Assembly: GCF_001306915.1 (NCBI RefSeq) | Contig: NZ_LJTC01000009.1 | Span: 84,620-148,619, forward strand | Direction of reading: 5' to 3' | Source of the DNA: Pseudoalteromonas lipolytica | GTDB taxonomy: Bacteria; Pseudomonadota; Gammaproteobacteria; Enterobacterales; Alteromonadaceae | Length of the DNA stretch: 64,000 nt | In this document: positions 1 through 64,000 of the stretch, in pieces | Numbering within the stretch: the stretch's first letter is position 1 | Layout: each line of letters starts with the position of its first letter | Translations under genes and position numbers: made by a program | The notes under the pieces: model-generated | What the model saw: the letters and a program-made list of their open reading frames with translations, nothing else | The model's database searches: none | What the model was told of the DNA's origin: nothing

Positions 1-324
1 GCACCAGTTGATGACAAAAAAGCTGCTGTTGCTGCTGCAATCGCTCGTGCTAAAGCGAAAAAAGCAGCGCAAGCTGCTGAGAATCAAACTGAAGCTGAAG
101 AAGATAGTGCACCAGTTGATGACAAAAAAGCTGCTGTTGCTGCTGCAATCGCTCGTGCTAAAGCGAAAAAAGCAGCGCAAGCTGCTGAGAATCAAACTGA
201 AGCTGAAGAAGATAGCGCGCCAGTTGATGACAAAAAAGCTGCTGTTGCTGCCGCTATCGCTCGCGCCAAAGCGAAAAAGGCCGCTAAAGAGCAAGCGCAG
301 AGTGACGATTCAGCAGAGCAAATA
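1..324 (+). repeat. 108-bp in-frame tandem repeat in rsxC
   Basis: Units start at 1, 109 and 217, each with GC(A/G)CCAGTTGATGAC. Units 1 and 2 are identical except for the last base. Unit 3 keeps the first half and then diverges. Two shorter, more divergent units follow, centred near 390-450 and 545-600. Being 36 codons long, gain or loss of a unit keeps the reading frame. Confidence 0.9.
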
Positions 325-627
325 AATGATTCAAGTGACGAGGCTGATGCCAAGTCGCAGTCTGATGCTCCTGAATCTAGCGAAGATAAGAAAAAAGCCG
401 CTGTTGCAGCTGCCATAGCTCGAGCCAAAGCGAAAAAGGCCGCTAAAGAGCAAGCGCAGAGTGACGAATCATCAGAACAACTTGATGATTCTAGCGATAC
501 GGATGATTCAAAACCACAGGTTGATGAACCTGAGTCTAGCGAAGATAAGAAAAAAGCAGCGGTCGCTCGTGCTATTGCAAGAGCTAAAGCGAAAAAGTTA
601 CAACAAGAAGGAAACGATAAGTCATGA
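1..627 (+). CDS. rsxC: RsxC C-terminal repeat region (partial, 5' end outside window)
   Basis: This is the 3' end of the gene for the Rsx/Rnf electron-transport subunit C; the iron-sulfur and NADH/FMN-binding core lies upstream of the window. What is visible is the Ala/Lys-rich tail. It holds five copies of a core close to [18 protein letters not shown], separated by acidic linkers rich in Asp, Glu, Ser and Gln. The first two units are 108 bp each and differ by one base; the later units have diverged. The product ends in [11 protein letters not shown] at the TGA of 625-627, which overlaps the rsxD ATG by 4 bases (ATGA), so the two are translationally coupled. The tail is variable between species and predicted to be helical. 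The identity rests on rsxD, rsxG, rsxE and nth following in the standard order. Confidence 0.93.
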
Positions 628-1679
628 AACTAACCATGGCGAGTTCGCCGCATAATCATAGCCATAAATCATTAAGCCGATTAATGATGACAGTGATTGC
701 TGCGTGTATTCCAGGCTTAATCGCGCAGGTTTTCTTCTTTGGTAGCGCTGTGTTAATTCAGCTAGTGCTCGCGCTAATTACTGTTAGCGCCTGTGAAGCC
801 GCTGTTTTACTGCTTCGTAAGCGCAAAGTTTGGCCAACACTTAGTGATGGCAGTGCATGGTTAACGGGCGTATTACTGGCGTTGAGTATTCCGCCTTTAG
901 CGCCTTGGTGGATCATTGTAATCGGCTGTATCTTCGCAATTGTTATTGTAAAACAGCTTTATGGCGGCCTTGGCTTTAATTTATTTAACCCTGCTATGGC
1001 AGCTTATGTATTACTACTTGTATCGTTTCCGGTGCAAATGACCAGCTGGTTACCTGTGAGTGATTTACTTGCATCTCCGATCAGCTTCTCGCAACAGCTG
1101 TCTGTTATTTTCAATGGTTTTACCAGCGCTGGATTTAGTGTCGATCAGTTACGTGTAGCGATTGATGGCACAACCATGGCAACACCGCTTGATACCGTTA
1201 AAACAGATGTCGCCCATCACCTAACGGTAGCTGAGAGCATGAGTAAGCCTCTTTTTAATGACTGGTTTGGTCTTGGCTGGGGCTGGGTTAACCTCGGCTT
1301 TTTAGTGGGTGGTCTTTATTTATTAAAAGCTAAAATCATTAATTGGCATATCCCTGTTAGCTTTTTAGCCTCATTAGCCGTGTGCAGTGGTATTGGTTAT
1401 ATTGCAGCTCCTGGCACAGAGCCGGGCGTGGTATTTCATTTATTCAGTGGTGCAACCATGTTAGGGGCATTCTTTATTGCTACCGATCCAGTTTCTGCAT
1501 CAACAACGAATAGAGGCCGTTTGATTTACGGTGCGTTAATTGGTCTACTTGTTTACTTAATTCGTACTTTCGGTGGTTATCCTGATGCTGTGGCATTTAG
1601 TGTATTGCTGTTAAATATGGCGGTACCTTTAATTGATTACTACACGCAACCACGTACTTACGGCCATGGGGTGAAATAA
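624..1679 (+). CDS. rsxD: RsxD, electron transport complex subunit D
   Basis: Integral membrane subunit of the Rsx (Rnf-type) complex, which keeps SoxR reduced in E. coli and couples NADH/ferredoxin redox chemistry to ion movement in Rnf complexes. The 351-residue protein has several hydrophobic segments (roughly residues 20-60, 75-110, 120-140 and several after 210). The motif [10 protein letters not shown] at residues 181-190 carries the Thr to which FMN is covalently attached; here it is Thr187, the same number as in E. coli. The ATG overlaps the rsxC stop and the TAA overlaps the rsxG ATG by one base, giving a tightly coupled operon. Confidence 0.96.
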
Positions 1680-2314
1680 TGATCCTTTCCTCAATGACTA
1701 AAAACGGCGCTATTCTTACAGCATTTGCGCTTATTACCACAGGCACTGTAGCCCTGACTCATAGCCTGACCGCTGAGCGTATTGAAGAGCAAGAAAAGCA
1801 ACAACTTGCAGAGCAGCTGCAGCAAGTGCTTGATGCCCATCATTATGACAATCAACTATACAAAGATTGTGTTGTGATCACCGATGAGCGCTTAGGTCCA
1901 CGCCCAGAGCAAGTTATTTATCGTGCTTACAAAGACAATAAGCCTTATGCTTTAGTGATGCGCCATGTAACACCAAGTGGTTATAGTGGCGATATCAACT
2001 TATTAACGGCGGTTTTTGCCAATGGTGAAATAGCGGGTGTTCGTGTAACTAAGCACGAAGAAACACCGGGTCTTGGCGATAAAGTTGAGGTCAAAAAATC
2101 AGACTGGATCACCCTTTTCAAAGGGCAAAATGTACTGGGTGAAGATGATAGCCGCTGGGCTGTTAAAAAAGATGGTGGCCAATTTGATCAGTTTACTGGC
2201 GCAACCATTACACCGCGTGCCGTTGTCGGCTCAGTTAAACAAGCTGTGCTGTTTGCCCAAGCTGAATTTGATAATCTGTTTGCTGCGCCAAACACCTGTC
2301 AAGGAGCCAAGTAA
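1679..2314 (+). CDS. rsxG: RsxG, electron transport complex subunit G
   Basis: A 211-residue subunit with one N-terminal membrane anchor (about residues 8-28) and a periplasmic FMN-binding domain. The motif [12 protein letters not shown] near residues 173-184 holds the Thr used for covalent FMN attachment, and the [10 protein letters not shown] segment is typical of the family. Start and stop codons overlap those of rsxD and rsxE by one base each (TAATG), as expected for an operon whose products assemble into one membrane complex. Confidence 0.96.
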
Positions 2315-3012
2315 TGAGCCAAGTTAAAACCTTATTTAAAGATGGTATGTGGGCTAATAACCCTGCCCTTGTACAGTTATTAGGCTTATGCCCGCTACTT
2401 GCTGTTACTTCTACGATCACCAATGCATTAGGCCTTGGTTTAGCAACTTTATTGGTACTGGTTGGTTCTAACGTCACTGTTTCAATTGTGCGTAACTGGG
2501 TGCCTAAAGATATTCGTATTCCTGTTTTTGTGATGATCATCGCAGGCTTTGTAACCATCGTGCAGCTAATGATGAATGCCTATACATTTGGCCTTTATCA
2601 ATCATTGGGGATTTTTATTCCGCTTATTGTTACCAACTGTGCCATTATCGGTCGCGCAGAAGCATTCGCTTCTAAAAATACAGTGCCACTTTCAGCCTTT
2701 GACGGACTGATGATGGGACTTGGCTTTATGTTAGTTTTAGTGGTGCTAGGGGCAATGCGAGAGCTTATTGGTCAAGGTACGCTATTTGATGGCGCCGATT
2801 TATTATTAGGGCCATGGGCTGCTGCACTTCGAATTGAAGTATTCAGTTTTGATAACCAATTTTTATTAGCAATTTTACCACCGGGTGCCTTTTTAGGGCT
2901 TGGTTTATTGATTGCTGCAAAAAATGTCATTGATACACAAATAAAATCTAAGCAAGTTGTTACTCCAGAAGCAGAAAAAGGCCCTAGAGCCCGAGTAACA
3001 AGTTTAACTTAA
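2314..3012 (+). CDS. rsxE: RsxE, electron transport complex subunit E
   Basis: A 232-residue polytopic inner-membrane protein of the RnfE/RsxE family. The N-terminal segment [24 protein letters not shown] and the [16 protein letters not shown] segment are typical of the family; the conserved Cys of each half lies in transmembrane segments and in other Rnf complexes contributes to a membrane-embedded iron-sulfur site. The last residues are polar and cytoplasmic. This is the last rsx gene; nth follows after 38 bases, an order shared with E. coli. Confidence 0.96.
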
Positions 3013-3050
3013 AGGAGAGCACGCACCGTCACTGCGTGCTTTACGCCACC
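3011..3050 (+). promoter_or_regulatory. Hairpin between a strong Shine-Dalgarno and the nth start
   Basis: The sequence AAAGGAGAG (3011-3018) is followed by the perfect inverted repeat GCACGCA / TGCGTGC (3019-3025 and 3033-3039, 7-base loop), then 11 bases, then the nth ATG at 3051. In linear distance the Shine-Dalgarno is too far from the ATG; folding the hairpin would bring it to about 12 bases. The same hairpin could be a weak attenuator. The structure is seen directly; the function is inferred. Confidence 0.5.
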
Positions 3051-3683
3051 ATGAATAAAGAAAAACGCTATGAGATCTTATCTCGTCTACGTGAGCAAAA
3101 CCCGCACCCAGAAACAGAGCTTGAATATTCAAGCCCGTTTGAGTTATTAGTTGCGGTTACCTTATCAGCACAAGCTACAGATGTGGGTGTTAATAAAGCA
3201 ACCCGTAAGCTATTCCCTGTTGCTAACACGCCTCAAGCGATTCTTGATTTAGGCCTTGAAGGCCTTCGTGATTACATCAAGACCATTGGTTTGTTTAATT
3301 CGAAAGCCAATAATGTCTATAAAATGTGTGAGATTCTGGTCAATAAGCATAACTCAGAAGTACCAGAGAATCGTGAAGCGCTCGAAGCATTACCGGGGGT
3401 TGGCAGAAAGACCGCGAATGTTGTTTTAAACTGTGCCTTTGGCTGGCCGACTATCGCTGTAGACACCCATATCTTTCGCGTTTCTAACCGCACTAAGTTT
3501 GCCATGGGTAAAGATGTGGTTGCTGTAGAACAAAAACTAGAAAAAGTGGTACCTAAAGAATTTAAGGTCGATGTACACCACTGGTTAATCCTGCATGGCC
3601 GTTATGTGTGCACAGCTCGTAAACCTAAATGCGGCAGCTGTATTATCGAAGATTTGTGTGAATTTAAAGAGAAGACAGAGTAA
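3051..3683 (+). CDS. nth: Endonuclease III
   Basis: DNA glycosylase / AP lyase of base-excision repair that removes oxidised pyrimidines. The 210-residue product shows the helix-hairpin-helix LPGVGRKTANV with catalytic Lys120, the catalytic Asp138 in VDTHIFRV, and the C-terminal [4Fe-4S] motif C-x6-C-x2-C-x5-C. An upstream GTG at 3036 would add five residues, but the ATG at 3051 gives the standard MNKEKR N-terminus. It follows rsxE as the usual last gene of the rsx operon. A degenerate copy of its 3' end lies about 620 bases downstream (see 4298-4345). Confidence 0.97.
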   Translation: MNKEKRYEILSRLREQNPHPETELEYSSPFELLVAVTLSAQATDVGVNKATRKLFPVANTPQAILDLGLEGLRDYIKTIGLFNSKANNVYKMCEILVNKHNSEVPENREALEALPGVGRKTANVVLNCAFGWPTIAVDTHIFRVSNRTKFAMGKDVVAVEQKLEKVVPKEFKVDVHHWLILHGRYVCTARKPKCGSCIIEDLCEFKEKTE

Positions 3684-3706
3684 TTAAGTATTATTGCTGA
3701 CCTGCA

Positions 3707-4003
3707 TTAGCTTGTTAGATGTAGTTGAACCTTCATTTGTTGATGCAGAATTCTCACAATGAAAATATCGTTGGCTCTTTTTTTAAAAAAGATGTAGTGC
3801 TTTCTAAATATATACCGAGAATATCCTGGCTTGATATCGCTAACATCTTGAGCAAGGCTCGGCTCAGTAGACAAATCCATTAGCGTTTCATGAATTCCAA
3901 TTAAATAGTTTTCTGCTTGAGAAACACCGAATTCAATTTCGGTGTACTGAAAAATACGCTCCAAGTCATACTGAGCTTTATTAGAGAGAATATATTTAGC
4001 CAT
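3707..4003 (-). CDS. ParE/RelE-superfamily toxin
   Basis: A 98-residue toxin of a type II toxin-antitoxin pair. It starts MAKYILSNKAQYDLERIFQYT and has the ParE-like pattern of N-terminal helices (AxxDLExIxxY), then SDIKPGYSRYIFRKHYIFFKK and a C-terminal beta-strand FIVRILHQQM. ParE members poison DNA gyrase whereas RelE members cleave mRNA; the N-terminal pattern and the ParD-type partner favour ParE. It lies 5 bases downstream of the antitoxin gene in the same operon and converges on nth. Confidence 0.85.
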   Translation of the reverse strand: MAKYILSNKAQYDLERIFQYTEIEFGVSQAENYLIGIHETLMDLSTEPSLAQDVSDIKPGYSRYIFRKHYIFFKKRANDIFIVRILHQQMKVQLHLTS

Positions 4004-4008
4004 TCGCT

Positions 4009-4233
4009 TTAAGTTTTGTTTTTGGATTTGGATATAATATCTAAAACCGTTAACTCACTCTCACCACTTAGCTCACCCTCTACTAATGCCATTCTAATAG
4101 CATCTTTTTCACTCTGATTATGGCGGATCAAATCGCGGATATAATCACTTGCATTTGAGAATCGACCTGACTCAACTTGGGCATCAATCCATGAGCGCAT
4201 TTCATCTGGAATAGAGATATTTAAAGTTGCCAT
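4009..4233 (-). CDS. ParD-type ribbon-helix-helix antitoxin
   Basis: A 74-residue antitoxin. The N-terminus MATLNISIPDEMRSWIDAQVESGRFSNASDYIRDLIR is a textbook ribbon-helix-helix DNA-binding domain of the ParD/CopG class (residues 1-45). The charged C-terminal tail (ELSGESELTVLDIISKSKNK) would wrap the toxin. It is transcribed first, as usual, and should autorepress; the spaced repeats GGCAGATATTGGCAAACATTGGCAA upstream (4267-4291) are a candidate operator. The promoter itself was not resolved. Confidence 0.87.
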   Translation of the reverse strand: MATLNISIPDEMRSWIDAQVESGRFSNASDYIRDLIRHNQSEKDAIRMALVEGELSGESELTVLDIISKSKNKT

Positions 4234-4297
4234 AGTTAATTCCTATATATTTACAGTCTTTGATTATGGCAGATATTGGCAAACATTGGCAACAAAT

Positions 4298-4345
4298 ATG
4301 GTCGATATGCACCAATGGTTAATCCTTGATAGGCACTATATGTGT
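4298..4345 (+). pseudogene. Degenerate fragment of nth 3' coding sequence
   Basis: Read on the plus strand this stretch encodes VDMHQWLILDRHYMC, which aligns without gaps to VDVHHWLILHGRYVC near the end of the intact Nth. Identity is roughly 73 percent at the DNA level over about 48 bases. No start, no upstream nth sequence and no iron-sulfur cysteines follow. The toxin-antitoxin pair lies exactly between the intact nth and this scrap, suggesting that the cassette arrived with, or displaced, an nth 3' end. Confidence 0.6.
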
Positions 4346-4379
4346 AACGTTCTTAACCTTTTCTATCACACCCTTTGCG

Positions 4380-4410
4380 CATTGTGCCAAACACAGGGTT
4401 TGGCACAATG
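4380..4410. terminator. Perfect 12-bp inverted repeat downstream of the S10 peptidase gene
   Basis: CATTGTGCCAAA (4380-4391) and TTTGGCACAATG (4399-4410) form a perfect stem with a 7-base loop, 10 bases beyond the stop of the leftward peptidase reading frame. There is no clear T-run on either strand, so it may be an mRNA-stabilising 3' hairpin or a weak terminator. Confidence 0.5.
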
Positions 4411-4420
4411 TTCCTAGTCA

Positions 4421-5975
4421 TTATCGTGGGTTTTGGCTCACCTGCTTTTTAATAAATTCTCGCGTATCTCTTAATAGCGCCACTCTTGCTGGTTCGTGAA
4501 CATACATCATGTGACCGCCGTGATAATAGTGATAGTCAATTTTATCAGCGTATATACCGTGCCTATTTAAGGTGTATTCAGCATCAAAAAATGGCGTGAC
4601 AATATCGTAATAACCAGAGGCGACCATCACTTTCATTTGTGGATTGCTGCGAAGCACATAAGATAAATCTGGCGCTGTATTGACGTATCTTGGCTCCCAG
4701 CCTTGTCCATCAGGAGCTGTGCGCCAGCGCCAGTTATCTGATAACTCAGGGTCGCCAGGGTTTAGGTATTTTCTTTTCCACTGTACGTTTAAATCTGTGC
4801 GCATGTATTTCATCAGTGCCGCTTTATATGCTGGCCCTATCACTATATGCTGGCCCTATCACTTTTGACGCATCTTGCTTAGGAGCCGCAGTTAAATCGT
4901 CTCGTTCATCAAGCTTATAACGTCCATCAAGAAAGCCTACTGCGACGCCCTCATCACGCAATAACTCTTTAGCGAATCTAAAGGCATTAATGCGTAAATC
5001 AACCTGCTCAATATATTGTTTGCTAAGGCCAGTATAACGGTGAAGGCCGTCAACAATTTGCTTTCGGTCAGCTTTACTAAGGGCATTCCCCTTAAATAAG
5101 GCTGGTAGTAATTTATCAACTGCAAATTGTCGGCTTGCATCAATAAACGCTTCAAAATCTCCAGATGTGTCTACTTTTTTATGATACCAAGCGGTTGCAG
5201 CAAGTGTGGGTATGTAAGTGATATAAGAAATGATGTTGTCATCAACATAAGGGCTTGAACCTTGATAGTCTAAAGCTTGTGACACAAAAATAATGCCATT
5301 TACATTAATCAGGTGTTTATCCATCAGTACTTTAGAAACCGCTGCTGCTCGAGTTGTCCCATAGCTCTCTCCCAATAAAAATACGGGTGCATTCCAGCGA
5401 TTTTCTTTTGTTAGCCACTGGGCAATAAAATCAGCAATAGCAGATGCATCCTGATTCAAGCCCCAAAAGGCTTTGCTGTCAGTGTCACCTAAGGCGCGCG
5501 AGTAACCTGTACCAACAGGGTCCACAAACACCATATCAGTCACATCAAGTATCGTCTCAGGCGCATCTTTTAATTCGTAAGGAGCCAATCTAGGAGCCGT
5601 TGCATCGCTTGGTACCACGACTCGTTTCGGACCATAAGCGCCCATATGTAACCAATTAGACGATGAGCCCGGGCCACCATTCCAGATAAATGTGACGGGT
5701 CTGTTCTTGTTGTCATCTGCGGCTAGGTAATCAAACGAAAAGATAGCAGCTGTAGGCTCTTCGTTTTTGCTTAATATATAAGTTTCACCAGCTACAGCTT
5801 CGTATTTCAGCTTTGTACCATTAAAGGTGCCTTTATGCTGGGTCACAAATTTAGTGGCTTCGGGTATCGACTTTTTATTGTTTGAATCTGAGACTTCATC
5901 TGCATTAACTGCGCTCGTACAAAACGCAAACAATGTAGAGATGACTACAGTTTTGAAATTGGCAACATACGCCAT
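4421..5975 (-). pseudogene. S10-family serine carboxypeptidase-like gene, frameshifted by a 19-bp duplication
   Basis: The upstream reading frame (383 residues, 5975 to 4824) has a signal peptide ending near Ala25, the WNGGPGSSS oxyanion region (residues 98-106) and the nucleophile Ser204 in GESYG. The downstream frame (4843 to 4421) carries the Asp of ASGYYDIVTP and the His of HGGHMMYVHE, which complete the triad. Both frames contain IGPAY because a 19-bp unit is duplicated at 4825-4862. Removing one copy restores a single 511-residue frame, normal for this periplasmic family. As it stands, the first protein lacks Asp and His. A GTG restart inside the duplication could make the C-terminal part, but activity is unlikely. 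It could be a recent mutation, a reversible slip or an assembly error. Confidence 0.85.
4825..4862. repeat. 19-bp perfect tandem duplication
   Basis: TATATGCTGGCCCTATCAC occurs at 4825-4843 and again at 4844-4862 with no change. 19 is not a multiple of three, so it shifts the reading frame of the S10 peptidase gene. Confidence 0.97.
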
Positions 5976-6228
5976 GTTTTATTCTCCCTAGCATGTTTAT
6001 CTTTATTTTTATCTGTATCTGGCTTGAGTGCTTTTATCGCAGAGTGCTCAATTAACCTTTTACTTAAGCATTACTTTTACAGTAAGAACATGTAATTTCA
6101 ACTATCTGCGATTAACACGAAAAAAGTATAATCAGTATCGGAACAAAAAATATCAGCGTAATCATTTCACAAGCTTCCATCCTTTCGTTATGCTGTTGAG
6201 TAATGTGAAATTTTTTATATGAGTTGCT

Positions 6229-8136
6229 ATGTTACCTTTACTTCGTATCTTGTTAATTGAACAAGATCCTGCCACCTTAAAAGAGCTTTCAACGAACCTA
6301 GAAAAAACAATCCCTAATTTTGAACGAAGTGATGTTGATATCGACATTATCGAGTGCATAGAGCTCAAGCAGGCGTTGAAATATGTAGAGGAAGATGGCG
6401 ATATTCAAGCTGTAGTACTTAGTTGGGATGTACTGAACAATGGCGAGCGCACCTATAGCCGTTTTATCGAGCAATTAAAAGGCATACGCCTAGAACTGCC
6501 TGTTTATGTTATTGGTGACGATACGAAAGGCTTAGAGATAGTTAACGAGTCAGAAGAAATTGAATCTTTCTTTTTTAAAGATGAGGTCATTTCAGACCCC
6601 GAAGCAATCTTGGGCTATATGATCAATGACTTTGATGATCGTTCAGAAACGCCATTTTGGACCGCCTACCGTCGTTATGTAGGTGAATCGAACGATTCAT
6701 GGCACACACCTGGTCACAGTGGCGGTGCTAGCTTTAGAAATTCTCCGTATATTAAAGACTTTTATCAGTTTTATGGCCGTAACGTATTTGTTGGCGACCT
6801 GTCGGTTTCTGTCGACTCGCTTGGTTCATTATCAGACAGCACCAACACCATAGGCCGCTCTCAAGAATCAGCGGCGGCGACATTTGAAGTAAAACATACC
6901 TACTTTGTTACCAATGGGTCATCCACTTCAAATAAGATTATTTTGCAAACTTTACTACGTAAAGGCGATAAGGTGATCATCGACCGAAACTGCCATAAAT
7001 CAGTACATTACGGCATTTTGCAATCGGCTAGTTTACCTATTTATTTATCGAGTATTTTAAATCCTAAATATGGTATCTTCGCGCCCCCTTCATTGGCTGA
7101 CATTAAGCAAGCGATTGAGCAAAATAGCGATGCTAAATTACTGGTTTTAACCGGCTGTACTTACGATGGTCTGCTTAGCGATTTAAAACAAGTGGTTGAA
7201 TTTGCACACCAGCACGGTATTAAAGTGTTTATCGACGAAGCGTGGTTTGCTTACTCGCTTTTCCATCCAAGTTTACGCCACTACTCAGCTATAAATGCTG
7301 GCGCAGACTATGTTACCCATTCGGCACATAAAGTGGTTTCAGCGTTCTCTCAGGCGTCTTATATTCATGTTAATGACCCTGATTTCGATGCCGATTTCTT
7401 CCGTGAGATCTACAGTATTTACGCCAGTACCTCACCAAAATATCAGCTCATTGCCTCGCTGGATGTATGCCAAAAGCAATTAGAAATGGAAGGTTATAAA
7501 TTACTAAATGCCCTGCTGAATCACGTTGCTGAGTTTAAGCAGCAAATGGCATCACTGAAACATATTAAAGTGCTCGACAAACAAGATTTCATGGATATAT
7601 TCCCACATTTTAGTGGCGATAACATGGGTCACGACCCGCTGAAGATCCTTATCGATATTAGTGAGTTACCGTATTCATTAAAGGATATTCATAAATTTCT
7701 ATTAGATGAAATTGGCCTTGAAATCGAAAAATATACACACAGCACCATTTTAGTTTTACTGACTCTTGGCGGCACACGCTCAAAGATCATTCGCCTTTAC
7801 AATGCGCTTAAGAAACTCGATAGCGGTAAAGTAAAACTTGCCACTTCAATGAGGCGCACACGCCTACCAGAGAACCTACCTGCTATAGACTTAGCCTGTA
7901 TTCCTAGTGATGCATTCTATGGCGAACGTGAATCTGTGCCAATTAGCAAAAGTAACAACCGAATTTGTGCCGGATTAGTGACACCTTATCCTCCTGGTAT
8001 CCCACTGTTAGTGCCGGGGCAACATATCACTAATGAGCATATCGAATATCTTAAGGAGTTGGCGGGACAAGGTCTGACAATTCAAGGGAGCTTTGATGGC
8101 GAAATTTATGTACTTAAAGGTAAAGTGAAAAGCTAA
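6229..8136 (+). CDS. Orn/Lys/Arg decarboxylase family PLP enzyme
   Basis: A fold-type I PLP decarboxylase of the bacterial ornithine/lysine/arginine family, 635 residues, shorter than the 710-755 of the E. coli enzymes. Residues 1-125 form the receiver-like wing domain (MLPLLRILLIEQDPATL). Residues 150-560 are the catalytic core, with HTPGHSGG, the FVTNGSSTSNK phosphate-binding region, the FIDEAWFAY motif (the cofactor-ring Asp) and the PLP Schiff-base Lys368 in THSAHKVVSAFSQ. The C-terminal domain is present but short. Substrate cannot be decided from sequence by eye. It is monocistronic, with a strong hairpin after the stop. Confidence 0.9.
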   Translation: MLPLLRILLIEQDPATLKELSTNLEKTIPNFERSDVDIDIIECIELKQALKYVEEDGDIQAVVLSWDVLNNGERTYSRFIEQLKGIRLELPVYVIGDDTKGLEIVNESEEIESFFFKDEVISDPEAILGYMINDFDDRSETPFWTAYRRYVGESNDSWHTPGHSGGASFRNSPYIKDFYQFYGRNVFVGDLSVSVDSLGSLSDSTNTIGRSQESAAATFEVKHTYFVTNGSSTSNKIILQTLLRKGDKVIIDRNCHKSVHYGILQSASLPIYLSSILNPKYGIFAPPSLADIKQAIEQNSDAKLLVLTGCTYDGLLSDLKQVVEFAHQHGIKVFIDEAWFAYSLFHPSLRHYSAINAGADYVTHSAHKVVSAFSQASYIHVNDPDFDADFFREIYSIYASTSPKYQLIASLDVCQKQLEMEGYKLLNALLNHVAEFKQQMASLKHIKVLDKQDFMDIFPHFSGDNMGHDPLKILIDISELPYSLKDIHKFLLDEIGLEIEKYTHSTILVLLTLGGTRSKIIRLYNALKKLDSGKVKLATSMRRTRLPENLPAIDLACIPSDAFYGERESVPISKSNNRICAGLVTPYPPGIPLLVPGQHITNEHIEYLKELAGQGLTIQGSFDGEIYVLKGKVKS

Positions 8137-8165
8137 GCTTTCGCTTATACCGCAAAAACCTCATT

Positions 8166-8199
8166 GTTATGCAGCAACCTCTATTCATTGCTGCATAAC
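8166..8199 (+). terminator. Terminator-like hairpin after the decarboxylase gene
   Basis: GTTATGCAGCAA (8166-8177) and TTGCTGCATAAC (8188-8199) form a perfect 12-bp stem with a 10-base loop, followed by ATTACCCTTTT. It lies 30 bases after the decarboxylase stop. Confidence 0.65.
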
Positions 8200-8362
8200 A
8201 TTACCCTTTTCATATCAAACACTTTACGCTTTGTCTCAATGCTACTGTGCATGCAATCGAAATAACTTATAATCCATTTTTAATAATTTTAATGCGCAGC
8301 GTTGTACCATGCTTCGTTATTGAAATTGTGCGAATTTAAAGACAAAAAAGAGGATGCTTAAA

Positions 8363-8761
8363 ATGCGCTTATTACACACAATGCTTCGCGTTGCTGATTT
8401 AGATAAATCAATTGAATTTTATACGCAGGTATTAGGTATGAAAGAGCTGCGCCGTGCAGACAACGAAGAGTACCGCTACACCCTTGCTTTTGTCGGTTAT
8501 GGTGACGAAAAAGATTCGACTGTGCTTGAGCTTACTTATAACTGGGATACAGACAGCTATGATTTAGGTAATGCATACGGTCATATTGCTATCGAGTTTG
8601 ATGATATTTATAAAGCCTGCGAAGACATTAAAGCTGCAGGCGGTAATGTGAGTCGTGAGCCAGGTCCTGTCAAAGGTGGCACAACTGAAATTGCATTTGT
8701 TAAAGACCCAGATGGTTATGCAATTGAGTTAATTCAGAAAAAAGATAACAACACTTTTTGA
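8363..8761 (+). CDS. gloA: Lactoylglutathione lyase (glyoxalase I)
   Basis: Metalloenzyme that isomerises the methylglyoxal-glutathione hemithioacetal to S-lactoylglutathione. The 132-residue product is collinear with E. coli GloA, and the metal ligands His5, Glu56, His74 and Glu122 are all at the same numbers. The ATG at 8363 is chosen over the ATG at 8354 because the Shine-Dalgarno AGAGG ends directly at 8353, and because the [11 protein letters not shown]-terminus matches the family. A TATAAT at 8268-8273 is a possible -10 element without a good -35. It converges on the sensor kinase gene with a 10-base gap. Confidence 0.97.
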
Positions 8762-8769
8762 TTCATACC

Positions 8770-8797
8770 GGCTATTTCAGCGATTGCTGAGATAGCC
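8770..8797. terminator. Hairpin at the gloA / sensor kinase convergence
   Basis: GGCTATTTCAGC and GCTGAGATAGCC pair with one G-T position around a 4-base loop. The stem overlaps the last codons of the leftward kinase gene, so it could serve gloA as terminator; there is no strong T-run. Confidence 0.4.
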
Positions 8798-11009
8798 ACT
8801 TTGCGAGTGCTTTTTCAAGTTCAGCAAAATTAATTGGCTTTGCGATATGGTCACTGATACCAATTTTTGCGCTTGTTTCGATGTCGTCTTTCATCGCATT
8901 AGCACTGACGGCAATAATCGGCGTATCAAAATCTGGCCTTGCAAGTAAGTTTTCGCTGGCAGTTAATCCATCCATCACCGGCATTTGAATATCCATTAAA
9001 ATCAGTGCGTAATCTTGTGTTAGGGTTTTCTCACAGGCAATTTGTCCATTTTCTGCCAATTCATAACTCAGACCTAATTGAGTTAAATACTTAGTGATAA
9101 CAATTTGGTTAATCGGGTTATCTTCGGCAATTAATATTGGCTTGTCGACTGATTTAAAATCGAACTGAGTATCTTCATCTGATTGGTGTTCTTTTGCACT
9201 AGCGTCCTGTGGGTTTAGTGATTTAAAATTAACATTAATGGTAAAATCGGTGCCTTTGCCAAGCTCACTGTCGATAGCAATAGTACCTCCCATCAAATCA
9301 ATCATCCCCTTACTGATGGCAAGCCCAAGACCGGTCCCTCCATATTCACGAGTGGTGCTACTTTGCGCTTGGACAAAGGGATTAAACAGGGCCGTTATTT
9401 TATCTTCAGCGATACCTATGCCTGTATCTTTTACCGATATCACGACGGCTGTCTGGTGTTCATCTCGGCTTTGCAGAATAAGCGAAAGAACGATCTCTCC
9501 TTGATGGGTGAACTTAACGGCGTTTGAGAGCAAGTTAATCAGCACTTGTTTAACACGTATTTCATCACATTCAACATTCAGCGATTGTAATGAGGAGACG
9601 TCAAGCCGGCAGCCAACGCCTTTGGCATCACAACTCGGTTTGAATAGTAAGATAAGGTCATGGCAAAGCGCGACTAAATCACATTGTCGCGACTCGAGCT
9701 CTATTTTATTGGCCTCTATTTTTGAAAAGTCGAGAATATCGTTAATCACGGTTAATAACACATCACTACAGTTATTAATTTGCCTTACAAACTCTGCTTG
9801 CTCTCGTGTTAGCGTGCTTTTATTGAGTAGCTGCAAAAAGCCCACAATACCATTCATCGGAGTGCGTATCTCATGGCTCATATTGGCTAAGAATTGGCTT
9901 TTAACTTGCTCAGAGCGCTCAGCGCGAAGTTTTTCTAATTGCAATGAAGTAATTTGTATATCAATGGTATCAGCCATGCTGCTGAGCGAATCTGCAATAT
10001 CTTTAAACTCTTGATAATGAAAATCGTCGGTATCTTGTTTGTAATTACCCAATGCATATTCTCGGCTAAGAGCAGTAATGCGATTTAGCGGGTTATGGAG
10101 CCGCGCTGTCAACCAACGCACTAAGATAAATGAAACAATAGAGAGTCCGACAATTAACAATCCTGCCAATATGGCCGTTTGCTTTACAGCACTGGTGTAG
10201 GTGGTTTTTGCTTCATTAATTTGGAACTGTAAACTGGTTGGCTTACCTTTAAAATAAACATTACTGATTGAGGCCTGCCCCATTAATTTGCCGTTATCGC
10301 CAGCATCGCCCACGCTATATAAAATGTTACCTTGTGCTGTAATTTGTACCTGCTTACCCGCTTGATAAACCGGTTGTTCATTATGTATTGCAAGCCACTT
10401 TAACGCCTCTGATAAAGGCACAAAAGACACTAACACGCCCGTTTTAATTATTGGCTCACTGAGAGAATCTTGCTCATGTAACAACTTAGATGTAATTGCC
10501 AGTAAAGCATTTTGTTTTGCCTGCAAAGGTGCGAGTAGCTCAGTGACTTGTGGGTTATCGATAATTTGAATTGTGTTTTGCTCTGTTGATGTTTGAGCAC
10601 TGTCGAGAATGCTTTTAGTGAGTTTATAGTTCAAATTTAAAGAAGTAATCGGATACCCTTCAACTATAAACCCCTGATTATCAATAACAATTGATGCGTT
10701 AATTTGTGGGTTTTGGGCAACAAACTCTTGTAGCTGCACAAGCGCGAACTGTGAGTACACCACTTTATTTGGCAGCTCAGTTATCGCCTTAGTGCTACTA
10801 AGTAATTGGCTATTTTTCTCAAGCTTAAATAAGAGTTGCTCAAGACTGGCCGCATTATTTCTAGCTTGCCATTGCAAACTCGTATTTGCTTGATCAATAG
10901 AGCTTAAATAGAAACGCCCTATCATCAAACCTGCAAGGATCAGTAGGGGAATAATAACCAGTAGTAATACACTGATAAATAAGGCGCGGCTAAAGCGTGG
11001 ACTACTCAT
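8772..11009 (-). CDS. Hybrid sensor histidine kinase paired with a solute-binding protein
   Basis: A 745-residue inner-membrane kinase. Transmembrane segments at about 10-32 and 279-300 enclose a periplasmic domain of about 245 residues; HAMP follows at about 301-350. The HisKA box NMSHEIRTPMNGIVGF carries His379. The ATPase domain has DTGIGIAED and GGTGLGLAIS. The C-terminal receiver has the acidic ILIAEDN start, Asp673 in LILMDIQMPVMDG and the Lys of HIAKPI. No Hpt domain is present, so the phosphoryl group must pass to another protein. The ATG overlaps the stop of the upstream binding-protein gene (ATGA), which suggests that this protein supplies the ligand to the periplasmic domain. No dedicated response regulator is adjacent. 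Confidence 0.92.
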   Translation of the reverse strand: MSSPRFSRALFISVLLLVIIPLLILAGLMIGRFYLSSIDQANTSLQWQARNNAASLEQLLFKLEKNSQLLSSTKAITELPNKVVYSQFALVQLQEFVAQNPQINASIVIDNQGFIVEGYPITSLNLNYKLTKSILDSAQTSTEQNTIQIIDNPQVTELLAPLQAKQNALLAITSKLLHEQDSLSEPIIKTGVLVSFVPLSEALKWLAIHNEQPVYQAGKQVQITAQGNILYSVGDAGDNGKLMGQASISNVYFKGKPTSLQFQINEAKTTYTSAVKQTAILAGLLIVGLSIVSFILVRWLTARLHNPLNRITALSREYALGNYKQDTDDFHYQEFKDIADSLSSMADTIDIQITSLQLEKLRAERSEQVKSQFLANMSHEIRTPMNGIVGFLQLLNKSTLTREQAEFVRQINNCSDVLLTVINDILDFSKIEANKIELESRQCDLVALCHDLILLFKPSCDAKGVGCRLDVSSLQSLNVECDEIRVKQVLINLLSNAVKFTHQGEIVLSLILQSRDEHQTAVVISVKDTGIGIAEDKITALFNPFVQAQSSTTREYGGTGLGLAISKGMIDLMGGTIAIDSELGKGTDFTINVNFKSLNPQDASAKEHQSDEDTQFDFKSVDKPILIAEDNPINQIVITKYLTQLGLSYELAENGQIACEKTLTQDYALILMDIQMPVMDGLTASENLLARPDFDTPIIAVSANAMKDDIETSAKIGISDHIAKPINFAELEKALAKWLSQQSLK

Positions 11010-12169
11010 TCATCCCCTTCATTGGCAATCGAACGCTCTGCCAACCCTTGCATAAAAAGCCCCGCTTGCTCAGCAGTTAAGGCACCACTGCCATAGCGAA
11101 TAAATCCTTTATTTAATACTTCCCATACGATGATCATCGATGCGGTTGAAGGCATCGCTTTTGTAAATTGCATCGCTTCAATTAAGGTTGCTAACTGTGT
11201 GCCTTGTTGTGATTTTAAACTATTTAACACCTCTGTATTGACGGGGATATCTTGAAGCTTTTGCCAAATCATTGTTTGAAATTTTTCTGCTTGAACCAAT
11301 TTAGCAAATTTGATCAAATTGTCTTTATTAACGCCATTTAAGCCATCATTTGGAAATGCCAACACAAAGGTAGAGTAATAAGGCTGCATATACTCACCAT
11401 TGAGTTTCGGCAATTGCTGCACAGCTAAATTATCACCAAGCGCCTGCTCATACGTTTTTAACGCCCAAGCACCATCGATGGTGAAGGCAGCTTGCTGCGC
11501 TTTAAATGCATTATTTGAGCAAGTGTAATCGCACTGTCTATCAACCAGGTTTTGTTTATTTAAATCCCAAACAAATTTGAGAGCCGATTGCATTGCCGGT
11601 GTATTAAGCTGAACATGGTTATCTACAATTAGGTCGCCATTAAAAGCCGATAAGAACGGGATAAACCAATACATTTCCATAAAACTCCATGTAACGAGTT
11701 TCACTTTTTCAGGCAATGATGATTGAATTCGGTATATATCCTGCCAATTTTCTATTGGCTCTTTAACAAACTGCTTATTATAAAAAAGTAACAGGTGATT
11801 GCCTTGAATGATGGGTATACCTAAGAGCGTGTTGTTTAGCTTTGCTGTTTCTAAGGTTCGCTTGTCTGTGGTATCAGCTATGAGTGAGTCTGGGATAACG
11901 CTGTAGTTGGCATATTTATCAAGCCCTAAATGATCAGCAGGTACAATAACAACGTCTGTAGAGGTGCTGGTACTGGTATTTTGCACCAGCCTGACTTTTA
12001 GCGCCTTTTGGTCAACCAATACAGAATTAACCGTCAAGCCACTTTGCTCAGCAAGTGCACTTAACAGCTCATTAAAGTGCTCATGCTTCATGGTATGGGC
12101 TAGGTTTATCGTTGCTGCATAGCAATCAAACGTCACTAGTAGCAACGCCACCCAAAATACTCGCCACAC
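11006..12169 (-). CDS. Periplasmic solute-binding protein (sugar type) coupled to a kinase
   Basis: A 387-residue protein with a signal peptide (MWRVFWVALLLVTFDCYA, cleavage near Ala19) and the layout of family 1 extracellular solute-binding proteins: LGIPIIQGNHLLLFYNKQFV, AFTIDGAWALKTYE and YYSTFVLAFPND. It starts with GTG at 12169 after a weak ribosome site. There are no permease or ATPase genes for import; the next gene, overlapping by 4 bases, is the hybrid kinase. It therefore most likely acts as a sensor co-receptor and not as a transporter subunit. The ligand is unknown. Confidence 0.85.
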   Translation of the reverse strand: MWRVFWVALLLVTFDCYAATINLAHTMKHEHFNELLSALAEQSGLTVNSVLVDQKALKVRLVQNTSTSTSTDVVIVPADHLGLDKYANYSVIPDSLIADTTDKRTLETAKLNNTLLGIPIIQGNHLLLFYNKQFVKEPIENWQDIYRIQSSLPEKVKLVTWSFMEMYWFIPFLSAFNGDLIVDNHVQLNTPAMQSALKFVWDLNKQNLVDRQCDYTCSNNAFKAQQAAFTIDGAWALKTYEQALGDNLAVQQLPKLNGEYMQPYYSTFVLAFPNDGLNGVNKDNLIKFAKLVQAEKFQTMIWQKLQDIPVNTEVLNSLKSQQGTQLATLIEAMQFTKAMPSTASMIIVWEVLNKGFIRYGSGALTAEQAGLFMQGLAERSIANEGDE

Positions 12170-12237
12170 GCTTACATCTACTCAAAAAGAATTGAAATTA
12201 CTCTTTAGTTAAGCACATATGCCTTAAATTGCCTAGC

Positions 12238-13392
12238 CTAATCAAGGGTTTTCTTAAACCTAAATGCAGCCACAGCCAAGCCCAAAATTGTAAAGGCTAA
12301 CAGCCAAAGTAAATCACTGCTCATGCTTATTAGATTGACATCTTTTAGCACGATTCCACGTATTAACCTCAGGTAATGCGTTGCGGGTAGGCACTCAGCA
12401 AGCCATTGCGCTGCCTTTGGCATGCCTTCATAAGGAAATACAAAACCTGATAATAATATCGAGGGTAACAGAATGAAAATTGTCATTTGCATTGCTTGAA
12501 GCTGATTTTTAGCGATGGTTGAAAGGACTAAGCCAAGCACTAAACTGGCACATATAAACGCAAAGGTTGCGACAACCAATGCGACTAAACCACCTCCAAA
12601 AGGAATATGAAACAAGAGCTTACCCATACCTAGTATAATAAATAACTGAATAAAACCAATGAAGATATAAGGCACCACTTTACCAATCATTAATTCAAGT
12701 GAGCTTAACGGTAAGGTGATTAAGAGCTCCATATTACCTCGCTCTTGCTCTTTAACAATGGCTGCAGAGGTAAACATAATCATCGTCATGGTTAAAATAA
12801 CAGCAGCTAAACCTGGCACAATATTCACTGCAGAGCGTTGCTCTGGGTTATAAAATAAGGTCGTCTCAAAGGTCGGATACGTTCTATTCGCAGGCTTATC
12901 GAGAAGCTCTGCAAGCGGCATATTGCGCAGCGATTTTATGCTCGACGCTACCATTGTATCTGAGCCGTCAACTAACCAATGCGCAATTGGCCTGACTAAC
13001 GACTCATTACTGCCATCAGGCAAACCAAAACCCACTGTTGGGTGCTGGGCAAGTCGGTTTGCCACATCGTGGGGTATAAACAGCACAGCCCGCACTTTCG
13101 CGCTCGCGATTGCTGTTTGTGCCTGCTCTATACTGTCGTAATAATCTGTCACTTTAACCACATTTGTCGCCGATACTGTTTGTACTAAAATGCGACTGAG
13201 CGCAGTTTGACTATGATCGACCACTGCAACAGGGATATCTTTAACGTTGGTGTTAATAGCGTAACCAAATAGAATCAGTTGGATAAGGGGGATCATCACC
13301 ACCATCGCAAAGGTCATTCTATCGCGACGTAATTGTAATAATTCTTTGCTTACAATTGCTTTTATGCGGCTTAATGAAGTCACAATACTCAT
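12238..13392 (-). CDS. ABC-2 type exporter permease
   Basis: A 384-residue membrane protein of the YhhJ/YbhR-type ABC-2 permeases. One N-terminal transmembrane segment (MTFAMVVMIPLIQLILFGYAI) is followed by a large extracytoplasmic loop (about residues 50-190) and a five-helix C-terminal block. The conserved IVKEQERGNMELLITLPLSS lies between. The start overlaps the ATPase stop. With the ATPase and the membrane-fusion protein it forms a tripartite exporter; only one permease is encoded, so it presumably works as a homodimer. Confidence 0.9.
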   Translation of the reverse strand: MSIVTSLSRIKAIVSKELLQLRRDRMTFAMVVMIPLIQLILFGYAINTNVKDIPVAVVDHSQTALSRILVQTVSATNVVKVTDYYDSIEQAQTAIASAKVRAVLFIPHDVANRLAQHPTVGFGLPDGSNESLVRPIAHWLVDGSDTMVASSIKSLRNMPLAELLDKPANRTYPTFETTLFYNPEQRSAVNIVPGLAAVILTMTMIMFTSAAIVKEQERGNMELLITLPLSSLELMIGKVVPYIFIGFIQLFIILGMGKLLFHIPFGGGLVALVVATFAFICASLVLGLVLSTIAKNQLQAMQMTIFILLPSILLSGFVFPYEGMPKAAQWLAECLPATHYLRLIRGIVLKDVNLISMSSDLLWLLAFTILGLAVAAFRFKKTLD

Positions 13393-14315
13393 TGTCGGCC
13401 CTGCCCTGTGCAGGTGATAAACACGTCTTCAAGGCTTGGACGCACACTATTTACTTGCCACGTATCCTGACAAAATGATTGCTGTTTTATGAACTCAACA
13501 GGATCTTGAACATCTTTTTTTACTAATACTCGCAGCTGTGCACCTAGCTGAGTGGCTGAAATAACATGGTCGATTGTTGCGAGTTGTTTTTTTAATTCTC
13601 TGGTTTGCGCCCCTGCGATTTCTACAACATGAGCGTGCATGTCTGTCATTAATTGCTTTGGAGAGCCATCCGCGCGTTTAATACCAGATTCTAAAATGGC
13701 TAAACGATGACAACGCTCGGCTTCATCCATGTAATGAGTGGTGACTAATATCGTGGTACCGGCATTACTTAAATCAAACAGTGTTTCCCAAAAGTCACGG
13801 CGATTTTGTGGATCGACTGCCGATGTTGGTTCATCAAGAAATAAAATTTTCGGTTTATTAATCACTGCAGCAGCCAATGCTAAGCGCTGCCGTTGGCCCC
13901 CACTCATACTTCCGGCCATTTGATCGACTCTTTGATCAAGGCCATAGGTATGGAGCAATTCGTCAATTCTTTGTTGTTTTTGCTGCTTTTTAAACGGGTA
14001 AAGCGCCGCCATGAACTTTAGGTTTTCAAGTACGGTCAAGTCACTATAAAGTGAAAACTTTTGCGTCATATAACCGAGTTGTGTTCTGAGCTTTTCAGCA
14101 TCTTTTGGCAGACTCAAGCCAAGCACATTGATATCACCAGAGGTTGGCTTCAATAACCCTGTAAGCATACGGATTGCAGTCGTTTTACCACAGCCATTAG
14201 GGCCCAAAAAGCCATAAATTTGCCCTTGCTCAACGTCTAGATCAAGGTTATCAATCGCTTTTAAATCGCCAAATTGTTTTACCAAACCTTTGGCATGGAT
14301 CACCGATTCAGTCAT
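13389..14315 (-). CDS. ABC exporter ATPase
   Basis: A 308-residue ATPase of the multidrug/ABC-2 group. Walker A is GPNGCGKTT (about residues 39-47), the signature is MSGGQRQRLALAAA, Walker B is ILFLDEPTSAVDP, and the switch His is in VTTHYMDEAERC. The C-terminal 80 residues form the usual regulatory extension of this group. It overlaps both neighbours by 4 bases. The substrate is not inferable. Confidence 0.93.
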   Translation of the reverse strand: MTESVIHAKGLVKQFGDLKAIDNLDLDVEQGQIYGFLGPNGCGKTTAIRMLTGLLKPTSGDINVLGLSLPKDAEKLRTQLGYMTQKFSLYSDLTVLENLKFMAALYPFKKQQKQQRIDELLHTYGLDQRVDQMAGSMSGGQRQRLALAAAVINKPKILFLDEPTSAVDPQNRRDFWETLFDLSNAGTTILVTTHYMDEAERCHRLAILESGIKRADGSPKQLMTDMHAHVVEIAGAQTRELKKQLATIDHVISATQLGAQLRVLVKKDVQDPVEFIKQQSFCQDTWQVNSVRPSLEDVFITCTGQGRQ

Positions 14316-15259
14316 GGCATAATCACTTGAGCAGGTACGCCTGTCGGTAAATTATTTTCACTTGTGGGTAGTGTTACCTCAGCAAGATACATTAATCGAG
14401 CACGTTCTTCCTGATTAAGTGCATAAAAAGGCGTGAACGCAGGCTCTGAGGCAATCCAGGTCAGTTCACCCTGTATATCTTTATCTATGCCATCGACACG
14501 AACCGTAAGTGTCATGCCCTGATTGAGCTTGGCACGATATGGTTCAGGGATATATACGCGCGCATAAGGTGCGCTGTTTGCTTGAACGATAACGACTGGG
14601 CTGCCTTTGGTAACTCGCTCACCTACGTGCCAAGGTAAATTATCGACCCTGCCAGCACGCATCGCTTTAATTGTCAGATCTGAGAGGTATTTTTGCTGTA
14701 CTTTTAGTTCTGCTTCTGCCGCCTGAACTTGCGCTTTCGCACTATTAATATCTTCAACGCGAGAACCATTTGTTAATTCATTTAAGTTCTGCTTTGCTGA
14801 TTCTAAATTAGCGAAAGTCTCATCGCGTGCAGCGGTTGCACTGTCTAAGGTTTCTTGGCTTGCGAGTTTATCTTTAACTAAGGTTTTTGCACGGCGAAAA
14901 TTAGCTTCGCTTTGCGTATATGCCGCATTGGCTGCTGCTACTTTGGCTGATGCGGCAGCAACTTCTTCGGGGCGAGCACCATTCAAGGTTTTTTCAAGAA
15001 ATGCAGTGGCTTGAGCTAATTGAGCTTGTGCTTTAGCAACAATCGCTTGTTGTAGTTCGGCATCAAACTTTGCAATCACCTGCCCTTTTTCGACCAACTG
15101 GCCTGCTGAAACGGGTAAATCGATCAGTATTTCGTTAGTCGTTGCAGGATGGATCACACGCTCACGCTCAAGCGTTCCTAGCGCTACTCCCTCATTTGAG
15201 TCTGAGCAAGCAGTAATGACTAAAGAAATTAGTATAAGTACAACACGTTTAGCTAACAT
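14312..15259 (-). CDS. HlyD-family membrane-fusion lipoprotein
   Basis: A 315-residue periplasmic adaptor. The N-terminus MLAKRVVLILISLVITACSDS has a lipobox with Cys18, so it is probably a lipoprotein instead of the membrane-anchored form. A biotinyl-lipoyl-like half (VSAGQLVEKGQVIAKFDAEL) and the matching GRVDNLPWHVGERVTKGSPVV half flank a coiled-coil hairpin of about residues 75-180, rich in Ala, Glu and Gln. It is the first gene of the exporter operon, with AAGGAAAT before the ATG. Confidence 0.9.
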   Translation of the reverse strand: MLAKRVVLILISLVITACSDSNEGVALGTLERERVIHPATTNEILIDLPVSAGQLVEKGQVIAKFDAELQQAIVAKAQAQLAQATAFLEKTLNGARPEEVAAASAKVAAANAAYTQSEANFRRAKTLVKDKLASQETLDSATAARDETFANLESAKQNLNELTNGSRVEDINSAKAQVQAAEAELKVQQKYLSDLTIKAMRAGRVDNLPWHVGERVTKGSPVVIVQANSAPYARVYIPEPYRAKLNQGMTLTVRVDGIDKDIQGELTWIASEPAFTPFYALNQEERARLMYLAEVTLPTSENNLPTGVPAQVIMP

Positions 15260-15477
15260 TTTAATTTCCTTATGGTTAGCTGATGAGTTGCTAGATACTA
15301 TAAAGTATTAAAATGATCTGTAAAAGTGATCTATAGGAATTAAAGTTTTAGAAATATATGGAGTCTATATCGTAAAGATATATGGGGAATAAGGAATCTT
15401 AAATTGAAAAATCTTAGTTATATTTGAAATGATATTTAAAAGATAGTCTTTCCAATACATTACTTACTTAAAGTAAG

Positions 15478-15548
15478 TGGCGTCCCAAAGAGATTCGTAC
15501 TCTTGATAACGTTGTGCATAGATTGCGCGGTGTTCACCGCCCCACTAC
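15478..15548 (-). pseudogene. tRNA-Glu-like pseudo-unit 1
   Basis: Read leftward, this 71-base unit ends in the T-arm, 3' acceptor strand and CCA of tRNA-Glu, but its 5' half is unrelated and has no GTCCCC to form the acceptor stem. This copy is slightly divergent (AAAGAGATTC, GTTGTGC). It is the last unit of the array. Confidence 0.75.
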
Positions 15549-15568
15549 ATATAACCTACTTGAATAAG

Positions 15569-15644
15569 TGGCGTCCCCAAGGGGATTCGAACCCCTGTTA
15601 CCGCCGTGAAAGGGCGGTGTCCTAGGCCTCTAGACGATGGGGAC
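15569..15644 (-). tRNA. tRNA-Glu(UUC) copy 1
   Basis: 76 bases on the minus strand with encoded CCA. The acceptor GTCCCCA pairs with TGGGGAC, the anticodon loop CCTTTCACG contains UUC, and the T-arm is GGGGTTCGAATCCCC. It is the promoter-distal intact copy of the leftward array. Confidence 0.98.
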
Positions 15645-15811
15645 GCAGAAATTGGTTTGCAAATCACTGATTTGCTATTTCTGCGTAAGATGAGACCGAG
15701 CCTGCGAGGCGAATGGCCTTAGCTTAAACAGAAAGTTTCTGTGTCACTAGGACAACTGAATAGTTAGACTCGATTCAGACGAGCTTTTAATAACACATCA
15801 CTTAAAGTAAG

Positions 15812-15882
15812 TGGCTTCAGCAAGAGATTCGTACTCTTGATAACGTCGTGCATAGATTGCGCGGTGTTCACCGCCCCACTAC
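15812..15882 (-). pseudogene. tRNA-Glu-like pseudo-unit 2
   Basis: Same 71-base unit as the others, but the 3' acceptor strand is altered (GTGGCTTCAGC on the plus strand instead of GTGGCGTCCCC), making it the most degenerate at the CCA end. Confidence 0.75.
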
Positions 15883-15902
15883 ACATAACCTACTTAGATA
15901 AG

Positions 15903-15978
15903 TGGCGTCCCCAAGGGGATTCGAACCCCTGTTACCGCCGTGAAAGGGCGGTGTCCTAGGCCTCTAGACGATGGGGAC
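15903..15978 (-). tRNA. tRNA-Glu(UUC) copy 2
   Basis: Identical to copy 1 over 76 bases, including CCA. The interval to copy 1 is about 90 bases longer than the usual 245-base period. Confidence 0.98.
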
Positions 15979-16055
15979 ACAAAATGTGTCACTAGGACAA
16001 CTGAATAGTTAGACTCGATTCAGACGAGCTTTAATAACACAGCACTTTTAGAAAG

Positions 16056-16126
16056 TGGCGTCCCCAAGAGATTCGTACTCTTGATAACGTCGTGCATAGA
16101 TTGCGCGGTGTTCACCGCCCCACTAC
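16056..16126 (-). pseudogene. tRNA-Glu-like pseudo-unit 3
   Basis: 71-base unit with an intact CAAGAGTACGAATCTCTTGG T-arm and GGGGACGCCA end, and a 5' half unlike tRNA-Glu. Confidence 0.75.
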
Positions 16127-16146
16127 ACTTAACCGACTTAGATAAG

Positions 16147-16222
16147 TGGCGTCCCCAAGGGGATTCGAACCCCTGTTACCGCCGTGAAAGGGCGGTGTCC
16201 TAGGCCTCTAGACGATGGGGAC
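16147..16222 (-). tRNA. tRNA-Glu(UUC) copy 3
   Basis: 76 bases, identical to the other Glu copies, followed on the transcript by the hairpin CCACTTATCTAAGT. Confidence 0.98.
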
Positions 16223-16300
16223 ACAAAATGTGTCACTAGGACAACTGAATAGTTAGACTCGATTCAGACGAGCTTTTAATAACACAACACTTAAAGTAAG

Positions 16301-16371
16301 TGGCGTCCCCAAGAGATTCGTACTCTTGATAACGTCGTGCATAGATTGCGCGGTGTTCACCGCCCCACTAC
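16301..16371 (-). pseudogene. tRNA-Glu-like pseudo-unit 4
   Basis: 71-base unit matching units 3, 5 and 6; T-arm-like 3' half with CCA, no matching acceptor 5' strand. Confidence 0.75.
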
Positions 16372-16391
16372 ACATAACCTACTTGAATAAG

Positions 16392-16467
16392 TGGCGTCCC
16401 CAAGGGGATTCGAACCCCTGTTACCGCCGTGAAAGGGCGGTGTCCTAGGCCTCTAGACGATGGGGAC
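16392..16467 (-). tRNA. tRNA-Glu(UUC) copy 4
   Basis: 76 bases, identical to the other Glu copies, 245 bases from its neighbours on each side. Confidence 0.98.
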
Positions 16468-16545
16468 ACATGATGTGTCACTAGGACAACTGAATAGTTA
16501 AACTCGATTCAGACGAGCTATTAATAACACAGCACTTAAAGTAAG

Positions 16546-16616
16546 TGGCGTCCCCAAGAGATTCGTACTCTTGATAACGTCGTGCATAGATTGCGCGGTG
16601 TTCACCGCCCCACTAC
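16546..16616 (-). pseudogene. tRNA-Glu-like pseudo-unit 5
   Basis: 71-base unit matching units 3, 4 and 6; it retains the 3' 28 bases of a tRNA, with the T-stem AAGAG/CTCTT. Confidence 0.75.
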
Positions 16617-16636
16617 ACATAACCTACTTAGATAAG

Positions 16637-16712
16637 TGGCGTCCCCAAGGGGATTCGAACCCCTGTTACCGCCGTGAAAGGGCGGTGTCCTAGGCCTCTA
16701 GACGATGGGGAC
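16637..16712 (-). tRNA. tRNA-Glu(UUC) copy 5
   Basis: 76 bases, identical to the other Glu copies, with encoded CCA. Confidence 0.98.
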
Positions 16713-16790
16713 ACAAAATGTGTCACTAGGACAACTGAATAGTTAGACTCGATTCAGACGAGCTTTTAATAACACATCACTTAAAGTAAG

Positions 16791-16861
16791 TGGCGTCCCC
16801 AAGAGATTCGTACTCTTGATAACGTCGTGCATAGATTGCGCGGTGTTCACCGCCCCACTAC
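16791..16861 (-). pseudogene. tRNA-Glu-like pseudo-unit 6
   Basis: 71-base unit, the most promoter-proximal of the six. None lies between Glu copies 6 and 7. Confidence 0.75.
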
Positions 16862-16881
16862 ACATAACCTACTTAAATAAG

Positions 16882-16957
16882 TGGCGTCCCCAAGGGGATT
16901 CGAACCCCTGTTACCGCCGTGAAAGGGCGGTGTCCTAGGCCTCTAGACGATGGGGAC
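16882..16957 (-). tRNA. tRNA-Glu(UUC) copy 6
   Basis: 76 bases, identical to the other Glu copies. The spacer on its 5' side differs from the repeated spacer and marks the edge of the amplified block. Confidence 0.98.
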
Positions 16958-17087
16958 ACAGTGTGTGTCACTAGGACATTAAATGATAGTTTTACTCATA
17001 TCGGAGTTAAGGTTACTAAAATAGCATGTAAGTACTCGAGACTAACATATTTATTTTCTTGGCAATTGCTCACTTACTTAAAGTAAG

Positions 17088-17163
17088 TGGCGTCCCCAAG
17101 GGGATTCGAACCCCTGTTACCGCCGTGAAAGGGCGGTGTCCTAGGCCTCTAGACGATGGGGAC
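17088..17163 (-). tRNA. tRNA-Glu(UUC) copy 7
   Basis: 76 bases, first Glu gene after tRNA-Ala in transcription order. It is the likely ancestral copy because the Ala-Glu pair has a spacer unlike the repeated ones. Confidence 0.98.
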
Positions 17164-17202
17164 GCAGAAAACTGCAACCCTAGGACAAACACTATGCAAA
17201 TC

Positions 17203-17278
17203 TGGTGGAGCTATGCGGGATCGAACCGCAGACCTCTTCGCTGCCAGCGAAGCGCTCTCCCAGCTGAGCTATAGCCCC
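17203..17278 (-). tRNA. tRNA-Ala(GGC)
   Basis: 76 bases with encoded CCA. Acceptor GGGGCTA pairs with TAGCTCC, the D-arm is AGCTCAGCTGGGAGAGC, and the anticodon loop CTGGCAG gives GGC. It is the first gene of the leftward tRNA operon. Confidence 0.98.
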
Positions 17279-17334
17279 GACTTGCATACACACCACCAAT
17301 TAATGTTGGTTGTGTATCGCTGAGTGCGGGGCGC

Positions 17335-17363
17335 ATTCTATGCAGCCCCCCAAATAAAGTCAA
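17335..17363 (-). promoter_or_regulatory. Promoter of the tRNA-Ala/Glu operon
   Basis: Read leftward: -35 TTGACT (17363-17358), a 17-base spacer, -10 TAGAAT (17340-17335), then the GC-rich discriminator GCGCCCCGC. Such discriminators are typical of stringently controlled stable-RNA promoters. Confidence 0.88.
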
Positions 17364-17853
17364 CAGTTTTTTATCTAAGTTTATTTAAATGATTTAAATT
17401 TCAACAAGCTGACTAAATATCAATCCGTTGCGGAGGTATTTTATACAAAGTGCTATCAAATTAGTTATTTTGGGCTAATTTCATTGCTGGTTTGTTATCA
17501 AAGGCTCTTTGCTTTTTTAATTTACTCCCTTAAAAAGGTATACATTTATATGCAAAATAAAATTCATTATTTAAAGCTTTAAATAAAACGACTTCACCCT
17601 ACCCTGCTTTGTTTTTAATAGTGCTAAGTAGAGTGCAATTAACTGATGCAAATTTATTGATATGAAAAACCGTTTTAAAGATTTGCTGTATTCATTTCAT
17701 TTTAGAATGATTTACCTAGGTCATAGAGCTATAGATCAAGCTCTGAATATAAGCTTATGAATGTAAATTGCATATTTGTTCGCCAAAAAATGCTTAAATG
17801 CCATGTCATTGTTTATAAAAGCTGCATCTAACACATTTTTACTCATTCAAGTG
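17364..17853. other. AT-rich gap between divergent tRNA operons
   Basis: No convincing gene or structured element was seen in these 490 bases. The stretch is AT-rich, which may help both flanking stable-RNA promoters as upstream (UP-element-like) sequence. Confidence 0.5.
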
Positions 17854-17881
17854 TTGACACATTTACAACTCTATCTATAAT
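17854..17881 (+). promoter_or_regulatory. Promoter of the tRNA-Val operon
   Basis: -35 TTGACA (17854-17859), a 16-base spacer, -10 TATAAT (17876-17881), both perfect consensus, followed by the discriminator AGCGCCCC. This is as strong a sigma-70 promoter as one finds, fitting a seven-gene tRNA operon. Confidence 0.92.
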
Positions 17882-17921
17882 AGCGCCCCACAACAACGCA
17901 GCAATGAGTTGTTTTAGATAT

Positions 17922-17997
17922 GGGTCGTTAGCTCAGTTGGGAGAGCATCGCCCTTACAAGGCGAGGGTCACTGGTTCAAGTCCAGTACGACCCACCA
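17922..17997 (+). tRNA. tRNA-Val(UAC) copy 1
   Basis: 76 bases with CCA. GGGTCGT pairs with ACGACCC, the anticodon loop CTTACAA gives UAC. The trailer TTATTCCCTAATGGTG can pair back with the CACCATTA at the tRNA 3' end. Confidence 0.98.
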
Positions 17998-18033
17998 TTA
18001 TTCCCTAATGGTGTTCATATCTAAATTCTTAAT

Positions 18034-18109
18034 GGGTCGTTAGCTCAGTTGGGAGAGCATCGCCCTTACAAGGCGAGGGTCACTGGTTCAAGTCCAGTAC
18101 GACCCACCA
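18034..18109 (+). tRNA. tRNA-Val(UAC) copy 2
   Basis: Identical 76-base copy with encoded CCA. Confidence 0.98.
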
Positions 18110-18135
18110 TTAAGAAAACTTGCTGTATGTAATAT

Positions 18136-18211
18136 GGGTCGTTAGCTCAGTTGGGAGAGCATCGCCCTTACAAGGCGAGGGTCACTGGTTCAAGTCCAGT
18201 ACGACCCACCA
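18136..18211 (+). tRNA. tRNA-Val(UAC) copy 3
   Basis: Identical 76-base copy; trailer TTTTTTAAAGTGGTG can fold back on the CACCA end. Confidence 0.98.
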
Positions 18212-18248
18212 TTTTTTAAAGTGGTGTTCATATTACAAAAATCTAAAT

Positions 18249-18324
18249 GGGTCGTTAGCTCAGTTGGGAGAGCATCGCCCTTACAAGGCGAGGGTCACTG
18301 GTTCAAGTCCAGTACGACCCACCA
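18249..18324 (+). tRNA. tRNA-Val(UAC) copy 4
   Basis: Identical 76-base copy; the trailer contains GATGGTG complementary to the CACCA(T) end. Confidence 0.98.
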
Positions 18325-18367
18325 TTAAATAAACTTTGATGGTGTTTTCATTTAGATTATTCTTCGC

Positions 18368-18443
18368 GGGTCGTTAGCTCAGTTGGGAGAGCATCGCCCT
18401 TACAAGGCGAGGGTCACTGGTTCAAGTCCAGTACGACCCACCA
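18368..18443 (+). tRNA. tRNA-Val(UAC) copy 5
   Basis: Identical 76-base copy; the trailer contains AAATGGTAGCG complementary to part of the 3' end. Confidence 0.98.
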
Positions 18444-18495
18444 TTTACTTTTTAAAGCAAAAAGCTAAAAATGGTAGCGAAGAAAAAGATTATAT

Positions 18496-18571
18496 GGGTC
18501 GTTAGCTCAGTTGGGAGAGCATCGCCCTTACAAGGCGAGGGTCACTGGTTCAAGTCCAGTACGACCCACCA
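18496..18571 (+). tRNA. tRNA-Val(UAC) copy 6
   Basis: Identical 76-base copy, followed directly by a degenerate Val-like fragment. Confidence 0.98.
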
Positions 18572-18584
18572 TTACTTTTTGGAG

Positions 18585-18647
18585 CAAAGAGCATCGCAAC
18601 TCTTTACAACGAAAAGGCTCGGTGGTTAAGTTCAGTAAGACCAACCA
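18585..18647 (+). pseudogene. Degenerate tRNA-Val fragment 1
   Basis: Recognisable from AGAGCATCGC through TTTACAA to GGTGGTTAAGTTCAGTAAGACCAACCA, but with insertions in the anticodon arm, a broken acceptor strand and no 5' end. Not a functional tRNA. Confidence 0.75.
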
Positions 18648-18672
18648 TTTAATCTTAAAAAAATTTATATGT

Positions 18673-18748
18673 GGGTCGTTAGCTCAGTTGGGAGAGCATC
18701 GCCCTTACAAGGCGAGGGTCACTGGTTCAAGTCCAGTACGACCCACCA
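18673..18748 (+). tRNA. tRNA-Val(UAC) copy 7
   Basis: Identical 76-base copy, last intact gene of the rightward operon. The trailer ACATATAAAT resembles the leader TATATGTG and may pair with it. Confidence 0.98.
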
Positions 18749-18797
18749 CATATAAATACTTCATTAAATACTTCCTTGTTTTCTATCTAAATTAAAA

Positions 18798-18856
18798 AGC
18801 ATCGCCACTCTTTACAAAACACAGGCTCGATGGTTCAAGTCCAGTACGACCCACCA
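18798..18856 (+). pseudogene. Degenerate tRNA-Val fragment 2
   Basis: AGCATCGCCACTCTTTACAAAACACAGGC is followed by an intact TGGTTCAAGTCCAGTACGACCCACCA-type T-arm and CCA end. The 5' third is missing, so it cannot form an acceptor stem. Confidence 0.75.
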
Positions 18857-18870
18857 CATATAACAATCAC

Positions 18871-18988
18871 TTCTAATATCTAACTTCTAATATCTAACTT
18901 CTAATATCTAACTTCTAATATCTAACTTCTAATATCTAACTTCTAATATCTAACTTCTAATATCTAACTTCTAATATCTAACTTCTAA
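18871..18988. repeat. 14-bp tandem repeat, eight copies
   Basis: The unit TTCTAATATCTAAC is repeated without change eight times (18871-18982) and followed by a partial TTCTAA. It lies between the tRNA-Val operon and the receiver gene. No spacers, so not a CRISPR array. Confidence 0.95.
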
Positions 18989-19127
18989 AGTCTATTACTC
19001 ATCACTTCTCACTTTATTGATATAGCCCAAAGCTAAACTTTAAATCGTTGCAAAAGCTGTAATTTGCCTTGTCAGCAGCTAGACTGTTTATTATAGTCAC
19101 TGTTAACAATACTCGGTCGCAAGTCTA

Positions 19128-20762
19128 ATGCCCGCAAAGATTTTTTCGAAAGCCAAAATATTAATAGTCGAAGAGCAAGCACTTGCTCAGAGCTATATGA
19201 AGCAGTCTCTAGAGGGATTGGGGTTTCGTCAGTTGCGATTTGCAGAACACGCTATTGCTGCCAAAGAACAGTGTCAAATAGAACAGTTTGATCTCATTGT
19301 TTGTTCTTTTAATCTAAGTAAACACCAGGATGGCTATCAGCTTTATGAAGAACTTAAAGTTAAACGCCTAATTAAAAACTCCACAGGTTTTATATTTATA
19401 TCTGCAGAAACCAGTGGTTCTTTGGTTCATAGTGTTTTAGAGCTGCAGCCGGATGACTTTCTTGTTAAACCTTTTACTATTTACGACTTAAAAAATAGAA
19501 TTGAAAAAGTTTTATTGCGAAAGCATCATCTAAAAAATATATACCAGTTGATTGATGATGAAAACGACTCAAAAGCTATAAAGAGCATTGATCAATTACT
19601 ACAAAACAAATCGAATAGTTACAGTGCGATTTTATTGAGATTAAAAGGCGATGCCCTACTTCGTTTAAACAGAAATGAACAAGCCAAAGCATTTTTCAAA
19701 TCTGTGCTCGATATTCAAAAATTTACATGGGCAAAAGTTGGTTTAGTGGAAGCTTTAATTGCAAATAATGAGCATACTCTCGCTCATAGAATGTTGAGGA
19801 CTATGCTACAAAGGAGTGAAACACGCTTAGTAGCTCTGGATTTACTCGGAAAGTTAGAGATAAAGCTCAATAAATTTGATGACGCACAGCTTTTTTTCAG
19901 CCAAGCTGTTGAAATTGCACCTCGCAATATCGAGAGGCAAAAAACGCTTAGCCATGTTTCATTACTTAATCATGACTACGAGAAAAATTATTTAACCCAA
20001 AAAGATATAGCTAGTTATGCTAAACACTCAATTCACGACAACCCTGATGTGTACCTAAATGCGGCTCGTGCAGGGATTGATTTTGCCTTAACGACGGATC
20101 AAACCGATCAAGTTAATCGCATTTCAAGACAAACAAATCAATATTTGAGTGATTTAAAAAAACAATTTCCGAATAGTAATAATCAAACACAAATTGATGT
20201 TCTTAACGCACGTTTACATTATTTAAAAGATGAACATCAAAAGGCTAAAGCACTTATCAATCAACTTGATGAAAGTGACACTCAGATTCGTTCTGTAGAT
20301 GGAGCGCTCGATAAAGCGAAAGCGTTTCATGAGCTTGGTTTTCACCACAAAGCACAGATGCTGTTTAACCAAATAATAACTCACTGTGAACGCCACCCGT
20401 CAGTAAGCGATCCGGTGTATTTACGTTATATTCAACAACAGCAAACTGAGCGACGTGATATTAAGCTTGGCCCGAAAGAGCTCAATAACCACGCTGTAAC
20501 GCAGTTTAATAAAGGCCAGCTCAATACTGCGCTTGAGGCATTCACACAAGCATTTAGAATTATGCCTAAAAATGCCAGTATTGCGTTAAATCTGCTACAG
20601 TGTTTATTTGACACAAGCAGTCAAGGGCAGTCTTTCAACTTAATGCTTGCAAGAAAGTGCTACACCCTCTTAGCGTCTCAGTCTTTAGAAGATGAACAAG
20701 CTATGAGGTTTGATAAAATAAAAGCACAAGCTGCCAAGTTAAATATCAAGCTTTCTGAATAA
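19128..20762 (+). CDS. Receiver-domain protein with TPR repeats, phospho-acceptor Asp replaced
   Basis: A 544-residue soluble protein. Residues 8-130 are a CheY-like receiver: acidic pair VEEQ, the switch region FIFISAETS and Lys114 in FLVKPF. The position of the phosphorylated Asp is Ser60 (DLIVCSFNLSKHQDG), so normal phosphorylation looks impossible. Residues about 160-540 are helical TPR-like repeats (for example residues 470-500, NNHAVTQFNKGQLNTALEAFTQAFRIMPKN). There is no DNA-binding domain. The architecture recalls VieB of Vibrio cholerae. It stands 21 bases upstream of a binding-protein gene and a hybrid kinase gene and probably works with them by protein contact. Confidence 0.85.
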   Translation: MPAKIFSKAKILIVEEQALAQSYMKQSLEGLGFRQLRFAEHAIAAKEQCQIEQFDLIVCSFNLSKHQDGYQLYEELKVKRLIKNSTGFIFISAETSGSLVHSVLELQPDDFLVKPFTIYDLKNRIEKVLLRKHHLKNIYQLIDDENDSKAIKSIDQLLQNKSNSYSAILLRLKGDALLRLNRNEQAKAFFKSVLDIQKFTWAKVGLVEALIANNEHTLAHRMLRTMLQRSETRLVALDLLGKLEIKLNKFDDAQLFFSQAVEIAPRNIERQKTLSHVSLLNHDYEKNYLTQKDIASYAKHSIHDNPDVYLNAARAGIDFALTTDQTDQVNRISRQTNQYLSDLKKQFPNSNNQTQIDVLNARLHYLKDEHQKAKALINQLDESDTQIRSVDGALDKAKAFHELGFHHKAQMLFNQIITHCERHPSVSDPVYLRYIQQQQTERRDIKLGPKELNNHAVTQFNKGQLNTALEAFTQAFRIMPKNASIALNLLQCLFDTSSQGQSFNLMLARKCYTLLASQSLEDEQAMRFDKIKAQAAKLNIKLSE

Positions 20763-20783
20763 CCCTCTTCGTGGAGCATCTTT

Positions 20784-22145
20784 TTGAAATTAATAAAGCA
20801 TCTCCTTATTGCATCTTTCATAATTACAAGCCCTATTTGTTCAGCTTCTGCAATGTTGCAATATTGGCAGCAAGCCAAAATAAACTGGCAAAGTGAGTCT
20901 GGTACACATATCAACATATTAGCAGATGAGCAGCCTGCATTTTTGGCCCTAAAGCCATATATCCCTCTATTTGAAGAGTTAACAGGGATATCTGTAGGTT
21001 TTCATGCCTTAGAACAATCTCAAATGCGTGTTCGTCGCCACCAAGATTTAAGTATGCATACAGGCCTCTATGATGTACTGCCAATGGGTATAACCTTTTT
21101 GGGTGAAGCACAAAGTCGAGGCTGGATAGATCCCCTACAACCCTATATTGATAACCCAAAACTCACAGACAAAGCTTGGTATCAGTTAGAAGATATTAGC
21201 GAACGTAGCTTGGCTCTTTGTAAAATCAATGGCGCTTTATACTCGTTACCATTTGATTTTTCTGCACCGATTTATTTTTATCGTAAAGATCTGTTCGAGC
21301 ACTTTAACTTAGCGGTACCCGACACGTACGAGCAACTACAAGAGACTAAAATTAAGCTTCAAAAGGCAATTGACCGCACCCCATCTTTAAATGGCATGCA
21401 CGCATTTGCCTCCCGAACTCTGCCAGGTGCAGGATTAAACACTTGGACAGTGTTACCCATTATGCGTGCTTATGGTGCTGAAGTAATTGACGCGCAAGGT
21501 CAGTCTGTTTTTGATAGCCCTCAAACAGCACAAAGTCTGCAAGCATACCGAGACCTTGTAACGGGATTCGGCAATCCTGATAACAGTCGCTTGCTGCACT
21601 TTTATGAAATTCGTCGACTATTTAAAGAAGGTCAACTTGCTTCGGCGTTTTTAGCCTCTCATTTTTATAATGAAATAGATACCGCTGAAGAATCAGATAT
21701 TTGGAATAAATGGGAAGCCGCGCCGTTACCAGCCGGTCCAGTCGCCCGTGAAACATCTCCTTGGTCTTGGGCATTCGCAATTAATAACCAATCAAATCAA
21801 AAAAAAGCAGCGTGGTTATTTATTCAGTGGGCAACCAGTGAGCAAACAGCGGCATTATTAAGTACAGGCGGCTCACCGCCAAGACAAAAGGTGTGGCACG
21901 AGAAACTATTTACTCTCGTAAACAAACCAGGCTTTAATAAAGCCATGTTATGGGTATTTGAGCATGCTACTCCTGACCGTTTGCAAGCTGGGATGGTTGA
22001 GTTTCCAGTTGTCGGTGAGCTTATATCGCAAACATTTAGTCAAATTTTTTATGGAGCAGACATAAAGCAATCAATAAAAGCTACTGATGCAAAAATTAAT
22101 GTTAATATGCGGGCATTACAGACAAGGAGTGAAAATAAACAATGA
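20784..22145 (+). CDS. Extracellular solute-binding protein (family 1) coupled to a kinase
   Basis: A 453-residue exported protein with a signal peptide (MKLIKHLLIASFIITSPICSASA). It has the sugar-binding-protein pattern: HINILADEQPAFLALKPYIPLFEELTGI, ALYSLPFDFSAPIYFYRKDLFEHF and a late SPWSWAFAINNQS. TTG at 20784 is the start because it gives the signal peptide and is preceded by GGAG at 20772-20775. No import permease is nearby, and the stop overlaps the kinase ATG. This repeats the design of the system at 8772-12169; the two proteins are not close copies. Confidence 0.85.
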   Translation: MKLIKHLLIASFIITSPICSASAMLQYWQQAKINWQSESGTHINILADEQPAFLALKPYIPLFEELTGISVGFHALEQSQMRVRRHQDLSMHTGLYDVLPMGITFLGEAQSRGWIDPLQPYIDNPKLTDKAWYQLEDISERSLALCKINGALYSLPFDFSAPIYFYRKDLFEHFNLAVPDTYEQLQETKIKLQKAIDRTPSLNGMHAFASRTLPGAGLNTWTVLPIMRAYGAEVIDAQGQSVFDSPQTAQSLQAYRDLVTGFGNPDNSRLLHFYEIRRLFKEGQLASAFLASHFYNEIDTAEESDIWNKWEAAPLPAGPVARETSPWSWAFAINNQSNQKKAAWLFIQWATSEQTAALLSTGGSPPRQKVWHEKLFTLVNKPGFNKAMLWVFEHATPDRLQAGMVEFPVVGELISQTFSQIFYGADIKQSIKATDAKINVNMRALQTRSENKQ

Positions 22146-24091
22146 GAGTCAGTATTGCTCATAAAATCCTACTCATTATTGGGTTTACTATTACGTTGAT
22201 TTTAGGGGTAAGTACAACTTTACATGTTATTGAGTTAAAAGAGCAAACCTTGCTGAATATGAGTGAAAAAGCTAATGCCATCGTTTCACCTATGCTCTCA
22301 GAGATAAAGACCCTTACAAAAGACAATACAGTAGGTAGTTGGGTTTTAAAAATTCAAGGCATCACTCTTAAAGGTATTCTGGCAAATAATACATTTGATG
22401 ATTTAAAGACAATCTACTTTATCGATCAGAATAACTTTATTGCCGCTCACCCTGATTACAGCAAAGTCGATACCTTAGAAACAAATCAAACGATAATAAA
22501 GCAGCTCAATCCAAAACAAAATTCTATCATCACTTTAGATCAACAATATGCTGTAGCAGTTCCAATCAATAACGCCCAAGATGAAAATATTGGCTATGTT
22601 ATTGTTAGTTTTTCAGATATTGATTTAACATTAAAAACTAAATCAATTATCAGCAATGCTGTATCACTGTTCGCAATTTACTTACTTACTGCATTACTCA
22701 TTGCTTATATCATTATACGCCGAATTATTTTACAGCCTATTGAGCAATTAGTTGAGTTTTCGCATGCAGTTACCACTGGCGATCTAAATTGCCCAATAAA
22801 TATTAAAAGTCGTGATGAAATTGGCACTCTTGCCAGTGGTTTTAAAATGATGCGTGCTGCAGTAAGACAACAAATAAACAGCATGCATGAGCAACATAGT
22901 CAATTAGAAGAAACCGTTGCAAAACGAACTCAAGAATACTTGGATGCCAAAGAGCAAGCTGAGCAGTCAAACCAAGCTAAGAGCAGGTTCTTAGCGAATA
23001 TGTCACATGAGCTAAGAACACCGCTTAATGCAGTATTAGGCTTCAGCCAATTACTCCAAGACAGTGAAACTGATAAAAATAAACGCCGCTATTTAGAAGC
23101 CATTTCGATCTCTGGCAGCTCTCTGCTAAACGTCCTCAATGATATTCTTGATTTATCTAAAATTGATGCAGGAAAAATGCAGCTGGACATGGAAAGGGTC
23201 GAAATTCCGACGATGTGCCATGAACTAAGTATGATGTTCTTGCAGCTCAGCGCTCAAAAAGATCTAGATTTACAGATCACTTCACACCCTGAATTTAAAA
23301 CCCCTGTTTTACTTGATAGCAATAAAGTTCGACAGGTACTGACAAACTTGATCAGTAATGCGATTAAATTTACCTCACATGGTAGTGTTAAAGTTCACTT
23401 TGACTTTGAAGAACGTGAAAATGATGGCCACATTAATATAAAAATTCATGTCAAAGATACTGGCAAGGGGATCCCAACCGATCAGCAAGCGCTGATTTTT
23501 AATGATTTTGAGCAAGTTCAAGGGCAACGCAGTTCTGAATTTGGTGGCACTGGGCTCGGTTTAGCTATATCTCATCGCTTTATAAAATTGATGGGTGGTG
23601 AACTATCTGTAATTAGTGAAAAAGATAAAGGTAGCGAGTTTATTGTATTGCTACCAAATATAGAATTTGCCGAATCAAAAACAGAGGTTAAACATCGAAA
23701 TTACCCTGCTATTTCTAGCTATCATTTTAATCCAGCTCGTATATTGATAGTTGATGATATTCCATACAACCGAGAGTACTTGGAGTCATTTCTATCACGC
23801 TGGAGCTTTACAATAGATACAGCAATAAACGGTGAAGAGGCCTTGAAAAAGGTAGAAGAGAACCAACCTGATCTGATCATTATGGATCTAAAGATGCCAG
23901 TGATGGGTGGATTAGAAGCAAGTCAGCTAATTCGTAGTGATGATCGCTTTAAGCATATTCCAATCATTGCGGTTACAGCATCGGTATTAAAAGACGATAA
24001 GGCGCAATCCAGTATTTTGACAGACTACATAATTAGTAAGCCAATTCACCGTGAGCACCTTATTTTCATCATTGCCCAGTACCTAGATTAA
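22142..24091 (+). CDS. Hybrid sensor histidine kinase, second binding-protein system
   Basis: A 649-residue kinase. Transmembrane segments at about 9-30 and 173-193 flank a periplasmic Cache-like domain of about 140 residues. HAMP at about 194-247 is followed by a short coiled coil. The HisKA box NMSHELRTPLNAVLGF carries His289, the ATPase domain has DTGKGIPTDQ and GGTGLGLAIS, and the receiver has ILIVDDIPYNREYL, Asp582 in LIIMDLKMPVMGG and Lys in YIISKPI. There is no Hpt. It overlaps the binding-protein gene by 4 bases. Its own receiver is intact, in contrast to the degenerate receiver of the first gene in this operon. Confidence 0.92.
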   Translation: MRVSIAHKILLIIGFTITLILGVSTTLHVIELKEQTLLNMSEKANAIVSPMLSEIKTLTKDNTVGSWVLKIQGITLKGILANNTFDDLKTIYFIDQNNFIAAHPDYSKVDTLETNQTIIKQLNPKQNSIITLDQQYAVAVPINNAQDENIGYVIVSFSDIDLTLKTKSIISNAVSLFAIYLLTALLIAYIIIRRIILQPIEQLVEFSHAVTTGDLNCPINIKSRDEIGTLASGFKMMRAAVRQQINSMHEQHSQLEETVAKRTQEYLDAKEQAEQSNQAKSRFLANMSHELRTPLNAVLGFSQLLQDSETDKNKRRYLEAISISGSSLLNVLNDILDLSKIDAGKMQLDMERVEIPTMCHELSMMFLQLSAQKDLDLQITSHPEFKTPVLLDSNKVRQVLTNLISNAIKFTSHGSVKVHFDFEERENDGHINIKIHVKDTGKGIPTDQQALIFNDFEQVQGQRSSEFGGTGLGLAISHRFIKLMGGELSVISEKDKGSEFIVLLPNIEFAESKTEVKHRNYPAISSYHFNPARILIVDDIPYNREYLESFLSRWSFTIDTAINGEEALKKVEENQPDLIIMDLKMPVMGGLEASQLIRSDDRFKHIPIIAVTASVLKDDKAQSSILTDYIISKPIHREHLIFIIAQYLD

Positions 24092-24109
24092 GTATGGGTT
24101 AAACACGCA

Positions 24110-24553
24110 TTAGTCGCGTTTTTTCATCGCTATGGCATTCATGCAATAGCGTAAACCACTTGGCGGCGGGCCATCGGGGAATACATGTCCTAAATGTGCA
24201 TCGCAAACATTACAAACTGCTTCAATACGCTGCATACCATGGCTAGAGTCCGCGATATAGGCAATGCTTTCAACACTGCTTGGCTGAGTAAATGACGGCC
24301 AGCCGGTGCCACTATCGAACTTTTCATCACCGTCAAATAGTAAGTTGTCACAACATACACACGCATATTGACCAGGTTCAAATATCGTACATGAATCAGA
24401 GCTGTGAGGACGTTCGGTGCCTTTTAAGCGGGTAACATAGAATGCATCTTGTTCGAGCTCAGCTTGCCATTCAGATGGCGATTTTTCGACTCGACGTGGA
24501 GGTGTTGGGTTGCCGTTATGGGCAAACTCTAAAATATCTTGCCAAGTTAACAT
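24110..24553 (-). CDS. msrB: Peptide-methionine (R)-S-oxide reductase MsrB
   Basis: A 147-residue enzyme that reduces methionine-R-sulfoxide in proteins. The zinc site is formed by two CxxC pairs (CVCC near residue 66 and CNVC near residue 114), and the catalytic Cys is in GLRYCMNAIAM near the end. GTGWPSF and HVFPDGP are family signatures. It converges on the kinase gene 18 bases away. Confidence 0.97.
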   Translation of the reverse strand: MLTWQDILEFAHNGNPTPPRRVEKSPSEWQAELEQDAFYVTRLKGTERPHSSDSCTIFEPGQYACVCCDNLLFDGDEKFDSGTGWPSFTQPSSVESIAYIADSSHGMQRIEAVCNVCDAHLGHVFPDGPPPSGLRYCMNAIAMKKRD

Positions 24554-24633
24554 AGTGCTCCCTCAGGGTTGAATACAACAGTTGCACAGTACATCACAAG
24601 CCCTACTAAGGGCAAGCAGCATGCGTCTAGTGA

Positions 24634-25086
24634 TTAATGTGTTTGCAGCCGGATATCTATTTGTGCACGTTCACGCTCAGAAAGTAGCTGTACTAAATGG
24701 CTATTAATTTGGCTGCTAGCAACACTCAATACTGCAGTTATTTGCTGGTCGTTGACATCCGTTACATGGATTATACCTTCGCCGATTTCAATCTGCTTAA
24801 TTTGGCCAATTAAAACAAACTCAGCTTTGCGTTTAAAATCGAATAAACCAGCCAGACTAATCAGTGCTAGCTGATTTACATCACGCTTTAGTAAATCCGT
24901 AATGGGGTTACGCGCTACAAATAACGGAGTCACTCGATATAAGCTTGATAACGTAATAAAGCCCCATAACATCACAAACAACGAAAATGCAGCACTGTGC
25001 CAAAGTGGCGTAAATACCCATAAAGCAATTAATACCAGCGCGATAGTGAGTGAAATTTTTGCTAAAAGCTTATTAATTGCCAACAT
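24634..25086 (-). CDS. Small membrane protein of unknown function
   Basis: 150 residues with two hydrophobic segments (about 8-28 and 33-53) and a soluble C-terminal half of mixed beta/alpha character (VLIGQIKQIEIGEGIIHVTDVNDQQ). I do not recognise the family. It follows the DUF2919-like gene by 9 bases and is the last gene of the run ligA / DUF3392 / DUF2919, so it is probably co-transcribed with them. Confidence 0.7.
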   Translation of the reverse strand: MLAINKLLAKISLTIALVLIALWVFTPLWHSAAFSLFVMLWGFITLSSLYRVTPLFVARNPITDLLKRDVNQLALISLAGLFDFKRKAEFVLIGQIKQIEIGEGIIHVTDVNDQQITAVLSVASSQINSHLVQLLSERERAQIDIRLQTH

Positions 25087-25095
25087 ATTGCAGCC

Positions 25096-25580
25096 CTACT
25101 TTTTTTCAATTGGATCTGGCCAATCATTAAAAAAGACCGACAGATATCTGCTTTTTAATAAATATAACAGTACCCATAACACCAGTACCATTTGACAGGC
25201 TAAAAAAAACGAAAACTGATAATGACTGTGCGCAGCCTGATAGGTTAACCAACTTAAATCTGTGATGGCACACAAAATTAATGGCCAGCGCATAAAGCGC
25301 CATATAGACGCGAGACGTTTTGCACTTTCAGCATTTTCTTGAGGTCGGCGTAAACAAAAGATCACCGCCGGTAATAAGGCGATTGCTGCTATAGCAATGG
25401 CTGTAAAGAAATCGCTTTTCGACTTAAAAAACAGCGACATGATATCTAAATCAGGGCGACGACTCAGCGCCGCCATAATCCATATAAAGTAACTGCGTAA
25501 CAATACTAACAAAGTTAAATGAAACGCTACTGGGGTTCGATAAGCGCCATGTTTATCCCAGTATTCTGGCCCGTAGCGAT

Positions 25581-25584
<4 letters not shown>
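25096..25584 (-). CDS. DUF2919 (YfeZ-like) inner-membrane protein
   Basis: 162 residues with four predicted membrane segments. The N-terminus YWDKHGAYRTPVAFHLTLLVLLRSYFIWIMA, then RRPDLDIMSLFFKSKSDFF, fits the DUF2919 family as I remember it. Function unknown. The ATG overlaps the DUF3392 stop by 4 bases. Confidence 0.75.
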
Positions 25585-27954
<2,370 letters not shown>

Positions 27955-27960
27955 CTACAT

Positions 27961-27995
27961 AAAAAAGCCACTTAGACGACTTAACGCCAAGTGGC
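27961..27995 (-). terminator. Hairpin between zipA and ligA
   Basis: GCCACTT (27967-27973) and AAGTGGC (27989-27995) flank a 15-base loop; leftward the stem is followed by TTTTTT. It ends about 20 bases upstream of ligA and may partly separate zipA from ligA transcription. Confidence 0.55.
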
Positions 27996-28021
27996 CTAAT
28001 ACTTATACTCTGTGTGTGCGA

Positions 28022-28750
28022 TTATGATGAAAAGCAGCGAACTTTCTCAACATACTCACGAACGCTTTCAACCGTCATTTCTTCACGGTTGCTATCTAAA
28101 ATCGTTGCACCAAATTCATCTGCTAGCTTTTTAGCTGCACTGTGCAACATGTTGAATGCACTTAGACCGTCGCCATCACATGGTAAGGTCATAAATAAGC
28201 TAACACCTGCCGTACTAAACTGTTCCATATTATCAATATCGAACGTGCCTGGGTTGTACATATTCACTAAACGGAATAACACCGGGCCTGTACCTGCTGG
28301 GTCTAAGTGACGGTTAAAGAAACCTTCTTCAGAATACTTAAAGCCTAACATATTAACAGCTGGCAATAATTGGCTGCCATCCATTGTTAAACCTTCTGGC
28401 ATTTGTAAATGCACAATAATGAAATCGGTTGGAGCTTGTGCATCAGCAGGTTCTTCTTCAACTTCTTGTTGCTCAGCTTCAGGCTCTTCAACAACCTGTT
28501 CTGAAACAGCTGGTTCGTCGTGACTTTCTGCTGAAAAGCTTAAATCACCAAACTCTGGCTCATCACGTTCTTGCGGTTTTGCAGTTGCAGGCTCTTGAAC
28601 CTCGCTGGTTGTTTCGTTCGGTTCAACCCGTTCAACTGAAGGCGTATCTGGGTTGTCCTTTTTACGCACCGACCATAACCCGTGAATTAATAAACCACCA
28701 ATGACAAATACACTGATTACGATTAAAGCCCATCTTAATTCTTCGGCCAT
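28022..28750 (-). CDS. zipA: Cell division protein ZipA
   Basis: FtsZ-membrane tether, 242 residues, shorter than the 328 of E. coli because the linker is short. The N-terminus MAEELRWALIVISVFVIGGLLIHGLWSVRKK is an N-out membrane anchor. Residues about 35-105 are an acidic Glu/Pro/Gln linker, and residues about 108-240 form the FtsZ-tail-binding domain (DFIIVHLQMPEGLTMDGSQLLPAVNMLGFKYSEEGFFNRH). It sits 33 bases downstream of smc. Confidence 0.95.
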   Translation of the reverse strand: MAEELRWALIVISVFVIGGLLIHGLWSVRKKDNPDTPSVERVEPNETTSEVQEPATAKPQERDEPEFGDLSFSAESHDEPAVSEQVVEEPEAEQQEVEEEPADAQAPTDFIIVHLQMPEGLTMDGSQLLPAVNMLGFKYSEEGFFNRHLDPAGTGPVLFRLVNMYNPGTFDIDNMEQFSTAGVSLFMTLPCDGDGLSAFNMLHSAAKKLADEFGATILDSNREEMTVESVREYVEKVRCFSS

Positions 28751-28783
28751 CCCCTCACCTTTATTATTTGATATGCCTAAATT

Positions 28784-31700
28784 TTATGCATGTGCCATTT
28801 GCACAGCTTGTTCTATATCTACAGCGACCATACGTGATACACCTGGTTCGGCCATAGTTACACCGGTCAATCTGCCTGCCATTTCCATGGCAATCTTGTT
28901 ATGACTGATATAAATAAATTGTACTGATTGTGACATCTCTTCTACCAAACGGCAAAAACGACCCACGTTCGCATCATCCAATGGCGCATCCACTTCATCT
29001 AGCATACAGAATGGAGCTGGATTGAGCCTGAATATTGAAAACACCAATGATAATGCGGTCAGCGCTTTTTCTCCACCACTAAGCAGGTGAATTGTCGAAT
29101 TTTTCTTGCCTGGTGGCCTTGCCATGATGCTCACCCCACTTTCAAGTAGATCATCACTGGTCAATTCAAGGTAAGCACTACCGCCACCAAACACTTTTGG
29201 GAATAACTCCCCAAAGTCTGTATTTACTTGTTCAAAGGTCGCCTTGAAACGATTTTTTGTTTCTCGGTCGATTTTTTGAATCGCCCCTTCAAGGGTATTT
29301 AATGCTTGTGTTAAGTCATCAAGCTGCTGATTTAAATAATCGCTGCGCTGTTTAGCCTGCTCAAACTCATCTATTGCCGCTAAGTTCACCGCGCCAAGTT
29401 CATTTAATGCTTGCGTGGTTTTTGTAAGCCTCGTTTGCATGCTATTTAAATTGGCATTGTCAGGCAGTTCTTCAAGTACTGTTTTTAAATTTTGTTCCAG
29501 TTCTTCAAGTGGCTCTAACGCAGCTTGCGCCTTCACGATTAAACTTTGCTCATCCAGAGCCAGTGCTTGCAACTGCTCTTGTAACGTCACCAACTCAGAT
29601 TGCGATGATTTCAGTGCTGTTTGCTTATCAGCAAGCTCCTTTTTAGCTTGACTCAAGGCCGCTTGCAAGTTTTTCAGCTCAACGTCACTTTGTTGATGCT
29701 TTTCAAGTAATAGCATAATCTGCTCTGCTACTTCTTCAAGCGGGATCACTAGCTCTTCTAGTTGCTCGTTGAGCTCTAATACAGCTTCACTGGCAGCACT
29801 TTGGGCGGCATTTGCATGCTGAAGTTTGGTTTCGCTAAGTTGACACTCACTGCGAGCTTTTTGTTCAGCCAAATTTGCTTGATGGGCTTGCGTTTTATAT
29901 TGCTCAAGCATAGAAGCCACTTGGCGGTAGCGGTTATTTGCCTCAGCTTGTAGGTGTTTTGCTTGCTCTAACTCAGTTTCAAGTTCTAATTGCTGCTCTA
30001 ACAGTTGCTCAAGTAAACACTGCTGAGTTTGTTGCTGTTGGTCAGCATTTTGCTTTTGCTCAGCCAGTAAGGTTTGACGCTGTTGCAACTTAATAAGCTG
30101 GTTTTGCCACTGGGTTTGCTGCTCTAATAGCATATCGCGTCGAGTGCTGGCAGATGCAATCTGCTGAGCCGCTTGGTGAATTCGCTCTCTGTATTGCTCT
30201 TTATCGGCGGTAAGTGTTTTTTTGTGAGCTAGATGCTCATTTAGCAATTGCTGCTTAGTTTCTAATTGCTCGTTGAGCTCTTCATCTAACTGCTGTGCAT
30301 CACTAAGCTGAGCATGCTTTAAAAGCAAAGAATTGTCGGCGTCTTTATTAGCATCGGTATGAAAGTTACGACCATGCATACAGCCTTCTTCATCAATCAC
30401 AGCCAGCCAATATGGATCCGCCAAAATAGCGTCATCAAAACAAGGTTGAAATGCAAAGCGGGCTAATAAGTCAGGGTAAGCACCCGATTCGATATAATTA
30501 GCTAATGACTCTTTTGGTAACTCATCATCAGCTGCAGGCCAAACACTGTTAGGCTCTTTATGTTGACTGACCTTTAGATGCTCAAGGCCAAGTAGGGCTT
30601 GTTCAATTAGTGGCTCAAAGCCAGAAGCCACCTTTAACTGCGCCAATAGAGAGACACTTTCGCTATCGGTTTGCTCTGATAACACAGAATTAAGCGCAGC
30701 TATGCTGGCTCTATTTTCATTGCTGTGCTGCTGAACCCGCTTTAAATCCTGCTCTAAGTGCTGTTGTTCTTTATCCGCTTGTTCTAGGTTTTGAGTGAGT
30801 TTATTTAGCGCACTTTGTTGCTGCGCAAGCTCCTTCGTCAGTGTTTGAATATGCTGTTGTTGCTCTGTAATTTGCGCTGCAACTGGGGTCGCTTCGAGTT
30901 CACTAATTTCAGCGGCAAGTTGTGTCTGCTGAGACTCAAGTTGCGCAACAGTCTGGGCAAAGTGAGCCTGTTGATTCTTTGCAACATTAATATCACTGCT
31001 ATGAGCTTGGCTTTTCTGTAAGGTACTTTGATATTGCTCATTGGCGCTTTGCGTTTGTTGCTGCTGTAGAGCAACTTGCTCTTCAACCTCTGCAACTTGC
31101 TCAGCGCACAGTAAACTTTGCTCAATCGCTTCTTGTAGCTGCTCTTGTAAAATGGCGGCTGAAGCGTGTTGCTCTTCTTGCAACTCTTTATTTTGTAACT
31201 GCAGTTGTTGCTGTTTGATAAGGTTTTGGCTAAGTGTTTGCTGTTGCTGCTTTAAACTTATCTGTTGCTGTTCTTTGCGGGTTAACTCTGTATGAGTTTG
31301 ATGCTGAGCCTGCTGGGCGTCTTGCAGTTTTTGCTGCTCAAGTTGCACCTGATTTTCAAGACTTGCTAAAACATCATCGTGGCCAGAGTGCGCTTCTCTA
31401 AAGAACTGAATTTGCTCTTTAAGTTTATTGATTTGCTCAGCTTTATCGATTTGTTGTTGGTGTAACTTCTGCCACTTTAAAACCGCAATTTGCCCTTTTA
31501 AAGTGCGCTCAGTGGCTTTTAGCTCTCGGTATTTTTTTGCATCGACTGATTGCACTGCAAGCTTATCGAGCTGTGTTTGCAACTCTTGCCTTACATCAAG
31601 CAAACGTTCAAGGTTTTCGCGGGTACTTTTAATGCGGGTTTGCGTTTCACGACGACGCTCTTTATATTTTGAAACCCCCGCTGCTTCTTCTAAAAAAACA

Positions 31701-32182
31701 CGTAAATCAGCCGGTTTACTCTCTATTAAACGCGATATCATGCCCTGCTCAATAATCGCATAACTGCGCGGGCCAAGACCTGTGCCTAAAAAGATGTCGG
31801 TAATATCACGCTTACGGCATTTGCTGCCATTTAGAAAATAAATTGACTGGCCATCTCGAGTCACTAAGCGTTTGATCGCCACTTGGTTTCGATCAGCAAA
31901 AGTATTCGGTAAATGACCACTGGTGTTATCAAACACCAACTCAACAGAGGCTTGTGAAATTGGCTTTCGATTAGTTGAGCCGTTAAAAATAACATCGGTC
32001 ATGGCATCGCCACGTAAGTTTTTAGCTGAGCTTTCACCTAGCACCCAACGCACTGCATCGATGACATTTGATTTGCCACAGCCGTTCGGGCCGACAACAC
32101 ACGTCATCTGATCAGGGAATGGGATCTTAGTGGGTTCAACAAACGATTTGAAACCCGCTAATTTTATGGTGCTTAAGCGCAT
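28784..32182 (-). CDS. smc: Chromosome segregation ATPase SMC
   Basis: A 1132-residue condensin of SMC type, not MukB. Walker A GPNGCGKS is at residues 31-38. Two long Gln/Glu-rich coiled coils (about 170-500 and 640-960) flank a hinge near 510-620 (LAQLKVASGFEPLIEQALLGLEHL). The signature LLSGGEKALTALSL and Walker B FCMLDEVDAPLDDANV are near the C-terminus. The high Gln content gives CAG/CAA-rich DNA that creates many Cys-rich shadow frames on the other strand. It heads the smc-zipA operon. Confidence 0.97.
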   Translation of the reverse strand: MRLSTIKLAGFKSFVEPTKIPFPDQMTCVVGPNGCGKSNVIDAVRWVLGESSAKNLRGDAMTDVIFNGSTNRKPISQASVELVFDNTSGHLPNTFADRNQVAIKRLVTRDGQSIYFLNGSKCRKRDITDIFLGTGLGPRSYAIIEQGMISRLIESKPADLRVFLEEAAGVSKYKERRRETQTRIKSTRENLERLLDVRQELQTQLDKLAVQSVDAKKYRELKATERTLKGQIAVLKWQKLHQQQIDKAEQINKLKEQIQFFREAHSGHDDVLASLENQVQLEQQKLQDAQQAQHQTHTELTRKEQQQISLKQQQQTLSQNLIKQQQLQLQNKELQEEQHASAAILQEQLQEAIEQSLLCAEQVAEVEEQVALQQQQTQSANEQYQSTLQKSQAHSSDINVAKNQQAHFAQTVAQLESQQTQLAAEISELEATPVAAQITEQQQHIQTLTKELAQQQSALNKLTQNLEQADKEQQHLEQDLKRVQQHSNENRASIAALNSVLSEQTDSESVSLLAQLKVASGFEPLIEQALLGLEHLKVSQHKEPNSVWPAADDELPKESLANYIESGAYPDLLARFAFQPCFDDAILADPYWLAVIDEEGCMHGRNFHTDANKDADNSLLLKHAQLSDAQQLDEELNEQLETKQQLLNEHLAHKKTLTADKEQYRERIHQAAQQIASASTRRDMLLEQQTQWQNQLIKLQQRQTLLAEQKQNADQQQQTQQCLLEQLLEQQLELETELEQAKHLQAEANNRYRQVASMLEQYKTQAHQANLAEQKARSECQLSETKLQHANAAQSAASEAVLELNEQLEELVIPLEEVAEQIMLLLEKHQQSDVELKNLQAALSQAKKELADKQTALKSSQSELVTLQEQLQALALDEQSLIVKAQAALEPLEELEQNLKTVLEELPDNANLNSMQTRLTKTTQALNELGAVNLAAIDEFEQAKQRSDYLNQQLDDLTQALNTLEGAIQKIDRETKNRFKATFEQVNTDFGELFPKVFGGGSAYLELTSDDLLESGVSIMARPPGKKNSTIHLLSGGEKALTALSLVFSIFRLNPAPFCMLDEVDAPLDDANVGRFCRLVEEMSQSVQFIYISHNKIAMEMAGRLTGVTMAEPGVSRMVAVDIEQAVQMAHA

Positions 32183-32242
32183 CTAATTGTTTTACCGATT
32201 TTTATTGTTATTCTTCAATTTAACCCATTTTAGGGTAAAAGG

Positions 32243-32974
32243 TTAAGCGTGGCGCTTAAAATTATCTAAAATAATACCCGTTGCCATTGCAACATTAAGC
32301 GATTCTGCTTGGCCATAAGCCGGAATGGTTATTTTATCAGTAACTAAGCTTTCGCAATCAGCACGAATACCATGAGATTCACTGCCCATGAGTAATACGG
32401 CATCTTGTTTAAGAGCAGTTTTATGGATGTTCTCACCTTCTAAAAATGCGCCATACACAGGAAGGTTTAAACTAGGTAAGTAACTGGTTAAATCAGTTTG
32501 TGAGACACACACGCGAGCAAATGAACCCATGGTTGCGCTAATAGTTTTCGGATTATAAGCATCCGCACTGTCTGCGCTGGTAACAATATGCTTAATGCCA
32601 TACCAATCAGCAACACGAATAATCGTGCCCAAATTACCCGGATCCGACACACCGTCAAGGGCTAAAATAAGTCCCGATGTGGGTAATGCTTGCTGACTTG
32701 GCATATCAACAACAGCAATGGCTGCGTTGTTACTAACAAGCGTACTGGCTTTAGTTAGGCTGTCTTCGTCTGCTTCAATGACTTGATGGGCTGCAAGCGC
32801 TGTTTGATGCGCTGAAATAAATGCAGGAGTCGCAAAAATATGAGCAATACTTAAACCACTGTTTAGTAATTCAAGTACATTTTTTTCGCCTTGTACAAGG
32901 TACTGATTGTATTGCTTACGGTATTTCTTTTGACCTAATGCACGAATTAGTTTCAGTTGGTTTTTTGAAATCAT
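32243..32974 (-). CDS. SpoU/TrmH-family RNA 2'-O-methyltransferase
   Basis: 243 residues with an N-terminal substrate-binding domain (MISKNQLKLIRALGQKKYRKQYNQYLVQGEKNVLEL) and a SPOUT knot domain carrying all three motifs: DGVSDPGNLGTIIRVADWYG, LLMGSESHGI and IPAYGQAESLNVAMATGIIL. These bind S-adenosylmethionine and place a methyl group on ribose of tRNA or rRNA. The exact target is not decidable here. Confidence 0.9.
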   Translation of the reverse strand: MISKNQLKLIRALGQKKYRKQYNQYLVQGEKNVLELLNSGLSIAHIFATPAFISAHQTALAAHQVIEADEDSLTKASTLVSNNAAIAVVDMPSQQALPTSGLILALDGVSDPGNLGTIIRVADWYGIKHIVTSADSADAYNPKTISATMGSFARVCVSQTDLTSYLPSLNLPVYGAFLEGENIHKTALKQDAVLLMGSESHGIRADCESLVTDKITIPAYGQAESLNVAMATGIILDNFKRHA

Positions 32975-33091
32975 AACAGCCTCATAAAATGATGGTTTAG
33001 TATATCAGATTCTGTACTCGAAAAACCAAGGGGAAAGTGCCAATTGCTTATTCAATCAGCACTTTTAAGAGACACTTGCCAATAAGAGGCA

Positions 33092-33538
33092 TTAACTAAT
33101 TTTCGTCAGCCACTCATTTAACCATGGCTCAGTAACAGGCCAAGGCTCAAAATCTTCACAGGCATCAATTTCTAAACGATGACCAACAGGTTTTGCCTGT
33201 AAATCGCGAAACAGCTCATCAAAACTGCGACCTGCACCACAAAACGTATCGCCATAACTACGATCGCCCATAGCAATAATGCCGTATTGCTTGCCTGTTA
33301 ACAGTGGGAATTGATCATTTAATTGGCTATATAAAGCGATTAAGTTATCAGGAATATCGCCCTGACCCGTCGTTGAAGTGATCACTAAAATATGTGACGC
33401 AGCCAGCATGTCATCAACCGTGGCATTTTCAACTAATTGCGCTTGATGCTCAGACTTTTCAATGACTTCAATAACTTGTTCGCTTAAACGCTCAGCACCG
33501 CCGTAAACACTGCCGACAAAAATACTAATGGTTGCCAT
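33092..33538 (-). CDS. Flavodoxin-like protein YqcA/MioC type
   Basis: A 148-residue short-chain flavodoxin domain. FMN-binding loops are visible as SVYGGAE near the start, TSTTGQGDIPDN in the middle and GDRSYGDTFCGAG later. The ATG at 33538 gives the usual MATISIFVGS start; a frame ten residues longer exists but begins inside truC. It forms yqcC-truC-yqcA with its two upstream neighbours, as in E. coli, and overlaps truC by 14 bases. Confidence 0.88.
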   Translation of the reverse strand: MATISIFVGSVYGGAERLSEQVIEVIEKSEHQAQLVENATVDDMLAASHILVITSTTGQGDIPDNLIALYSQLNDQFPLLTGKQYGIIAMGDRSYGDTFCGAGRSFDELFRDLQAKPVGHRLEIDACEDFEPWPVTEPWLNEWLTKIS

Positions 33539-34307
33539 AATAATCCTTTTCTTCTGTTGGCCAGCCAAGTTGCTGGCAAATCGTTAACATTGCATCGCCT
33601 AAAGGCGCTCTAATTGTTATTGGTTGCTTGCTATAAGGGTGCACAAACTTTAATTCAGAGGCAAATAACATTAACCGACGAAGCTGAAAATGCTCTCTAA
33701 AAAATTGATTATGCTGATTATCACCATGATTTACATCACCAATAATTGGCAATGATAAATGTTTTAAATGACGGCGTATTTGATGTTTGCGGCCAGTTTT
33801 TGGAAAACACTCCACCAACGAGTAACGAACTGTTGGGTATTTACCAATTGGAATAGGCAAGCTTGCTTGGTGCAAACAATGAAATTGCGTTTGTGCTTCT
33901 TGCGGTGCTTTATTTTGATCAGCAAACTTGTCGGCGATTTTATCAAGCTCTTCTTTTAAAGGTTTATCTAAGAAGATTGATTCGTTTAAAAAGCCTCTTA
34001 CTAAAGCTAAATAACGCTTTTCAATTTGCCCATCAATAAATAACTGATTCATATCACGGGCTGCTTCTGAACTTAACGCAAACAGTAATACGCCTGAGGT
34101 TGGTCTATCTAACCGATGTACAGGAAACACGTGTTGACCAATTTGGTCACGCAGCATTTGCATCGCAAATTGGGTTTCGTGTTTGTCTAAAAACGAACGG
34201 TGAACCAATAAACCAGATGGTTTATCAATCGCAATGTAATTTTCATCGCGGTACAGAATCGTTAACTCATCAAATTGTGGCTTAACAATCTCTTGCATCT
34301 TAGTCAT
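33525..34307 (-). CDS. truC: tRNA pseudouridine(65) synthase
   Basis: RluA-family synthase, 260 residues. It shows NKPSG-like IDKPSGLLVHRSFLD, the catalytic Asp in HRLDRPTSGVLLFAL, EELDKIADKFADQNK and KTGRKHQIRRHLKHL, closely matching E. coli TruC, which modifies U65 of certain tRNAs. Start is uncertain: GTG 34310, ATG 34307 or ATG 34298. The yqcC stop overlaps the 5' end in either case. Confidence 0.94.
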   Translation of the reverse strand: MTKMQEIVKPQFDELTILYRDENYIAIDKPSGLLVHRSFLDKHETQFAMQMLRDQIGQHVFPVHRLDRPTSGVLLFALSSEAARDMNQLFIDGQIEKRYLALVRGFLNESIFLDKPLKEELDKIADKFADQNKAPQEAQTQFHCLHQASLPIPIGKYPTVRYSLVECFPKTGRKHQIRRHLKHLSLPIIGDVNHGDNQHNQFFREHFQLRRLMLFASELKFVHPYSKQPITIRAPLGDAMLTICQQLGWPTEEKDYYGNH

Positions 34308-34614
34308 CACTCAAAAGTTGATCGAGTTTTTGTAAAACGTTAATCACATCATTACCGCCGCTGTGTTGTGCCAGCATCATTTCAGCCATAGGCGCAATTG
34401 CAAAATTACGGGGTAAAGGCTGGGCATGTGCAATGAGGGTATGCATTTTTTCAAGAAAAACAAATTGCAGCCATTGCTCAAAAGCCATGGTGTCATGACA
34501 AAACGGTACACTAGAATTGAGTGCACTTGGGTCAATCGGTGTTGTTTGCCAAAGTGAATGGCGTTGTAATGTGGATTCTAATTCGCGCAGCAGCGCCAAA
34601 GTCTGTTGATGCAT
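34300..34614 (-). CDS. yqcC: YqcC family protein
   Basis: A 104-residue helical protein of unknown function (MHQQTLALLRELESTLQRHSLW...FCHDTMAFEQWLQFVFLEKMHTLI). The ATG at 34614 gives the standard family start; the longer open frame runs into the divergent gene at 34721. It heads the yqcC-truC-yqcA operon, the same neighbours that flank csrB in E. coli. Confidence 0.9.
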   Translation of the reverse strand: MHQQTLALLRELESTLQRHSLWQTTPIDPSALNSSVPFCHDTMAFEQWLQFVFLEKMHTLIAHAQPLPRNFAIAPMAEMMLAQHSGGNDVINVLQKLDQLLSDD

Positions 34615-34720
34615 TGTAAAACTCTTAATACCTTTGTGCTTAGTATACCCTGTTCCAAGGCGCCATGGTATGGCGTATAATTCGCGGCTGATATAGATTA
34701 AATACGGTAATTGAGATTTT

Positions 34721-35749
34721 ATGACTGAGCAGATCGCCACCTTAGGGCAACTTCTGGATGCAGCAGGTACCACTTGGCGTGCCTTCGATATTGGCAGACA
34801 CATCACGAAATTAGACAAAAAACAATTTCTTGCCATTGAAGAAACAAAAATCCCTTACCCTTACCCGCTTGCAGGTCATGCTTGGCTTGCTATTCAATTT
34901 TGGGATGTAAAAGCGTCTAAAGAACCTTATGTATGGTTTTTAAAATTCCCACTAGATGAGCAAAGCCGTCTTGTAAGCGCAAGCCGTGATCACTTCGCAA
35001 ATATGGTAATTGAAGCGCTTGGTACAGAAATTACCGGTGAAAATGCCGAAGGCAAATTAGACAACAACCCGTATGTATTTACGCCAAACGCCAACAAGCT
35101 AGCAGCATTTAATGCACAGGTTAAATGTTTACTTAAACAAAGTGCTTCACAGTATTACGAATATGCGCAGCTGTATTTCTCAGGCAAACTAGGATTTGAT
35201 AATTGGCAAAGTGTTGCAGTACAAGGTATTGCAGACTTTGCGATGCGTTTAGATAACGACAACAATTTAGCAAATCTACAAGCCGCTTGGGGGCAATTAC
35301 CAGTCGAAGTATTACAGCCGCTAAGTGCAATGCTTGAACATGTTGCAATCGAACCCGTGTTTGCAGAGCAATTGTTAGCCTATGGTTTAAACGCCATAGA
35401 AAATAAAGACGACATCGCCCTTGTAGCAGCCCTCAGAAGCTTATCAAAAACACCAGCGCAAGGCTTAACTGCACAACTGGTTGATGCTGTATTACGCTCT
35501 GATATGAACACCCAGTCAGATGTACTATTAACGATTGCAGGGCGTTGTTTTAGCACGCTTGAAGACCCAGAACGCTTACATGTGTTTATGGATTGCTGTG
35601 CACACCACACTGAAATTGAACAACTGTTTGTGAGTATTTTCACCGATTTAGTTGCAATTCCTAGTATTCGCCCTCACCTACTAGGTTTATTAAGAAAAGA
35701 AAATCGTAGCGAAACACTCGCTCGAGCAATTGGAAGGTTATTCTCGTAA
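34721..35749 (+). CDS. DUF3549 family protein
   Basis: A 342-residue soluble protein that starts MTEQIATLGQLLDAAGTTWRAFDIGRHITKLDKKQFLAIEE and contains PYPYPLAGHAWLAIQFW. The C-terminal half is all-helical and repeat-like (ALRSLSKTPAQGLTAQLVDAVLRS). I recognise it as DUF3549, usually found next to a DUF3301 gene as here. Function unknown. It is divergent from yqcC. Confidence 0.82.
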   Translation: MTEQIATLGQLLDAAGTTWRAFDIGRHITKLDKKQFLAIEETKIPYPYPLAGHAWLAIQFWDVKASKEPYVWFLKFPLDEQSRLVSASRDHFANMVIEALGTEITGENAEGKLDNNPYVFTPNANKLAAFNAQVKCLLKQSASQYYEYAQLYFSGKLGFDNWQSVAVQGIADFAMRLDNDNNLANLQAAWGQLPVEVLQPLSAMLEHVAIEPVFAEQLLAYGLNAIENKDDIALVAALRSLSKTPAQGLTAQLVDAVLRSDMNTQSDVLLTIAGRCFSTLEDPERLHVFMDCCAHHTEIEQLFVSIFTDLVAIPSIRPHLLGLLRKENRSETLARAIGRLFS

Positions 35750-36049
35750 ATGGCAGGCTTGTGGACACTTATCATCATTGGCAGCATCATCTACTTTTTT
35801 TGGTTAAACAGAAAAGTAGCCGAAGCAGCTAATCTTCATGCACAAAGACAAATTGAGCAATTAAATGTGCAATTGATGAGTGTTGCTTGCAATAAACGCC
35901 GACTTGGTATTTTAAAAAGCGGCAAACCAGGTATCAAAAGCGAATTTATTTTTGAGTTTTCAAGTGATGGACAAAACGTGTATCAAGGCGTTTTGATCAT
36001 GGAAAATGAATTACTTAAAAGTGTCGTAATACCGCCACATAAGATTTAA
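35750..36049 (+). CDS. DUF3301 family protein
   Basis: 99 residues with one N-terminal membrane segment (MAGLWTLIIIGSIIYFFWLNRK) and a small C-terminal domain (IFEFSSDGQNVYQGVLIMENELLKSVVIPPHKI). It begins at the base after the DUF3549 stop. Function unknown; it is probably a membrane-anchored partner of the DUF3549 protein. Confidence 0.8.
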   Translation: MAGLWTLIIIGSIIYFFWLNRKVAEAANLHAQRQIEQLNVQLMSVACNKRRLGILKSGKPGIKSEFIFEFSSDGQNVYQGVLIMENELLKSVVIPPHKI

Positions 36050-36122
36050 GTTGCGAGTTGCGAGTTGCGAGTTGCGAGTTGCGAGTTGCGAGTTGCGAGT
36101 TGCGAGTTGCGAGTTGCGAGTT
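36050..36122. repeat. 7-bp tandem repeat (GTTGCGA), ten copies
   Basis: GTTGCGA is repeated ten times without change from the base after the DUF3301 stop codon, plus a final GTT. It lies between that gene and the terminator of the leftward csrB-like RNA. Confidence 0.96.
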
Positions 36123-36159
36123 ATACAAGAATAATTGCAAGTGCGAGAAGTGCAACCTC

Positions 36160-36193
36160 CAGAAAGAACTAAGGCGTAGCTAATAGCCACGCC
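36160..36193 (-). terminator. Terminator of the csrB-like RNA
   Basis: Leftward GGCGTGGCT-ATT-AGCTACGCC (36193-36173), nine pairs with one G-U, followed by TTAGTTCTTTCT. Confidence 0.8.
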
Positions 36194-36566
36194 CCAATCT
36201 TGCTACTTCCATGATTAAGTATCCTTACTTATGCCGAAGCTGCCTTTTTATCTTTCCCCTGAACGGGTATACATCCGATACACCCACCATGCTACTTCAT
36301 GTAACATTTAACACATCCTAGTGCCGTCCTCTTGCCGTCAATGGCTATCCACTTCGTTTTCCAAACGCTCCTTTAGCTTCCTGCTAAAATCATCCTTTGG
36401 TCAGTCCTTTTCAATCGCTCCGCGATTGTACTGCATCCTGGCAGCGTCCTCGTTCTTCCTTGCTTCCCTAGCTCTTGTCCCTTTGCTTCCTGCTAAGCAT
36501 CTTGCTTTGTTGCCATAATCCTAATCCTTGGCATCAGTTCATTCATTGAACCTGCGTCTTCTTGAC
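36160..36566 (-). ncRNA. csrB: CsrB-family regulatory RNA (CsrA-sequestering)
   Basis: Read leftward, this gene-free stretch of about 405 bases contains 21 GGA motifs, many in hairpin loops as required for CsrA binding: CTGC-CAGGAT-GCAG (36444-36431), TTTAGC-AGGAA-GCTAAA (36388-36372), GCTT-AGCAGG-AAGC (36498-36485), CAC-TAGGAT-GTG (36323-36312) and AAGTA-AGGA-TACTT (36230-36217). It ends in a GC-rich terminator and has a -10 candidate TAAACT at 36579-36574. In E. coli csrB sits beside yqcC and syd; here yqcC, truC and yqcA lie on one side and syd and queF on the other. The RNA should bind several CsrA dimers and relieve CsrA control of translation. The exact 5' end is inferred. Confidence 0.88.
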
Positions 36567-36573
36567 ATGATTA

Positions 36574-36579
36574 AGTTTA
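36574..36579 (-). promoter_or_regulatory. Candidate -10 of the csrB-like RNA
   Basis: Leftward TAAACT, placing the first transcribed base near 36566 (GTCAAGAAG). No good -35 is present at the right distance, which fits a promoter needing an activator such as UvrY/GacA. Confidence 0.45.
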
Positions 36580-36724
36580 GAGAAATGCGGATATCTTGGT
36601 AGGCATAAAAAGTAATTTTTTCTAAGTCACAAAAATGACAAAAACAATAAATCCTTTAAAATCATTACAATAAGCAATTATAGGTACAAATTTAAAGGCA
36701 TTAAACTGATAAAACGCACAGCAA

Positions 36725-36742
36725 TGTGAGACTTATCGCACA
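36725..36742. promoter_or_regulatory. Candidate GacA/UvrY box upstream of csrB
   Basis: TGTGAGACTTATCGCACA matches TGTAAG-N6-CTTACA at 9 of 12 fixed positions. It is centred about 165 bases upstream of the inferred csrB start, similar to the distance known for such boxes. It is part of a longer palindrome (GCAATGTG at 36721-36728, CACATTGC at 36739-36746) just past the GNAT stop codon and might instead be that gene's terminator hairpin. Confidence 0.45.
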
Positions 36743-36767
36743 TTGCTATTTCCAAAACGTCCTTTGC

Positions 36768-37415
36768 TTAATTTGCAGCTTTGAACATCAAGTCACCTTC
36801 AACTTGGTTAAAGCTCAAGGCTTTGAACACCTCAAACCCTTCAGAGCTAAAGAATTCACGCTGTTCAGAGCGGGTAACAAATACAGCTAAACCACCTGCT
36901 TGATTGCTTGACTCAACTAAATCATCAAGCCCTCGTAGCAGATATCTGCCTAAACCTTGCCCCTGAAAATGTGGGTCAACGGCTATAAAGGCTAAAAACA
37001 GATAATGGCCTTTGCTTGAAAGCGCTTCACGAATAGTGCGCTCTTTTTCTATAAGCTGATTGGTTTGCAAGTAACCCGCACTGAGCATCAGTTTTAAGCG
37101 CCAATGCCAGTATCGCTCAGCTTGTAGTTCACTTGCCGAATCAAATACACAGGCAATGGCTTTTAATCTACTTTGTGAGTAAAGACCTATTAGAGGCTGT
37201 TTTTCTTGCCAGAAACTTGCTAGCTCTTCACGTACTAAAGCACGTAATTTAGTTTCATATTTACTTGGGTTATCTTGTTGAAAACCTAATACATTCTGAA
37301 GAACGGGATCATCATGATAGGCTTGATAAATAAGGCTTGCGGCAGTGCTGATATCTTCAGCACTCAGGTATTGCACACTTAAGGTTTCGGGTTCAGCAAC
37401 TGTCAAAATACTCAT
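36768..37415 (-). CDS. GNAT-family N-acetyltransferase
   Basis: A 215-residue protein with the acetyl-CoA-binding motif A as FLAFIAVDPHFQGQGLGRYLLRGLDDL (residues about 140-166) and motif B around LAVFVTRSEQREFFSSEGFEVF. The substrate is unknown. Single leftward gene between csrB and a DUF2789 gene. Confidence 0.88.
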   Translation of the reverse strand: MSILTVAEPETLSVQYLSAEDISTAASLIYQAYHDDPVLQNVLGFQQDNPSKYETKLRALVREELASFWQEKQPLIGLYSQSRLKAIACVFDSASELQAERYWHWRLKLMLSAGYLQTNQLIEKERTIREALSSKGHYLFLAFIAVDPHFQGQGLGRYLLRGLDDLVESSNQAGGLAVFVTRSEQREFFSSEGFEVFKALSFNQVEGDLMFKAAN

Positions 37416-37562
37416 CCTTTTATTTGTTTTATTATTTTCGTACTAGACTATAAGGTATATACCCAACGGTGATTAAAGACAAATTCAGCGTAAGTTAAAC
37501 TGCGGTTCATCATCATTAAGTTCAAGCAGTAATAATTATCGCCATACACAAGGAGCAGAACT

Positions 37563-37793
37563 ATGGATACGACAAAACATGATATTTCGACCCTATTTGC
37601 ACAACTTGGTTTACCGAGCAAAGAAAGTGAAATAGATGCTTTTATAGCATCTCATCAACTGTCTGATACAACCCTATTGCAGGAAGCGCCTTTTTGGGAT
37701 GAAGCTCAGCAACACTTTTTGGCAGAGTCACTTGCAGAAGATGGTGCTTGGAGCGAGGTGATTGATGAATTAGACGCAAGGTTACGCCAGTAA
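37563..37793 (+). CDS. DUF2789 family protein
   Basis: 76 residues, acidic and helical (MDTTKHDISTLFAQLGLPSKESEIDAFIASHQL...FWDEAQQHFLAESLAEDGAWSEVIDELDARL). I recognise it as DUF2789. Function unknown. A clear ribosome site AAGGAGCAG precedes the ATG. Confidence 0.85.
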   Translation: MDTTKHDISTLFAQLGLPSKESEIDAFIASHQLSDTTLLQEAPFWDEAQQHFLAESLAEDGAWSEVIDELDARLRQ

Positions 37794-37948
37794 CGCCTGC
37801 GAGCTAATTAACAAGCTTAAATAACATTCTTTTAGCTCGTTAATTAGGAAAGTAATTTCACTCCACATCTATTATTGCTACCATACGCGCGCACTGCAGC
37901 CCATATACTGCGGTGCTTTTTAGTCTTTATAAAAGAGTTTATACAAAA

Positions 37949-38215
37949 ATGAATGCCGTTGTATTTGATGCAATTAAAACCCTTCTTGATGAAGGTAAAA
38001 CCCCAACAGTTGCCTTAACTAAAAGTAAGTTAACCCAACCTATGCCGATGCCTGTGATCATCGCTGCGGTTAGCCAATATAAAAACAACCCGGATTCAAT
38101 TAATAATTTCATCAATAACCCGTCAAATGAACAACTGAGTACACCAAAAGAAAGCCAATTGGATCGTATTGAAGCTAAATTAGATAGGTTATTAGCACTG
38201 CTTGAGAAAAAATAA
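37949..38215 (+). CDS. Small hypothetical protein with coiled-coil C-terminus
   Basis: 88 residues (MNAVVFDAIKTLLDEGKTPTVALTKSKL...PKESQLDRIEAKLDRLLALLEKK). The C-terminal 20 residues form a short Leu-zipper-like helix, and the N-terminal half may be a helical DNA- or protein-binding module. The ATG at 37949 is preferred over 37913 because it gives the conserved-looking start. The stop overlaps the next ATG by one base, so it is co-translated with the DUF2310 gene. Family not recognised. Confidence 0.72.
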   Translation: MNAVVFDAIKTLLDEGKTPTVALTKSKLTQPMPMPVIIAAVSQYKNNPDSINNFINNPSNEQLSTPKESQLDRIEAKLDRLLALLEKK

Positions 38216-38988
38216 TGTTTGTTGTCGATCTGACTTTTGATTGCTACCAAGATACTACCCTAGAGCTTGCTGAGCAGGCGATAAACCGCCTAGTGAATGC
38301 GCTTCGTTTTAACGGCCAAATAATTGGTGATGAATTTCCAACGGTTTTAAAAGATGGATTTTTCATTACTCGTGTAATGTGCCCAACCGAAGATGCGATG
38401 CATCCGCTCAACCATAGCCCGTTTGTAAAACATAGCATTGAGCAATTAAACACTGCAGGCTTACTGGCACCAAAAGTTAAAGTGGTCGGCCAAGACATTC
38501 ACTCAAATGGCGCAGACATGTGTCATGATCCGTCGTGCTATATTTTGTATACCACGTACGTGCACACCTGTAGCCCGCTTTATTGTGGTGATGACTTTTT
38601 GCCTGTGCCGTTATTTCGCATTCCAGCCATTGCCAATGGCGATTACAAAACACTCATTAAATGGCAAGAAGACTGGCAAGCGTGCGATCAAATTCAGATC
38701 AATGGTGCAACCCGTTGTGAATTTCCTGCGCTTGAAGAGCTAACTAGCATCAAGAGTGACTTATACCGCCGTGGTCGTGATATCACGAAACGTATTAGTT
38801 TTCTAACCAAGAAGCCGGTTTATTACTATTTATACCGTGTAGGCGGCGTTGATAAAGAGTCAGAGCTTAAACGTCGTTGCCCAAGCTGCGATGGCGAATG
38901 GAAATTACCAGAGCCATGGTTTGGCTTATTTGATTTTCGGTGCGAGCCCTGTGGCATTGTTTCGAATATTTCGTGGGACTTTCAATAA
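38215..38988 (+). CDS. DUF2310 zinc-ribbon protein
   Basis: A 257-residue protein of the DUF2310 family, often labelled as a zinc-ribbon protein linked to phosphonate metabolism, although that role is not proven. The N-terminal 190 residues are mixed alpha/beta with several Cys (DMCHDPSCYILYTTYVHTCSPLYCGDDF). The C-terminal ribbon RRCPSCDGEW...FRCEPCGIVS has two CxxC knuckles. A strong terminator follows. Confidence 0.85.
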   Translation: MFVVDLTFDCYQDTTLELAEQAINRLVNALRFNGQIIGDEFPTVLKDGFFITRVMCPTEDAMHPLNHSPFVKHSIEQLNTAGLLAPKVKVVGQDIHSNGADMCHDPSCYILYTTYVHTCSPLYCGDDFLPVPLFRIPAIANGDYKTLIKWQEDWQACDQIQINGATRCEFPALEELTSIKSDLYRRGRDITKRISFLTKKPVYYYLYRVGGVDKESELKRRCPSCDGEWKLPEPWFGLFDFRCEPCGIVSNISWDFQ

Positions 38989-39011
38989 TTTAATAAAGGC
39001 AATAATACACG

Positions 39012-39040
39012 AAAGGGGCAACCGCCCCTTTTTACTTTTT
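39012..39040. terminator. Terminator after the DUF2310 gene
   Basis: AAGGGGC-AACC-GCCCCTT (39013-39030) followed rightward by TTTACTTTTT. Confidence 0.85.
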
Positions 39041-39044
39041 AAGC

Positions 39045-39584
39045 TTACACCGTTACTTTGTCTAAAAACTCACTGATGCTTTTCGCTAGCACATGATGTG
39101 GTTTTTTACCCACATACTCTAAGCAAACCTCACCGCTTTCGACTAATACAGTGATCAGCAGATCATCTTGCTCTGTAAGACCAATAAATACGGTTTCTGG
39201 CTGCTTTAGCTTGCGCTTCATTAACACGTGACCGGTAATATTTTGCTGTAAGCGGCTAAAATCATCTTCATTCCATGCTTGTAACAGTTCAATGTGATGA
39301 TCATCAACACTCAATAATAAATTACCCGCATAGACATGACCAAACAATGGGCTTAAATCTTCAGGAAACGATAATTCGAGTGCCTTGGCTAAGTCTTCTA
39401 AACTGCCAGCAGGTTGTTGTGGGGTTGCACACCACTGAATAAGCCCCTGCTCATCGACTTCACCCTGCTCACAGGGACTTGGCCATGCTGTATCATGTTC
39501 AATAACAGGAAGCTTTCCTGTGCGTTCGAGGCATTTTTCACTAAATGCTTGATGTAACTTATCTAGTTTTGTAGAAACAGACAT
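39045..39584 (-). CDS. syd: SecY-interacting protein Syd
   Basis: A 179-residue cytosolic protein that binds SecY and helps quality control of the translocon (E. coli 181 residues). The pattern is typical: MSVSTKLDKLHQAFSEKCLERTGKLPVIEHDTAWPSPCEQG, then PLFGHVYAGNLLLSVDDHHIELLQAWNEDDFSRLQQNITGHVLMKRKLKQPETVFIG. ATG 39584 is the family start; a longer frame runs into queF. It is divergent from queF with 59 bases between the starts. Confidence 0.95.
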   Translation of the reverse strand: MSVSTKLDKLHQAFSEKCLERTGKLPVIEHDTAWPSPCEQGEVDEQGLIQWCATPQQPAGSLEDLAKALELSFPEDLSPLFGHVYAGNLLLSVDDHHIELLQAWNEDDFSRLQQNITGHVLMKRKLKQPETVFIGLTEQDDLLITVLVESGEVCLEYVGKKPHHVLAKSISEFLDKVTV

Positions 39585-39643
39585 ACTGCGAAACTCATTG
39601 GCTTTAGGTATAATGCCGCCATTGTAACTACAAAAGTGTAAAG

Positions 39644-40489
39644 ATGACAGATTACAGCAACTCACCCGAACTGAAAAACAGTGTTCTTGGTAAAAGCACA
39701 GAGTATGTAGATACCTACACACCCAGTTTACTGTTTCCTATTGCCCGTAAATTAAACCGTGATGCATTAGGTGTTAGCGAAGATAACTTACCGTTTAAAG
39801 GCCAAGATATTTGGACTGGCTATGAATTATCGTGGCTAAATAGCAAGGGTAAGCCAATGGTCGCTGTGGCAACGTTTGTATTTCCTTGTCAAAGCAGTCA
39901 CATCATTGAGTCAAAGTCATTCAAATTGTACCTAAACAGCTTTAATCAAACACGTTTTGAGACGCCGGATGACGTACATCAAGCACTGAGCAAAGACTTA
40001 TCCGATGCGGTAAATGCACCGGTGATCGTTACTTTATACCAAGCTGATGATTTCAATTGTTTGCCATTTTCAGCGTTACCGGGCGAATGTATTGATGATC
40101 TGGATATCGAAATCACTAGCTATGATATTGATGCCAGCTCACTTCGCCATAATGGTGATGAGATTGTCTCAGAAACCCTACATAGTCACTTACTAAAATC
40201 GAACTGTTTGATCACCTCACAGCCTGATTGGGCGAGTGTGATTATTCGTTATAAAGGCCAAGCGATTTGCCATGAAGCCTTATTAAAATATTTAATTTCG
40301 TTTAGAACTCACAACGAATTTCATGAACAATGTGTGGAGCGTATTTACTGCGATTTAATGCAGCAGTTAAACCTCGAAGAGCTTGAAGTGTATGCCCGTT
40401 ATACACGCCGTGGCGGTTTAGATATCAACCCTTATCGCTCAACGAATCAAGATGAAACACCTTTCAAGGTAAAAATTAATCGCCAATAA
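39644..40489 (+). CDS. queF: NADPH-dependent 7-cyano-7-deazaguanine reductase
   Basis: Queuosine pathway enzyme reducing preQ0 to preQ1. The 281 residues are the long two-domain form (E. coli 282). The catalytic Cys188 is in [11 protein letters not shown], with the partner Asp at PDW and substrate-binding [15 protein letters not shown] and [14 protein letters not shown]. Syd beside QueF is the E. coli arrangement. Confidence 0.97.
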
Positions 40490-40501
40490 CTTTGGTGGCA
40501 A

Positions 40502-40534
40502 TAAAAAACCGAGTTGTGAAACTCGGTTTTTTAT
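40502..40534. terminator. Bidirectional terminator, queF / isoaspartyl peptidase
   Basis: CCGAGTT-GTGA-AACTCGG (40509-40526) with an A-run before and TTTTTTAT after. It can serve both converging genes. Confidence 0.88.
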
Positions 40535-40558
40535 TGCCTGAAGATTCGTTACAGGTAA

Positions 40559-41593
40559 TTACTCGTCTTTAAAAATACCCACATACGTTGGTGATGTATT
40601 CGATTTACTCGCACGATACATACCAGCGGTGTTAAACGGCAAACTGATGTTACCTTTAGCATCAATGATGATCACACCACCAGTTCCCCCTACAGGCATT
40701 AATACATCGTGGATCACTTCGTTACCTGCTTCCACAATGGTTTTACCTTGGTATTTTACGCGAGCACAAATATCAGCTGCCACATTGTAGCGAATAAAAT
40801 ACTCACCATGACCTGTCGCAGATACTGCACATGATTCATTTTCAGCAAAGGTTCCTGCACCAATCACAGGTGAATCACCCACACGACCAAAACGTTTTGC
40901 TGTCATACCACCTGTAGAGGTACCTGCGGCGATATTACCGTTTTTATCAAGTGCAACCGCTCCAACAGTGCCCATTTTGTAATTAACTGGCAGGGCTTTG
41001 TGTGCAGCTTGGTAGTCTTTGCTGGTGACTTTTTGTTTATCGAGCTTTTCTTTTGCTTTTAATAACGCTTTGTAGCGATTTTCAGTATCGAAAAGGTTGT
41101 TTTCAACCAGCGGCATACCTTGAGTTTTTGCAAACTCTTCGGCACCTTGACCGCTGAGCATAACATGCACTGATTTTTCCATCACTAAGCGCGCCAAGTT
41201 AATTGGGTTTTCAATGTGCTTAACCCCAGCAACAGCTCCTGCTTGGCGTGTACGACCATCCATAATCGATGCGTCAAGCTCATGTGCACCGTCATAAGTA
41301 TATACAGCACCGCGACCAGCGTTGAAATACGGCGAGTTCTCAAGCACATTAATTGCCGCAGTAATGGCATCTAGGCTCTCACCGCCTTTTTCGAGCACAG
41401 CATAGCCTGTTTCAACGGCTTCTTTTAGTTTTGCACGGTAAGCTTTTTCTTGCTCTGGCGTGAAGCGGCTTTTTTCAATTGTTCCAGCACCACCATGAAT
41501 AGCAATAGCGAAAGGTTGATCACTACTATGGCTGAAAGTACTAAATGATAATGCGCTAAGCGCAATGGCTGAGGTGAGTAATGTTTTTAACAT
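40559..41593 (-). CDS. Isoaspartyl peptidase / L-asparaginase, Ntn type
   Basis: N-terminal-nucleophile hydrolase of the plant-type asparaginase family, 344 residues, which hydrolyses beta-aspartyl peptides and asparagine. The ATG at 41593 gives a signal peptide (MLKTLLTSAIALSALSFSTFSHS), so it is exported. IHGGAGTIE, NAGRGAVYTYDG and the autocleavage site before the nucleophile Thr in KMGTVGAVALD are present; later GTSTGG, TGHGEYFIR and GGTGGVI line the active site. The longer frame from 41656 starts without a ribosome site. Confidence 0.93.
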   Translation of the reverse strand: MLKTLLTSAIALSALSFSTFSHSSDQPFAIAIHGGAGTIEKSRFTPEQEKAYRAKLKEAVETGYAVLEKGGESLDAITAAINVLENSPYFNAGRGAVYTYDGAHELDASIMDGRTRQAGAVAGVKHIENPINLARLVMEKSVHVMLSGQGAEEFAKTQGMPLVENNLFDTENRYKALLKAKEKLDKQKVTSKDYQAAHKALPVNYKMGTVGAVALDKNGNIAAGTSTGGMTAKRFGRVGDSPVIGAGTFAENESCAVSATGHGEYFIRYNVAADICARVKYQGKTIVEAGNEVIHDVLMPVGGTGGVIIIDAKGNISLPFNTAGMYRASKSNTSPTYVGIFKDE

Positions 41594-41676
41594 AGGGGCA
41601 CTTATATTTATTTTAGTTTGTAAGCCCAATGTGAATAATTCGTCGCTGGTTTTCAAGCTTTAACAGACGAAAGAAA

Positions 41677-41705
41677 CAAAAAAAGCGCCTAATGGCGCTT
41701 TTTTT
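41677..41705. terminator. Terminator of the sapC-like gene
   Basis: AGCGCC-TAAT-GGCGCT flanked by A and T runs; leftward followed by TTTTTTTGTTTC. Confidence 0.88.
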
Positions 41706-41718
41706 CAGCAGTTTAAAA

Positions 41719-42423
41719 TTAAGCTTGAGCTGCTTTTAAACGTGCTAAACGTGCTACTTGGTGAGTAGACGTTAAGAAAGAGTAGATAGGTGCTAAGTAA
41801 CCACGCTTACGAAGGTCTAAGAACTCTTCATCACTTAGTGAGTTAAGTTTTTTCTCATCAACAAGGTAGATACCGTTGATGTCTTTTTTCTCACCTTTGA
41901 TTTCTACAGTTAGCGTTTGAGCTACTAGTAGTTCTTTGTCTGCAAGGTACTTAGTGAATGCTTCAGTTACCTGAGAGAACTCGATGAAAGAAACAAGTGC
42001 TTCTTTACGACGCTTAAGGTACTCAGTTTCTTCACCGTTTTCGAAAAGTGCATTACCTGTTTCTTCGCTTACAAGTGGGCTTGCTTCGTCGATTACGATA
42101 CCAAATTGGTCAGCTTCTGGATGCTTAACAAGACCAAGTGGGTAACGAGTCATAGACATAGGTGCAAATGCAGCTGTCCATTTGCCGTCTTGAATGAAAA
42201 GGTTTTCGCCTGGCTCTAGACCAAATAAAGCAACTGCTTGAAATTTACCTGATTCGTTGTTTTTAACAAATGCCATTGGGAATTCATTTGCGATGCGTGC
42301 AAATTCGTGTGCAACCACAGGTACTAAGTGCTGAGTTTTCATGAACTCAATGTTGATGCCATTTTGAATTTTAGTGTTGGCATGTTTTTCGTTATGTAAA
42401 GGCTGTACTTGTTGCTCCGCCAT
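41719..42423 (-). CDS. SapC family protein
   Basis: A 234-residue protein with HLVPVVAHEFARIANEFPMAFVKN, FQAVALFGLEPGENLFI, RYPLGLVKHPE and a late GIYLVDEKKLNSLSDEEFLDLRKRGYLAPIYSFLTSTHQVARL, which fits the SapC family. In other bacteria SapC-type genes commonly sit beside TonB receptors and tryptophan-halogenase-like genes, as here. Its role is not known. No signal peptide is seen. Confidence 0.87.
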   Translation of the reverse strand: MAEQQVQPLHNEKHANTKIQNGINIEFMKTQHLVPVVAHEFARIANEFPMAFVKNNESGKFQAVALFGLEPGENLFIQDGKWTAAFAPMSMTRYPLGLVKHPEADQFGIVIDEASPLVSEETGNALFENGEETEYLKRRKEALVSFIEFSQVTEAFTKYLADKELLVAQTLTVEIKGEKKDINGIYLVDEKKLNSLSDEEFLDLRKRGYLAPIYSFLTSTHQVARLARLKAAQA

Positions 42424-42666
42424 GATACTGCTCCATTAATTTTATAATATGTTTTTGCTGTTAGTGCCCAAAGCCTATAGGTTTTGGCAACAAAAAGGAA
42501 GTGAAAATTTTGTGGCAGTTTGTACATTATAAATTAACAAATTTACCCATGTTGCTAATTAACCTTAAGTGATGAAAAAACAAGCTATAAGCAAGTAAAT
42601 ATTATCACGCATAAGCCACTATTTTTGTTAGTATATTCCACAATTATGGAAAGACTGGGGCAAACA

Positions 42667-43377
42667 ATGGAAGGCTATCAATTAAATAAAGACTATAAAG
42701 TAAGCCAAGTGTTTATTGGTGAAATTAATGAAGCCGTTATTATTGTTGATGACTTTTTACACAGCGTTGAGCCTATTTATCAATTTGCCACAGAGACAGC
42801 CTATTTCCAGCCTTTTGGCAGCGATGGCACTCTATACCCTGGCAAACGAGATGAAATGCCTGCGCCTTATTACCGAGCTTTTGAGCAGCTAGTTAACGAA
42901 CTTTTAGAGCAAGGGATCATTACTAGCGGCGAAAATAATTTATATCTTCACCGCTGTAAACTTTCATTAGTTACTCAAAATGCGGATGAATTAAATACCT
43001 TGCAGCGTATGCCACATATTGATTCAACGGATGATAAAACATTTGCAGCAGTGCATTATTTGTCAGACAAAGAATGGGGTGGCACAGGCATATACAAATA
43101 TCTGCCTGAGAATATTATTAAAGTGACAGCTGATAACCAAAATAGCGTGCATAACATGATTGCTGATACAGAAAAACACAGTGCAACTCATCAAGGCTAT
43201 TTAAATGAAACAACAGCGCTTTTTGAAAAAGTGGTGGATATTGAAGCCAAGATCAATAGGCTCGTAATTTATAAAAGTAATCTATTACATAGCGCAGCTC
43301 TTTTAAATCACAAAAAGTACTGTAATGATCTAAATAACAGTCGTTTATCTATCTCCTCATTTTTTAGAATCGACTGA
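42667..43377 (+). CDS. DUF6445-like protein, possible 2OG-Fe(II) oxygenase fold
   Basis: 236 residues from ATG 42667, chosen because GGGG lies seven bases upstream; ATG 42646 and TTG 42625 have no ribosome site. An HxD pair in MPHIDSTDD, a later His in YKSNLLHSAALL and an Arg in SRLSISSFF are arranged like the metal and 2-oxoglutarate ligands of prolyl-hydroxylase-type oxygenases. I recognise the DUF6445 type found near halogenase-like genes. It converges on the halogenase gene. Confidence 0.72.
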   Translation: MEGYQLNKDYKVSQVFIGEINEAVIIVDDFLHSVEPIYQFATETAYFQPFGSDGTLYPGKRDEMPAPYYRAFEQLVNELLEQGIITSGENNLYLHRCKLSLVTQNADELNTLQRMPHIDSTDDKTFAAVHYLSDKEWGGTGIYKYLPENIIKVTADNQNSVHNMIADTEKHSATHQGYLNETTALFEKVVDIEAKINRLVIYKSNLLHSAALLNHKKYCNDLNNSRLSISSFFRID

Positions 43378-43414
43378 GTTGGCTAATACGTATTAGCCAG
43401 CTCAGTTAATAAAA

Positions 43415-44926
43415 TTAGTACTTTTGTAAGCCAAATTTCTTTATTTTATCTAACAGTTCTCTGTGCTTAGGTAGCTCGCTTAATAGCTGATTGACGCGCT
43501 GCTGTTTAAGTTTAGCAACTTGTTGATTGTCGCTCTGCTTAGTTTGCTGTTTGGCAGGTACATAATGCATACCAAACAGTACGTATAAGTAGTTTTCTAA
43601 GTCGAACAAATCGAACTTACTGGCAAAGTCTTCGCGTACCGGTGAAAAGCGCTGCCAGCGTGCTAGGTTATTTTTTAGTTTTTCTGATAACTGGTCGGTT
43701 TTTTTGTTATCACGCCAAAAAGCCGAATCAGTTCTATCCGAAATACAGTAATGCATTTTTATAAAATCAAACGTTTGTTGCCATACATAATTCACCTGCT
43801 GATTGTATTCATCAGCAACTAAGTTAATGTCCTCTCGGGTACGCGGAAAACGTTTAGCTAATAACCCCGCAGAAAAGTCTGCAATTAAGATGGCAGTTGC
43901 TTCAAGAGGCTCAACAAAGCCTTGCGACAACCCGATAGCCACACAGTTTTTGTGCCACATTTTTTCTCTGTGCCCTACTTTCATCGGGATCTTTCGTGGC
44001 GTTAAGTGCTCAAATTTATTACCTAAATAATGATGCAATTTAGCGTGCGCTTGCTCATCGCTCATATACTTAGATGAGTAAACAAACCCCACCCCTCTTC
44101 GCTCTGTGAGTGCAATATCCCAGATCCAACCAGCTTGGTGTGCCGTAGCAATAGTATAAGGTGGTATTTCATCATCGCTTTGTGTCGGCACTTGCAAGGT
44201 GATTGCGGTGTCAGTTAATAAACTAGCTGACTTATCAACAAAGCCCACCCCTAGTTTTTGCCCAATAAAGGCAGCCGAAAAACCGGAGCAATCAATAATA
44301 AAGTCAAACTCTAAGGCGTTACCATCTGAGTCGATTAAGTGTGTAATAAAACCTTGCTCATCACAGCTGACATCTTTAATTTCTGCAAACAGGTGTTTTA
44401 CAGCAAAATGTTGCGTGGCATGGCTTCCTAAGAATGCAGCAAACTTTTTAGCATCAAAATGATAGGCATAGCCATTGATACCTGCATATTGAGGTGTCGC
44501 AATTGTTTTCGGTGCTAAATTATTTTCACAGCACGCATGTTGCTTAGAAACAAAGTCTGCGTAATCATTACCGTGGCCGTCAGCAAGCCACTGCTGCGTT
44601 AAATCTTCACCAAATATATGTGGGTGATCAAATAAGTGATGGTAAAAGTTAGCACCATGTTTGTGTTTATCTAGCCAATTTACAAACTTGATTGACTGCT
44701 TAAAAGTAACATCACATTCATTGATAAAGTCACTTTCACTGATACCAAACTTTTGCAAAGAGTATCGCATCGAAGGAACAGTACCTTCACCGACACCTAT
44801 GCTGGCAATATTAGGAGACTCGATTAACGTGATCTCAATGCCACTTTGCAAAAGCGCATGACCCAAATGGTTAGCGGCTAACCAACCTGCTGTTCCGCCA
44901 CCAACAATTGCGATTTTTTTTATCAT
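43415..44926 (-). CDS. Tryptophan halogenase family flavoprotein
   Basis: A 503-residue FAD-dependent enzyme. The Rossmann motif IAIVGGGTAGW is at the N-terminus. The Lys of DVTFKQSIKFVNW corresponds to the essential Lys79 of PrnA, and the Glu of GFVEPLEATAI to Glu346. The WxWxIP motif that blocks monooxygenase activity reads GWIWDIAL, so its Pro is replaced by Ala. Free FADH2 must come from a reductase not found nearby. Genes of this type next to TonB receptors are widespread; one studied member (BrvH) brominates indole. Native substrate unknown. GTG 44932 is an alternative start. Confidence 0.88.
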   Translation of the reverse strand: MIKKIAIVGGGTAGWLAANHLGHALLQSGIEITLIESPNIASIGVGEGTVPSMRYSLQKFGISESDFINECDVTFKQSIKFVNWLDKHKHGANFYHHLFDHPHIFGEDLTQQWLADGHGNDYADFVSKQHACCENNLAPKTIATPQYAGINGYAYHFDAKKFAAFLGSHATQHFAVKHLFAEIKDVSCDEQGFITHLIDSDGNALEFDFIIDCSGFSAAFIGQKLGVGFVDKSASLLTDTAITLQVPTQSDDEIPPYTIATAHQAGWIWDIALTERRGVGFVYSSKYMSDEQAHAKLHHYLGNKFEHLTPRKIPMKVGHREKMWHKNCVAIGLSQGFVEPLEATAILIADFSAGLLAKRFPRTREDINLVADEYNQQVNYVWQQTFDFIKMHYCISDRTDSAFWRDNKKTDQLSEKLKNNLARWQRFSPVREDFASKFDLFDLENYLYVLFGMHYVPAKQQTKQSDNQQVAKLKQQRVNQLLSELPKHRELLDKIKKFGLQKY

Positions 44927-44944
44927 TTTCACTCGCCCACTTTT

Positions 44945-45106
44945 ATACCAATTCGCTTAATTAAATGGTCTAGTTTGAGGCAAGAAAACCTTGTTGATAA
45001 CAAGGCAAAAATTTCGTTATTTAGTTGTTCTAAATCAGAAATTTTTAACGCAGTTAGCGACAGGTTTAATCCCTCAAAATGACTAAGTATTATTGCGGGT
45101 TGGTAT
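44945..45106. mobile_element. 162-bp inverted-repeat element, copy A (MITE-like)
   Basis: Starts ATACCAATTCGC and ends GCGGGTTGGTAT, so the ends are imperfect inverted repeats of about 12 bp. There is no coding capacity. It is about 93 percent identical to copy B by eye and in the same orientation. It lies directly behind the terminator of the TonB receptor gene. Confidence 0.85.
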
Positions 45107-45112
45107 TACTCA

Positions 45113-45141
45113 CAAAAAAGCCCAGTGCGAGCTGGGCTTTC
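45113..45141 (-). terminator. Terminator of the TonB receptor gene
   Basis: AAGCCCAG-TGCGA-CTGGGCTT type stem (45119-45139), followed leftward by TTTTTTGTG. Confidence 0.88.
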
Positions 45142-45164
45142 TTAATTTCGTTATCTAAATCAAA

Positions 45165-47762
45165 TTAGAAACGTAGTGATACACCTAGCTTGTAGCGTGC
45201 TTCACCTTCAAAGCTCCATGCTGGGTAGCCGTTACGAAGCTCAGGTTTAACATCAGCATCACCTGAGGCAGTACCAATTTGAATACTGTCTTCTTCAGTA
45301 ATGTTAACCGCTTCAAATGTTAAGTCTAGATAGTCTGTTACTGAATACTTAGCCGTTAGGTCAAGTGTACCGTAGTCTTGATGCTCACGGTTACCATAGA
45401 AACCTGGTGCTTCACGAACCATGTACTCTGAGCGCCAGTTATATGCTAAACGTACGCTGTAGAAATCAGCCTCATAGTAACCAACTAAGTTAACCGTATG
45501 CTCTGAAGAGTCAGAGAATAATTCAATACGGTCAGGGAAGTTTTCTGCAGGAGCTTCTGAATCGACGTAAGTATAATTAGCTTGGTAGCCGAAACCATTG
45601 TCAAAACCATCTTGAATTTGTAGCTCGATACCTTTAATCTCACCACCTGAACCCGTCCCCTTAGAAGCAACTGTCCAGTCATCCTTTCCAGTGTTAGGGT
45701 CTGTTATACCAATACTTTGATTAGTCACTTCATCTACCTTAGTAAATGATGAGATATCTTTGATGAAGTAAGTAGCACTAACCATGCCGTCACCATCAAA
45801 GTAGTATTCAATACCAAAATCAGCTTGTGTTGCTTTGAATGGCTCCAGACCGATATTACCAGTAGTGATAACTTCATTACCATCTACATCATCTTCATAA
45901 CCCGCTAATGATGAAGATGCAAACATGTCAGTGTAGTTAGCACGTGACATTACTTGCGCTGCTGAGAAACGTAGAATCATATCTTCAGTTAAATCAAATG
46001 CCACGTTAACACTTGGTAATACTTCGCTGTAATCAGCTTTATCAGTGCTTAGGCTGTTTGCGTAGTTACCATTCGCATCTAGTGCGAAGTAATCAGATGA
46101 TGCATCTGTAGAGGTATAACGTAGGCCAAAGTTACCACGTATGCCTTCAGCAGAAAAATCAGCCATTGCGTAAAGTGAAAAATTCTCTTCATTTACTGTA
46201 CCATAGCCAGCCTTATAAGCGATTGATGTATTATCAAAGCTAGTAATCGCTGCGTAACCATCAGAGAGCATTTGATCAAGGTTAGGTTTAGGTATAGTGA
46301 AACCCGCCCCTGAGGATACTGTGCCTGAATAATAATGAGATGCATCGTATGCCGCGATTGAGTCTACTAAATTCGCAGTATAAGTCTCTTGTTTAACGTC
46401 GTGATCTGCCCAACGGAAACCTGTTTTGATTGCAGTAATTGCACCAAAATCAACAGGGAATGTTAAATCAAACTGTGCGTATGTTTCTTCATCAGAGTTA
46501 GGTTGCTTTTTGAGTGCCCAACCAGCTGAAGATAGTTGCCCTTGGAAGTCATCAGCAGTGAACGACTTATTCGCAATATCAATATCAATTACGTCACCTG
46601 TCGCATCGTATGTGCCCGCATAGTCTGCAGGAGTACCTAACCAAAAACCATAGTTCGCAGTGAGGTCCGTACCACCTTCTGATTGTGTGTTACCAACTCG
46701 GCCTTTAAGCTCAAAATTATCACCAGCGTATTTGAATTCAAAATCAACCGTATCCGAAGTCATTGAACCTGCACGAGCCCACGTTTGTGCCCAGCCTGGG
46801 TTTGCACCTTCACCTGAACGACGGTAGAAAGTACACGTACCATCTTCATTAACTTGTTCACAAGCTGCATCTTTATCGTCAGGGAATATTAAAAATAGAG
46901 AAGTATTTGCGTTATCAGCTGAAAGATCTAGGCTCATAACATTAAGACCTAGCTCTAAACTATCAGTTGGGCGATATTGGAAAACGGCATTGATAGCAGT
47001 ACGTTCACGTTGTTGTTGGAATGTAGAAGGAACAATGTCACCCCAACCTACTAAAGATTCAATACCATTGCGCTGATAATTTGTTTCAGAAAATGCTGCT
47101 GAGACTAGTGCACCAAAGGTTTCTTCATCATTTTTCCAGCTATAAAGACCAGAGATTTCAGGATCTGTTTCTTCAGAGATCGTGCCGTAGTCAGCTTTCA
47201 CACTTCCAAAAAGGGTATTCGCGTCAAGATCTAAAGGCTTACGAGTATTTACGATTACCGTACCACCGATACCACCTTCGACAAGGTTTGCCTGAGATGA
47301 TTTATAAACCTCAATACCACCAACCATTTCTGGTGGAAGTAATGTGTAGTTGAAGCTACGGTCGATTGACTGTTGGTCATACCAACCTGTTGAAGCGACT
47401 GAGTGCCCATTCAGTAAAGTACGCGTTAACTGTGCAGATGCACCTCGAATAGACACTTGTTGACCCTGACCAAATGCGCGGTTAACAGCAATACCTGAAA
47501 TACGGCCAAGCGCTTCACCTACATCGCTATCAGGAAACTTACCGACATCTTCTGCAGATACAGCATCGACAACGCTGTCAGCAAAGCGCTTAGTATTCAT
47601 TGAAGCTTCAAGTGAACGGCGAATACCGCGAACCTCAATTACTTCAACATCTTCTTGAACTTTAGTTTCATCTGCTGCGTATGCAGCGCCAGTGAACCCA
47701 GCACTCATTACGAGGCCGATATTAACTGCTAATAAGCTTTTCTTAAAATTTTTAGCTAACAC
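45165..47762 (-). CDS. TonB-dependent outer-membrane receptor
   Basis: An 865-residue receptor with a signal peptide ending in GAAYAADE (about residue 30). The plug domain has EVIEVRGIRRSLEASMNTKRFADSVVDAVSAEDVGKFPDSDVGEALGRISG and IRGASAQLTRTLLNGHSV. The long barrel ends in YKLGVSLRF with the C-terminal Phe expected for outer-membrane insertion. The type is the Xanthomonas/Caulobacter-like group linked to carbohydrate uptake. The start is GTG with GGGG six bases upstream. Two LacI-type operators lie upstream, shared with pgi, so a sugar ligand is likely. The gene and its promoter are bracketed by two copies of a 160-bp element. Confidence 0.93.
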   Translation of the reverse strand: MLAKNFKKSLLAVNIGLVMSAGFTGAAYAADETKVQEDVEVIEVRGIRRSLEASMNTKRFADSVVDAVSAEDVGKFPDSDVGEALGRISGIAVNRAFGQGQQVSIRGASAQLTRTLLNGHSVASTGWYDQQSIDRSFNYTLLPPEMVGGIEVYKSSQANLVEGGIGGTVIVNTRKPLDLDANTLFGSVKADYGTISEETDPEISGLYSWKNDEETFGALVSAAFSETNYQRNGIESLVGWGDIVPSTFQQQRERTAINAVFQYRPTDSLELGLNVMSLDLSADNANTSLFLIFPDDKDAACEQVNEDGTCTFYRRSGEGANPGWAQTWARAGSMTSDTVDFEFKYAGDNFELKGRVGNTQSEGGTDLTANYGFWLGTPADYAGTYDATGDVIDIDIANKSFTADDFQGQLSSAGWALKKQPNSDEETYAQFDLTFPVDFGAITAIKTGFRWADHDVKQETYTANLVDSIAAYDASHYYSGTVSSGAGFTIPKPNLDQMLSDGYAAITSFDNTSIAYKAGYGTVNEENFSLYAMADFSAEGIRGNFGLRYTSTDASSDYFALDANGNYANSLSTDKADYSEVLPSVNVAFDLTEDMILRFSAAQVMSRANYTDMFASSSLAGYEDDVDGNEVITTGNIGLEPFKATQADFGIEYYFDGDGMVSATYFIKDISSFTKVDEVTNQSIGITDPNTGKDDWTVASKGTGSGGEIKGIELQIQDGFDNGFGYQANYTYVDSEAPAENFPDRIELFSDSSEHTVNLVGYYEADFYSVRLAYNWRSEYMVREAPGFYGNREHQDYGTLDLTAKYSVTDYLDLTFEAVNITEEDSIQIGTASGDADVKPELRNGYPAWSFEGEARYKLGVSLRF

Positions 47763-47818
47763 AGGATTCCCCTTGAATCATTTTGTTGGTTTTTTATATC
47801 ACTTCTGCCCAGTGATGA

Positions 47819-47832
47819 TGACAACGCTGTCA
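47819..47832. promoter_or_regulatory. LacI-type operator 1 (TonB receptor)
   Basis: TGACAACGCTGTCA, a palindrome with central CG typical of LacI-family operators, extended to ATGACA...TGTCAT. It is about 57 bases before the receptor start. Confidence 0.8.
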
Positions 47833-48249
47833 TCTAGTAACAAACCATACACTCTAAATTACATTTGTGCTACATCTTTTTGGTTAATTTGTGCAAAAAA
47901 TTTACAACGAAATAATCAAGTTATTGATATAACTAATATTTAATATTGAGTTTTTAAGAATTGTTACAAATAAACGGCGCAAATATAGCATGAGTGATAT
48001 TGCAGATGAAAAGACCAAAAGGATGAGTTTTTGAAATTAGCTAAAAATTACATGTATTTTTGTAAGCTTTAGTTTCCATTGGGCGTTTATTAACCATAAC
48101 TAAAAGTTATATAAAACCTGTTATCTAACAATAAATTAGCTTAAAAAACTAACGTGTTTCTAAAAGCGCGCTGTCATGTACAAATTATTTTTAACTTTTT
48201 CTGGGCAGAATGAGTTAAAGGGGATATTGAGAATAACAATCAATAACAA

Positions 48250-48263
48250 TGACAGCGTTGTCA
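48250..48263. promoter_or_regulatory. LacI-type operator 2 (distal)
   Basis: TGACAGCGTTGTCA inside the 18-base palindrome AATGACAGCGTTGTCATT (48248-48265). It lies 418 bases from operator 1 and could support repression by DNA looping. Confidence 0.75.
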
Positions 48264-48348
48264 TTTTTGATTATATAGACCCCCTTTGTACTTGTCTAAC
48301 ACTTTATCGACTATTTAAAGAAAGTGTATTTATTCAATACTGTTTGTT

Positions 48349-48509
48349 ATACCAATTCGCTTAATTAAGTGACCTATTTTTAGGCAATAAAACCTCGTTG
48401 ATAACAAGGCAAAATTTCGTTATTTAGTTGTTCTAAATCAGAAATTTTTAACGCCGTTAGCGACAGGTTTAATCCCTCAAAATGATTAAGTATTATTGCG
48501 GATTGGTAT
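48349..48509. mobile_element. 161-bp inverted-repeat element, copy B (MITE-like)
   Basis: Same ends (ATACCAATTCGC and GCGGATTGGTAT) and orientation as copy A. It lies directly behind the pgl terminator. No coding capacity. Confidence 0.85.
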
Positions 48510-48529
48510 TCAAGGTAGTATTTAAAAAC

Positions 48530-48557
48530 AAAAAAGCGAGCATAATAGCTCGCTTTT
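48530..48557 (-). terminator. Terminator of the zwf-pgl operon
   Basis: AAGCGAGC-ATAATA-GCTCGCTT (48534-48555), followed leftward by TTTTGTTTTT. Confidence 0.85.
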
Positions 48558-48579
48558 GGCATAGAGTTTTATTGGGCGA

Positions 48580-49290
48580 TTAAGGTGCCCAATAAACTTC
48601 AATATTGATATGTGGGTGATTCAATACTGCACGCAAAGGCATGTCAGCAACTGCACCGCCCTCTTTCGCTTGCTTGTAAACAGCGAGTTTTTCTTCACCA
48701 CTAATTAAAAGCTTCACAACTTTAGAATCTGCAATCGCAGATAAAGTTAACGTCATACGCTCAGTGATTTTACCTGTTACATCGCTTTCAATAGCGTTAA
48801 TTCCACATACTAAATCATCTGTCGCAAGACCGTGTTCAAGACCTTCGGCATGAGGGAAAAGAGAAGCCGTATGACCATCAGGGCCCATGCCTAAAATCGT
48901 CACATCAAAAGGACGCTTTAATGCTTTGTATGCAGCTTCACATTCAGCTACACCGTTTTGCGCCGTTAATGCGTCATTTTTCATTGTCACGAAATTAGCA
49001 GCTGCGCCATGGTTTTGTAATAGCGTGCTTTTGATAAATGCTTCATTACTTTTTTCATGATCAGCATCAACCCAACGCTCATCAACCATAGCAACATCAA
49101 TGCTAGCCCAATCAAGTTCAAGGTTTGATAAGTGCTTATAAGCAGGTGCTGGCGATGAGCCACCCGATACCATCAATACCGCACGGCCATCTTCTTTAAT
49201 ACCAGCAACAAGGCTTTGTTCAAGGCTTGAAGAAAGTTCAGCTGTTAATTCGTCTTTGTTTGCAAAGAATTTTTCAACAATTGTTGCCAT
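48580..49290 (-). CDS. pgl: 6-phosphogluconolactonase
   Basis: A 236-residue NagB/DevB-type lactonase, second step of the oxidative pentose phosphate and Entner-Doudoroff routes. VSGGSSPAPAYKHLS (substrate phosphate site), VDERWVDADHEKSNE and ILGMGPDGHTASLFP are the family motifs. It starts 5 bases after the zwf stop, so the two consecutive enzymes share an mRNA. Confidence 0.96.
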   Translation of the reverse strand: MATIVEKFFANKDELTAELSSSLEQSLVAGIKEDGRAVLMVSGGSSPAPAYKHLSNLELDWASIDVAMVDERWVDADHEKSNEAFIKSTLLQNHGAAANFVTMKNDALTAQNGVAECEAAYKALKRPFDVTILGMGPDGHTASLFPHAEGLEHGLATDDLVCGINAIESDVTGKITERMTLTLSAIADSKVVKLLISGEEKLAVYKQAKEGGAVADMPLRAVLNHPHINIEVYWAP

Positions 49291-49295
49291 CTTAA

Positions 49296-50768
49296 TTACG
49301 CCTTATCGCCTGTGTTAAACCAAACGTGGTTGTTTTCTTCTAAAAGCTCATCTGCATCTTCAGGGCCCCACGTACCTGCACGGTATAACGATGGTGCACC
49401 TTTTTCTTGCCAACGCTCGATGATTGGGTCAATCCATTTCCATGCTTGACGCACTTCATCACGGTGAATAAACAGCGACGGGTTGTTTGCTGCGGCATCT
49501 AACATTAAGCGCTTATAAGCATCTGAATGGAAACCATTACTGTACGCTTGCGATAACTCAATGTTCATGGTTACTGGTTCTAATTGCATCTCAAGGTTAT
49601 CAAGGCGCTTAGACATCAGTGTTAATTGAATTGTTTCTTCTGGTTGCAGACGAATAACAAGACGATTTGGCTCAATGTTACCTACGTTGTCTGTATAAAC
49701 ATTGTGAGACACTTTTTTGTATTCAACAACGATTTCAGCACAACGCTTTTTCATACGTTTACCAGTACGAAGATAGAAAGGCACGCCAGCCCAGCGCCAG
49801 TTATCGATGTGCGCACGAATAGCAACAAAAGTTTCTGTTTTACTCGCACCTTCGTTTAATTCTTCTAAGTAACCAGGGACGATTTTACCGTCTAAGTTAC
49901 CTGGTACGTACTGACCACGTACAATGTTTGCATCAACATCTTCAGCCACTAACGGACGTAACGACTCAAGTACTTTTAGTTTTTCAGTACGGATGCTGTT
50001 TGCGTTTAGTTTATTTGGTGATTCCATTGCCACTAAACAAAGTAATTGTAGCAAGTGGTTTTGTACCATATCGCGTAATGCACCCGCTTTATCGTAGAAA
50101 CCAGCACGGCTTTCTAGACCCACTGTTTCCGATAAGCTAATTTGGATGTTATCGATTGATTTTGCATCCCACAGGTTTTCAAACAATGAGTTTGAAAAAC
50201 GTAGTGCCATTAAGTTTTGTACTGTTTCTTTACCTAAGTAATGGTCAATACGGAATACTTGCTCTTCTTTGAAGTATTCAGCAATTTTTGCATTGATTGC
50301 TTCAGCAGATTCACCACAGTAACCAATCGGTTTTTCAACAACAACACGAGATGTTTCTGTGATTAGACCTTTCTTTGATAAGATTTCACAGCAGCTACCA
50401 TACACTGCAGGTGGTAAAGAAAGGTAAAAAACACGAGACTTGTCAGCGTCGTGTTCATCAAGAATATCTCTTAATTTGTCCCAGTCATCATCTGCTTCAG
50501 TCACATTTGATACAACTGGCACAAGGTAAGCTGAAAACGCTTTCCAATCTTTTGCGTTGTACTCACCTTTACCTAAAAAGTCTTGTAACGCTTTATGTGC
50601 TGTTTCGATGTATTCTTTACGTTTGCTTTCTTCACGTACCGTAGGAAGGATACGAGAACCTTGAGGAAGGTTGCCCTCTTGATAAGCGCGATACATTGCA
50701 GGAAGTAACTTACGTAACGCAAGATCACCGCCGCCCCCAAAAATTACGATATCAAATGGATTTAACAT
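49296..50768 (-). CDS. zwf: Glucose-6-phosphate 1-dehydrogenase
   Basis: A 490-residue enzyme (E. coli 491) that oxidises glucose-6-phosphate to the lactone with NADP. IFGGGGDLALRKLLPAMY is the nucleotide-binding turn; the usual GASGDL is GGGGDL here. VVEKPIGY and FRIDHYLGKETVQN hold the substrate-binding and catalytic His. It heads the zwf-pgl operon. No TGACARCGYTGTCA operator was found in its 270-base upstream gap. Confidence 0.96.
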   Translation of the reverse strand: MLNPFDIVIFGGGGDLALRKLLPAMYRAYQEGNLPQGSRILPTVREESKRKEYIETAHKALQDFLGKGEYNAKDWKAFSAYLVPVVSNVTEADDDWDKLRDILDEHDADKSRVFYLSLPPAVYGSCCEILSKKGLITETSRVVVEKPIGYCGESAEAINAKIAEYFKEEQVFRIDHYLGKETVQNLMALRFSNSLFENLWDAKSIDNIQISLSETVGLESRAGFYDKAGALRDMVQNHLLQLLCLVAMESPNKLNANSIRTEKLKVLESLRPLVAEDVDANIVRGQYVPGNLDGKIVPGYLEELNEGASKTETFVAIRAHIDNWRWAGVPFYLRTGKRMKKRCAEIVVEYKKVSHNVYTDNVGNIEPNRLVIRLQPEETIQLTLMSKRLDNLEMQLEPVTMNIELSQAYSNGFHSDAYKRLMLDAAANNPSLFIHRDEVRQAWKWIDPIIERWQEKGAPSLYRAGTWGPEDADELLEENNHVWFNTGDKA

Positions 50769-51038
50769 ATATCACTCTCTACATTGGCAATGCCATGTTC
50801 ATCCAATTCATGCAATATGGCAGTGCGTGTTGTTATCTGGTTGATGTGGCCTGTTAGACAATATCCTTTAACAAAGCCTGTTGAATTTGTTTGTAAGTAG
50901 CTTACTCATTCTTTTTATGTTGGCTGAAGTAAATGAGTCTTAGGGGCTCTGTAAATCCTCTCACAAAAATACAGGCCCTAAGAACTCCAGCGCTACCCGT
51001 TCAAAGGTATTCGGTTTGCAGCTAATACTGCGAATCTT

Positions 51039-52685
51039 TTACTGCTTACGATGTGTCTTATAGTAAGCGATCAGTCCATTGGTTGAACTATCATGTGGAT
51101 GACTGACTTCATCATCAAATAATTCAGCTTCAATTTTAGAGGCAAGTCCCTTACCTAGCTCTACACCCCATTGGTCAAATGAACAGATTTCTAAAATAAT
51201 GCCTTGGCAGAAGATCTTGTGCTCATAAAGCGCAATTAATCGTCCTACCGTTTTCGCATCAACTTTATCTAATAACATTGACGTTGTTGGGCGATTGCCT
51301 TGGTGAATCTTGTGATTCAATAATTCTGAGATTTCTGCTTCAGATTTACCTTTTGCGGTTAAATCTGCAGTTACTTGCTCTGCATCAACACCGGCCATCA
51401 TCGCTTCGGTTTGTGCAAAGAAGTTTGATAATAAAATATCATGGTGCTTGCCTACATTGACTTGCGGCTCAATTGAAGCAATAAAGTCTGCAGGTACAAT
51501 TACATTACCTTGGTGTAGACATTGGTAAAAAGCATGTTGACCATTAATACCTGTCATACCCCAAATAATTGGAACCGTCGTGTAAGGAACCGTTTCACCT
51601 GCAAAAGTAACATGCTTACCGTTACTTTCCATCTCACCTTGCTGTAAATACGCGGGTAACATGTGTAGTGCTTGGTCATACGGTAAAATAGCTTGCGCTG
51701 TATAACCTAAAAAGCTTGTGTTCCAAACACTTAAAAGCGCCATTAATAATGGTACGTTATTTTCAAATTCAGCATTTTTAAAATGCTCATCAATTTCAAA
51801 CGCACCTTCTAGGATCTCTTCGAACGCGTCGAAGCCTAGGTACAGGGCGATTGGTAATCCTATCGCACTCCATAAAGAAAAGCGACCGCCTACCCAATCC
51901 CACATTGTGAATACGTTTTCATCAGCGATACCAAAGGCCGCTGTTTTTTCTAAATTGGTGCTTACAGCTACAAAGTGCTTAGCTATGTGCTCTTGCGCTT
52001 GTGCCGTTTGTAAAAACCACTCAACAGCCGATTTAGCGTTAGTCATGGTTTCTGAGGTGGTAAACGTTTTTGACGAGATAACAAATAACGTTGTCTCAAC
52101 GTCTAAACCTTGTAAAACAGATGCAATCTGAACACCATCAACATTTGATACATAATGCACATTTAATGTGCCATCAGCATAAGCAGCAAGCGCTTCTGTT
52201 GCCATTTGTGGGCCTAGATTTGAACCACCGACACCAATTGCAACCACATCTTTTACTGCTTTTCCTGTGTAGCCTAACCACTCACCACTGCGTACCTTAC
52301 CAACAAAGGCTTTCATTTTAGCAAGCTCAGCGTTAACAGCATCTGTTACGTTTTCGCCATCAACCATTACAGCTGTGTTAGCGCGGTTACGTAAAGCAGT
52401 ATGAAGTACAGCACGGTCTTCAGTAATGTTAATTTTCTCACCACTGAACATTTTTTCGCGCCATGCGCTAATATCACACTCTTTCGCTAAAGCAATTAAT
52501 TGTTCAAAAACAGTTTTATCAATTTGTTGTTTCGAGTAATCGAATAATACACCCGGGATCTGAGCAGAGAATTGCTCGAAACGCGTGCTATTTTTGGCAA
52601 ATAAATCTTTAAGATGAATTTGTTTCATCTTCTTGGCACTTTCAGATAGTGCTTGCCAACTAGCTAATTGCGAACGGCTGCTCAT
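51039..52685 (-). CDS. pgi: Glucose-6-phosphate isomerase
   Basis: A 548-residue enzyme (E. coli 549) that interconverts glucose-6-phosphate and fructose-6-phosphate. GVGGSNLGPQMATEAL, VISSKTFTTSETMTNA, the catalytic Glu in QQGEMESNGK, and SFDQWGVELGK near the end are the signatures. ATG 52685 is chosen for the AAGGGG nine bases upstream and the length match; the open frame extends to 52715. A LacI-type operator lies 112 bases upstream of the start. Confidence 0.97.
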   Translation of the reverse strand: MSSRSQLASWQALSESAKKMKQIHLKDLFAKNSTRFEQFSAQIPGVLFDYSKQQIDKTVFEQLIALAKECDISAWREKMFSGEKINITEDRAVLHTALRNRANTAVMVDGENVTDAVNAELAKMKAFVGKVRSGEWLGYTGKAVKDVVAIGVGGSNLGPQMATEALAAYADGTLNVHYVSNVDGVQIASVLQGLDVETTLFVISSKTFTTSETMTNAKSAVEWFLQTAQAQEHIAKHFVAVSTNLEKTAAFGIADENVFTMWDWVGGRFSLWSAIGLPIALYLGFDAFEEILEGAFEIDEHFKNAEFENNVPLLMALLSVWNTSFLGYTAQAILPYDQALHMLPAYLQQGEMESNGKHVTFAGETVPYTTVPIIWGMTGINGQHAFYQCLHQGNVIVPADFIASIEPQVNVGKHHDILLSNFFAQTEAMMAGVDAEQVTADLTAKGKSEAEISELLNHKIHQGNRPTTSMLLDKVDAKTVGRLIALYEHKIFCQGIILEICSFDQWGVELGKGLASKIEAELFDDEVSHPHDSSTNGLIAYYKTHRKQ

Positions 52686-52796
52686 ATATTTAATCCCCTT
52701 CAAAACTTGCAACAAACTGATTCTTAACTATCTTTTTATTATATTGAATAAAGACAGCAATTAAAAACACGGTGTAAAATCAACACTAAGTTAAAA

Positions 52797-52810
52797 TGAC
52801 AACGCTGTCA
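52797..52810. promoter_or_regulatory. LacI-type operator 3 (pgi / lacI-type regulator)
   Basis: TGACAACGCTGTCA, identical to operator 1, in the divergent gap between pgi and the regulator gene. It probably controls pgi and perhaps the regulator itself. Confidence 0.8.
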
Positions 52811-53033
52811 ATGTTCTACTTTTACATTTTATAGTCGAGATAATAGCGCAATTTTTCTCTTTTGACACCGGTATCATAAAAATTATCTCAATTATTTTAC
52901 TGCTAATTTGGTAGAACATTAGATACACTAACTAACTTATATTAAATATAGATGTACATATAAGAAAAAGCGTCTGGTGAATACCTGACCGATAATATTA
53001 TAATACAAATATAACCAACTATAAAGCAACAGT

Positions 53034-54065
53034 ATGAAAGTAACCATTAATGATGTAGCCAAGCTCGCAGGTGTTTCAATGAAAACCGTTTCACGAGTGA
53101 TTAATAAAGAGCCATCGGTCAGAAAAAAAACGTACGATATAGTGATGGACGCTGTTAACACGTTAAACTATCAACCAAACCTTGCTGCTCGTAACCTAGC
53201 AGGCACATCGTCTTTTACTGTTGGTTTAGTTTATGACAACCCGAATGCTTATTATGTCATCGACATGCAAAACGGTGTGTTGTCGCGTTGTAAAGAAGAA
53301 GGCTATGAGCTGGTTATTCATCCATGTAACTATCTGGATGGCAACATGGAAGAAGACTTTAAAACCATGATCAAGCGCTCTCGCTTAGCTGGCCTTGTAT
53401 TAACGCCACCGCTGTCAGAGCAAAATAGCATTATTGATATGCTAGATGAGATGGGCATTCATTATGTTCGCGTACTCTCTGGCCGCCCTACTGAAGAAAA
53501 CCAAGACACTTGTATCTATGTGAACGATTACGCAGCTGCGTACGAAATCACCGCTCACCTACTGTCGCTTGGCCATAAAAATATTGGTTTTTTATGCGGT
53601 GACAAAGAGCATAAATCAACAACTGAACGTTTAGAGGGTTATCAGGCCGCGTTAAAAGATCACAGCATTCCATTGCATGACGCGCTCATCTACGAAGGCC
53701 AGTATTCTTTTGAATCAGGTGTAGAAGGCGCAAAAGCATTGTTAGGTGAGAATAACCCGAAAAACATCACAGCCCTACTTGGCGGTAACGATGAAATGGC
53801 AGCGGGCGCGTTATTCGCCTCACGCTTAATGGGAATTGAAATTCCACAGCAGTTATCAATTACCGGCTTCGAGGACTCTCCGTTCTCGCGTCAGACTTGG
53901 CCTAAACTCACTACAGCTCATCAGGCGAATGATGTGATTTCGCAGCATGCAGCGCGTTTACTGTTTAGAAAAACCCGTGGTGCACGTAATCAAGATAAAG
54001 ACATCATCACGACCTTTACCCCTTCATTAGTGGTACGGGAAAGCTCAGGCCCAACCTCAGCTTAA
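53034..54065 (+). CDS. LacI-family transcriptional regulator
   Basis: A 343-residue repressor. The N-terminal helix-turn-helix MKVTINDVAKLAGVSMKTVSRVINKEPSVRKKT and the hinge LNYQPNLAARNLAG are classical, followed by a periplasmic-binding-protein-like effector domain (GLVYDNPNAYYVIDMQNGVLSRCKEEGYELVIHPC). Three matching palindromes in this window (47819, 48250, 52797) are its probable sites. As I remember it, the Shewanella N-acetylglucosamine regulator NagR uses a closely similar motif, so the effector may be a sugar or sugar phosphate. That is an inference. Confidence 0.93.
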   Translation: MKVTINDVAKLAGVSMKTVSRVINKEPSVRKKTYDIVMDAVNTLNYQPNLAARNLAGTSSFTVGLVYDNPNAYYVIDMQNGVLSRCKEEGYELVIHPCNYLDGNMEEDFKTMIKRSRLAGLVLTPPLSEQNSIIDMLDEMGIHYVRVLSGRPTEENQDTCIYVNDYAAAYEITAHLLSLGHKNIGFLCGDKEHKSTTERLEGYQAALKDHSIPLHDALIYEGQYSFESGVEGAKALLGENNPKNITALLGGNDEMAAGALFASRLMGIEIPQQLSITGFEDSPFSRQTWPKLTTAHQANDVISQHAARLLFRKTRGARNQDKDIITTFTPSLVVRESSGPTSA

Positions 54066-54080
54066 TTTATTCAAGTTACG

Positions 54081-54107
54081 AAAAAGCCGCTCTATTGCGG
54101 CTTTTTT
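54081..54107 (+). terminator. Terminator after the lacI-type gene
   Basis: AAAAAGCCGC-TCTATT-GCGGCTTTTTT, 16 bases after the stop. Confidence 0.9.
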
Positions 54108-54137
54108 AATGACTGATTTATATCTAATTACTAAACA

Positions 54138-56393
54138 TTAAAGCAATGCTAAACCGCCATTTAAGTTATAAACGTTTTCAAACCCTAACTGCGACAAATT
54201 GTTTGCCGCTTGTTTAGAACGATTACCACTTCGGCAAACCAAAATGTAGCTATGGTCTTTCTCAAGCTGCCCTTGCACGATGGCGTTTGCCATACGACTG
54301 AGTGGAATGTTGATCACTTTACTATCAGCAACAGTGAATAACTCTGCTAAATTATTCGCACCATGCTCATACGGTTCGCGAGTATCAATTAAGTAAGTGG
54401 CTTTATCGTTTAGCATTACATTAGCATCACTTGCAGCAAGCTGTTTCATTGGCGCACTTTCAAGTGTTTCAACATAGCCACATAGAGAATGACTTACAGT
54501 ATGCTTTTGCTCATCAGCTTGTTGCTTTAATTCAACAAACTCATCATCTGATACTAGCTCACTTAATAGTTGCGCAAGTAACGGAGTCGTTGCTTTTTGC
54601 GCATGCCAATCCATAGCAAAACACTGCTGATAATCATGACCAGAACAAATCACCGTTGAATCTTGTATTACCATAGCAAGCTGCTTTAAAGACTGAGCCA
54701 TTTTCACAGCATCACCACCGCTAATTGCAGTGTTACCTAAGCCGCCTGGTAAGATTAAATCACCACAGAAGCAATAGCTGATGTCACCGCTTTGCGTATC
54801 TGATAATAAATAGCTAACACTATCGTCACTGTGACCTGGTGTTGCTACTTTAGTTAAGCGCGCATCGCTTAATTCGATGGTTGCTGAATCTTTTGGCCAG
54901 CCAAGTTCGTCTATCTCATTAGCAACATAACGTTCTGCGAGCTCTTTTGATAATAAACAACGGGCCGATAAACGTTCTTGGTGGTTATGGGTATCGATAA
55001 TCGCTTTTACTGTTAAACCTTGTGTCGCGACAATTTTCGCCATACGTGGAATAAGCTCAATGATAGGATCAATCACCACAGCGCTTTTATCACTGTCGAC
55101 ATAAAGCCAGCAGCACGCTGCTTGATGGCGAAGTTGTGTTAAGCCAATCGCACAAACTTCGTGTTGCGGCGATGTACTATCAGATACCACTAAGCAGTTT
55201 GCTTCTAGAATCGGTTTTAAAGAACGTATTTTGTCGCAAGCAAAATCAATCTCTTGTTGGTTAACAGCTGGGCCAAACGACATACGTATCGCGTTTTCAC
55301 TTTGCCAATCACTGGCTCCCATCGCGTCTAAAACAAAACTACGATTTGCACCTGAGCTGCATGCCGAGCCGCCACTTACACGGATACCCGCAGCATCAAA
55401 TAAGTCCATCACTTCTTTACTGGTTAATTCGTTCACCGCAAAGTTCAACGTTGTTGGCACCGAATGCTCAAAACTGTGATTGAACGTAATGCTACCAAAG
55501 GTGTCTGTTAATGCAGCTAATAATTGCTCGCGAAAAGCATGTAGCTGCTCAATTGGCTTAAAAGTCTGGTTTTGTTTATCAAGCAATAACGAGAACAGCT
55601 TATTTAAACCGGCAATGCCCGGTAAATTTTCGGTACCAGATCGCATACCACTTTCTTGGCCGCCGCCAGCAATAAATGGCGTGTATGCACTGCCTTTACG
55701 AATATAAAGTACACCAATACCTTTAGGCGCATACAATTTATGACCAGAGAATGGGGCGTAATCAATGGTTGTTTGGCTTAGCGCCAAGTTGGTTTTGCCT
55801 AATGCTTGTACACAGTCAACCATCCAAGCCACATTATTGTTTTCACAACGAATAACTTGCTCAATAGTGGTTAAGTCTTGGAAAACACCGGTTTCGTTGT
55901 TTACTGCCATAGTACAAATCATCAGTGCATTCGCAGCATGTTTACGAATAAACTCATGATCTAAAATACCGTTTTTATCTACTGGAATAGCTAATACCTG
56001 CGCGTTGATATCAAGTACACTGTTCCAATGTTTTAGGGTATTTGGCACCGCTTTATGTTCTGTTGCCCCATAAAGTAATACCGGATTCTCGATTTGATGA
56101 TTTTTTGCAGCAATAAGTGTTGAAACAACCGCCGTTTGAATACCTTCTGTTGCACCTGAAGTAAATAAAATATCGCCGTCAGTTGCGCCAATGACTTCAC
56201 GCGCTTTGTTACGCGTTTGTTCTAATAAGTGTTTTGCTTGAATACCCGTAATATGAGAACTTGATGGATTACCAAAACAGACTTGCATCGTGTGCGAAAC
56301 CACATCGGCAATTTCAGGAAGTACAGGAGTCGTTGCATTCGCATCTAAATAAATTTGCTGATTAGCATCGTCAGGAAGGTAAAAATTTGCCAT
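54138..56393 (-). CDS. Cysteine desulfurase / metallo-beta-lactamase / rhodanese fusion
   Basis: A 751-residue three-domain protein. Residues 1-400 are a NifS/IscS-type desulfurase: YLDANATTP, EHK at 112-114, PLP Lys219 in FSGHKLYAPKG and the persulfide Cys345 in GGSACSSGA. Residues about 410-640 are a metallo-beta-lactamase domain resembling persulfide dioxygenases: THNHQER (His469, His471), TPGHSDDS (His521), CFCGDLILPGG (Asp545) and CSGHDY (His586). The usual DH after HxHx is ER here. Residues about 655-751 are a rhodanese with active Cys720 in VCRSGNRSKQAA. The parts suggest a route from cysteine to bound persulfide to oxidation or transfer in one polypeptide. The TusA-like gene nearby fits. 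No frameshift or stop separates the domains. Confidence 0.9.
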   Translation of the reverse strand: MANFYLPDDANQQIYLDANATTPVLPEIADVVSHTMQVCFGNPSSSHITGIQAKHLLEQTRNKAREVIGATDGDILFTSGATEGIQTAVVSTLIAAKNHQIENPVLLYGATEHKAVPNTLKHWNSVLDINAQVLAIPVDKNGILDHEFIRKHAANALMICTMAVNNETGVFQDLTTIEQVIRCENNNVAWMVDCVQALGKTNLALSQTTIDYAPFSGHKLYAPKGIGVLYIRKGSAYTPFIAGGGQESGMRSGTENLPGIAGLNKLFSLLLDKQNQTFKPIEQLHAFREQLLAALTDTFGSITFNHSFEHSVPTTLNFAVNELTSKEVMDLFDAAGIRVSGGSACSSGANRSFVLDAMGASDWQSENAIRMSFGPAVNQQEIDFACDKIRSLKPILEANCLVVSDSTSPQHEVCAIGLTQLRHQAACCWLYVDSDKSAVVIDPIIELIPRMAKIVATQGLTVKAIIDTHNHQERLSARCLLSKELAERYVANEIDELGWPKDSATIELSDARLTKVATPGHSDDSVSYLLSDTQSGDISYCFCGDLILPGGLGNTAISGGDAVKMAQSLKQLAMVIQDSTVICSGHDYQQCFAMDWHAQKATTPLLAQLLSELVSDDEFVELKQQADEQKHTVSHSLCGYVETLESAPMKQLAASDANVMLNDKATYLIDTREPYEHGANNLAELFTVADSKVINIPLSRMANAIVQGQLEKDHSYILVCRSGNRSKQAANNLSQLGFENVYNLNGGLALL

Positions 56394-56511
56394 GAAAAAC
56401 GCACCATATTACTAAAAGATATATCTTATAACCTATTTTACATTTTTCACGGCTAAATTATAATAATCAATTAGTCAGTAAAGTGCGTTTTCTATACTTT
56501 TTAAGACTAAG

Positions 56512-57579
56512 CTAATTTTCTATTAGCTCAACCTGCTTAGAAGACCAGGCATTGATAAGCGCTTTTACTAAAGAAGCCAGCGGTATTGCGAAAAACACGC
56601 CCCAAAAGCCCCATAAACCGCCAAAAAACAATACTGCAACGATGATGAACACTGGGTTTAAATCTACCGCTTCAGAGAACAATAACGGCACTAACACATT
56701 GCCATCAAGTGCTTGGATCACGCCATAGATGATTAAAATAGTCCAAAATTGTGTTTCTAAACCAAACTGGAATAACGCCACTGCAGCGACAGGAATGGTT
56801 ACCAATGCCGCCCCTACAAATGGAATAAGCACAGACAAGCCAACTAATACGCCGAGTAAAGCCGCATAGCGAAGGTCAAGCACTGCAAAAGCGATAAAAG
56901 ATGCAGTACCAACAATTAAAATTTCAAATACCTTACCGCGAATATAATTCATGATTTGTTGATTCATTTCTTGCCAAACTTGAATGATCAAGCGACGTTG
57001 CTTAGGCAATAAACGCTCAGCACTTTGCGTGAGCTCTAATTTATCTTTAAGCATAAAGAATACTAAGAGCGGCACTAAAATAAGATAAATCAGCCAAGCT
57101 GCAACGTCTTTTATCGAAGTTAATGACACCGATAGCACCAACTGACCAAACTCAATAGCTTTGGTCTCAACACTGGTAACAATTGATTTAACCTGATCTT
57201 CAGTAATCAAACTTGGGTAATCTTCAGGAAGATGTAACAGCAGTGCTTTACCTTTTTCGATCATATAAGGCGTTTCTTGAACTAGATTGCTGGTTTGCTG
57301 CCAAAGCACAGGCCCCATGCCGACAATAATCATAATCATCAAGCCACTGAATACCAGCATAACTAGAATCGTTGCGGTAAACCGTTTCAAGCCCAGCTTT
57401 TCTAAGTGAGCAACAGGCCAATCTAGTAAATAGGCAATTACCAAGGCAACTAAGACAGGCACGATTAACGAACCAAAAAAGTAGAAAAATGCAAAGGTTG
57501 CAATAAGCAATAACAACAAGGTTACTGAATGGGGATCAGAAAATTTATTTTCGTACCAGGCTTTTACATACTCAAACAC
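56512..57579 (-). CDS. AI-2E family (PerM-type) membrane protein
   Basis: A 355-residue polytopic protein of the AI-2E transporter superfamily: paired N-terminal helices (LLLLLIATFAFFYFFGSLIVPVLVALVIAYLLDWPVAHLEKLGL), a middle soluble region with TSVETKAIEFGQLV, and the conserved ALLGVLVGLSVLIPFVGAALVTIP and NVLVPLLFSEAVDLNPVFIIVAVL. Function in this branch is unsettled (small-molecule or ion transport). It overlaps the upstream tusA-like gene by 8 bases. Confidence 0.88.
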   Translation of the reverse strand: MFEYVKAWYENKFSDPHSVTLLLLLIATFAFFYFFGSLIVPVLVALVIAYLLDWPVAHLEKLGLKRFTATILVMLVFSGLMIMIIVGMGPVLWQQTSNLVQETPYMIEKGKALLLHLPEDYPSLITEDQVKSIVTSVETKAIEFGQLVLSVSLTSIKDVAAWLIYLILVPLLVFFMLKDKLELTQSAERLLPKQRRLIIQVWQEMNQQIMNYIRGKVFEILIVGTASFIAFAVLDLRYAALLGVLVGLSVLIPFVGAALVTIPVAAVALFQFGLETQFWTILIIYGVIQALDGNVLVPLLFSEAVDLNPVFIIVAVLFFGGLWGFWGVFFAIPLASLVKALINAWSSKQVELIEN

Positions 57580-57790
57580 GAATGGGCTCCACTGTTAGCA
57601 CACCTAATTCTAGGTCAATTTTAAAATGGTAATGATGTTTTTCTAAAAATCGCTGCATATCGTCCGTTGCCTCAGCAGCATTAAATGTAAAAGTCACGGC
57701 TTGTTGAGCCGATACTGCCTTATTCAACCCTAATTTAAACTGAATAAATTGTTGAGGGCACTTATAGTCCCTTAAATCAACCGTTAACAT
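57572..57790 (-). CDS. TusA/SirA-like sulfurtransferase-family protein
   Basis: 72 residues starting MLTVDLRDYKCPQQFIQFKLGLNKA. The Cys-Pro of YKCP sits where TusA proteins carry their sulfur-accepting Cys, but the family CPxP is CPQQ, so the second Pro is missing. It is co-transcribed with the PerM-type gene and lies near the sulfur fusion enzyme. Confidence 0.78.
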   Translation of the reverse strand: MLTVDLRDYKCPQQFIQFKLGLNKAVSAQQAVTFTFNAAEATDDMQRFLEKHHYHFKIDLELGVLTVEPIRV

Positions 57791-57945
57791 AGCGAATCAA
57801 CTGCGTTATTAATATGAATAATAAGTATAAGATGTAGGCACCTTGCTAAAATAAGTCTTTATAATGAGAAACAACTCATTTTTTTCTTAAAACACGCAAA
57901 ACAATAGTTTATCCTTATTCAATAACTGGTAGTAAAGGAAACCTG

Positions 57946-58611
57946 ATGCCTGGCTCGCATAATAAAGCGCAATTACCTGCGAATCCAACTCTTAAAGAGA
58001 TAAACTGGTATAAAAAACAAATAAACTGGGGCGAGCTGCCGCCTTTTTATCATATGGTCGCATCATCGGTTAGCGAATCTGAAGGGATTTTAGACCACGG
58101 TTTTGATAATGCCGTTAAACAATTAATTGACCCACGCAACTGGAACCTTGATTTATTAGGTGGCCATGAAACCGACATGGGCGAAATTGTCTGTGAGCAA
58201 AAACCGCGCATTGCTTTGCATCAAAGCTTTACGGACCGAGGTTTCGAATTATGGGCCTACCCTTATGCAAAAGATGTGACGGTGGACCAATACATCAAAG
58301 ACAACCGCTTTATGGAATTTAAGGTGTGGGATCCGCACACCATGAAAAACCTTATTCGTTTTAACCAGCTTCATAAATTCATCGCTTTTTACTTTGAAAG
58401 AGGTGACAAAGCTGACAAAGCCTTAATTCTGCATGCTCATAAAGTAGCGCATAAAATCATAACTTTTTTACAACGGGAGTTGAACGTTGTTAAGCTAGAT
58501 GGAGTCACAATAAAAGATTTCTATCAATTGTGCGAAAAAGACAGCCGAGCATGCAGCGACGAAATAGATTTAGCAAAAGTCATGTTAGGTGAGCAAATCA
58601 ACAAGGAATAA
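57946..58611 (+). CDS. Conserved-looking protein of unknown function
   Basis: A 221-residue soluble protein (MPGSHNKAQLPANPTLKEINWYKKQINWGELPPFYHMV) with many aromatic residues, an LLGGHETDMGE segment and an IALHQSFTDRGFELWAYPYAKD segment. No membrane segment, signal peptide or family motif that I recognise. Ribosome site AAAGGAAAC precedes the ATG. The stop is one base from the bepA ATG, suggesting co-expression with the outer-membrane quality-control protease. Confidence 0.75.
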   Translation: MPGSHNKAQLPANPTLKEINWYKKQINWGELPPFYHMVASSVSESEGILDHGFDNAVKQLIDPRNWNLDLLGGHETDMGEIVCEQKPRIALHQSFTDRGFELWAYPYAKDVTVDQYIKDNRFMEFKVWDPHTMKNLIRFNQLHKFIAFYFERGDKADKALILHAHKVAHKIITFLQRELNVVKLDGVTIKDFYQLCEKDSRACSDEIDLAKVMLGEQINKE

Positions 58612-58612
58612 G

Positions 58613-60073
58613 ATGCGACTAAAATTAGCCTTTATTACACTGTGTAGTGCATTACTGACATTTTCGATATTGCACAGTGAGCCGTTGAAGGCACAAACTA
58701 ACTTTAAGCTGCCCGATTTAGGGACCTCGGCATTACAAGCCTTACCGATTGAAAAAGAACAAGCAATCGGTGAAGTGATGATGATGCAAATTCGTGGCTC
58801 ATCACCCGTTGTCAATGACCCTGTTCTTGATGAGTATCTGACCACTTTGGGCCGCCGTTTAGTCGCAAACGCCAACGATGTTCGTTTTCCATTTTCTTTT
58901 TTCTGGGTTAATAACCCTGAAATCAACGCTTTTGCGTTCTATGGTGGTCATGTAGGTGTGCATACAGGGCTCATGGCACAAGCCGATAACGAAAGTCAAT
59001 TTGCCTCAGTACTTGGGCACGAAATTGCCCACGTAACACAGCGCCATTTAGCGCGTCGTATTCAACAACAGCAAGATAACAGCGCGTTAACCATCGCTGG
59101 TATGATTGCTGGTATTTTAGCTACCGTTGTTGCACCTGATGCTGGTATTGCAATTATCTCAGCAAACCAGACACAAGCGGCGTTTAGTCAATTAACTCAT
59201 AGTCGTGCTGCTGAACAAGAGGCAGACCGAATTGGCATGCAGACCTTAAATAATGCTGGGTTTGATCCTCGCCAATCGAGTGAATTTTTAACTAAACTTG
59301 CTGCACAAATTCGCTACAAATATAAGCCGCCCGCATTTTTGCTGACTCACCCATTGCCAGAAAGCCGTGTCTCTGATGTGCGCTTACGTGCCGAGCAGTA
59401 TCCAAAAAGGCACTACTCCGATAGCCTAGAGTTTAACTTAGCTAAGAGCCGTGTTATTGCTCGTTATCATCAAAAAGCCAAAGCAGCTGAAGATTTGTTT
59501 CGTAAATTAATGCGTGAAAATACCGTTCATAACGACACTGCACTTAAATATGGTTTGGGTATTAGCTTGTTGGATCAAAAAAAGCTTGATGAAGCAGCCA
59601 GCATTTTGAACCCATTACTAGAGCAAGATCCAAAGAACTTATTTTATATAGACACACACACCGACTTACTCATTGCGCAAGGTAAAGCGAATGAAGCGGT
59701 GGAATTTTTAGCTAAATTAGATATCGATAGACCTAACAATCAGGTAATTGCCTTAAACTATGCAAATGCTGCGATGGAAGCAAAACAATTTGACCTTGCT
59801 GAACGTATTTTAAAATCTTACTTGTTAGCAAAACCTGAGAACAACCTTGCCAAAGAGCTGATTGCTGATGTCTACAAAAAGCAAGAGAATATGGCTTCTT
59901 ATCATGAAGCGCATGCCAATGTACTGGCCCAGTATGGTGCTTATTTAAAGGCAGCTGATGAAATTCAAAAAGCACTAAACTTTGTTGAGCCTGAAGAATT
60001 AGTTAAACAACAACGTTTAAAAGCCCTACTCACGCAATACCGTCAATTACAAAAAGAGCTTGCGAGACTTTAA
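58613..60073 (+). CDS. bepA: M48 metalloprotease with TPR, BepA-like
   Basis: A 486-residue periplasmic zinc protease/chaperone that monitors outer-membrane protein assembly. A signal peptide (MRLKLAFITLCSALLTFSILHSEPLKA) is followed by the M48 domain with HEIAH (zinc and catalytic Glu) and the downstream zinc-ligand Glu region SRAAEQEADRIGMQ. The C-terminal 200 residues are TPR helices. ATG 58613 follows AAGGA; the open frame extends eight residues upstream. As in E. coli, an ArsC-like gene follows. Confidence 0.93.
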   Translation: MRLKLAFITLCSALLTFSILHSEPLKAQTNFKLPDLGTSALQALPIEKEQAIGEVMMMQIRGSSPVVNDPVLDEYLTTLGRRLVANANDVRFPFSFFWVNNPEINAFAFYGGHVGVHTGLMAQADNESQFASVLGHEIAHVTQRHLARRIQQQQDNSALTIAGMIAGILATVVAPDAGIAIISANQTQAAFSQLTHSRAAEQEADRIGMQTLNNAGFDPRQSSEFLTKLAAQIRYKYKPPAFLLTHPLPESRVSDVRLRAEQYPKRHYSDSLEFNLAKSRVIARYHQKAKAAEDLFRKLMRENTVHNDTALKYGLGISLLDQKKLDEAASILNPLLEQDPKNLFYIDTHTDLLIAQGKANEAVEFLAKLDIDRPNNQVIALNYANAAMEAKQFDLAERILKSYLLAKPENNLAKELIADVYKKQENMASYHEAHANVLAQYGAYLKAADEIQKALNFVEPEELVKQQRLKALLTQYRQLQKELARL

Positions 60074-60127
60074 GTCTCGCAGCGCTTGCCCTAAAATAAG
60101 CCAAATTATTAAATGTGAGAACACACT

Positions 60128-60475
60128 ATGTCTGTGACTATTTATCATAATCCACGTTGTTCAAAATCGCGTGAAACACTTGCCCTATTAGAAAACAATA
60201 ACGTACAACCAAGTGTTGTTGAATACCTAAAAACACCACTTAATGAGCAGCAAATTGCGACCTTAATTAGCCAATTGGGCTTTACTTCAGCGCGTGAATT
60301 AATGCGTACTAAAGAAGACATCTACAAAGAGCTTGAGCTTAAAAACGAGCAAAACGAAGACAAATTAATTGCTGCAATGGCTGCAAACCCTAAACTCATC
60401 GAGCGCCCTATTGTTGAAAATAACGGCAAAGCTGCTCTAGGTCGTCCACCAGAAAACGTATTAAGCGTACTTTAA
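60128..60475 (+). CDS. ArsC-family (YfgD-like) glutaredoxin-fold protein
   Basis: A 115-residue thioredoxin-fold protein: VTIYHNPRCSKSRETLALLENN with the redox Cys, then VVEYLKTPLNEQQIATLI, SARELMRTKEDIYKEL and a late RPIVENNGKAALGRPPE. This is the YfgD branch of arsenate reductases; no ars genes are nearby, so a role in arsenate reduction is uncertain. The stop overlaps the next ATG by one base. Confidence 0.9.
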   Translation: MSVTIYHNPRCSKSRETLALLENNNVQPSVVEYLKTPLNEQQIATLISQLGFTSARELMRTKEDIYKELELKNEQNEDKLIAAMAANPKLIERPIVENNGKAALGRPPENVLSVL

Positions 60476-61029
60476 TGACTACAAACATTGTTGTGCTATA
60501 CCACTCAAGCCATGGCTCTGTAGAAGCAATGGCACATGAGATAGCCGAGTCGATTGAGCAACAAGGAGCAACTGCTTTATTGCGCACGTTTGTAAAACGT
60601 CAGCCACACGATATTGTGATCAGCAAAGATGATCTAATTAATTGTGATGGCTTGGCCTTTGGCACCCCTACTCGATTTGGCATGATGGCCTCACAAGCAA
60701 AGAGCTTTTGGGAAACCACCAGTGATCTATGGCTTAAAGGTCAGCTAATAGATAAACCTGCTTGTGTATTTTCGTCATCGAGCAGTATGCACGGTGGTAA
60801 CGAAGCTACCTTGTTGAATCTATCACTGCCCTTGTTACATCACGGTATGATGTTGCTTGGCGTGCCTTATGAGGTACCTGAGTTATTAGCAACTGAAACT
60901 GGTGGTACGCCATACGGTGCGACTCATGTGGCCGGTAGCAATAACAGCAATGTGTTAAGTAAAGACGAAATTAAAATTTGCCAAAGTGTTGGAAAACGCT
61001 TGGCACTGATTACGAGTAAATTACAATGA
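60475..61029 (+). CDS. WrbA-like NAD(P)H:quinone oxidoreductase
   Basis: A 184-residue flavodoxin-fold protein. The FMN phosphate loop is YHSSHGSVEAMAHEI; GTPTRFGMMASQAKSFWE and SSSSSMHGGNEATLLNLSLPLLHHGMMLLGVPY, then TGGTPYGATHVAG, match WrbA. It should reduce quinones by two electrons. Stop and start overlap both neighbours. Confidence 0.91.
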   Translation: MTTNIVVLYHSSHGSVEAMAHEIAESIEQQGATALLRTFVKRQPHDIVISKDDLINCDGLAFGTPTRFGMMASQAKSFWETTSDLWLKGQLIDKPACVFSSSSSMHGGNEATLLNLSLPLLHHGMMLLGVPYEVPELLATETGGTPYGATHVAGSNNSNVLSKDEIKICQSVGKRLALITSKLQ

Positions 61030-61481
61030 GCTTGGAACCAAAGCTAAATCAGCCTGTTGCCAAAAAGCCAATTACTAAACGATTCCAACGTTTTGCACTG
61101 ATTGGTTATATCGGCTTATTAATTTTAATGCCAGTTTGGTTGTTTTTAATTGCCCCAAGAGAAGGCCACAGTAACGGCTTTATCTTTGTTGTTTATATAC
61201 TCCCTCTTCTATTACCACTAAAAGGGATTATTCAAGATAAGCCATACACCTACGCGTGGGCAAACTTTATCGTGATGTTCTATTTTATCCATGGTTTTAC
61301 ATTACTATGGGTCGCACAAGAACAGCTGATTTGGGTATTACTTGAGTTAATCTTTGCCAGTCTGATGTTTATTGGTTGCACTTATTATGCTCGCCATCGC
61401 GGGCAAGAGCTTGGCCTTAAGATACGTAAATTAAAAGAAGAGCTGGCCGAAGAAAAAGCGGCACATGAGCACGATAAATAA
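61026..61481 (+). CDS. DUF2069 membrane protein
   Basis: 151 residues with four hydrophobic segments between about 25 and 120 and a charged C-terminal helix (RKLKEELAEEKAAHEHDK). YILPLLLPLKGIIQDKPYTYAWANFIVMFYFIHGFTLLW is typical of DUF2069. Function unknown. It overlaps the wrbA-like gene by 4 bases and closes the operon. Confidence 0.85.
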   Translation: MSLEPKLNQPVAKKPITKRFQRFALIGYIGLLILMPVWLFLIAPREGHSNGFIFVVYILPLLLPLKGIIQDKPYTYAWANFIVMFYFIHGFTLLWVAQEQLIWVLLELIFASLMFIGCTYYARHRGQELGLKIRKLKEELAEEKAAHEHDK

Positions 61482-61506
61482 GCACTTTCGTTTAGCTTAA
61501 TTAAAA

Positions 61507-61537
61507 CAAAAAACGGCAACCAAGGTTGCCGTTTTTT
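61507..61537. terminator. Bidirectional terminator, DUF2069 / ankyrin gene
   Basis: ACGGCAACC-AA-GGTTGCCGT with A-run before and TTTTTT after. Confidence 0.9.
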
Positions 61538-61565
61538 TATGTCACTTTATTTAGTTTTTATGCGT

Positions 61566-62903
61566 TCACACCAACTCTGCTAAGGTGGCTAGCGCGACAA
61601 TACTTGCCAGACCCACTTGGCCAATTAAGCTAAATAGTGAAAACAGTCTTAAAATAAACAGCCCCCATGGATGACGAATATGCGGGTACAGCGCACAGCG
61701 TTTTAAACTTGTAGCAAAGAAAAAGCATAAGATAGAAACTAATGTAAAGCCCAGCGTTAACTCACTTTTAATAGCAATGCTATCGTCAAAAAAGAAGAAC
61801 AACTGCACAGGTAGTAACACAGTTACAATCGCGTGGAGTAAGTGCACTTTTTTAACGCGATCAAACTGCCCTTCTGGCGAAAGCTCTTTAATACCAAAGT
61901 CATGCTCAAGGCATTTAACTAAGTTATCTGCTTTAATGCTAACTGCAAGTCTGTAGCAGCTTAGACCGTCTTTGTTACGAACCCTAAAGTCATAGCCCGC
62001 TTTTAAAAGCAACACCAGTAAAGGTCCATTCTCGGCTAATACGGCGTAATGTAATGCTGTATTCCCTTTGTTGTCTTGGGCCTTCTTATCTTGATGTTCA
62101 AGTATTGTCTCAACAACATTCACATAGCCTTTTTCGGTTGCCCACATAAAGGCTGTTTTACCGTTTTCGTCAGCTAATGCACCTGTTGCGCCTTGCTCAA
62201 TAAAACGCTTTGCCATGGTTTGTTTAGCATTTTTGTGGCTCAAGTGGGCAAGTAAAGCTTGTTCAAGTAACGATGCTGAGTCAACATCAGGTGATACAAG
62301 TTTTAGTAAAGTGAAGTAATCTTCACCGTGAGCAACTTTTTCAGCTGCAAGCGCCGTTAATGATTCAAGATCAGCCACTGAATCAGGGATAAAACCACTA
62401 AAACGCTCTCTAAAGTCAACTTCGGTCCACAGCTCTAATACATCGTCCGCAGACATTTTTGCACCGTGATTAAGCACATGTTCTATCACAGTAAAATAGC
62501 GACGATTAAATAACTGGTGAATCAAAGTTATAGGTGTTTTAACAGCCGATTGAGCAAATGCACTAGCGTATTTCTCTAAGCGCTGGCATAACATTAAAAC
62601 AAGACTCTCAGGGGTATAGTCGTTTTCTAAAAAGTGCGCTTTCATAGCATTAATGTAATGCAGCGCAGCTTCATCAAATTCAGAGATGTGTTGGAAATAA
62701 CACTCTTCAAACGGTTCAAGAGGAGTCAACCAAGTAAGGTAATAAATAGGCGGAAGAACCGTCGTACACACACCGTCATCTTCATTAGTAGAACGACATG
62801 CCGGCCAAGCTTCTAAAGCGTCTAAAATATAAGCCCCGTTTTGCTCAGCTAATCCTTTGATCAGTAACGGGTATTCCTTTGGCCAAATCAGTACATTTTC
62901 CAT
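61566..62903 (-). CDS. Ankyrin-repeat membrane protein
   Basis: A 445-residue protein from ATG 62903 (a GTG at 62951 would add 16 residues; neither has a strong ribosome site). The N-terminal 220 residues are unrecognised and helical. Residues about 225-350 hold ankyrin repeats (NGKTAFMWATEKGYVNVVETILEHQ, GNTALHYAVLAENGPLLVLLLKAGY). The last 80 residues form three or four membrane helices. An internal protein-protein interaction role at the membrane is likely; no partner is evident. Confidence 0.82.
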   Translation of the reverse strand: MENVLIWPKEYPLLIKGLAEQNGAYILDALEAWPACRSTNEDDGVCTTVLPPIYYLTWLTPLEPFEECYFQHISEFDEAALHYINAMKAHFLENDYTPESLVLMLCQRLEKYASAFAQSAVKTPITLIHQLFNRRYFTVIEHVLNHGAKMSADDVLELWTEVDFRERFSGFIPDSVADLESLTALAAEKVAHGEDYFTLLKLVSPDVDSASLLEQALLAHLSHKNAKQTMAKRFIEQGATGALADENGKTAFMWATEKGYVNVVETILEHQDKKAQDNKGNTALHYAVLAENGPLLVLLLKAGYDFRVRNKDGLSCYRLAVSIKADNLVKCLEHDFGIKELSPEGQFDRVKKVHLLHAIVTVLLPVQLFFFFDDSIAIKSELTLGFTLVSILCFFFATSLKRCALYPHIRHPWGLFILRLFSLFSLIGQVGLASIVALATLAELV

Positions 62904-63160
62904 TAAAAAAACACAACTCCGCTGCACATTATTCGATGTCTTATTAAGCACTTAGTTATAGCAAAATTTAACTGACAGTTTGCTTAATATTGCGACCAAT
63001 AACACAGTATCTGACAGATACTCTGGTAAACAAGAAAAGTAGTATGATTCTACCACAGAGGGTTACAGGTGCTAGCGCAAAGTAGGTGATTTTTAAAGAA
63101 AATAGAAAAGCAGCGGCACATGGACGGTACTCACTGCTTGGTTGGAGACTGAAAGTAACT

Positions 63161-63196
63161 AAAAAGCCCGATGAGGTGAAGGTAATCGCGCTTTTT
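63161..63196 (-). terminator. Weak terminator after the mlaC-like gene
   Basis: AAAAAGC-CC-GAT pairs with ATC-GC-GCTTTTT through an internal loop, giving T-rich flanks on both sides. Confidence 0.45.
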
Positions 63197-63203
63197 AGCT
63201 GAC

Positions 63204-63797
63204 TTACTTACTTGCTAATTCGTGTGTCACTTCATCAATGCCAACTTGGCTAATGCGCTGCAGCACTTCTTTTTGCTTTGCGCTTAACAGTGAGATACCT
63301 TCAGCAACAATATCGTATACTTTCCACTGCTTGTCTTTGCCTTGGCGTAATTTAAAGTGCAAATCTATAGCTGGCGCATTGTCATCAACAATTTGTGTCT
63401 TAACAGTTGCATAACCATCGTCGATTAGTTGTGATTGATCAAAAATTACTTTTTGGCCTGTGTATTTCATTAGCGCGCCAGCATAAGTCACTGTTAAGTA
63501 ATGCTCAACCGCAGCAATAAAATCAACGGCTTGTTCACGGCGCAGACCTTTGATGTGCTTACCTAAAAGCTTGTACGATACAAACTTAATATCCATATGT
63601 GGTAATAAGCGTTCTTCAACAATATTCGCCATTGCTTCTGAGCTTGCATCACCTTTCGCATTTACATTTGCGATATCAACAAATAAATCAGCAGTGACTG
63701 ATTCTAATAATTGCTTAGGCGAGCGGTCTTCACTGGCAAAAGCAGATGCAGCAAAAAATGCTGCAATTAGCAAAAATGAGTTAACTAGTTTGGTCAT
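63204..63797 (-). CDS. MlaC/Ttg2D-like periplasmic phospholipid-binding protein
   Basis: A 197-residue exported protein with a signal peptide (MTKLVNSFLLIAAFFAASAFASE). The body matches the MlaC fold pattern: QLLESVTADLFVDIANV, HMDIKFVSYKLLGKHIKGLRREQAVDFIAAVEHYLTVTYAGALMKYTGQ and WKVYDIVAEGISLL. MlaC ferries phospholipids between outer and inner membrane with the MlaFEDB transporter, but no other mla gene is adjacent here. ATG 63797 has GAGG eight bases upstream; GTG 63806 is less likely. Confidence 0.88.
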   Translation of the reverse strand: MTKLVNSFLLIAAFFAASAFASEDRSPKQLLESVTADLFVDIANVNAKGDASSEAMANIVEERLLPHMDIKFVSYKLLGKHIKGLRREQAVDFIAAVEHYLTVTYAGALMKYTGQKVIFDQSQLIDDGYATVKTQIVDDNAPAIDLHFKLRQGKDKQWKVYDIVAEGISLLSAKQKEVLQRISQVGIDEVTHELASK

Positions 63798-64000
63798 CGT
63801 GTTCACCTCTAAACGAAAATTTTCGCTAATATACCGATATTAAATCCGTAAAAAAAGAAACAATCTGACATTGTTTTAATGCCAATTAAGCACCAATCGA
63901 TTTTTTCCATAGTTTTCAGCTAATTGCTAAAAAATATGAGAATGTGCACAGCTTCTGTGTTTTTTTGCACATTGAAAAGCCCCTAACACCGCCTTATTTA

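Follow-up and report, generated by a model that had tools for sequence, protein, structure and literature searches.

In Gammaproteobacteria, switches of lifestyle are set by Csr RNAs. The gene-free stretch between a DUF3301 gene and a GNAT acetyltransferase gene of Pseudoalteromonas lipolytica raises the question of whether it encodes such an RNA and whether that RNA and E. coli csrB are the same gene. A preliminary description of the window, meaning the whole 64 kb stretch of DNA analyzed here, had proposed a CsrB-type RNA at this position. GGA hairpins, covariation, synteny across the genus and an upstream box support this identity, for a kind of RNA that has already been published as Pf1. 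Sequence comparison makes it nearly certain that the window RNA is the Pseudoalteromonas CsrB-type RNA known as Pf1, for which we infer the mechanism of the family and a csrB ancestry. New here are its presence in 60 of 60 sampled genomes of the genus, the fixed footprint of its box, the match to the E. coli gene order and the order-wide address; the kind of RNA was known. No open reading frame of at least 80 amino acids lies between 36050 and 36767. The features of the locus are collected in Table 1.

Table 1. Features of the csrB-like locus and its surroundings, in window coordinates.
Feature	Position	Strand	Remarks
Flavodoxin gene, taken as yqcA	33092-33568	-	From family and position
truC	33525-34310	-	Pfam/NCBIfam and TruC search
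yqcC (DUF446)	34300-34617	-	ORF as listed begins upstream, at 34836; start codon picked by eye
DUF3549 gene	34721-35749	+	Pfam/NCBIfam
DUF3301 gene	35750-36049	+	Downstream neighbor, convergent
CsrB-type small RNA, Pf1 counterpart	36163-36567	-	~405 nt, inferred 5' end; GGA, folding, covariation, genus synteny
Intrinsic terminator, GC-rich hairpin and interrupted U-tract	36163-36193	-	Helix 10, 100% of cells paired, one compensatory pair
Hairpin TAAGTA-AGGA-TACTTA	36216-36231	-	Helix 9, compensatory change
Long hairpin, CGGAT loop	36262-36288	-	Helix 8, nearly invariant
Hairpin GGCAC-TAGGAT-GTGTT	36310-36325	-	Helix 6, without compensatory change
Hairpin CGTTT-GGA-AAACG	36355-36367	-	Loop-GGA search; outside the covariation-counted helices
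Hairpin TTTTAGC-AGGAA-GCTAAAG	36371-36389	-	Loop-GGA search; outside the covariation-counted helices
Hairpin CAATCGC-GGA-GCGATTG	36412-36428	-	Helix 5, two pairs with compensatory changes
Hairpin GCTGC-CAGGAT-GCAGT, AGGA in loop	36430-36445	-	Helix 4, compensatory change
Candidate -10 element TAAACT, just before inferred start	36574-36579	-	By eye, upstream alignment of 18 close relatives
GacA/UvrY-type palindrome TGTGCGATAAGTCTCACA	36725-36742		~160 bases upstream of RNA; same site in 56/60 genus loci
GNAT acetyltransferase gene	36768-37415	-	Upstream neighbor, same strand; adjoins in 53/60 genus genomes
100-codon frame without Pfam match	37913-38215	+	Position conserved
DUF2310 gene	38215-38988	+	Pfam/NCBIfam
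syd (SecY-interacting protein)	39045-39722	-	Pfam/NCBIfam
queF	39644-40489	+	Pfam/NCBIfam

Several repeats were observed in the window. In the gap between terminator and DUF3301, the 7-base unit AGTTGCG is repeated perfectly in tandem 10.6 times (36049-36122), an array that differs in close relatives. Two neighboring tRNA arrays at 15572-18745 lie on opposite strands, eight tRNA genes on minus and seven on plus, and the scores within an array are the same or almost so; a 245-base tandem unit contains much of the first array, and a perfect 14-base tandem array of 8.6 copies spans 18869-18988.

Pf1 was described as a Csr RNA of Pseudoalteromonas fuliginea BSW20308 with a GacA box, together with two further Csr RNAs, Pf2 and Pf3, the latter with nine GGA motifs; Pf1 itself is credited with 21 GGA in the 2023 paper and 25 in the 2025 paper. 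Its promoters are working ones, Pf1 fragments drove GFP, the RNA affects glycogen in E. coli, which was taken as CsrA titration, and a knockout exists (PMC9927453; PMC11882849). At the same address, the locus of P. fuliginea KMM 216 matches the published Pf1 box in all 18 positions and has 25 GGA per 400 nt. The window RNA aligns with the KMM 216 RNA over 201 nt at 73.6% and, at the terminator, over 39 nt at 84.6%. Based on this box identity, the GGA number and the shared pieces at the same address, we call the window RNA the positional counterpart of Pf1, with the KMM 216 copy standing in for Pf1 in the alignment. Both RNAs belong to the same genus and are alike in GGA number (21 here; 21 or 25 in Pf1) and in the upstream GacA box. 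The KMM 216 copy, presumed to be Pf1, differs in that only pieces of it align with the window RNA, which may therefore escape published similarity searches. Aln1a-c of Alteromonas macleodii, a marine relative, likewise display A(N)GGA hairpins, are proposed as CsrA sponges and are reported as very highly expressed, but unlike the window RNA they are three RNAs from one 404-bp intergenic region (PMC5864184).

A similarity search in the published work placed Pf1 in 252 of 672 strains (37.5%) (PMC9927453; PMC11882849). We sampled 60 Pseudoalteromonas genomes, one per species and including that of the window, and found TruC in all 60. Beside DUF3301 (0 to 3.3 kb), 56 of them carry 15-39 GGA per 400 bases on the truC strand, with GNAT on the opposite side in 49 and no recognized gene there in seven. 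In the remaining four, the GGA stretch directly follows GNAT (26, 31, 26 and 30 GGA). These four had appeared to lack the RNA, one owing to a contig end and three with the GNAT side apart from truC, and all proved GGA-dense beside GNAT. A GGA-dense stretch is therefore present in this neighborhood in 60/60 sampled genomes, a count that differs in sampling from the published 252/672, with one genome per species here and strains there. Within a separate named set, a GGA-dense RNA lies near DUF3549 in 29 of 31 Pseudoalteromonas loci; looking near DUF3549 only, none was seen in P. sp. MSK9-3 (L202) and P. aurantia S3788 (L206), nor in two loci of other genera (L203, L204). The DUF3549 product of the window is 100% identical in P. 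sp. 0303 and 99% in P. arabiensis. The gap between RNA and DUF3301, taken from the densest 400 bases, ranges from 0 to 3.3 kb across genus loci, and in three genomes the distance from GNAT to truC is ~14 kb (G059), ~9 kb (G057) and ~1.9 Mb (G041). The region after the terminator is a recurrent insertion or breakpoint spot.

In E. coli MG1655, yqcA-truC-yqcC-csrB-syd share a strand, opposite to that of queF. The order and orientation of these genes in the window match this neighborhood, whose genes, with extra ones between them, the preliminary description had already recognized. Compared with E. coli, yqcC is separated from the RNA by the added DUF3549-DUF3301, and the interval from the RNA to syd additionally contains GNAT, the 100-codon frame and DUF2310. 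The two loci are further alike in GGA hairpins and terminator, and E. coli csrB has a UvrY-type upstream site; they differ sharply on the Rfam CsrB model RF00018, with 380 bits for E. coli csrB and 25 for the window RNA.

We extended the comparison to the order. Of 109 genomes, 92 yielded yqcC, that of the window included, and 80 of the other 91 yqcC loci were surveyed, omitting short contigs and surplus members of families already taken. A rule of at least 12 GGA, at most two TCC and a difference of at least 11 within 300 bases was passed by 32/80 loci on the yqcC strand and by 0/80 on the other strand. Four of the passing loci were dropped by hand, two with the stretch ~5 and ~2 kb from yqcC and no other anchor (L160, L162), one with the GGA stretch inside the syd frame (L096) and one with it inside the yqcA frame (L133). 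A GGA-rich RNA at the site thus remains in 28/80 loci, belonging to 9 of 22 families of the order (f1, 3/5; f5, 1/1; f6, 3/4; f10, 1/1; f15, 5/5; f16, 4/4; f18, 3/3; f20, 4/5; f21, 4/4). No GGA-rich RNA was found at the site in the other 52 loci. Families f2 (6 loci), f9 (5), f11 (3), f12 (4) and f25 (5) have none at the site, most of them keeping the genes; none was seen either in f3 (5), f7 (3), f8 (6), f14 (3), f19 (2), f23 (1), f26 (1) and f27 (4), families in which hardly any anchor genes, if any, were recognized apart from yqcC and truC. Two f8 loci (L112, L128) with 10 GGA and no TCC just before yqcC fall below the rule and are counted as lacking. All six f2 loci (L100, L108, L116, L120, L170, L173) have recognized queF-to-truC genes and no RNA at the site; in f2 the RNA would have been lost or moved from the site. 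A plasmid search with YqcC gave no match. We recognized no earlier paper on this order-wide csrB synteny, of which a prior mention is possible. One source treats csrB synteny within vibrios, with 'syd' absent from the main text (PMC6262261), another contains csrB, syd and yqcC (PMC2515195), and Pseudoalteromonas is unmentioned in the relevant passages of a third (PMC5568370).

The gathering cut-off of the covariance model RF00018 is 71 bits, and the window RNA reaches 25.2 bits (E 9.6e-5 over 1.3 kb), so that by Rfam's own threshold it falls outside RF00018. With the same sequence length given, the presumed Pf1 locus of KMM 216 obtained 27.3 bits, a second RNA of the P. lipolytica genome (see below) a sub-threshold 35.1 bits, and E. 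coli csrB 380.4 bits. The check proposed in the preliminary description is hence a weak positive that lies far below the cut-off and cannot settle the matter; a search of the whole genome with the model yielded no match, as expected of a sub-threshold relative. The RF00018 model is too narrow for Pseudoalteromonas. When 17 loci chosen from the 28 with an RNA at the site were given to the model, six scored above the cut-off at the address (L097, L105, L121, L109 twice, L129 and L095). Seven of the 11 sub-cut-off loci were examined below the cut-off at E 0.1, which revealed matches in L137, L139, L153 and L165, more than one each in the first three. No match was obtained in this permissive mode for L106, L098 and L146; the outcome there depends on the amount of sequence given, and these blanks are not firm because the second RNA (L018) was also blank, yet scored 35.1 bits when given alone. 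Tandem matches, two or three, occur at the address in L109, L137, L139 and L153, sub-cut-off in the last three. Overall, scores at the address descend from 329 (L097) over 213, 206, 137, 109, 91, 90, 70, 60, 53 and 32 to 26 bits, with the window RNA at 25, a falling series that in our reading reflects a single ancestral gene whose sequence turns over rapidly.

An RNA of CsrB-type function might also have arisen separately in this lineage, its address shared with E. coli csrB by coincidence. The authors of the Pf1 work thought a separate (de novo) origin possible, and no similarity of Pf1 to E. coli csrB in sequence was reported (PMC9927453; PMC11882849). The weak RF00018 match and the 52/80 loci of the order without an RNA at the address are in line with such an origin. 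Against it stand the same interval, strand and flanking genes in E. coli, the RNA at the address in nine families and the graded CsrB scores. We consider a separate origin rather improbable and favor one ancestral csrB because of the synteny match and the RNA at the site in 28/80 loci of 9/22 families. Pf1-type RNAs and E. coli csrB are therefore probably one gene by descent, with a syd to yqcC-truC address that stayed fixed throughout the depth of the order and a sequence that has turned over nearly completely.

Does this gene have a transcription start of its own? The palindrome upstream of the window RNA shows three mismatches to TGTAAGN6CTTACA and is among the weaker copies in the genus. 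In 56/60 loci of the genus, a palindrome precedes the densest GGA window by 60-330 nt. Of the four loci without it, three are truncated by the end of their contig, which leaves L074 as the one genuine miss by this rule. The search expression was loosened after inspection of copies and is thus fitted, and the background measured with the identical expression in the rest of the same loci amounts to 0.006 matches per 270 nt. The distance from the palindrome to a 5' motif of the RNA was measurable in 31 of the 56 loci, and 24 of these show 175-178 nt. The near-match to a distant GacA/UvrY box, first noticed in the window and recommended for comparison among relatives, is accordingly a fixed footprint kept at its site. 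Candidates for the cognate regulators are encoded in the same genome, which yields one CsrA homolog match, a best UvrY match 69% identical over 212 of 218 residues, and a full-length best BarA match (41% over 914 of 918).

These upstream data bear on the possibility that processing of the GNAT mRNA releases its 3' end as this RNA, which would then have no transcription of its own. The GNAT gene lies on the same strand with its stop ~200 bases upstream of the RNA and is a neighbor in 53/60 genus genomes, and a simple scan reports no minus-strand promoter at the RNA. The palindrome at a near-constant distance, the lack of an adjoining GNAT gene at E. coli csrB and the Pf1 fragments that drove GFP argue against this origin, which we regard as very unlikely compared with an independently transcribed Pf1-type RNA.

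The composition and structure of the RNA fit the predicted CsrA binding. The count of 21 GGA in an RNA of ~405 bases was reproduced at 36163-36567 on the minus strand, with motifs spread across 36527-36210. Within the 64 kb window, GGA average 2.0 per 405 nt, the plus-strand maximum is nine per 405 nt, and every one of the 400 densest minus-strand windows comes from the RNA locus (maximum 22). The previously stated chance expectation of about six depends on the null model: the purine-rich composition of the RNA itself gives 12-13 (dinucleotide shuffles, 12.2 +/- 2.3; mononucleotide shuffles, mean 13.1), and the excess is nevertheless real, with 21 reached in 0/1000 dinucleotide and 5/1000 mononucleotide shuffles. 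Placement of GGA within small hairpins was borne out likewise. Possible stems with four or more pairs enclose ten GGA in their loops, compared with 3.4 +/- 1.7 in shuffles (0/300 with as many), a count that allows G-T pairs and includes some overlapping, mutually exclusive stems. The folding z-score of the RNA is -4.4 against 100 shuffles.

Conservation of the hairpins was analyzed in an alignment of 18 rows, comprising the window RNA and 17 named relatives; 19 loci covered the whole RNA, of which L177 was omitted. Ten helices are paired in 99.3% of cells. Both sides are changed in 12 of 58 pairs, a number found in 0/500 shuffles, and both-side-changed cells number 71 compared with 26 in shuffles and at most eight with partners slid. 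Since the tested structure is the consensus fold of the same alignment, the slid control is biased in its favor. Further pair types were not above shuffles in these rows (29 versus 31.1). Compensatory changes hold the stems of the RNA in relatives. The terminator had been called good, which holds for its strong GC-rich stem of eight pairs, conserved in the alignment, and less so for its U-tract, which is interrupted here and only fair, given that the automatic scan reports no terminator. An unbroken T run follows the stem in 9/18 rows and TTCTTT in 8/18, the window included; one row is cut short. That the GGA richness is mere purine-rich sequence in an RNA without CsrA function would fit the 12-13 GGA expected from composition and the sub-threshold RF00018 score, but we dismiss it as next to impossible in view of the dinucleotide shuffles, the roughly threefold excess of loop GGA, the stems held by compensatory changes and the GGA-dense stretch kept in all 60 genomes.

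The P. lipolytica genome harbors a second GGA-rich RNA on another contig (L018:862-1343, minus strand; G000:C1 near 48005), with 26 GGA and an upstream palindrome, adjoining a periplasmic-binding-protein-like gene, as judged by eye. Like the window RNA, it is GGA-rich with a palindrome upstream and a sub-threshold CsrB match; unlike it, it has other neighbor genes. The two RNAs share one 19-nt match (E 0.002), the rest being at chance level. The second RNA has counterparts with 17-26 GGA per 400 bases in 5/5 further genomes examined, among them P. fuliginea KMM 216 (L241), and this RNA may be Pf2. The claim that the locus is the CsrA control hub of the organism is therefore too strong, as the same genome carries at least one more Csr-type RNA with its own box. 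In a 2006 paper, Csr RNAs were reportedly predicted from an upstream site and GGA count. Here, a generic GacA pattern with two mismatches proved too loose, with 621 matches versus 367 for the reversed control; among the matches listed, 1 of 19 loci was GGA-dense (L018). A pattern fitted to known sites gave 27 matches versus 75 for its reversed control, and 2 of 21 loci had a GGA-rich RNA, namely L018 and that of the window. No third, Pf3-like RNA was found via the loci of either pattern in this genome.

By analogy with the family, BarA/UvrY would switch transcription of the RNA on, several CsrA dimers would be bound by the GGAs in its loops, and their titration would free CsrA-controlled mRNAs. 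For Pf1, published experiments partly support this mechanism (PMC9927453; PMC11882849), and the window RNA would most likely soak up CsrA, like Pf1. The RNA and E. coli csrB would derive from the same ancestral gene, whose address between syd and yqcC was kept while the sequence drifted.

The RNA itself is expected biology; the useful additions are the order-wide address and the 60/60 spread. Csr RNAs are missed by gene annotation and, in Pseudoalteromonas, by Rfam's model. The address data correct the published figure for how widely Pf1 occurs in the genus and speak against the proposed de novo origin. If Pf1-type RNAs and csrB are one gene by descent, the RNA would be universal or nearly so in Pseudoalteromonas, and not confined to about a third of genomes, families without an RNA at the site would mark real losses or moves, and hidden or 'missing' Csr RNAs would be findable by address, not by sequence.
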